Origin: Chloroflexota bacterium
Lineage (GTDB): Bacteria > Chloroflexota > Limnocylindria > Limnocylindrales > CSP1-4
Direction: 5' to 3'
Assembly (NCBI GenBank): GCA_021813655.1
Contig: JAKAJU010000085.1
Span: 1-32,734, forward strand
Length of the DNA stretch: 32,734 nucleotides
This document shows, piece after piece, positions 1 through 32,734 of this stretch. Position 1 is the first letter of the stretch, and each line of letters opens with the position of its first letter. Under the pieces are notes generated by a model that saw nothing but the letters and a program-made list of their open reading frames with translations, did no database searches and had not been told where the DNA came from. The position numbers and the translations under genes were made by a program.

Positions 1-246
1 GTGGACGTGCTCGTCACCGACGTCGTCATGCCCGGGATGAGCGGCCCCGAGCTCGTGATGCGCGCGCGGTCCGAGCGTCCGGGCCTGCGCGTGCTCTACG
101 TCTCGGGCCTCGCGGAAGAGCTCGCGCTGCCGGCCGCTGTCCACGGTGGCGATGACCCGTTCCTGGGCAAGCCGTTCACGGCCGACGCGCTCGGCGATGC
201 CGTGCACAGCGCGCTGGAGGACCGGGTCGGCGCGCCGGGGGCCTGA
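1..246 (+). CDS. Response-regulator receiver domain, C-terminal fragment (5' end outside window)
   Basis: The first 81 codons read as the second half of a CheY-like receiver domain. The phospho-acceptor Asp is in VLVTDVVMPGMSG (about residue 7 here), the conserved Ser is in YVSG, and the conserved Lys is in LGKPF near residue 57. The acidic pocket that normally precedes the first strand is missing, so the gene starts upstream of the window; the GTG at base 1 is just a codon. No DNA-binding output domain follows, and the protein stops about 20 residues after the Lys. This fits the C-terminal receiver of a hybrid histidine kinase (the VVMPGMSGPEL wording is common there) or a single-domain regulator. 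Which of these it is cannot be decided from the window. Confidence 0.85.
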   Translation: MDVLVTDVVMPGMSGPELVMRARSERPGLRVLYVSGLAEELALPAAVHGGDDPFLGKPFTADALGDAVHSALEDRVGAPGA

Positions 247-352
247 CACGGCCGCGCGCCCGAGGGCCGCGGACAGCCCGCGGTGCGCGCTATGGTGTGC
301 AGGGGGAGCCGGTGCATCACGCGTCCCACGCAGCGTGTGAGGTCGATCGCCC

Positions 353-2032
353 ATGACCCGCTCCGACGAGCCGCGCCGTTCCGCCGCAGGCCTCTCGCGC
401 CGCCGGTTCATGCAGAGTGCGGCTGCCCTCGCGGCTGCCGCCGCGATCCCCGACCTCACGGGGATCGCGGGTCTCCCGGAGGCGGATGGGACGTCTGCCG
501 AAGGCGTCGCCGCGGCCGCGAAGCCCTCGCCGAAGAAGAACATCGTCATCCTGATCACGGACCAGGAGCGCTACCCGCGCCACTGGCCCGCCGGGTGGGC
601 GGACCGCAACCTCCCGAACCGCAGGCGGTTCGCCGCGCACGCCCTCACGTTCAGGCGCGCCTACTGCAGCGCCTCGATGTGCTCGCCGAGCCGCGCGTCG
701 CTCTTCACGGGCCTCTACCCGGCGCAGCACGGCGTCACGGAGGTCCTCCAGACGGGGGCCCAGTACGCCGCCCAGCACACGCTCCAGCCCTCGACGCAGA
801 ACATGGCGCGGATGCTCGTGTCGGCCGGCTACGACGTGCACTACCGCGGCAAGTGGCACATGAGCAAGGACCCGTCGGGCGTCCTCGACGCGCAGAGCCC
901 GCGCGACCTCGCGCGGTACGGGTTCAAGGGCTGGGTACCGCCCGACAGCGGCACGGATCAGGACGCCTCCCACTTCGGCGGCGGCGTCACCGACTACGAC
1001 GCGGAGTACGCCGCCCAGGCCGCCGAATTCCTGCGCGCGGCGCGCTCCACGTCGTCGAAGCCGTTCGCGCTCGTCATCGCGCTCGCGAACCCGCACGACA
1101 TCATGGGGTTCCCCTCGACGTGGGACGCGAAGAGCCTCAGCGACGTCGCCCCGTACGCGGGGTCGAGCAACTACGGGGACGACACGCCGGACTGCCTCGA
1201 GCAGGGGATCGACCTCCCGTCCACCGTCGACGAGGAGACCACGCGGAACCACAAGCCCGGCGCGCAGGCCCGCTCGGTGGTCATGTGGGCGGAGGGCCTA
1301 GGGCCCCTGGCGACGCCGCAGAAGCAGCTCGACTACGTGAACTTCTATGCCTTCCTCCACCGGGAGAGCGATCGCCACATCGGGACGATCCTCGACGCGC
1401 TCGACGCGAACCCGGCGGTCCGTGACAAGACCGTCGTCATCCGCACCGCCGATCACGGGGAGATGGGTCTCGCGCACGGCGGGATGCGCCAGAAGGCGTA
1501 CACCGCCTACGAGGAGGCGCTCAACATCCCGCTCCAGGTCTACAACCCCAGGTGGTTCCCGAAGCCGGTCGAGACGGTCGCCCTCGCGACGCTCGTCGAC
1601 CTCATGCCAACGCTCGCGACCCTCGCCGGCGTCCCGTCGCGCGACCGGTGGGCGTTCAAGGGCGTGGACCTGATGCCGGTCGTGAACGACGCGATCGCGC
1701 ACCCGACGCACCCGACGCACCCGACGGCGGCCGGCCAGGATTCTGTCATCTTCACGACCGATGAGGTCGTCGGCGAGAAGATCGTCGGGCAGCCGAGCCA
1801 CATCCGCTGCCTGCACGACGCGGACATGAAGATCGCGCTGTGGTTCGACCCGGACGGGGTGCGGCCGTCGGAGTGGGAGCTGTACGACCTCGCGGCCGAC
1901 CCGGACGAGCTGCACAACATGGCGGACCCGACGAGCCCGTGGTTCGACGCGCGCAGGACCGCCCAGATGAAGGCGAAGCTCGAGCGCCGGATGGTGGAGA
2001 CCGGGACGACGCCCGCCATCTCGCGGCGGTGA
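353..2032 (+). CDS. Tat-exported type I sulfatase
   Basis: This 559-aa enzyme is predicted to hydrolyse sulfate esters outside the cytoplasm. The N-terminus has a twin-arginine motif, SRRRFM, at residues 15-20, followed by an Ala-rich hydrophobic stretch, so export in folded form by Tat is likely. The alkaline-phosphatase-like core starts at KNIVILITDQ (Asp70, metal ligand). The sulfatase signature CSPSR lies at residues 110-114; Cys110 is the residue converted to formylglycine. A second metal motif, TADHGEMG, follows in the C-terminal half. GAGGT at 339-343 is 9 nt before the ATG, which supports this start. A TATGGT box at 291-296 is a possible -10. An in-frame 9-bp repeat encodes HPTHPTHPT near residue 452. 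The substrate is unknown. A GH29 fucosidase lies 5.7 kb downstream, but the two genes do not form an operon. Confidence 0.93.
   Translation: MTRSDEPRRSAAGLSRRRFMQSAAALAAAAAIPDLTGIAGLPEADGTSAEGVAAAAKPSPKKNIVILITDQERYPRHWPAGWADRNLPNRRRFAAHALTFRRAYCSASMCSPSRASLFTGLYPAQHGVTEVLQTGAQYAAQHTLQPSTQNMARMLVSAGYDVHYRGKWHMSKDPSGVLDAQSPRDLARYGFKGWVPPDSGTDQDASHFGGGVTDYDAEYAAQAAEFLRAARSTSSKPFALVIALANPHDIMGFPSTWDAKSLSDVAPYAGSSNYGDDTPDCLEQGIDLPSTVDEETTRNHKPGAQARSVVMWAEGLGPLATPQKQLDYVNFYAFLHRESDRHIGTILDALDANPAVRDKTVVIRTADHGEMGLAHGGMRQKAYTAYEEALNIPLQVYNPRWFPKPVETVALATLVDLMPTLATLAGVPSRDRWAFKGVDLMPVVNDAIAHPTHPTHPTAAGQDSVIFTTDEVVGEKIVGQPSHIRCLHDADMKIALWFDPDGVRPSEWELYDLAADPDELHNMADPTSPWFDARRTAQMKAKLERRMVETGTTPAISRR
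1700..1726 (+). repeat. Three tandem 9-bp units inside the sulfatase
   Basis: Three perfect copies of CACCCGACG (1700-1708, 1709-1717, 1718-1726) encode His-Pro-Thr three times. The unit is a multiple of three, so changes in copy number would not break the frame. It lies in a surface loop of the C-terminal half, away from the active-site motifs. Confidence 0.85.
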
Positions 2033-2204
2033 CGCCGGCGGCTCCGGGCGGCGCGCCGTCGCCCGGATCGATCGCGGGCTCCGGGGCTGGGCGCCGCGGG
2101 GCGCCCGAGGCGGACCGGCCCCGACGCGGAGGCGCCCCGCCCGTCACCCGACCCATGCCACGCGGCGACCGCGCGCGCTGCGACACGCCTTGCCCGCGCG
2201 CGGG

Positions 2205-2210
2205 TAGGCT
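2205..2210 (+). promoter_or_regulatory. -10 box giving a probably leaderless transcript
   Basis: TAGGCT fits the TANNNT -10 pattern and ends 6 nt before the ATG at 2217. There is no Shine-Dalgarno sequence between them. This spacing would put the transcription start on or next to the start codon. No good -35 is visible. A TACGAT box stands in the same place before the rhodanese gene at the end of the window. Confidence 0.45.
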
Positions 2211-2216
2211 GGCGTC

Positions 2217-3260
2217 ATGAGCGACGACGGGAACGGCGCCGGCCGCGGAGGCGATCGCCCTGGCGGTGCGCCACCGGGCCCCGAGGTCTTCGACAGCCTG
2301 CACGCGGGCACGCCGGACCGGGACCTCGGACGGCCGCGTCTCGGCCTCAACCTCCCCACGTGGCCCCTCGCCGGGGGAGGCTACGCGACGTGGTCCCAGA
2401 TGCGCGCCCTCGCTCGGGATGTCGAGGCGCTCGGCGTGGATACGCTGTGGGTACCGGATCACCTCCAGCGCCGCCTCCCGGACCGCCCGACGATCGGCTT
2501 CTGGGAGTGCTGGACGATCCTCGCCGCGGCTGCCGAGGCCACCTCGAGGATCGCGATCGGGCCGTTCGTCGCATCCACGGCGTTCCGCAACCCCGGGCTG
2601 CTGGCCCGCATGGCGACGACGCTCGACGAGGTGAGCGGGGGCCGCGTCGTGCTGGGCCTCGGCAGCGGGGTCCCGGCGACCGACGAGTCGTGGCGCGCGT
2701 TCGGCTATCCGCCGGAGCGCCACGTCACGCGACACGCGGAGGCCGTCGAGGCGATCGTCCGACTCCTGCGCGAGGGCCGGCTCACGTACCACGGGCGCTT
2801 CGTCGATCTCGAGGGTGCGGAGATCGTCCCGGCCGGGCCACGTGCGGGTGGACCGCCGGTCTGGGTCGCGGCGAAGGGGGACCGGACTCTGTCGATCGCG
2901 GCTCGGCACGCCGACGCGGTGAACGTCAACGTCCCGGTGACGGGCGCGGCCGATGTCGAACGCCTGGCCACGCGCGTGGCGGCCGCGTGCGTCGCCGCCG
3001 GGCGCGACCCGGTGACGCTCACGCTGACGGGGTGGGCGCGCCTCGCTCTCCGGCCCGACGGGTCCGCCGCGGAGCGACCCGGCTGGATCGGCGGCTCGCC
3101 CGTCGAGGTCGCGGAGACGTTCCGCGCGATCCGCGTCGCCGGGATGGCGCACGTGACGCTCTACGCGGGCGCCGTCGATGACCCGAGCCCGCTGCCCGCT
3201 CTCACGCGCGAGACGCTCGACCGTCTCGCGCCGACCCTCGAGGCACTCGGCCTGCCATGA
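2217..3260 (+). CDS. Luciferase-like (LLM class) flavin- or F420-dependent oxidoreductase
   Basis: This 347-aa protein belongs to the bacterial luciferase-like TIM-barrel family, which uses FMNH2 or F420 to oxidise small organic substrates. The core begins at LGLNLPTWPL (about residue 42) and passes through VEALGVDTLWVPDHLQ, the family strand-helix unit. It then has SRIAIGPFVASTAFRNPGLLARMATTLDEVSGGRVVLGLGSG, the most conserved block, and ends with a VEVAETFRAIRVAGMAHVTLY barrel segment. The N-terminal 40 residues are Gly/Pro-rich and poorly conserved. No Shine-Dalgarno sequence precedes the ATG, but a TANNNT box lies 6 nt upstream, so the mRNA may be leaderless. The gene stands alone between the sulfatase and a convergent GNAT gene. 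Cofactor and substrate cannot be read from the sequence. Confidence 0.88.
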   Translation: MSDDGNGAGRGGDRPGGAPPGPEVFDSLHAGTPDRDLGRPRLGLNLPTWPLAGGGYATWSQMRALARDVEALGVDTLWVPDHLQRRLPDRPTIGFWECWTILAAAAEATSRIAIGPFVASTAFRNPGLLARMATTLDEVSGGRVVLGLGSGVPATDESWRAFGYPPERHVTRHAEAVEAIVRLLREGRLTYHGRFVDLEGAEIVPAGPRAGGPPVWVAAKGDRTLSIAARHADAVNVNVPVTGAADVERLATRVAAACVAAGRDPVTLTLTGWARLALRPDGSAAERPGWIGGSPVEVAETFRAIRVAGMAHVTLYAGAVDDPSPLPALTRETLDRLAPTLEALGLP

Positions 3261-3311
3261 TCGGCCGCCTCCCCTCGCTGCCGGGGCCCGTCCGCCCGCG
3301 ATAGCGGCCGG

Positions 3312-3830
3312 TCAGAGACCGAGCACCATGTGGACGTCCTCCGGCTCGAGTGCGAGGAGCTCGGGGATCGGGTCGGGCGTCGGCGCGAACCCCCGGGCGG
3401 CGTAGAAGCCGACCGCGGACTCCGACGGCGTCGCCGAGACGTACAGCAGGCGCGCACCGCCGGCGCGGGCTCGCTGCTCGACCTCCGCGACGAGGGCCGA
3501 CGCGACGCCCGTCCGGCGATGCCCGCGATCCACGAACAGCGCCTCGAGCTGGTCGATCCCCGGTCGGACATCGCGGCGGAGAGTCGCGATCCCGACGAGC
3601 CGGTCCGCGTCGAACGCGCCAAGGGCACACCCCGCGGACGGGATGAACATGAGCCACGGGGCGACGAAGGCGCCCCAGCGCTCCGGCGTCCTGGGCGGGC
3701 GATGCCACTCCTCGGCTCGCGCCTCGATCGCGACACGGCGCTGCTCGAGGACGACGGTCCCGTCCTCCGTGACGTCGATCGCCGCGGCGAGCCCCAGCTC
3801 GTCGAGCGCGAGCTCCCGGATGACCATCAT
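3312..3830 (-). CDS. GNAT-family N-acetyltransferase
   Basis: This 172-aa protein has the GNAT fold, which transfers an acetyl group from acetyl-CoA to an amine. The visible order is an N-terminal strand MMVIRELALDEL, then VGIATLRRDVRPGIDQLEALFVD (beta4), then the acetyl-CoA pyrophosphate loop in DRGHRRTGVASALVAEVEQRA (residues 101-121), and finally ARLLYVSATPSESAVGFYAARGFAP, the typical C-terminal strand and FYxxxGF helix. The length is normal for a one-domain member. Two adjacent Met codons (3830 and 3827) follow a weak GGTGG, so either could start the protein. It is divergent from the VOC gene at 3924, with 93 bp between them. The substrate is unknown. Confidence 0.88.
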   Translation of the reverse strand: MMVIRELALDELGLAAAIDVTEDGTVVLEQRRVAIEARAEEWHRPPRTPERWGAFVAPWLMFIPSAGCALGAFDADRLVGIATLRRDVRPGIDQLEALFVDRGHRRTGVASALVAEVEQRARAGGARLLYVSATPSESAVGFYAARGFAPTPDPIPELLALEPEDVHMVLGL

Positions 3831-3923
3831 GGCGCCACCATGACACGCCGGCGCGATCGGATGCACACTCCCCAGACCGGTCGCCGCCACGTCCCCGCGG
3901 CGACGGCACACGGAGGACCCGTG

Positions 3924-4685
3924 ATGGCAGAGTCGTCCGCCGGCATCGGCCGGCCCGTATGGGTGGACCTCTCCACGTCCGACCCGGCCGCGGCCCGCGC
4001 CTTCTACGCCGCCGTCTTCGGCTGGGACGTCGTCGTCTCGCCGGACCCTCAGCACGGCGGCTACGCGATGGCGCGCGTCGACGGGCACGACGTCGCGGGC
4101 ATCGGGCCAGCGCAGCCCGGGGCGCCGACCTTCTGGGCCCTGTACGTCGGCACCGACGATGCGGCGGCCCTCGGGCGCAAGGTGGAGGCCGCCGGAGGCA
4201 CCGTGGTCGCGCCGGCGTTCGACGTCGGCGACGTGGGCCGGATGGCGGTCTTCCAGGACCCGAGCGGCGCGTTCATCTCCGCCTGGCAGCCGAACACGAT
4301 GCCGGGCTTCCACTCGGGCGGCCCGGGAACGTACCAGTGGGCCGAGCTCAACGCGCGCGGCCTCGGTCGCGCGGCCGACTTCTACCGCACGGTGTTCGGC
4401 TGGGCGACCGTCACGCGGGAGAACCCCGGCGGGCCCGCCTACACGGAGTTCCAGCTCGGCGGCGTCGGGGTGGCAGGCGGGATGGAGATGAGCTCGATGG
4501 TCCCCGCCGAGGTTCCGAGCTACTGGATGGTGTACTTCGCCGTCGCGGACGTGGACGCGACGTACGCGAGGGTGCTGGCGAACGGCGGGCGCGAGATGGT
4601 CTCTCCGACCCCCTTCCCGGGGGGACGCTTCGCCATCGTGAGCGACCCGCAGGGCGCGCTGTTCGCGCTGCACCAGGCGGGGTAG
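3924..4685 (+). CDS. Tandem VOC (glyoxalase/bleomycin-resistance-like) protein
   Basis: This 253-aa protein contains two vicinal-oxygen-chelate modules of about 115 residues each. Module 1 starts at PVWVDLSTSDPAAARAFYAAVFGW (about residue 11) and ends at VFQDPSGAFISAWQP. Module 2 starts at YQWAELNARGLGRAADFYRTVFGW and ends at IVSDPQGALFALHQ. The FYxxVFGW signature in both modules is typical of the glyoxalase-like proteins of GC-rich bacteria. GGAGG at 3912-3916 lies 7 nt before the ATG at 3924. The family includes dioxygenases, antibiotic-binding proteins and glyoxalases. The ligands here are not the classic glyoxalase I set, so no reaction is assigned. It converges with the UPF0261 gene across a hairpin-rich 93-bp gap. 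Confidence 0.88.
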   Translation: MAESSAGIGRPVWVDLSTSDPAAARAFYAAVFGWDVVVSPDPQHGGYAMARVDGHDVAGIGPAQPGAPTFWALYVGTDDAAALGRKVEAAGGTVVAPAFDVGDVGRMAVFQDPSGAFISAWQPNTMPGFHSGGPGTYQWAELNARGLGRAADFYRTVFGWATVTRENPGGPAYTEFQLGGVGVAGGMEMSSMVPAEVPSYWMVYFAVADVDATYARVLANGGREMVSPTPFPGGRFAIVSDPQGALFALHQAG

Positions 4686-4689
4686 CCCG

Positions 4690-4751
4690 CCCCGGCGCGG
4701 CCGGGCCGATCGCGCCGATCGCGCCGATCGCGCCGCCCCGGCGCGGCCGGG
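4690..4751. terminator. Paired GC hairpins and 9-bp repeats between convergent genes
   Basis: A 16-bp sequence occurs twice (4690-4705 and 4736-4751). Each copy contains CCCGGC-GCG-GCCGGG, a perfect 6-bp stem with a 3-nt loop. Between them sit three tandem copies of CCGATCGCG (4706-4732). The block lies between the ends of two convergent genes and could stop transcription from both sides. There is no T-run, so it is not a classical intrinsic terminator. Confidence 0.5.
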
Positions 4752-4778
4752 TAGCTCGCCCCCCGTCTGTGAGGGCCG

Positions 4779-6152
4779 CTACGCCAGCACGCCGGGGGCG
4801 TCCCGGTAGAGCCCCTTCCGCCATCGGCCGTCGAGCATGTCGCCCATGCAGCGGCAGAGGAGATCGGCGAACTCGGCGTCGAGGATGTGCATGTCCGCCG
4901 CCACGACGTCGAGGTCGTCGTTCGTCGCGTCCATCCGCTCCGCGACGATCCGGCGCATGAGCGTCGCCCGGCGGGACCACCGCGGCGTCTCCGGGTCGGG
5001 CTCCCAGCAGGGACCGTCACCGTTGCCCTCCGCCCACCCGCGCTCGCGGGTCGCGGCCTCCGCCGGCTGGTCATACGCGGACCATCCGCGCATCGGGATG
5101 ACGAAGACGGTCGGGCCCGTCGTCGAGCTGAGAGCCTCGGCGATGTACCCGGAGATCGACGCGATCTCGTCGAGGGTCGGGGCGAGGATCGTCACGCCCT
5201 CGTTGTGCCGGTACGGCGTGCCCGTGCCGCGGAAGGAGCGACGGCGCTCCGCCTTCGTGTCGTCGAGGTACTCCTGCGGCACGCGCTCGAGGGCGCCGTG
5301 GGCGCACTGGTCGAGGCCGCCCGGCACGACCACCTGCGGGATCCCCATCGCCCCCGCCGCCGTGAGGCGTCGCCCGTCCCACCCGCGCGGGATCCCCCAC
5401 GGGCTCCCGACGATCGTGTTCGTCAGCTCGCCGAGCGTGATGTCGATGAGCGCGGTGATGAGCCCCGAGCGGATGAGGTCCTCCATCGTCGCGCCGGCGC
5501 CGACCGCATGGAAGCCCGCCGTGTCCCAGCCGCGGGCCTCCATGAAGGACGTGCATCGAAGGACGCACGGCGTCGTGGACCCGTACGACGTCAGCGCGCA
5601 GAGCGGCCGCGAGCCCGCCGGGACCTCGGGGACCCGGGCCATCGCCACGATCCCGGCGGCCGCGTTCGCCACCGCCTTCCGCGTGACGACGTTGATGCCG
5701 TGCTCGGCCGTCGGGTTGACGATGTAGATGTCCTTGGTCCCCAGCCAGACGCTGACGTCGCTCGACGCCATGTCCGTGAGCATGATCTTCGGGACGCCGA
5801 AGGGGAGTGCGCGCATCACCATCGTCGCGGTCGTCGTCCCCACCGCGCCCGCCCACGAGACGATCCCGTCGCACCGGCCGTCGGCCCGGAGCTCGAGCAC
5901 CTTGGCGGCGCCGGCCCGGCCCACGAGGTCGATCGCCGTCGCGCGGGGGGCCGCGAAGACCTCCTCGACCGACGTGCCCGTCGTCGCCAGGACCTCGTGG
6001 AGCGAGACGTCCGCCCAGTCCACGGCCGCGCCGAGGCTCAGGTCCATGACGACCGGCTCGCCACCCGCATCCGCGACCGCCCCGGCGAGATGCCGGATCT
6101 CGGGCCCCTTCGTGTTGCACATCCCGGTGACGACGATCTTCGGCTTCGGCAA
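4779..6152 (-). CDS. Tm-1-like ATP-binding / UPF0261 family protein
   Basis: This 457-aa protein matches the UPF0261/Tm-1-like family, which is named after the tomato Tm-1 virus-resistance protein. The N-terminal half has IVVTGMCNTKGPEIRHLAG at residues 5-23 and later GIVSWAGAVGTTTATMVMRALPFGVPKIMLTDMASS. The C-terminal half has PCVLRCTSFMEARGWDTAGFHAVGAGATMEDLI and ELTNTIVGSPWGIP, both strongly conserved. The start is TTG at 6152, where Met-like Leu precedes PKPKIVV. A GGGAGG Shine-Dalgarno lies 8 nt upstream of it (6161-6166), and there is no ATG nearby. In many genomes the family sits beside a phosphoenolpyruvate-hydrolase-like partner, but here it stands alone. Its bacterial substrate is unknown. 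Confidence 0.9.
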   Translation of the reverse strand: MPKPKIVVTGMCNTKGPEIRHLAGAVADAGGEPVVMDLSLGAAVDWADVSLHEVLATTGTSVEEVFAAPRATAIDLVGRAGAAKVLELRADGRCDGIVSWAGAVGTTTATMVMRALPFGVPKIMLTDMASSDVSVWLGTKDIYIVNPTAEHGINVVTRKAVANAAAGIVAMARVPEVPAGSRPLCALTSYGSTTPCVLRCTSFMEARGWDTAGFHAVGAGATMEDLIRSGLITALIDITLGELTNTIVGSPWGIPRGWDGRRLTAAGAMGIPQVVVPGGLDQCAHGALERVPQEYLDDTKAERRRSFRGTGTPYRHNEGVTILAPTLDEIASISGYIAEALSSTTGPTVFVIPMRGWSAYDQPAEAATRERGWAEGNGDGPCWEPDPETPRWSRRATLMRRIVAERMDATNDDLDVVAADMHILDAEFADLLCRCMGDMLDGRWRKGLYRDAPGVLA

Positions 6153-6247
6153 CGCGCGATCCTCCCGAGCTCTCCGGCCCATCGCCCTCGCGTCCCTGGC
6201 CCGACGCGACCCCGCCGACGATAGCGTGCGCGAGCGACTCGTGGGCT

Positions 6248-7468
6248 TCAGTACGGCGCGCCGGGCGGCCGCGGCGTCGGCCGTGGCACCTCCGCGCCGC
6301 CGGCACCGCGGATCTGGATCGGGGTCCCGGCGGGGACGACCTGGACGAACGTCTGACCGCGGACGAGCGCGATCGGAGCAGGGATCCCGTCCGGGCCCGG
6401 GGCGAGCAGCTCGGTGGGTGCGTCGAAGGCCGTCTTGCGCCAGTGGCCCTTCACGAGCTCGCCCGCGCGGAAGACGAGCGCGTCCCCCTCGCCGACGAGG
6501 CCCGCGTCGAGGCGGCCGTGGCCCGAGCCGTCGTTGAGCGGCGAGAAGGGGATCGAGAGCACGACGACATTGGTCGGGGCGACCGGGCCGCCTGCGATAG
6601 CCCCGGAAGCAGCTCCCGTGCTCGCGTCGGTCGTCGGGATCCCGTTCTCGGCCCGTGGATAGGTCCGCGTGTCCGGGTCGAAGGTGTACGACACCTCGGT
6701 CCCGCCGTAGGAGAACGCGAGGCGGAACGCGGCACGGTGGGCGGGTGCGCCGACGGGTGGGGCGAAGGCGAACGCCGGGCGGGCGGGCGTGGGCGCGTAG
6801 CGGAGGTCCCTTGCCAGGCGCGCGAGCGCGTCGCTCGAGGTGTAGAGGTTGTGGGGCGCCCAACGGTCGGTCGTGCGCCAGAAGGAGCCCTCGACGTACG
6901 CGAGCCCCTCGACGTTCCAGACGGTCGTGCCGTTCCCGGTCCGGTACAGCTCCCCGAGCGCGCCGGGCGACCCGCCGGCGTGGACGTAGACCGCGCCTTC
7001 CTCCGCCGCCCAGGCGACGAAGTAGAGGCGGGCGGAGCGGACGGGCCCGATCGACGTCGGTGCCTTCGATGAGAACAGCGCCATGAACCGCGGGATCCCG
7101 CCCTCCGCCGGTGCCTGCCAGACGACGTCGGCGCTCGCGAGTCCCGACTGGGGCCGGGCGTCCACGTGGTCGTCGAGCATCACCGCGACCACCGGGCGGA
7201 TGGCGGCGGCCTGCGGCACGAGGAGGCCCGTGAGCGGCGCCGGGACGAGCGCGCGGGCCGGGCTCGGGGTGGGTGATGGAGATGCGGTCGGGACGGGCGC
7301 CGGCGTGGGTCGCGGCGCGACCGTCGGCGAGCGCGCCGGGAAGTCGAGCACCGATGCGGCCGGGTTCGGCGACGGCGGTTCCGGCGGGACGGACGGAGCC
7401 GGCGCGCAGGCGGCGAGAGAGCCCGCGATGAGGAGCGACAGGAGGAGGGGCGCGCGCATGGCGCCCAT
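6248..7468 (-). CDS. DUF3048-containing lipoprotein (YerB-like)
   Basis: This 406-aa exported protein starts with MGAMRAPLLLSLLIAG and a lipobox, SLAAC, so Cys21 should carry the lipid anchor. A Pro/Ser/Thr linker of about 55 residues follows and probably spans the cell wall or periplasm. The DUF3048 N-terminal domain begins around IRPVVAVMLDDHVDARPQSGL and continues through GGIPRFMALFSSKAPTSIGPVRSAR, the diagnostic block. The C-terminal domain covers VSYTFDPDTRTYPR to TFVQVVPAGTPI. These blocks match DUF3048 lipoproteins such as Bacillus YerB, whose biochemical role is not known. The Met at 7459 is a second possible start. The gene is divergent from the fucosidase gene. Confidence 0.88.
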   Translation of the reverse strand: MGAMRAPLLLSLLIAGSLAACAPAPSVPPEPPSPNPAASVLDFPARSPTVAPRPTPAPVPTASPSPTPSPARALVPAPLTGLLVPQAAAIRPVVAVMLDDHVDARPQSGLASADVVWQAPAEGGIPRFMALFSSKAPTSIGPVRSARLYFVAWAAEEGAVYVHAGGSPGALGELYRTGNGTTVWNVEGLAYVEGSFWRTTDRWAPHNLYTSSDALARLARDLRYAPTPARPAFAFAPPVGAPAHRAAFRLAFSYGGTEVSYTFDPDTRTYPRAENGIPTTDASTGAASGAIAGGPVAPTNVVVLSIPFSPLNDGSGHGRLDAGLVGEGDALVFRAGELVKGHWRKTAFDAPTELLAPGPDGIPAPIALVRGQTFVQVVPAGTPIQIRGAGGAEVPRPTPRPPGAPY

Positions 7469-7609
7469 TGTCCCAGCTGACGAGGGCCCGGCGCGCGCGG
7501 CGCCCTTCGCCGCCGCGGGGCCCGGCGCGCCCGCGCCCCGTACACTCCGTGCCCATGACGATCGATCCCGGTCGCCATGGACTGGCTGCGCGAGATGGCC
7601 GCGTCCGGG

Positions 7610-7615
7610 TAGATT
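7610..7615 (+). promoter_or_regulatory. Possible -10 box for the fucosidase gene
   Basis: TAGATT fits TANNNT and lies 70 nt upstream of the chosen ATG at 7686. Another box, TACACT, is at 7541-7546. Neither has a convincing -35. The 217-bp divergent gap shows nothing else. Confidence 0.25.
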
Positions 7616-7685
7616 GCCCCAGGGATGGGCGCCCCCGCCATCTGCACACGGCGCCGCACACGCTCGGGGGGAGATGGAGGTCCCG

Positions 7686-9167
7686 ATGTACGCGCCGACA
7701 TGGGAGTCCGTCCGGAGCCACCCGCTCCCGGCCTGGTTCGACGATGCCAAGCTCGGGATCTTCATCCACTGGGGGCTCTTCTCGGTCCCCGGCTGGGCAC
7801 CCCAGGTGGACGACGTCCAGCGTGTGCTTCGGACCGAGGGTCCGGCCGGCCTCTTCCGCGACAACCCCTACGCCGAGTGGTACCGCAACTCGATGCTGAT
7901 CGAGGGCTCCCCGACCTGGACGCACCACGAGGAGGCCTGGGGCCTGGGATTCCCGTACGATGGCTTCATCGAGCCGTTCGACGCCGGCAGCGCCGGCTGC
8001 GACATGGGCGCCATCGCCGACGTCTGCGCGTCCGCCGGCGCACGGTACGTCGTCCTCACGACGAAGCACCACGAGGGCTTCATCCTGTGGCCGGCCTCGG
8101 TCCCGCACCCGCGGAAGGGCGCCTATCACGCCCGGCGCGACATCGTCGGCGACCTGACCGAGGCCGTCCGCGCGCGCGGCATGCGCATGGGCCTGTACTA
8201 CTCGGGCGGCTACGACTGGCCGTACAACGACGCCGTCATGCGCGACGCGGCCGACTCGATCCTCGCCGTCCCGGCATCGCCGGAGTACGAGCGGTACGCG
8301 ACCGGCCACATCCGCGAGATCGTCGAGCGGTACCGGCCGTCCGTCCTCTGGAACGACATCTGCTGGCCCCCGGGCGGGAACCTCGCCGAGCTGTTCGCGT
8401 TCTACTACGAGACGGTCCCCGACGGCGTGATCAACGACCGATGGAGCCAACCGGAAGGGACGCGCGGCCGCGTCGGGGACGCCTTCGTGCGCGGAGCCGG
8501 CGGGCTCGTCCAGCTGCTCTGGCAGCACATCCCCGAGGAGAAGCGCGGGCTGTCGTTCCCGGCCGCCGAGCACTTCGACTTCCGGACACCCGAGTACGCG
8601 TCGTTCGACACGATCCAGCCCGGCAAGTGGGAGGCCACGCGCGGCGTCGGCCACTCCTTCGGGGCGAACCGCAACGAGCGCCCGCAGGACATCGTCACGG
8701 CGACCGACCTGGTCCGCTCCTTCTGCGACATCGTCTCGAAGAACGGCAACCTGCTCATCGGCATCGGCCCGGACGATCGCGGCGCGATCGCCGATGAGCA
8801 GGCGCGGCCCCTGCGGGGCCTCGGCGAGTGGCTGGTGGCGAACGGAGAGGCCATCTACGGGACGCGGCCGTGGGAGATCCCCTCGACGCGAACGACGGAG
8901 GACACGGAGGTCCGATTCACCCGGCGGGACGACACGCTCTACGCGATCCTCCTCGACCTGCCCGGCCGACGGACGTTCGGTCTGCGGGGCATCGACCTGT
9001 CGGCCGTCCGGGAGCCGGTGCTCCTGGGCGTCGACGAGGGCCTGCCGCTGACGACGGGCGACGGCGCGAGCGACGTCGGCGCGATCCGGCTCACGCTGCC
9101 GGAGCGGGTGCCCGTTCAGCCCGCCTACGCCATCAGGCTCGGTCCGGGCGTGCGCGTGCTCGCGTAG
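7686..9167 (+). CDS. GH29 alpha-L-fucosidase, apparently cytoplasmic
   Basis: This 493-aa glycoside hydrolase family 29 enzyme is predicted to release terminal L-fucose. The family opening WFDDAKLGIFIHWGLFSVPGWAP is at residues 14-36. YVVLTTKHHEGFILW carries the substrate-binding His128-His129-Glu130, and PSVLWNDICWP contains the catalytic nucleophile at about Asp224. GNLLIGIGPDDRG and an immunoglobulin-like C-terminal sheet finish the protein. No signal peptide is seen, so it probably acts on imported oligosaccharides. GGAGG at 7676-7680 lies 5 nt before the ATG at 7686; an in-frame ATG at 7674 would add MEVP. The acid/base residue varies in this family and cannot be assigned by eye. A DinB-like remnant follows within 20 bp. 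Confidence 0.92.
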   Translation: MYAPTWESVRSHPLPAWFDDAKLGIFIHWGLFSVPGWAPQVDDVQRVLRTEGPAGLFRDNPYAEWYRNSMLIEGSPTWTHHEEAWGLGFPYDGFIEPFDAGSAGCDMGAIADVCASAGARYVVLTTKHHEGFILWPASVPHPRKGAYHARRDIVGDLTEAVRARGMRMGLYYSGGYDWPYNDAVMRDAADSILAVPASPEYERYATGHIREIVERYRPSVLWNDICWPPGGNLAELFAFYYETVPDGVINDRWSQPEGTRGRVGDAFVRGAGGLVQLLWQHIPEEKRGLSFPAAEHFDFRTPEYASFDTIQPGKWEATRGVGHSFGANRNERPQDIVTATDLVRSFCDIVSKNGNLLIGIGPDDRGAIADEQARPLRGLGEWLVANGEAIYGTRPWEIPSTRTTEDTEVRFTRRDDTLYAILLDLPGRRTFGLRGIDLSAVREPVLLGVDEGLPLTTGDGASDVGAIRLTLPERVPVQPAYAIRLGPGVRVLA

Positions 9168-9186
9168 AGGCAGCGAGGTGGATCCG

Positions 9187-9534
9187 ATGCAGGACCGGGC
9201 GATCCGGCCGGCCTTCAGCCGCTGGCCCATCGTGAACCGGCGGCTCCGCGAGGCGGTCGCGGGCCTCACCGTCGATCAGCTCGCGGGCGGCCCGGGCGCG
9301 GACCGCTGGCCGCTGTGGGCGCTCGTCGGCCATCTCGCCTGCCAGCGGGTCTTCTGGCTCTGCGACTTCGCCGGTGAGCCGGGGGCGCCTGGGGACCTTC
9401 TTCCGCGCAGCGCTGGGGGAGTGAGGGAGGCGCCCGCGCTCCGAGCGTCCGCGCCATCGTTTGACCGTCGGCGTCGGCGCCGGTACGATCCCGCCGAGGC
9501 GATGGTGTCCGCCGAGGCGCCGTTGAGCGTCTGA
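9187..9534 (+). pseudogene. Truncated DinB-like reading frame
   Basis: The first 65-70 residues resemble the DinB_2 four-helix family: AFSRWPIVNRRLREAVAGLTVDQLAG, DRWPLWALVGHLACQRVFWLCDFAGEPG. Intact members run to about 160 residues with three metal-binding His, of which only the one in VGHLA is seen here. From about base 9396 the frame turns into Arg/Ala-rich sequence without family character. The last 75 bases hold a promoter and the start of the fluoride riboswitch. The three forward frames downstream show no continuation of the DinB fold. GAGG lies 8 nt before the ATG at 9187; a GTG at 9178 is an alternative start. It is best read as a 3'-truncated gene whose end was replaced by the crcB control region. 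Confidence 0.55.
9461..9489 (+). promoter_or_regulatory. -35/-10 promoter of the fluoride operon
   Basis: TTGACC (9461-9466) and TACGAT (9484-9489) are separated by exactly 17 bp. Initiation about 7 nt after the -10 would fall at 9496-9497, the first base of the conserved riboswitch core. This is one of the clearest sigma-70-type promoters in the window. Confidence 0.75.
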
Positions 9535-9564
9535 ACCGCCCGGACGGGCTGATGGCCCCTGACC
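9496..9564 (+). promoter_or_regulatory. Fluoride riboswitch (crcB motif)
   Basis: The conserved aptamer elements occur in order: GGCGATGGTGTCCGCC (9498-9513), AACCGCCC (9534-9541), and GGGCTGATGGCCCCT (9546-9560). These match the fluoride aptamer, including the GGGCTGATGGC 3' core. About 20 nt between the first two elements are extra; GGCGC (9516-9520) and GCGTC (9527-9531) in this stretch could form a small additional stem. The gene directly downstream encodes the fluoride exporter CrcB, as expected for this riboswitch class. Confidence 0.9.
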
Positions 9565-9606
9565 TGTTCGCAGGCCGGGGGCTTCGTCGTCTCCGGCGTC
9601 CGGAGG
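9554..9606 (+). promoter_or_regulatory. Expression platform: SD-sequestering hairpin and competing stems
   Basis: CTCCGG (9591-9596) pairs perfectly with CCGGAG (9600-9605) across a 3-nt loop and buries the GGAGG Shine-Dalgarno (9602-9606) of crcB. Two competitors are visible. GCCCC (9555-9559, part of the aptamer core) can pair with GGGGC (9578-9582) around a CCTG-TTCG-CAGG stem. GGGG (9577-9580) can instead pair with CTCC (9591-9594), which would free the Shine-Dalgarno. If fluoride holds the CCCC in the aptamer, the GGGG becomes free and translation would turn on. The pairings are seen; the switching order is inferred. Confidence 0.65.
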
Positions 9607-9610
9607 CTGC

Positions 9611-9979
9611 ATGACCTACCTGGCCATCTCGATCGGGGCCGTCCTCGGCGCGAACGCCCGCTTCCTCCTCGGCGGCTGGATCGCCGAGCGTTTCGGCACG
9701 GCCTTCCCGTTCGGGACCCTCGTGATCAACGTCACGGGGTCCTTCCTCATCGGGATCGTCCTCGTCATCGCGAATGAGCGGCTGGCGCCCGACTGGTTCC
9801 GACCGCTCCTCGCGATCGGCTTCCTCGGGTCCTACACGACGTTCTCGACCTTCAGCTACGAGACTCTCGCCCTCCTGGAGAGCGGGGCTCTTCTCACGGC
9901 CTTCGCGAACGTCGGCGTGAGCGTCGCGGCGGCGCTCGTGGGCGTCTACGCTGGCACGGCGCTGGCGCGCCTGATCTGA
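9611..9979 (+). CDS. crcB: Fluoride exporter CrcB/Fluc
   Basis: This 122-aa membrane protein has four predicted helices and forms dual-topology dimers that export fluoride. Family marks are IGAVLGANARFLLGG (residues 8-22), FPFGTLVINVTGSFLIGIVL with its pore-lining Asn, and GFLGSYTTFSTFSYE (about residues 74-88) with the Na+-site and Phe-box Thr/Phe residues. The length is typical for a single-domain Fluc protein. The ATG follows GGAGG by 4 nt, and that Shine-Dalgarno is part of a switchable hairpin downstream of a fluoride riboswitch. The next gene starts 10 bp after the stop and uses a Shine-Dalgarno that overlaps this stop codon, so the two genes form an operon. Confidence 0.97.
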   Translation: MTYLAISIGAVLGANARFLLGGWIAERFGTAFPFGTLVINVTGSFLIGIVLVIANERLAPDWFRPLLAIGFLGSYTTFSTFSYETLALLESGALLTAFANVGVSVAAALVGVYAGTALARLI

Positions 9980-9989
9980 GGAGTCCGCG

Positions 9990-11288
9990 ATGGTGGCCTA
10001 CAGCCGCGGCAAGAGGGTCCAGGTCTACTTCGGGGAGTCGGACAAGGTGGGGCGCGTCCCGCGATACCAGGCGCTCGTCGACTACCTCCGCCGCGAGGGC
10101 GCTGCCGGCGCGACCGTCACCCGCGGAGTCGCCGGCTTCGGCGCGAACAGCGTCGTGCACACGGCCGCGATCCTCCGGCTCTCGCTCGACCTGCCCATGG
10201 TGCTCACGTGGATCGACGCCCCCGGGCGGGTGGAGCGACTCCTGCCCGGGCTCACGGAGCTCGCCGGGTCGGGGATCGTGACCGTGGAGGACGTCGAGAT
10301 CGCTGCGTACGGCGGGCGGCGCCTCGAGCAGCTCCGCTTCGACCTGCAGCTGCGGGACGTGATGACCAAGCCGGTCGTCGCGGTCCGCACGGACGACTCC
10401 GTCCGCACGGCCGTCGAGCTGCTCGTCGGCGAGTCGTTCCGCGCGCTCCCCGTGGTCGACGACGCAGGCGTCCTGGTCGGGGTCCTCAGCGGCGGGGACC
10501 TCGTCGGCCGCGCCGGGCTCGCGGCACGGATCGAGCTGCTGTCGGCGATGACCGACGCCGCGCGGGCGGAGTCCCTCGATCGGCTCGAGCCCAGGTCGGT
10601 CGGCGACGTGATGACGCCGAACCCGGTCTCGGTGCTGGCGACCGAGCGGCTCTCGGCCGCGACGCACCTGATGGCGGAACGACGGCTCAAGCGGCTGCCC
10701 GTGGTCGACGAGCACGGCCGCCTCGTCGGCATCGTCTCCCGAGCCGACGTCCTGCGCGCCGCCGGCGAGACCTTCCCGCGGGACGTGCAGGCCGCAGCCG
10801 AGCACCCCGGCGCCCTCACGATCGGGGAGCTCATGCGCCCGGACGCTCCCGTCGTCGCCTCCGACGCGGACCTCTCCGCCGTGCTCGACGCGGTCACGTC
10901 GACCCGGCTGAACCAGGCGATCGTGGTCGACGCGGAGCGGCGGGTCCTCGGCGTCGTCACCGACGCGGACGTCCTGCGCTCCGTCGACCCGGAGGCCTCG
11001 AGCGGCGTCGTCGGCGCCCTCATGCGGGGCGCGGGACGAGCCCCCGGCGGGGGGACGACGGCCGGGTCGCTGGCGGGCCGGGCCGGCCTCACGCTCCTGC
11101 CGGGGACGACCATCGCCGAGGCCGCGCGTCGGATGACCGAGGCGCGGGTGAAGGTCGCCTGCGTGGTCGATGTCGAGGGGCGCCTCCTCGGCGTCGTCGA
11201 CCGCGCCGACCTCCTGCGCGCGACGGGGGATGCGCTGCGTGAGATCGCGGGGACGGACGCCGGGCCGGAGCGAGAGGCGGAGGACTGA
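9990..11288 (+). CDS. DUF190 protein fused to four CBS domains
   Basis: This 432-aa soluble protein starts with a DUF190 domain (residues about 5-108), a PII-like alpha/beta fold: GKRVQVYFGESDKV, LVDYLRREGAAGATVTRGVAGFGA, LPMVLTWIDAPGRV. Four CBS domains follow at about 121-180, 205-265, 275-335 and 350-425. They are marked by DVMTKPVVAV, DVMTPNPVSV and LMRPDAPVV, and by the endings GVLVGVLSGGDLV, GRLVGIVSRADVL, RRVLGVVTDADVL and GRLLGVVDRADLL. CBS pairs usually bind adenine nucleotides. GAGGAG at 9978-9983 overlaps the crcB stop and lies 6 nt before the ATG. DUF190 proteins are often found beside crcB. A nucleotide-sensing role in fluoride tolerance is an inference from this context. Confidence 0.9.
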   Translation: MVAYSRGKRVQVYFGESDKVGRVPRYQALVDYLRREGAAGATVTRGVAGFGANSVVHTAAILRLSLDLPMVLTWIDAPGRVERLLPGLTELAGSGIVTVEDVEIAAYGGRRLEQLRFDLQLRDVMTKPVVAVRTDDSVRTAVELLVGESFRALPVVDDAGVLVGVLSGGDLVGRAGLAARIELLSAMTDAARAESLDRLEPRSVGDVMTPNPVSVLATERLSAATHLMAERRLKRLPVVDEHGRLVGIVSRADVLRAAGETFPRDVQAAAEHPGALTIGELMRPDAPVVASDADLSAVLDAVTSTRLNQAIVVDAERRVLGVVTDADVLRSVDPEASSGVVGALMRGAGRAPGGGTTAGSLAGRAGLTLLPGTTIAEAARRMTEARVKVACVVDVEGRLLGVVDRADLLRATGDALREIAGTDAGPEREAED

Positions 11289-11296
11289 CGGTCCCC

Positions 11297-11355
11297 GGGT
11301 CGACCGATCCGTGGGTCGACCGATCCCGGGCCGACCCGTCGCGCAGGGCGGGTCG
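11297..11355. terminator. Inverted repeats between convergent genes
   Basis: A 14-bp direct repeat, GGGTCGACCGATCC, occurs at 11297-11310 and 11313-11326. Its self-complementary GGTCGACC halves can pair as an 8-bp stem. A second inverted repeat, CGACCC (11332-11337) with GGGTCG (11350-11355), follows. The block fills the 72 bp between two converging genes. It could terminate both transcripts, although no T-tract is present. Confidence 0.45.
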
Positions 11356-11360
11356 CCGGA

Positions 11361-12296
11361 TCAGGCCCGGTCGCCGCCCTCGAAGCGGACCGCCGGGCGA
11401 GCGCGCGTGTCCACCTCGAGCCGGAACACGTCGGGCCGCGCGTAATGGCCGACCACGTCGAGGTCCATGAGGGCCCGGGTGCGCCGATCGAGGTCGACGT
11501 CCGCGTAGAGGATCGTCTCCTGCCCGTAGACGGGGCCCGCGAGCACGTCGCCGAGCGGGCCGACGATGACGCTGCCACCGCGGATGAGCCAGCCCTCGGA
11601 GTCCGGCTCGACGGCGCTCGCGTAGTCGGCGGGGTAGTCGGACCGGCGCATCGTCTGGCAGGCGGAGAGCACGAAGCAGCGGCCCTCGAGGGCGATGTGC
11701 CGCATCGTGTGCTGCCAGGCGTCGCGGTCGTCGACCGTGGGCGCGCAGTAGACCTCGACACCCTGCGCGTACATCGCCTCGCGGAGCATCGGCATGTAGT
11801 TCTCCCAGCAGATCACCGCACCGACGCGCCCGGCCGGCGAGTCGACGACGGGGAGCGTCGAGCCGTCGCCGAACCCCCAGATGAGGCGCTCCGCGGCCGT
11901 CGGCATGAGCTTGCGGCGCAGTCCGACGAGGCCACGCTCCGGATCGACGTACAGCGCGGAGCAGTACAGCGTCGTCCCGTGCCGCTCGATGACGCCGACC
12001 ACGGCGAAGGTGCCGGTCCGGGCGCTCGCCTCGACGATCGTCCCCACCTCCGGGCCATCGAGGTCCACCGCACCCTTCGCGTACCGCAGGTACTCGTCAC
12101 GGCCCGCGTCGGTCCGGCGTCCGACCGGCGCCCCGAACGTCAGGCCCTTCGGGTAGCCGCCGACGAACGCCTCGGGGAAGACCGCGAGCACCGCACCGGC
12201 CGCGGCCGCCTCCTCGAGCAGTCCGACGAGCTTCTCCGTGGTGGCGCCGGCGTCGAACCCGACCGACCCAGCCTGGACGACCGCGACCTTCGCCAT
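11361..12296 (-). CDS. Nitrilase (carbon-nitrogen hydrolase)
   Basis: This 311-aa enzyme belongs to branch 1 of the nitrilase superfamily, which hydrolyses nitriles to acids and ammonia. The catalytic Glu42 is in VFPEAFVGGYP, Lys129 in LRRKLMPTAAERLIWGFGDG, and Cys163 in GAVICWENYMPMLR. The CWENYMP wording and the ERLIWGFGDG motif are those of true nitrilases rather than amidases. The start at 12296 follows a G-run (GGGGGG) 6 nt upstream. TATGCT on the minus strand (12327-12322) is a likely -10. The metallophosphoesterase gene lies 166 bp upstream on the same strand. No aldoxime dehydratase or nitrile hydratase gene is in the window, so the natural substrate is open. Confidence 0.92.
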   Translation of the reverse strand: MAKVAVVQAGSVGFDAGATTEKLVGLLEEAAAAGAVLAVFPEAFVGGYPKGLTFGAPVGRRTDAGRDEYLRYAKGAVDLDGPEVGTIVEASARTGTFAVVGVIERHGTTLYCSALYVDPERGLVGLRRKLMPTAAERLIWGFGDGSTLPVVDSPAGRVGAVICWENYMPMLREAMYAQGVEVYCAPTVDDRDAWQHTMRHIALEGRCFVLSACQTMRRSDYPADYASAVEPDSEGWLIRGGSVIVGPLGDVLAGPVYGQETILYADVDLDRRTRALMDLDVVGHYARPDVFRLEVDTRARPAVRFEGGDRA

Positions 12297-12462
12297 GGAA
12301 CCCCCCCTGCGACGTGCACGGAGCATAGCGAGCGCGGCGCGTTCACCGTGAGTCACCCGGCAGGCTCGATCCCCGTCGGACCGCCGCCCGCCACCACGAA
12401 CGGAACCACGCGAAGCGGCGGGGCAGGTATCGCCGGAATGTCCCGGCCCGACGGAGGCCGCG

Positions 12463-13707
12463 CTACCGCGTGACCGTGAAGCTGTCGATCACGCTGTAGG
12501 CGCCGGTGTCGCCGGCGTAGCTGTTCACCGTGACGGTGGGGCCGGCCACGTCGAAGACGCTGAAGTAGTAGGTCTGCGGCGCGTTGTGGACGTTCCAGCT
12601 CGCGTCGCGCTCGGTCGGCCCGGTGCCGGGGCCTGCGCCGGCGGCGCCGTTGAGCAGCTGTACCACGCCGTTGTGCCAGGTGACCGGCGGGGAGACCTGC
12701 GGCTCGGGGGCGACGGAGGCGTCGATCGTCTTTCGCGAGAAGAGGTGCGAGTGGCCGCAGGCGTACACGTCGAAGCGGTTGGCGTCGAGGAAGGCCCACA
12801 GGTTCGTGTACGACGTGTCGGCCGCCGACGGCTCGGAAGGGTCCTCGTTCATGTAGTAGTACGGCGTGTGGATGAAGAGGAACTTGTGCGTCGCATGGGT
12901 CGCGGCCACCTGCGCGGTGAGCCAGGACATCTGGGCGGCGTCGATGTGCCCGCCCAGGCCCGACGGGTCGGTGTCACCGGTCAGGTAGTAGGGGTCGAGC
13001 ACGGCGAAGAAGGAGTTCCCGTCGGGCGAGGTGAACGAGTAGACGAGATTGTCGTAGCCCGCCGGCCCGTTGTCCGGGTTGGTCGAGAACTCGCGCTGGT
13101 ACTCCTGCTGGTTGGCAAGGAAGAACCCCTGCTGGTGCTCGCGGTACAGCTCGTGGTTGCCGAGGGCGGTGTACAGCGGGATGCCCGCGTTCGTGAGGGG
13201 CGCGAAGAGGTCCGTCCACGCCTGGTACGTGTACGAGGTGCCGATGTAGCCGCGGAAGCTCATGTCGCCGCCGAACATCACGAAGGCGGGTGCCGGCGAC
13301 AGCTTGCCGACCGCCGCGATGATCGCGGTCAGGACCGGCGTGTCGACCGGGTCGCCCTGCTCGGTCCCGCGGCTGTCGGCGATCCAGACGAAGCGGTACG
13401 TGCTCGCGGCGGTGCTCCCGCCACCACCCGACCCGCCTGGCGTGAGCTCGCCGCTGCCCGGCGCGGTGCCACCGGGGTAGCCCGGTCGGCCGCCGTTCAC
13501 CCATCCGCCGCCGGGACCGCCGGGGAGCACGACCGTGCCGCTCGCGGATGCCGTGAGAGTCGTCGCCTGGTCGCCGGCACCGGCGGCAGGCGACGCACAC
13601 GCACCGACGGCGACGGCGGCCGCCAGCGCGAGGCAGGCCAGCGCAGCGGTCGTGTCCGCGCGATGCGGCGCGTGGGCGTTGCCGGTGAGTAACGCTCGCG
13701 AGATCAT
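12463..13707 (-). CDS. Metallophosphoesterase lipoprotein
   Basis: This 414-aa calcineurin-like phosphoesterase has an N-terminal export signal with hydrophobic core ALACLALAAAVAVGAC; Cys37 in the lipobox should be the anchor. A Gly-rich spacer (about residues 60-105) separates the anchor from the catalytic domain. Metal-binding motifs appear in the family order: WIADSRG, FGGDMSF, ALGNHELY, FIHTPYYYM and CGHSHLFSR. These give the dinuclear-metal site of purple-acid-phosphatase-like enzymes. The first motif has D-S-R in place of the usual D-x-H, which should be checked. The gene is divergent from a large lipoprotein with an alkaline-phosphatase-like domain, so the pair may release phosphate from organic esters at the cell surface. 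Confidence 0.9.
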   Translation of the reverse strand: MISRALLTGNAHAPHRADTTAALACLALAAAVAVGACASPAAGAGDQATTLTASASGTVVLPGGPGGGWVNGGRPGYPGGTAPGSGELTPGGSGGGGSTAASTYRFVWIADSRGTEQGDPVDTPVLTAIIAAVGKLSPAPAFVMFGGDMSFRGYIGTSYTYQAWTDLFAPLTNAGIPLYTALGNHELYREHQQGFFLANQQEYQREFSTNPDNGPAGYDNLVYSFTSPDGNSFFAVLDPYYLTGDTDPSGLGGHIDAAQMSWLTAQVAATHATHKFLFIHTPYYYMNEDPSEPSAADTSYTNLWAFLDANRFDVYACGHSHLFSRKTIDASVAPEPQVSPPVTWHNGVVQLLNGAAGAGPGTGPTERDASWNVHNAPQTYYFSVFDVAGPTVTVNSYAGDTGAYSVIDSFTVTR

Positions 13708-14236
13708 CGGAGTCCCCGTCCTCCCCCGGACGCCACCCACGTCCGCGCGACGGCGCCCGCCCCGACGAGGCTCCCCGGTGGAGCGATCGAACGGTCCGGC
13801 CCCGCATCGCGGCGACCGCCGCGACGATGGAGTTGCGGGATCTGCTCCCATCGTCGACGGCCGCTCGCACCGGGTCAAGGGCCGGTCGGCAACGGCGGGA
13901 CCAGGGTCCGCCGGCCGCAGGGCTGACGCCCAGCGCCTCACCGGGGCAACGCCCCGCCGACTATGCTTCGGCCGGCGTGGGGGCGTGGTCCAGATGCATG
14001 AGGTCGGCACTGACCAAGGGCTCACGCCGTCCGTACCACTGCGCACTGTCGCGGAACGCATGCCGGGACGACCGTGGCGGTCGAGCAGGAGGCGCGAGGG
14101 GCCGTTCGGCGCGCCGCATCGCGCGGCGGGCCCTCGGCGGGCGACCGGACGTCGCGCTCCGGCACACGCGGTGAGTGGCCGCGCGCTCAGGGGTCCACCC
14201 CGCCCGCCGAGACGCGTCCCCAAGGAGGCCCATCGC
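13708..14236. other. 529-bp divergent intergenic region
   Basis: No gene is supported here. A TATGCT box at 13962-13967 fits a -10 for the rightward gene, giving a leader of about 265 nt, but no -35 is clear. The reading frame of the rightward gene stays open upstream through this stretch. Its translation is Arg/Pro/Gly-rich and lacks any signal peptide, while the Met at 14237 has both a perfect Shine-Dalgarno and a lipoprotein signal. Confidence 0.6.
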
Positions 14237-17200
14237 ATGCGCCACCCCGCCTCGCGGCACCTGCTCACGCTGGCCGTCGTCGGGGTGCTCCTCCTGCAGC
14301 TGGCCGCGTGCGGCGGAGGCTCCACGCGTCCCGACGTCGCACCGGCGCCCACGCAGGCGGCCGCGACGACCGGCCCGGCGGCCCAGGCTCTGCCCAACAT
14401 GGGCACGCAGATCACGCCGCTGGCGCCCGCGGGCTCCCAGTTCGTGGGTCTGAACCCCGGCCTGGCGGACAACCCCGACTGGCTCGCGGGACAGGCGGTC
14501 AGCACCGTCGTGAGCCCGGACCGCAAGACCCTGCTCGTCCTGACGAGCGGCTACAACCGCGTCTACCGGACCAACCTCGTCAACGGGAACCTCCAGCCGG
14601 ATGCGCTGGGGACGTACTTCAACTGGCCGGACTCCATGGAGTACGTGTTCGTCTACGACATCTCCGGGAACACGCCGGTCCAGAAGCAGGTGATCCCGGT
14701 CCCGAACACGTACAACGGCATCGCCTGGGACCCGTCCGGGAAGGGGTTCTACGTGTCGAGCGGCGTGGGCGATGTTCCGTTCAGCAGCACCGGCGCGGTG
14801 GATCCCGCCGCGAGCGCGGGCGACAACGTCCACGTCTACACGCGGGACGATGCCACAGGCGCCTGGGCGCAGTCGCAGCAGCTCCTGCTCGGGCATGCCG
14901 CGGGGAACGGTCTCGACGTCCAGGCGCCCGCCGGCCAGCAGCAGCTCCAGCCCAACGAGGCCGTCGCGGTCGCCCCATGCGCCGCCGGGGTGGCCGTCTC
15001 CGACGATGGCCAGACGCTCGTGGTGGCCAACTACTACAACGACTCGATCACGATGTTCACGGGCGGCCTGGGCCACTGGTCAACGGGCACCGAGCTGGAC
15101 CTGCGCCCCGGCATGAGCGACGCCACGAAGGCGGGCACGCCGGGCGGCGAGTACCCGTTCTGGGTGGCCGTGAAGGGCAGCGGATCCACCGCCACGGCGT
15201 ACGTCTCGAGCATCCGCGACCGCGAGATCGTCGTCGTCAGCCTTGCGGCCGCTCCCAGGGTGACGGCCCGGATCCCCGTCAAGGGCCAGCCGCTCAAGAT
15301 GACCCTGAACAAGGCGCAGTCACTCCTGTACGTCGCAGAAGACATGACGGACACCGTGGATGTCATCGACACGAAGACGAACGCCATCCTCGAGACGATC
15401 CCGGTCCTCGCCACCTCGACTGCGCTGCCCTCCATGCTCGCGCCGTACAAGGGCGCCAATCCCAACAGCGTGACCCTCACGCCCGACGAGAAGCAGCTGT
15501 ACGTGACGCTGGGCACCATGAACGCTGTGGCGGTGGTGTCGCTCGGCGGCGCGAACGCCGGTGACCAGGTCACCGGGCTCATCCCCACCGGCTGGTACCC
15601 CAACTCGGTGAGCTTCAACGGCGCCGGTACCTGGGCCTACGTGGTCAATGGGAAGTCGCCGACGGGCGCCAACCCGGACATGTACTACAGCTACGGTCCG
15701 CCCACGCACAAGAACGGCTACGCGTCCAACGAGTACAACCCACAGCTGGTCAAGGCCGGGCTCCAGAGCTTCCCGCTCCCGAACCGCGCCCAGCTCGCGA
15801 CGCTGACGTCGCAGGTCGCCACGAACAACCACTTCGCCCACACGGAGAGCGCGAGCGACGCCGCGACCATGGCCAAGGTCCGGGCGGGCGTGAAGCACGT
15901 GATCTTCATCATCAAGGAGAACCGAACGTACGACCAGGTCCTGGGCGACGCGAAGCAGGGCAACGGCGACCCGTCACTGGCGGAGTTCGGCCTCCCGCTC
16001 ACGCCCAACCAGCACAACCTTGCGCAGACGTTCGTCACGCTGGACAACACCTACGCCACCGCCGAGGTCAGCTACGACGGCTGGTCGTGGTCCACGGCAG
16101 CGCAGGCCCCGGACGTCGTGGAGAAGCAGGAGCCGGTCATGTACGCCGGCCGCGGGCTGAGCCTGGATGGCGGCCTGAACCGCAGCGTGAACGTGTCCCT
16201 CCCCACCGTCGCACAGCGCCAGGCTGCCAACCCCCTGACTCCGAGCGATCCGGACGTGCTGCCGGGCCAGGTGGATGTCAGTGCGCCCGACGGACCCGGC
16301 GGCCAGCCGAACGCGGGCTTCCTGTGGGACGCGGCGCTGCGGGCGAACCTCACCGTCCGCGACTACGGCTTCTTCGTGGACACGACCCGCTACACCTTCC
16401 CCCAGAGCTCCGCGTACAGCCTCACCCTCGCCCACGATCCGGCGGCCACCCACACGCAGACGGCCTTCTCCACGAACGTCGCCCTTGCCCCGTACACGGA
16501 TCCCTACTTCCGCGGCTGGGACCCCACGTACCCGGACTACTGGCGGTACACGGAGTGGGCGCGCGAGTTCGACACCAAGTACGTCCACGGGGGACAGGAG
16601 CTGCCGAACCTGAGCCTCGTCCGGCTCATGAACGACCACACCGGTAACTTCGCCACCGCCATCGACGGTGTGAACACCCCGGAGCTCCAGCAGGCCGACA
16701 ACGACTACGCGGTGGGCCTGCTGGTCCAGAAGATCTCCGAGAGCAGGTACGCGAACGACACGCTGATCTTCGTCATCGAGGACGACTCGCAGGACGGCCC
16801 CGACCACGTGGACTCGCATCGCACGGTCGCCCTCATCGCCGGCGCCTACGTGAAGCAGGGCGCCGTGATCTCGACGGAGTACAACACCATCGACTTCCTC
16901 CGCACGATCGAGGAGGTCCTCGGGCTGCCGCCCCTGAACATCAACGACGCGCTCGCGGAGCCGATGGCCGACGCCTTCACGACGAAGCTCACGCCGTGGC
17001 ACTTCACGGCCGTCCCGTCGGCGCTGCTGTACAACACCCAGCTGCCGCTGCCGCCGAAGCCGGCGGGCCTCGTGGTGCCGAAGCCGCTGCACGATGCCGC
17101 GTGGTGGACGAAGGCCACGGCCGGGACGGACTTCGGGTCCGCTGACAGCATGGACTTCGGCGCCTACAACCGGATCACCTGGGCCGGCGTGATGGGCGAC

Positions 17201-17284
17201 GTGCCGTATCCGGCAGCTCCCACGGGACTGGACCTGCGGCAGAACCGGGGAGAGCTCCTCGCGAGGTACGGGCTGGGGAACTGA
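14237..17284 (+). CDS. YncE-like beta-propeller fused to a PF04185-type phosphoesterase, lipoprotein
   Basis: This 1,015-aa surface protein is lipid-anchored at Cys25 (LLLQLAAC). Residues from about 80 to 480 form a beta-propeller of YVTN/YncE type, with repeated units such as TVVSPDRKTLLVLTSGYNRVY, KQLYVTLGTMNAVAVV and SVSFNGAGTWAYVVN. From about residue 552 comes VKHVIFIIKENRTYDQVLGD, the opening of the phosphoesterase (phospholipase C/acid phosphatase, PF04185) domain. FVIEDDSQDGPDHVDSHRT is its C-terminal metal-binding block. AAGGAGG at 14222-14228 lies 8 nt before the ATG. The combination matches bifunctional YncE/alkaline-phosphatase-like proteins found in soil bacteria. Substrate and metal are not known. 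A divergent metallophosphoesterase lipoprotein is the neighbour. Confidence 0.9.
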   Translation: MRHPASRHLLTLAVVGVLLLQLAACGGGSTRPDVAPAPTQAAATTGPAAQALPNMGTQITPLAPAGSQFVGLNPGLADNPDWLAGQAVSTVVSPDRKTLLVLTSGYNRVYRTNLVNGNLQPDALGTYFNWPDSMEYVFVYDISGNTPVQKQVIPVPNTYNGIAWDPSGKGFYVSSGVGDVPFSSTGAVDPAASAGDNVHVYTRDDATGAWAQSQQLLLGHAAGNGLDVQAPAGQQQLQPNEAVAVAPCAAGVAVSDDGQTLVVANYYNDSITMFTGGLGHWSTGTELDLRPGMSDATKAGTPGGEYPFWVAVKGSGSTATAYVSSIRDREIVVVSLAAAPRVTARIPVKGQPLKMTLNKAQSLLYVAEDMTDTVDVIDTKTNAILETIPVLATSTALPSMLAPYKGANPNSVTLTPDEKQLYVTLGTMNAVAVVSLGGANAGDQVTGLIPTGWYPNSVSFNGAGTWAYVVNGKSPTGANPDMYYSYGPPTHKNGYASNEYNPQLVKAGLQSFPLPNRAQLATLTSQVATNNHFAHTESASDAATMAKVRAGVKHVIFIIKENRTYDQVLGDAKQGNGDPSLAEFGLPLTPNQHNLAQTFVTLDNTYATAEVSYDGWSWSTAAQAPDVVEKQEPVMYAGRGLSLDGGLNRSVNVSLPTVAQRQAANPLTPSDPDVLPGQVDVSAPDGPGGQPNAGFLWDAALRANLTVRDYGFFVDTTRYTFPQSSAYSLTLAHDPAATHTQTAFSTNVALAPYTDPYFRGWDPTYPDYWRYTEWAREFDTKYVHGGQELPNLSLVRLMNDHTGNFATAIDGVNTPELQQADNDYAVGLLVQKISESRYANDTLIFVIEDDSQDGPDHVDSHRTVALIAGAYVKQGAVISTEYNTIDFLRTIEEVLGLPPLNINDALAEPMADAFTTKLTPWHFTAVPSALLYNTQLPLPPKPAGLVVPKPLHDAAWWTKATAGTDFGSADSMDFGAYNRITWAGVMGDVPYPAAPTGLDLRQNRGELLARYGLGN

Positions 17285-17392
17285 CGCGGGGCCACGGCGT
17301 CGCGGTCCATTCGCACACGTCCCGATGGCCAAGTGTCGGCCTATCCGCCCTTCGCGACGCCGGCAGGTGAACCCGACGACTCCTCGACACCC

Positions 17393-17422
17393 TGAGTAAG
17401 ATTACTCACCACTATGAGTAAT
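17393..17422 (+). promoter_or_regulatory. Operator of ATPase 1: TGAGTAA palindrome plus third half-site on the start codon
   Basis: TGAGTAA (17393-17399) and TTACTCA (17402-17408) form a perfect inverted repeat with a 2-nt centre. A third half-site, TGAGTAAT, begins at 17415 inside the start codon. The palindrome contains TAAGAT (17397-17402), a good -10, whose expected start point lies about 5 nt before the ATG at 17414. A protein on this site would block both initiation and translation. There is no Shine-Dalgarno. Confidence 0.75.
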
Positions 17423-18619
17423 CCGTCGACGCCCCAGTTCGAGCGGACGGCTGCGGCCGTGCTGGAGGCCCGGCTGCGGGAGCCGCGGCGCTTCATCCAG
17501 GTCGTCGCGGGACCGCGGCAGATCGGCAAGACGACGCTCGTCCAGCAGGTCCTCGCGCGCATGGCCGTGCCCGTGCGCTACGCGAGCGCGGATGAGCCCA
17601 CCCTGCGCGGTCCGGACTGGATCGCGCAGCAGTGGGAAGCGGCTCGGCTGGAGGCCGGCGGCGGCTCGGCGATCCTCGCGCTCGACGAGGTCCAGAAGAT
17701 CCCGGGCTGGTCGGAGGCCGTGAAGCGCCTCTGGGACGAGGACACGCTGGCGCGACGTCCACTCGCGGTCGTGCTGCTGGGATCCGCGCCGCTCCTCATC
17801 CAGCGCGGACTGTCCGAGAGTCTGACCGGCCGGTTCGAGGTACTGCGCCTGTCGCACTGGGCGTTCGACGAGATGCGCCAGGCCTTCGGCTTCTCACTCG
17901 ACGACTACCTGTACTTCGGCGGCTATCCGGGCGCGGCACCGCTCGTGGCGGAGCCGGAGCGTTGGCGGCGTTACGTGCTCGACTCACTCATCGAGACGGC
18001 GATTTCGCGCGACGTCCTCCTGCTCACGCGCGTGGACAAGCCCGCGCTCCTGCGCCGGCTGTTCGAGCTGGGCTCGCGATACTCGGGGCGGGTGCTCTCG
18101 TACACGAAGATGCTCGGGCAGCTCCAGGACGCAGGCAACACCACGACGCTCGCGCACTACCTCGACCTGCTCGCCGGCGCCGGCCTGATCGCGGGACTCC
18201 CGAAGTTCGCCGGCCAGGTCGTCCGCCAGCGCGGATCGAGTCCCAAGCTGCAGGTCCTGAACACTGCGCTGCTCACCGCACCCGCCGGCCTGCGGCCGGG
18301 GGACGCGCGGGCGGACCCGACCTTCTGGGGTCGGCTCGTGGAGTCCGCGGTCGGAGCCCACCTGGCGAACGCGGCGGCATCCGGCGAGTTCGAGCTCTTC
18401 TACTGGCGCGAGCGCAATCGGGAGGTCGACTTCGTCGTCCGGTCGGCAAGGCGGCTCACGGCCATCGAGGTGAAGAGCGGCCGCTCGCCGGAGGCTCTTC
18501 CCGGCATGGCCGCCTTCGTTGCCGCGTTCGATCCCGATCGGACGCTCCTCGTGGGCGGCGATGGTATCGCCCTGGAGGAGTTCCTCGCGAAGCCGGCGAG
18601 TCACTGGGTGCTCGCGTGA
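17414..18619 (+). CDS. ATPase 1: AAA_14/DUF4143 ATPase with REase-like C-terminus
   Basis: This 401-aa protein has a P-loop ATPase domain with Walker A GPRQIGKT (residues 33-40) and Walker B ILALDEVQKIPGW (87-99), plus a sensor strand VVLLGSAP. The middle (about 200-265) is helical with a winged-helix pattern, YTKMLGQLQDAGNTTTLAHYLDLLAGAGLIAGLP. The DUF4143 C-terminus ends in REVDFVV (336-342) and IEVKSGR (351-357), a full Asp/Glu-x-Lys nuclease-like motif. Related proteins are frequent in archaea, Chloroflexota and Bacteroidetes, often in many copies, and their function is unknown. No Shine-Dalgarno precedes the ATG. Its promoter is covered by a private palindrome, which suggests autoregulation through the winged helix. 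It lies 115 bp upstream of a second ATPase gene of a different subfamily. Confidence 0.9.
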   Translation: MSNPSTPQFERTAAAVLEARLREPRRFIQVVAGPRQIGKTTLVQQVLARMAVPVRYASADEPTLRGPDWIAQQWEAARLEAGGGSAILALDEVQKIPGWSEAVKRLWDEDTLARRPLAVVLLGSAPLLIQRGLSESLTGRFEVLRLSHWAFDEMRQAFGFSLDDYLYFGGYPGAAPLVAEPERWRRYVLDSLIETAISRDVLLLTRVDKPALLRRLFELGSRYSGRVLSYTKMLGQLQDAGNTTTLAHYLDLLAGAGLIAGLPKFAGQVVRQRGSSPKLQVLNTALLTAPAGLRPGDARADPTFWGRLVESAVGAHLANAAASGEFELFYWRERNREVDFVVRSARRLTAIEVKSGRSPEALPGMAAFVAAFDPDRTLLVGGDGIALEEFLAKPASHWVLA

Positions 18620-18672
18620 ACGGACGATCGGCGGAGGGTGGATCGAGCGCACCCGCGGCCAGGCCTCGCTGG

Positions 18673-18724
18673 TTGACGGCCACGGCCCTTAGTCTAAGAT
18701 GACTTAGTCGAAACGGTCTTAGAT
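18673..18724 (+). promoter_or_regulatory. Promoter and CTTAG operator cluster of ATPase 2
   Basis: TTGACG (18673-18678) and TAAGAT (18695-18700) form a promoter with a 16-bp spacer. The -10 lies inside CTAAG-ATGA-CTTAG (18694-18707), a palindrome, and this overlaps CTTAG-T-CTAAG (18688-18698), a second palindrome. A fourth CTTAG lies at 18718-18722, shortly before the GTG start. The half-site differs from those of ATPases 1 and 3, but the -10 hexamer is the same as that of ATPase 1. Confidence 0.7.
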
Positions 18725-18734
18725 AGGGATTGGC

Positions 18735-20198
18735 GTGAGGCACCCGTTCGTCGATCGGTACCGGGAGCGAGCCGACCTGGAGGACGCCTGGGCCTCTGAC
18801 CGGCCCGAGCTGGTGGTCGTCCATGGCCGCCGCCGCGTCGGGAAGTCGGCGCTCCTCGCGCGTTTCGCCTCCGGCAAGCCGATCTCGTACTACGTGGCCG
18901 CCGAGCAGCTGGAGCGCGACCAGCTGACGGACCTGGGCCGTGTGCTCGGGCCGATGTCCGTGGGGTTCCGCCGCGGTCGGCCGCCGCGTCTTGCCTTCCG
19001 AGACTGGGACGAGGCTCTGGCGGCCGTGGCCGACGCCGCCGCGACGCGCCGAGTCGGGCTCGTCCTCGACGAGTTCCCGTACCTTGTCGCCGCGGATCGG
19101 GCCCTGCCGTCGCTCATCCAGCGCTGGTGGGACGCGGTGGGCTCGCGATCCAACGTCGTCGTCATCCTCGCGGGCTCGCAGCAGTCGATGATGCGCTCGC
19201 TCGTCTCGTCCGAAGGCGCGCTGTACGGACGCCCCACGCGCGCGCACCACCTCCGACCGTTCGACTACTACTACGCCGGCCGCTTCGCATCCGCATGGGC
19301 TCCGGAGGACAGGATCCGGCTGTACGCGGTGGCCGGGGGCATCCCGGACTACCTCGAGGAGTTCGACACCTCACGGCCCCTCCGCGACGAGCTCCTCAGG
19401 GTCGCGTACTCGCCGGCCGGCAGGTTGTTCCGCGAGGCACCGGACCTGCTGCGGTCCGAGTTCACCGAGCCTCGCACCTACGAGACCGTCCTTCGCGGGA
19501 TCGCGAACGGATATGTGACACCGGGTGAGATCGCCACACAGGCGGGGCTCGCGGGCGCGAACCGCGTGACGCCGTACCTGGACAGGCTCATCGATCTGGA
19601 CCTGGTCGAGCGACGCGTCCCGCCGCCCGAGGCAGGGCAGCCGCGCTCGCGCACCAGCCAGTACGTGATCGCCGACCCGTACCTCCGCTTCTACTTCGCG
19701 CTCGTGGATCCGTGGCGCAGCGCGATCCAGCAGGGACAGGGAGCCGAGGTCCTGACAGAGACCTGGGGCGAGGAGCTCGACCGGTTCGTCAGCCGGACGT
19801 TCGAGGACGTCGCGCGCCAGCATCTCCGGCGCCTCGCCGGGACCGGCGCCGTCGGGCCGTTCACTACCGTAGGGTTCTGGTGGTTCAGCGGTGGGGATAT
19901 CGACGCCGCGGCCATGACCGGCCCGCGGCTGACGGCCGCCGGGTCCGCCAAGTGGACGCGGGAGGTCATGAAGCCCGGGGATCTGGCCGACCTGCGCCGG
20001 GACGCGGGGATCGTCGCGCCGGGCGACCGGCCCCGGCTGTTCCTCTACAGCCGCTCGGGATTCGACCGCAACGTCGCGGCCGAGCCCGACGTGACGCCCG
20101 TGACGCTGCGCGACCTGTACGCGGCGGACCTGGAGTACGAGCGGACGGAGCCCGGCCGGACGCGGTCGCGTGCTCGGTCAGATCAGGGACGGCGGTGA
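18735..20198 (+). CDS. ATPase 2: archaeal-type ATPase with winged helix and DUF234-like nuclease fold
   Basis: This 487-aa protein has Walker A GRRRVGKS (residues 31-38), Walker B VGLVLDEFPYL (107-117) and sensor VVVILAGSQQSMM. This pattern is that of the PF01637 archaeal ATPases of the STAND/MNS clade. A winged helix lies at about 250-297: IANGYVTPGEIATQAGLAG, RVTPYLDRLIDLDLVERRVP. The C-terminus, IADPYLRFYFALVDPWRS, matches DUF234, and WWFSGGDIDAAAM with GSAKW (about residues 382-407) would be its REase-like core; the usual Glu before the Lys is replaced. Translation starts at a GTG with only a weak AGGGAT upstream. It has its own promoter with CTTAG palindromes and is not obviously co-transcribed with its neighbours. 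Confidence 0.88.
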   Translation: MRHPFVDRYRERADLEDAWASDRPELVVVHGRRRVGKSALLARFASGKPISYYVAAEQLERDQLTDLGRVLGPMSVGFRRGRPPRLAFRDWDEALAAVADAAATRRVGLVLDEFPYLVAADRALPSLIQRWWDAVGSRSNVVVILAGSQQSMMRSLVSSEGALYGRPTRAHHLRPFDYYYAGRFASAWAPEDRIRLYAVAGGIPDYLEEFDTSRPLRDELLRVAYSPAGRLFREAPDLLRSEFTEPRTYETVLRGIANGYVTPGEIATQAGLAGANRVTPYLDRLIDLDLVERRVPPPEAGQPRSRTSQYVIADPYLRFYFALVDPWRSAIQQGQGAEVLTETWGEELDRFVSRTFEDVARQHLRRLAGTGAVGPFTTVGFWWFSGGDIDAAAMTGPRLTAAGSAKWTREVMKPGDLADLRRDAGIVAPGDRPRLFLYSRSGFDRNVAAEPDVTPVTLRDLYAADLEYERTEPGRTRSRARSDQGRR

Positions 20199-20320
20199 CC
20201 GCCTTCACCGGGTCAGGACGCTCCTGCGAGCGCCTCCAGGGGCGCCAGCAGTTGGTGTGGCGCTGCCGGGCTCTCACGCAAGCATGGGTGGTGGGGCCAG
20301 GTCTGAGCGCCACTCCCACA

Positions 20321-20377
20321 CTGTCCTTGCTAGAAGGACAGAATGACGACATACTGTCCCTCTAGCAATGACAGTAT
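20321..20377 (+). promoter_or_regulatory. Promoter and paired CTGTC/GACAG operators of ATPase 3
   Basis: Operator 1 (20321-20341) is CTGTCCTT-GCTAG-AAGGACAG, perfect in its 8-bp arms. Operator 2 has arms ATACTGTC (20351-20358) and GACAGTAT (20370-20377) around 11 nt. Aligned by hand as 21-mers, the two sites share 15 positions, and their centres are 33 bp apart (about three helical turns). TTGCTA (20327-20332) and CATACT (20350-20355), 17 bp apart, are the likely -35 and -10. Site 1 therefore covers the -35, while site 2 covers the -10, the start point and the ATG at 20368. Confidence 0.8.
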
Positions 20378-21680
20378 CGCACGACCTCCTCCGGCTCAAG
20401 CTCGCCGAGGCGTTGGCCACCCCCACCGTGGCTCTGACCCCTCGCGACGTGCGCGTGCCCGCCGTGCCCGGCAAGGCGCTCGCGGTGATCGGCGTGCGGC
20501 GCAGTGGGAAGACCTCGTTCATGGCCCGGCGACGCCAGGAGCGGATCGACGCCGGCCGGCCGTCCGAGTCGCAGCTGCTTCTGACCCTGGAGGATGAACG
20601 CCTCGCGGGCATGGACATCGCGGATCTTGGCTGGCTGCTCGATGAGCACGCCCGGCGGTTTCCGGACCTGGCCGGAAGCCGATCGCTGTACCTGGACGAG
20701 GCGCAGGCGGTCCCCGGCTGGGACGGGCTGGTGCGGCGGCTCATCGACTCCGGGCAGCAGGACATCCTGGTGTCGGGATCGTCGGCGCGGCTGCTGTCGC
20801 GCGAGATCGCCACGAGCTTGCGTGGGCGCGCCATGGAGGTGCTCGTCCACCCGTTCAGCTTCCGGGAGGCGCTACGTCATGCCGGCGCGGAGCCGACGGG
20901 CTCCTACGAGCACCTCGGGCCCGTCGAGCGCACGGCCTTGGACGAGCGGCTGCGCCGCTACCTGATCGAGGGAGGCTTCCCGGAGGCCCAGGGGTTGAGC
21001 GCCGCGGATCGCGCCGCCCTTGTTCGGGGCTACGTGGACATCGTCGTGCTCAGGGATGTCATCGAACGCCATGCCGTCAGTAACCCGGTCGCGCTCCGCT
21101 GGATCGAGCGTCAGTTGCTCGCCCAGCCGGGGGGGCCGTTCACGGTCAACAAGCAGCACGATGTACTGCGCAGCCAGGGGATCCCCGTGGGCAAGGACAC
21201 GCTCCACGCCTACCTGGCCTACCTCGAGGACGCGTTCCTCGTCCGAACGCTCGCCATGGACAGCGCGTCTGAGCGCCAGCGGATGACGAACCCACGCAAG
21301 GCGTACCCGGTGGACCCGGCGCTCAGTGCGCCGTTCGAGCGCACCGGACACGAGGCCGGAGGCGCCGCCCTCGAGACCGTCGTGCTTCTCGAGCTCGAGC
21401 GCCGCGGGTACGAGGCCGCTTACGTGCACACGCGCGCGGGGTTCGAGGTCGACTTCATCGCCAGGCGGGCCGGCGACCCACCGCTCCTGCTCCAGGTGTC
21501 GCTGGAGACCGAAGGGGACGCCACCTGGGACCGGGAGCTTCGAGCGCTTGTCGAAGCCGCTCCTCGCTATCCCGATGCCAGGGCCGTGATCCTGACCCTC
21601 GACGCCGCGCCGCCGTCCCGACCGCTGCCGCCCGCCATCACGTGGGTACCGGCCGCTCGATGGCTCCTGGAGGAGGCGGG

Positions 21681-21684
<4 letters not shown>
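20368..21684 (+). CDS. ATPase 3: AAA_14/DUF4143 ATPase coupled to HsdR
   Basis: This 438-aa protein has Walker A GVRRSGKT (residues 42-49), Walker [14 protein letters not shown] (106-118) and sensor [13 protein letters not shown] winged-helix segment spans about 235-297: [44 protein letters not shown]4143 follows with [19 protein letters not shown] (359-365) and LLLQVSLE (373-380). The usual catalytic Lys is missing in this last strand, so nuclease activity is doubtful. The start is nearly leaderless, with the initiation region inside an operator. The stop TGA overlaps the GTG start of HsdR, so both proteins are made from one message under this ATPase's own operators. Its sequence is clearly distinct from ATPase 1 despite the shared architecture. 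Confidence 0.9.
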
Positions 21685-24833
<3,149 letters not shown>

Positions 24834-24866
24834 GGAAGCATCGGCCCACGGGCCGGGATTGGCCGC

Positions 24867-26741
24867 GTGGCGCCCACGGTTGCCCGCGGTGAGGTAACGG
24901 AGTTGGCGCTGGAGTCCTTTCGAGTAGCGAACCAGAAGTCGCTCGTGCTCGCTGAGTGCACGAGCGTGCCGTCGCTCATGGTTGTCACTGGGCCGAACGG
25001 AGTCGGGAAGTCCTCGCTGCTGTACGCACTGAAGCGTCGCGAAGGGACTGTGTATACGCCGCCGGATACCCAAGTCCTGTACCAGCCACCTCACCGGGCG
25101 ATTCGACGACAACAGGTTCGGCGGCGCTGGGTCCAGACGCAGATGCGCGGGTTCACCGAGTTGTTGGCGGGCGACGATGTCGGCGGCTTCGAGGGCCTCA
25201 ACATCCAGTTCCCGCAACGAGCACCCGACAACGTGGATGAGAGCGGATCGACGCTGAAGTACTCGCTCGGGCGCGTCGAGAACCGTCGCCAAGGTGTGCT
25301 TGCCTCACTCGTGGATGCCGCGCGGGCCGACGGTCGTCCGCTCGATACCACGGCACTTCCCGACGTCTACGGGCCACTCAAGCGGCTTGTGTCGACGCTG
25401 GTCCCGCACCTGGACTTCCGCGGCATCTCATTCGACAACGAAGATGACATCCGCCTTACGTTCCGGGTCGGCGCGGACAGTGCAGCGTCGGACATCGACC
25501 TCAACGACCTGAGCTCGGGCGAGAAGGCCATCCTCTTGCTGTTCATGCCGCTAGTCGAGTCCGAGATCGACGGGCTGCTCCGGTCGCTGGGCGGATTGGT
25601 CGCGGAGCCGAACGCCCCGATGTCAAGGGTCATGCTCATCGATGAACCGGAGCAACACCTCCACCCAGAGCTACAGGGACGAGTCTTGGCGTACCTGCGG
25701 TCTGAAGCAGCGACCACAGGGCTTCAGGCAATCCTCGCGACACACTCGCCTGCGCTGCTGGACTTGGCGACCGACACGGAGCTCTACGTTCTGCGGCGTC
25801 CGGATGGCGATCGCAACCAGCTCCACCGGGTCGCAGACTCCAAGGAGCGGCTGGATGCACTGAGGGAGCTCGTCGGGAACCCGTATGTCGTTACCACAGG
25901 TCGGACCGTCGTGCTGGTCGAGGGGCCCCCTGGCGGCGGTGGCAACACCGACGTCCATCTCCTTGACCGCATCCATCCGAGCGCAACGAGATACACGTTC
26001 GTCCCAATGGGCGGGCGAGGCACCGTCGTGAGCGCAGTGCGCGGCCTCCGTCGAGAGGTCTCCGAGGCCAGGTTCGGCATTAACGTGCTGGGTATCGTCG
26101 ATCGTGACCGCGGGACGGACCACGAGGATGGCGTGGTTCCTTGGCCATTCACGATGATCGAAAACCTGCTCCTAGGTGACTCGCGCGCCATCGCCCGCGC
26201 TGTCGGAGAGGTATCCGGTGGCGTCACTCCGTCGACTCGGCAGGTCGACGAAGCGCTGGCGAGTGCTGCGTCCTCGTTGCGGGAGGACGAGATCAGGATT
26301 CGTGTTCAGGACTATCTAGGTCCTCGCACGATCCGCGTCGGCGGGACGTCGCTCAGCCAGGTCCGAGACGACTTCGCCGCAGCGGTGGCGGGACTCCACT
26401 CAGCATACGGTGATGACGCCAGGGTGTCCGACGTCGTGGCTCGCGCCGCGAATGAAGTTGACAGCGCACTTGCGGACGGCTCCTATCGCACCGCCTTCCG
26501 AGGGAAGCAGTTGCTGCATCGCCTGTTCGACATGCTCGGCGTTCACAACGTCCCGTTTGGCACTTTCCAGTACGCCCTGGCTAACGCTTGCGCGAAGTCG
26601 GACACCGTCCAAGCGCAGGTTCGCGAGGTCTTCGAGGCTCTCGATGCAGCCAGGGCGGCTCGAATTGAGGCCATCGCTGCGGAGCAACGAAGCATCGCGC
26701 TCGACAGCGCCGGGGTTGCCCAACTCACCCGCGGCGAGTGA
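24867..26741 (+). CDS. ABC-type ATPase fused to a TOPRIM (DUF4435/OLD-like) domain
   Basis: This 624-aa protein has an ABC/SMC-like ATPase with Walker A GPNGVGKSS (residues 42-50), signature DLSSGEK (214-220), Walker B VMLIDEPEQHLHPELQ (255-270) and H-loop ATHSP (291-295). A TOPRIM-type domain follows: VVLVEGPPGGGGNTD (348-362) gives the catalytic Glu and GIVDRDRG (409-416) the DxD. FTMIENLLLG afterwards resembles the E-N-LL motif of DUF4435. OLD nucleases and fused PARIS (AriAB) anti-phage proteins share this order; sequence alone does not separate them. The start is uncertain: GTG 24867, or TTG 24903 with GAGGT 7 nt upstream. It lies 33 bp after HsdR. Codon choice is visibly less GC-biased than in HsdR, a sign of separate origin. 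Confidence 0.85.
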   Translation: MAPTVARGEVTELALESFRVANQKSLVLAECTSVPSLMVVTGPNGVGKSSLLYALKRREGTVYTPPDTQVLYQPPHRAIRRQQVRRRWVQTQMRGFTELLAGDDVGGFEGLNIQFPQRAPDNVDESGSTLKYSLGRVENRRQGVLASLVDAARADGRPLDTTALPDVYGPLKRLVSTLVPHLDFRGISFDNEDDIRLTFRVGADSAASDIDLNDLSSGEKAILLLFMPLVESEIDGLLRSLGGLVAEPNAPMSRVMLIDEPEQHLHPELQGRVLAYLRSEAATTGLQAILATHSPALLDLATDTELYVLRRPDGDRNQLHRVADSKERLDALRELVGNPYVVTTGRTVVLVEGPPGGGGNTDVHLLDRIHPSATRYTFVPMGGRGTVVSAVRGLRREVSEARFGINVLGIVDRDRGTDHEDGVVPWPFTMIENLLLGDSRAIARAVGEVSGGVTPSTRQVDEALASAASSLREDEIRIRVQDYLGPRTIRVGGTSLSQVRDDFAAAVAGLHSAYGDDARVSDVVARAANEVDSALADGSYRTAFRGKQLLHRLFDMLGVHNVPFGTFQYALANACAKSDTVQAQVREVFEALDAARAARIEAIAAEQRSIALDSAGVAQLTRGE

Positions 26742-26804
26742 ACGAGGGGCAGTCACCAAGTTGCGCCCCACGCGACTCACCCCTCCCCATACCCCTCCCG
26801 GGTA

Positions 26805-26845
26805 TTGACAAACCCCTTGACAAGTCGCCCTCTCGGGGGCACGAT
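26805..26845 (+). promoter_or_regulatory. Likely dnaG-rpoD promoter with doubled TTGACA
   Basis: TTGACA occurs at 26805-26810 and 26817-26822. The second copy is followed, after exactly 17 bp, by CACGAT (26840-26845), close to the TACGAT used by crcB. The second -35 is itself a small palindrome, CTTG-A-CAAG. Transcription would start near 26852. Confidence 0.6.
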
Positions 26846-26857
26846 TCAGGCCTCGAC

Positions 26858-26880
26858 GGCGTGTCAAGACTTGACACGCC
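26858..26880 (+). promoter_or_regulatory. Perfect 23-bp palindrome just downstream of the start point
   Basis: The arms GGCGTGTCAAG (26858-26868) and CTTGACACGCC (26870-26880) are perfectly complementary around a single A. The palindrome contains TTGACA and TGTCAA, the same core as the two -35 copies upstream. It covers about +6 to +28 of the predicted dnaG transcript, so it could be an operator or an RNA stem. Confidence 0.7.
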
Positions 26881-26891
26881 TCTCGTCACGT

Positions 26892-26923
26892 CCGGCACCC
26901 GCGGGTGCCGGCCTCCGCAGGCC
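26892..26923 (+). terminator. Two consecutive GC-rich hairpins in the dnaG leader
   Basis: CCGGCACCCG (26892-26901) and CGGGTGCCGG (26902-26911) form a perfect 20-bp palindrome. GGCCT (26910-26914) and AGGCC (26919-26923) form a second 5-bp stem with a 4-nt loop. No T-run follows. They may end the upstream ATPase/TOPRIM transcript or attenuate dnaG-rpoD. Confidence 0.45.
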
Positions 26924-26996
26924 GGGCGGGGGCTGACCGCGGCGCCCGGGCACGATGCGCGGGCCAGGCACCCGCGTGGGTCCTTCGGGAGATCGA

Positions 26997-29177
26997 TTGG
27001 CCGTCGGCGTCGCCGCAGAAGTGAAGAGCAGGCTCACGATCGCCGAGGTCGTCGGCGAATCGGTGCAGCTGAAGAAGGCGGGAACCACCCTCAAGGGCCT
27101 GTGCCCGTTCCACGCGGAGAAGACGCCGAGCTTCATCGTGACGCCCGCCCGCGACACGTGGCACTGCTTCGGATGCGGCGAGGGCGGGGACGTCTTCAGC
27201 TTCGTCATGAAGCGCGACGGGATCACGTTCCCGGAGGCGCTCCGGCTGCTCGCCGCGAAGGCGGGCGTGGAGATCGACGACAGGACCCGCAGGGAGGACG
27301 CCCGCAAGGCCAGGCTCCGCGAGGTCCTCGAGACGTCGATCGCCTTCTACCACACGGTCCTGCAGCATCGGACGGGGCAGGCGGCGCTCGACTACCTGCG
27401 GGGCCGAGGCTTCACGGACGAGACGATCGAGCGCTTCCAGCTCGGGTATGCCCCGGGCGGCTGGGACACGATGAGCCGGACCCTCCAGGAGCGCCGGGGG
27501 ATCGCGCCGGCGGAGCTGGCCGAGGTCGGCCTCACAACGCCGCGGGCCTCGGGGCGCGGTGCCTACGACCGATTCCGGGAGCGGATCATCTTCCCGATCC
27601 GGGACGCCTCGGGCGGGGCGATCGGCCTGGGCGGGCGGATCCTGCCGGTGGTGGAGGGGGCGGCTGGCGGCGCGCATGGGAACGGCACGAGCGGCCAGGG
27701 CGGCCCCGGCGCGGCCACCCCAGCGGGCGGCCCGACCGCGGCCCCCGACCGCGGCCCCAAGTACCTCAACTCGCCGGCGACGCCGCTCTTCGACAAGTCG
27801 CGCACCCTCTACCTCATCGACCACGCCAAGACCTCGCTCCGCAAGAGCGGCCAGGCGGTGATCGTCGAGGGCTACACGGATGCCCTCATGGCGCACCAGG
27901 CGGGCTTCACCGACGTCGTCGCGAGCCTCGGGACGGCCCTCACGGCGGGCCAGGTCGCGCTCGTCACGCGCTACGCGGAGAAGGTCGCGCTGGCCTATGA
28001 CGTCGATCCGGCCGGCCAGAAGGCGGGCACGTTCGGGATCACCGAGCTGTCCAACCTCATCAGCGAGCTCGCGCAGGGCGCGGCGGCCGGCACGGGCCCC
28101 GACGGCAAGGGACTCCGGCTGACGGAGGTCGGCGTCGTCCGGCTGCCGGAGGGACGCGACCCCGACGAGGTGATCCGGGAGACGCCCGACCTCTGGCGCG
28201 AGGCGGTCCGCACGCCGCAGCCGATCCTCGCGTACCTGATCGACACGCAGGCGGAGCGCGTGGACCTCAGGACGCCGGAGGGCCGCAAGCGCCTCGTCGA
28301 CGCGGTCCTCCCCACACTCCGCCGCGTGACCGACCCGATCCTCCGCGACAGCTACCTCCAGGTGCTCGCGAAGCGCAGCGGCGTCGAGGAGCGGGTGCTC
28401 CTCGAGGCGCTCCACCAGGGCGGCCGATCCGCGCGGGTGGACGGGGGACGGCACGGCGCAGGGAGCCCGGGGACCGGCGGCCGGCCCGGTGCGGGGGGGA
28501 CGGCCGGTCCGGGCGGCGGGCAGGATCCCGCCGCCGGCCGGATCACCGCGGACGCCGTCATCGCGGCACGGGACCTGCCGGATCCCGAGGAGCTCCTGCG
28601 GGGCGTGGATCTCGTCGAGGCCGAGCTCCTCCACCTCCTGCTCGTGGTCCCGGACGAGCAGCTGCGGGTCGCGGACCGGCTGGCGCCGGCGATGTTCTCG
28701 TCCGAGCTGGCGCGCGGGCTCTGGCGGGCGATGCTCGCCGACCGCGAGGCGGACGCGGTGGTGCGCGACGCGGCGGCGGGCCCGGCCGGGGCCGCGCATC
28801 CCGGCGAGCCGGGGCGCTTCGATCGTGGCCGCTTCCTCGCCTCGCTCGACGAGGAGTCGCGGGCGCTCGCGATCGCGCTGTACGCGAGCCGCGCCCCGAT
28901 CCCCGGGATGGGGGACGGCGGCGACGGGGGCACGGTCGACCTCGAGCTCGTCGACCAGGGCGTCGAGCAGTGCCTGCTCCGCCTGGAGCTCGACCGGCTC
29001 GACGAGCGGGGGGCATGGACGCGCGGCGAGCTCGCCGACGCGGAGCTGCGCGGAGACGCCGACGCGATCTCCCGACTGATGGATGACGAACGACAACTGA
29101 ACGAGGCCCGACTGTCGCTGCACAGGCGCATCGAGCAGGCGAGCCTCCTCGCAAGGACCGCCGGAGGAAGACCGTGA
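26997..29177 (+). CDS. dnaG: DNA primase DnaG
   Basis: This 726-aa protein makes RNA primers at the replication fork. The CHC2 zinc finger is Cys36-His39-Cys57-Cys60 ([23 protein letters not shown]). The catalytic core includes [24 protein letters not shown] and [15 protein letters not shown]. The TOPRIM residues are in [14 protein letters not shown] (about 286-299) and LAYDVDPAG (about 331-339). A C-terminal helicase-binding region ends the protein. It is longer than usual because of two Gly/Pro-rich inserts at about 221-252 and 479-515. The start is probably TTG 26997 with GGGAG 5 nt upstream; an in-frame ATG at 26955 has no Shine-Dalgarno. The stop overlaps the rpoD start (GTGA), so the two are coupled, as in the macromolecular-synthesis operon. 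Confidence 0.95.
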
Positions 29178-30973
29178 CCAAGGACGCACTCGACGAGCAG
29201 CTGGTGGAGGCGGTGCTGGCGCCGCGCCGCCGAGGGAAGCGCGGTGCGCAGGACGCCGCGCCCGCGACCGGGCGGCCCGTACCCGACGCCGACGACGAGA
29301 CCTCGATCGACGACGCGCTCGCAGCGCCGGGCGACGACGAGGAGCCCGGCCCGTCGGTCGTCGCCGACGCGGACGTGGAGCTCGAGGCGGAGGTCGAGGT
29401 CGGGGCGGGCATCGCGGTCGCCGACCTCGGCGAGGACGTCGGCCTGCGGCTCTCGAACGGCGACGGCCGGCCGATCGACGCGGTCGCGGTCATCGACGCC
29501 CCCGTGAAGCTCGACGCGAAGGAGCTCGAGGAGCCCACCGCGGAGGAGCTCGAGGCCCTCTCGGCCGACATGATCGGGATCGACGACCCGGTCCGGATGT
29601 ACCTGAAGGAGATCGGGAAGGTCGCCCTGCTGACGGCGGAGGAGGAGGTCGTCCTCGCCAAGGCGATCGAGCTCGGCGAGCAGATGGCGGAGGAGCCGTG
29701 GAAGGCGCTCGTCAGTCTCCACGAGTGGACGCTCCACGACACCGAGCGCAAGACCCGGACGACGAAGCGCCAGCACGCCCTGCCGCATGGCGCCGATGCC
29801 CATCGGCTGGTCCGCGAGGGCCTCTCGTGGGACGGCGCCCGCGATCTCCTCGTCCCGACGCCGGACTTCAAGTTCACCAAGGCGGCGCGAGAGGCGCAGA
29901 CCGACGATGCGAAGGCGCTCCTGAAGAAGGCGAAGGAGCTCGTCGCCGCGTACAACGCAAGCCTCGCCGAGGCCGACCCCGCTGCGGTCGACGCGTTCAT
30001 CACGCTGCTCGACTGGTCCTACCTCTCGGTCCACACGACGAACCTCGACGCGCGCGACAACCCCGGCCTCCGGGCCGTCTACGACTGGACCCGCGACGAC
30101 GTCGCCCTGCCGGCGCTCCGCCGCTGGGTGGACGCCGGGTACGAGGCCGACTTCCTCAAGTTCCTCGGCTACGACCCCGAGCTGCCGTCCACGACGAAGC
30201 TCGCGCACCGCAAGGGCGTCATCGTCGTCATCGGCCGCGACGCCCGCGAGCAGCTCACGAGCGCGAACCTGCGGCTCGTCGTCTCGATCGCGAAGAAGTA
30301 CATCGGCCGCGGCATGAGCTTCCTCGACCTGATCCAGGAGGGGAACATCGGTCTCATCCGGGCGGTCGAGAAGTTCGACTACGAGAAGGGCTTCAAGTTC
30401 TCCACGTACGCGACGTGGTGGATCCGGCAGGCGATCACGCGTGCCATCGCCGACCAGGCGCGGACGATCCGCATCCCGGTCCACATGGTGGAGACGATCA
30501 ACCGGCTCATCCGCGTCAGCCGGCAGCTTCTCCAGGAGCTCGGCCGCGAGCCCACCGTCGAGGAGATCGCGAACGCGATGTCCACGCCGGAGCTCCTCGT
30601 CACCCCCGAGAAGGTCCGCGAGATCATCAAGGTCAGCCAGGAGCCTGTGAGCCTCGAGACCCCGATCGGCGAGGAGGAGGACAGCCATCTCGGCGACTTC
30701 ATCGAGGACCGCGGGGCGCTCGCCCCGGCCGAGGCCGCGAGCCACCAGCTCCTCAAGGAGCAGGTCGAGGCGGTCCTCGACTCGCTCACCGGCCGTGAGC
30801 GGCGGGTCCTTCAGCTCCGCTTCGGCCTGGAGGACGGGCGTGCCCGGACTCTCGAGGAGGTCGGCAAGGAGTTCAACGTCACCCGCGAGCGGATCCGGCA
30901 GATCGAGGCGAAGGCCCTGCGCAAGCTGCGCCACCCGAGCCGCAGCCGCAAGCTCAAGGACTACCTGGAGTAG
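29174..30973 (+). CDS. rpoD: Primary sigma factor RpoD/SigA
   Basis: This 599-aa protein directs RNA polymerase to housekeeping promoters. An acidic N-terminus (1-130) precedes region 1.2, [22 protein letters not shown] (137-158). A long non-conserved region of about 180 residues follows (171-350). Region 2 (about 357-430) reads [29 protein letters not shown] and [15 protein letters not shown], essentially invariant in primary sigmas. Region 3 is at 431-505, and region 4 ends with [33 protein letters not shown] 29174 overlaps the dnaG stop, and GGAGGAAG precedes it. A long insert between regions 1.2 and 2 is usual in proteobacterial RpoD but absent from most Gram-positive SigA, so it is a useful lineage marker. 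Confidence 0.96.
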
Positions 30974-31525
30974 GGGAGGGTCCACGGGGCGCGGTGCAGC
31001 GCCGGGACCTCGCGCCCCCGGCCGCGGGGCGCGTGCGGCGAGAGCGAGGCTCGGGCGAGGGCGAGGGCGAGCCGTTCGGCCCCGGCGCGCTCGGCCCCTG
31101 TCAGGTTCGGCCCCGGCGCGCTCGGCCCCTGTCAGGTTCGGCCCCTGACAGGGACTTGCACCTGATGCACCAACACAACGGCCGCTTGCGCCACGTGCAA
31201 GCTCGGGACCTCCCGATCGCCCGCGGCGGGGTTGCGAGGTGATCGAGGCGGGCGCCTGAGCCGCCCGGTGCCTCGTCAGCTGGCATCTCGGTCGTCGCCA
31301 TGCGCGCCATGAAAGGTCTCGACGTCCCGTAGCTGCAGGTCGACCGGGTTCCTGCCCGTTCTTGCGCGTGACGCAGGTCCCAGGACACGCCGCACCCCAA
31401 GGGCTTCACAGTCGGTCCGGGCCGATCGACCTGCTACCAGGCGCGCGCCCCGCCGACCCGCGCCCCTCGACCTTCAGCCCGTGCCTCTCGCGCCGTGAGC
31501 CGTCGCGTCGACGGTCTCGGCGTTC
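30974..31525. other. 552-bp region without a supported gene
   Basis: It holds a 31-bp tandem repeat with a hairpin near its left end (see the entry at 31074). There is an inverted repeat, CTTGCAC (31155-31161) with GTGCAAG (31195-31201), and then unremarkable sequence. Short minus-strand frames such as NPVDLQLRDVETFHGAHGD around 31310-31360 look protein-like but have no start signal and match nothing I recognise. No tRNA fold is seen. Confidence 0.6.
31074..31153 (+). repeat. 31-bp direct repeat ending in a terminator-like hairpin after rpoD
   Basis: Two perfect 31-bp copies lie head to tail (31074-31104 and 31105-31135), each starting GTTCGGCCCC and ending CCCCTGTCAG. A partial third copy follows. 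The end of the second copy, CCCTGTCAG (31127-31135), pairs perfectly with CTGACAGGG (31145-31153) over a 9-nt loop. This is the best candidate terminator for dnaG-rpoD, although there is no T-run. Confidence 0.65.
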
Positions 31526-32206
31526 TCAGAGGAGCACGAGTGGGTCGCCCTCCGGCATCAGGCCGGCACCGAGCAGCTCGAGGGATCGCCGCCCGTCGGT
31601 CGGGAAGCGGGTCCGGAGGCCGCTCTCGGTCGAACCGACGAGCCGGCGACAGTGGCGCGTGTCGGCGAGCAGGAGCAGCACCGCGTCCACATCGTCATCT
31701 CGCGCCTTCAGGGAGATCCTTCGGATGAGCGCCTGGGTATCCCGGGGTCGTGTTTCCGCCTCCACTCCGACGCGCCAGGACGCACCCTGGATGACCGCGT
31801 CCCACGCCCTCGGGTCGCCCGGGATCGCCAGCGGCACTTCGATCATCCACCGGAGGGACCGATGGAGGCGTCCCCGCAGGCGCGCGAGCAGTGCCGAGTG
31901 CGCCTCGTCCCGTACCGGCGTGCCGGACGGATAAGCCCGAGCCGAGAGCTCGAGGCCCACCGTGGCGAGGAGGCGTGCGACCTGCTCGATCGAGAGCGAC
32001 CCGGCGATCCCGCGCTCGACGCGACTCACCTGCGCTCCCGAGAGGCCGACGGCACGGCCGACCGCCTCCTGGCTCAGCCCCCGATCCAGGCGTGCGTCTC
32101 TCAGCTCGCGCGCGAGGTCGAACGCGATCGCTCTGCCGCGCGCAGCGCCCCGATCGACGGCTCGCTCTCGACCCGCCATGCGCGTAGTCTCGTGGTCGCC
32201 GTCCAC
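31526..32206 (-). CDS. XRE-type HTH regulator with conserved C-terminal domain
   Basis: This 226-aa protein has an XRE/Cro helix-turn-helix at about residues 30-83: LARELRDARLDRGLSQEAVGRAVGLSGAQVSRVERG, SLSIEQVARLLATVGLELS. The C-terminal part reads RSLRWMIEVPLAIPGDPRAWDAVIQGASWRVGVEAETRPRD and VDAVLLLLADTRHCRRLV. The spaced Asp (AWDAVI) and Glu-x-Glu (VEAET) followed by a hydrophobic strand recall a restriction-endonuclease-like fold without the Lys, but I do not recognise a named family. The start is GTG 32206, with GGTGAGG 5 nt upstream; the ATG at 32179 has none. It is divergent from the rhodanese gene with only 43 bp between starts, so it may control both. Confidence 0.8.
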   Translation of the reverse strand: MDGDHETTRMAGRERAVDRGAARGRAIAFDLARELRDARLDRGLSQEAVGRAVGLSGAQVSRVERGIAGSLSIEQVARLLATVGLELSARAYPSGTPVRDEAHSALLARLRGRLHRSLRWMIEVPLAIPGDPRAWDAVIQGASWRVGVEAETRPRDTQALIRRISLKARDDDVDAVLLLLADTRHCRRLVGSTESGLRTRFPTDGRRSLELLGAGLMPEGDPLVLL

Positions 32207-32236
32207 CGACGCCTCACCCCTCGGTCATCACCCGAT

Positions 32237-32242
32237 TACGAT
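32237..32242 (+). promoter_or_regulatory. -10 box for a leaderless rhodanese transcript
   Basis: TACGAT is identical to the crcB -10 and ends 7 nt before the ATG at 32250, with no Shine-Dalgarno between. On the other strand CGTAAT (32240-32235) could serve as the -10 of the divergent regulator, so the two promoters overlap. Confidence 0.5.
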
Positions 32243-32249
32243 GCCGGCC

Positions 32250-32734
32250 ATGACGCACCGCGCCCGCGCCCGTGCCGGCGAGCCTGCGACCGAGGCTCGC
32301 AGCCTGCCGACCGCGGCCGCCGGGAGCCCCGGCCCCCTCGTGTCGGCCGCCTGGCTCCGCGACCACCTGGGCGACTCCGACCTCCTGCTCGTTCACGTGT
32401 CACCGACCCGTCGTGTCTACAACCGGCGCCATCTGCCGGGCGCGGTCTTCGCCGATCTGCACCGCGACCTCGCGCTGCGCGGCACCGCCCCCGCGACCGG
32501 CGATGCCGTCCGCGAGTGGCTCCTGCCCTCGCGCGGCGACGTGGAGGCGGCGCTCGCCCGGTGGGGAGGCGCTGAGATCGAAACGCACGCGGATCTGCCG
32601 ATCACCGGCCCGCCGGGTTCCACCGCCGAACCGCCCACCGAAGCACGCGGCGGACCCGGCGCCACCGCCGAACCGCCCACCGAAGCACGCGGCGGACCCG
32701 GCGCCACCGCCGAACCGCCCACCGAAGCACGCGG
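32250..32734 (+). CDS. Rhodanese-like sulfurtransferase, 3' end outside window
   Basis: The open frame encodes 161 residues before the window ends. After a Pro/Ala-rich N-terminus comes LVSAAWLRDHLGDSDLLLVHVS, then YNRRHLPGAVFADLHRDLALRG, the RxHLPGAVxxD signature of the first rhodanese domain in two-domain thiosulfate sulfurtransferases. REWLLPSRGDVEAALARWG continues the fold. Then a 14-residue unit, TAEPPTEARGGPGA, repeats in tandem and is cut by the window end. The catalytic Cys lies in the missing part. An in-frame ATG at 32241 overlaps the -10 box, so 32250 is preferred as a leaderless start. It is divergent from the XRE-type regulator. Confidence 0.8.
   Translation, partial: MTHRARARAGEPATEARSLPTAAAGSPGPLVSAAWLRDHLGDSDLLLVHVSPTRRVYNRRHLPGAVFADLHRDLALRGTAPATGDAVREWLLPSRGDVEAALARWGGAEIETHADLPITGPPGSTAEPPTEARGGPGATAEPPTEARGGPGATAEPPTEAR
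32620..32734 (+). repeat. 42-bp in-frame tandem repeat at the window end
   Basis: The 42-bp unit starts CCACCGCCGAACC at 32620, 32662 and 32704. Copies are identical where they can be compared, and the third is cut at the window end. Each unit encodes 14 residues (TAEPPTEARGGPGA), so the frame is kept whatever the copy number. The identity of the copies points to recent expansion. Confidence 0.9.

Follow-up and report, generated by a model that had tools for sequence, protein, structure and literature searches.

The DNA upstream of dnaG in the window (the whole analysed stretch of 32,734 nucleotides, from a 3.0-Mb metagenome-assembled genome of Chloroflexota) probably serves the dnaG-rpoD operon as promoter and leader. 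It would combine a place in a CsoR regulon that reaches as far as replication initiation, primase and primary sigma with a leader hairpin of sigma operons. The likely repressor site in this region, judged by its sequence, is a CsoR-type palindrome at 26789-26805 and not the TTGACA/TGTCAA palindrome that lies downstream of the promoter.

The dnaG-rpoD operon and its promoter

The primase gene dnaG (26997-29177, plus strand; Pfam Zn_ribbon_DnaG, DNAG_N, Toprim and DnaB_bind) is followed by rpoD, encoding the primary sigma factor (29174-30973, plus strand; Sigma70 regions 1.2, 2, 3 and 4). In relatives, an rpoD orthologue of ~93-96% identity, with regions 2-4 as the query, adjoins dnaG. The start of dnaG is likely the TTG at 26997 and not the in-frame ATG at 26955 picked by the ORF finder; GGGAG at 26987-26991 precedes this TTG, and the start region is kept in relatives. 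The Chloroflexota family used for comparison, which consists of uncultured soil bacteria, is probably the GTDB family CSP1-4 (PMC13212565), and it includes the CSP1-4 genome (L128). We found dnaG in 86 of 107 family genomes and gathered upstream regions from these; three genomes of the window's own genus are absent from the set, one with a contig that ends inside dnaG (G019) and two without a locus (G018, G020).

Two TTGACA boxes precede the gene, as the first-pass annotation of this DNA had stated. The first (26805-26810, plus strand) is fused to the right arm of the CsoR-type operator, and TATTGACA stands 3' of the operator in many relatives. The second (26817-26822, plus strand) is the -35 element of the dnaG-rpoD promoter, a register in which many relatives have TTGACA or TTGTCA, and it is separated by 17 bp from the -10 element CACGAT (26840-26845, plus strand). 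The annotation had called this -10 plausible, and its position holds up: in 76 aligned promoters the family -10, TANNNT, ends exactly 17 nt 5' of the core of the downstream palindrome, and CACGAT fits this register. As a sequence, however, CACGAT is weak, agreeing with the consensus at only three of six positions, and a consensus promoter scan called no promoter. Transcription is predicted to start near 26852. The earlier suggestion of joint control of primase and primary sigma factor is supported to the extent that a real shared control region precedes the two genes.

A palindrome conserved across the family

The palindrome GGCGTGTCAAGACTTGACACGCC (26858-26880, plus strand; about +7 to +29) is perfect over 23 bp, again as first annotated. 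Its size alone is weak evidence, because about 0.85 perfect palindromes with arms of at least 11 bp and a centre of 0-8 nt are expected by chance per window, and about 2.4 with arms of at least 10 bp; since such a size is not rare in a GC-rich window, we tested its conservation. This is the decisive evidence, as the core is unique in the genome and its position is fixed across the family. The core TGTCAAGACTTGACA (26862-26876, plus strand), of the form TGTCAAG-N-CTTGACA, occurs once in the window's genome even when two mismatches are allowed. Across the family, TGTCAAGNCTTGACA is present in 78 of 107 genomes and in 24 of 27 genera, almost always as a single copy, and the reversed control pattern gave zero matches in the 107 genomes. 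Every family dnaG with an intact upstream region carries the palindrome, the exceptions being contig ends or runs of N, and in the 76 aligned promoters the 15-nt core differs only at its central base and, in a single sequence, at one further position. The palindrome was not found in 30 genomes from other families of the class, nor upstream of dnaG in 50 further loci, mostly from other Chloroflexota (L133-L182). Some copies lie outside this arrangement: genus g19 has a second TGTCAAG-N-CTTGACA palindrome ~140 bp upstream of the dnaG leader (L053, L198), and an isolated copy after a upp-like gene (L195, G009:C2:50082) lacks the promoter architecture and is possibly a chance occurrence or a terminator.

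The annotation had left room for the palindrome to belong to the adjacent restriction/ATPase island or to its junction, and such an island, which carries genes for HsdR and AAA ATPases, does end at 26741, ~115 bp from the palindrome. Yet 24 of 27 genera have the palindrome at this same place in the promoter, and among 59 relative loci searched, a homologue of an island protein lies nearby only in G010 (two overlapping loci). The alignment of dnaG upstream regions from relatives, proposed with the annotation as a check, found the palindrome family-wide at the promoter and also beside other neighbour genes, which refutes an origin at the island junction; we regard any such derivation as extremely improbable. 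As to the island itself, the gene for the HsdR-type restriction subunit near dnaG spans 21642-24833 and is preceded by a row of three genes, two of them AAA_14/DUF4143 and one ATPase_2/DUF234 (17414-21684). An HsdR homologue of 86% identity lies directly upstream of dnaG in G010 (L026/L123), a member of another genus, and HsdR near dnaG in two genera suggests a shared insertion place or a recent transfer.

A second proposal of the annotation was one DNA-binding repressor that reads TGTCAAG/CTTGACA half-sites at both the -35 element and the palindrome, and thereby competes with sigma and blocks promoter clearance. The promoters do offer material for such a protein: 75 of 76 promoters have TTGACA or TGTCAA half-sites on the upstream side of the palindrome, the CTTGWCAAG at the -35 position in many genomes is itself symmetric, and the inner 15 bp are kept more strictly than a hairpin requires. 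However, most genomes hold a single exact palindrome, so that neither a regulon nor a self-controlled regulator is seen. When other spacings of TGTCAA/TTGACA were allowed, 0-4 scattered sites were found per genome, mostly at the dnaG promoter and with no consistent second target. Nor are the half-sites upstream uniform in their number, their spacing or their orientation, and they overlap with bases that the -35 element requires anyway; DNA binding also leaves unexplained the symmetric, G-U-tolerant changes in the outer pairs of the palindrome described below. With this RNA-like covariation, the single-repressor proposal is unsupported and, in our judgement, unlikely. A LexA/SOS site, as found in the E. 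coli dnaG operon, was rejected as well: CTGT-N9-ACAG is formed only in some of the variants (CTGT, GTGT, TTGT), and the core occurs once in the window's genome at up to two mismatches.

The palindrome as a probable leader RNA hairpin

In 76 sequences, the outer four pairs of the palindrome comprise 291 Watson-Crick and 8 G-U combinations, no A-C and 5 other combinations, and pairing ends sharply beyond the fourth outer pair. One of these pairs occurs as C-G, G-C, U-A and U-G and another as G-C and C-G. Among 56 distinct sequences, 99.6% of cells are paired and four of the ten pairs have changed on both sides; the covariation score was matched by 0 of 500 shuffles, a test inflated by the relatedness of the sequences, and slid structures fail. 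The stem-loop is part of the minimum-energy fold in 72 of 76 leaders. The occurrence of G-U intermediates but not of A-C fits RNA from the dnaG strand, and this asymmetry together with the two-sided changes argues that the palindrome works, at least in part, as an RNA stem-loop at the 5' terminus. The six inner pairs never vary and thus contribute no covariation support; their invariance may reflect DNA binding.

An information peak at columns 21-33 after the core marks a conserved 3' leader motif with the consensus TANNCATGTCCGG, which reads TCGTCACGTCCGG in the window (26883-26895, plus strand). A small leader ORF at a conserved ATG-like motif was rejected, as start codons and frames are not kept, and no Rfam family scored over its gathering threshold, the only hit being a chance match to SAM-IV (E 4.8, 14.4 bits vs 38). 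The stacked hairpins of the first-pass annotation, a 20-bp inverted repeat at 26892-26911 and a small hairpin at about 26910-26923 (together 26892-26923, plus strand), do exist in the window but are not kept in relatives; their mean z of about -0.2 over 76 relatives is ordinary for GC-rich DNA, and we rejected these two GC-rich hairpins as conserved elements and consider them probably incidental.

Elsewhere than at the dnaG promoter, second copies of the element, consisting of the promoter, the palindrome and usually the 3' motif, stand before additional sigma-70 genes. There are five such sigma paralogues, four with the exact core (L193, L194, L197, L199) and one with a single mismatch (L293, in G023), identified as sigma genes by Pfam for L193 and by sequence resemblance for the others; many other sigma paralogues lack the element. 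The TAC-X9-GTA spacing of the CsoR-type operator is also present at all four exact-core copies. By this distribution, the leader element appears to belong to the sigma-70-type operons of the family.

Sigma-dependent pausing that is sensitive to the sigma level occurs in E. coli (PMC4604602, PMC7876045), and sigma itself could in principle mediate the effect of the leader: its region 4 would be engaged again by TTGACA in the transcribed strand, polymerase would pause at about +25-35, and the sigma supply would be limited by feedback. The element tracks sigma-70-type genes and gives the transcript a consensus -35 hexamer near its start, as this mechanism would have it. However, sigma pauses need a -10-like element, which lies ~11 bp downstream of the -10 in the promoter-proximal case (PMC7876045), and there is no TANNNT in the first 30 transcribed bases (26852-26881), while the conserved TANNCAT is wrongly spaced. 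Pausing would also leave the perfect palindrome and its covariation unexplained, and we consider it quite unlikely as the role of the leader.

A CsoR-type operator upstream of dnaG

Just left of the interval covered by the first-pass annotation, and absent from its list, lies a conserved palindrome that matches the published core of a CsoR-type (type 2) operator, ATACCC-CTCCC-GGGTAT with TAC-X9-GTA (ATACCCCTCCCGGGTAT; 26789-26805, unstranded). In the type-2 consensus of S. lividans CsoR, ATATACCCCTNAGGGGTATAT, ATACCC and GGGTAT are conserved on either side of 5 nt of free sequence, and CsoR binding requires TAC-X9-GTA (PMC3902906). The window site fits ATACCC-N5-GGGTAT exactly and is the sole ATACCC-N2-6-GGGTAT in its genome. 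It resembles the type-2 operators of S. lividans csoR and copZA in this pattern, in TAC-X9-GTA and in its G-tracts. Among 80 dnaG upstream regions, TAC-X9-GTA is present in 58, compared with 0-2 for other spacings and 1.1 expected from shuffles; the remaining 22, including several whole genera, keep the leader without the operator.

The operator sits at a few discrete offsets from the leader palindrome. It lies just upstream of the -35 element at dnaA and at the window's dnaG, overlaps the -35 at dnaG in some genera, and covers the -10 at csoR and copA and the -35 at trxB. Simple occlusion is less obvious at dnaA and at the window's dnaG, because there the operator is upstream of the -35 and not over the promoter.

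CsoR-type sites and the putative copper sensor across the family

We searched 29 family genomes with the regulon pattern ATACYCC-N3-GGRGTA (spacer of 1-4 allowed) and found 107 CsoR-type sites versus one for the reversed control; an X8 spacing, used as a further control, gave no matches in the family, and 29 genomes of the class outside the family have 0-1 sites each. In 17 genomes we assigned the sites to genes by tblastn and inspection, with Pfam on examples. A site is present at dnaA in 16 of these genomes, at trxB in 15, at copA or copB in 15 and at csoR in 11. The window's own genome has sites at dnaA (L250), copA (L277), trxB (L278) and dnaG-rpoD; its csoR promoter lies beyond a contig end. 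Occasionally a CsoR-type site adjoins some other gene, among these YHS-domain genes, a gene for a DksA/TraR zinc-finger protein and a DUF417 gene (L301, L309, L313 and L316, in genera g8 and g10; L289; L304). The dnaA promoter is strongly conserved in the family as CCTTGCG, 17-18 nt and GGTGCTAT, with the CsoR-type site ~12-30 nt upstream (L248, L250, L252, L254, L256, L261, L264 and others).

A CsoR-family protein is encoded in all 29 genomes, and the Cu(I) signature C-x24-H-x3-C is found at 30 of 31 CsoR loci. The locus that lacks this copper-binding cysteine signature is L241, in G061, and among the 29 genomes G061 alone has no operator site. The CsoR of the window's genome (G000:C140) has the domain (PF02583, E 3.2e-26), the metal site C-x24-H-x3-C and RLSR, an instance of the RLxR DNA-contact motif, features that together point to a Cu(I)-sensing CsoR; its closest solved structure is S. 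lividans CsoR, and it scores below the NCBIfam equivalog cut-offs.

The ATACCC-N5-GGGTAT sites at dnaA and dnaG might instead serve some factor that is not CsoR, or be remnants without effect. Many dnaG promoters have no such site, and the position of the site relative to the promoter differs between genera, as would suit this explanation. On the other hand, the same sequence with the exact spacing stands at csoR and the copper pumps, the sites were lost together with the degeneration of the sensor in G061, and the site at dnaA is kept in 16 of 17 mapped genomes. We therefore think another reader, or none, improbable, and favour CsoR as the protein that would bind these sites.

Discussion

From the sequences compared here we infer the following mechanism. 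A repressor of the CsoR family that has Cu(I)-binding residues would bind the operator at 26789-26805 beside the -35 element and, as in known CsoR systems, release it upon binding Cu(I). One sensor would govern copper export (copA, copB), thioredoxin reductase (trxB), csoR itself and dnaA, and replication initiation, priming and the supply of primary sigma factor would be tied to copper/thiol status. The transcript would begin ~7 nt 5' of a short stem-loop whose sequence, UGUCAAGNCUUGACA, is invariant. A conserved single-stranded motif comes next, and this leader may act after initiation, through transcript stability, translation or a protein-binding hairpin. If copper does raise DnaA, primase and sigma factor, one may speculate that this replaces copper-damaged zinc-ribbon primase and accompanies thiol repair, or that copper is taken as a sign of oxic growth.

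The system of S. lividans likewise has CsoR sites at csoR and Cu-ATPase genes and a regulator with C-x24-H-x3-C and RLxR, whereas the regulon proposed here adds dnaA, dnaG-rpoD and trxB. Copper pumps and thioredoxin reductase also come together in Lactococcus, where the copper repressor CopR acts on trxB1, a thioredoxin reductase gene, as well as on copper pumps; CopR is of the CopY type and has no relation to CsoR. The parallel is of one putative copper repressor over both functions; the CopR regulon, unlike that proposed for the family, is not known to hold replication or sigma genes. In the macromolecular synthesis operon (rpsU-dnaG-rpoD in E. coli, dnaG-sigA in Bacillus and Staphylococcus), primase and primary sigma are cotranscribed behind a regulated promoter (PMC2824700), and dnaG and the primary sigma gene stand together here as well. 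Unlike that operon, there is no rpsU or yqxD upstream of dnaG, and in place of its multiple sigma promoters, or of the LexA site of E. coli, we find a CsoR-type site, as a putative control, and a conserved leader hairpin. The 5'-terminal stem-loop of E. coli ompA mRNA stabilises its transcript, and the leader hairpin is similarly within a few nucleotides of the 5' end, but the invariance of its stem and loop sequence goes far beyond the needs of stability and it is confined to the sigma operons of one family. We found no earlier report linking CsoR to dnaA, dnaG-rpoD or Chloroflexi, which is weak evidence as subscription papers were mostly outside the search.

Our broader proposal, on which we are evenly divided, is that a Cu(I)-sensing CsoR serves as a global regulator of replication and housekeeping transcription in this family, through dnaA, dnaG-rpoD, trxB and copper export, and that the family-specific invariant 5' hairpin provides a further layer of control over that primary sigma operon. 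Metal-sensor repressors are commonly thought to be limited to narrow detoxification regulons. The control of the supply of the primary sigma gene is poorly known outside model bacteria, and the leader hairpin would be a new conserved regulatory element of a primary sigma operon. If true, a CsoR regulon with dnaA, dnaG and rpoD would be a direct link, by a single repressor, from the copper/redox state of the cell to the copying and reading of its genome.
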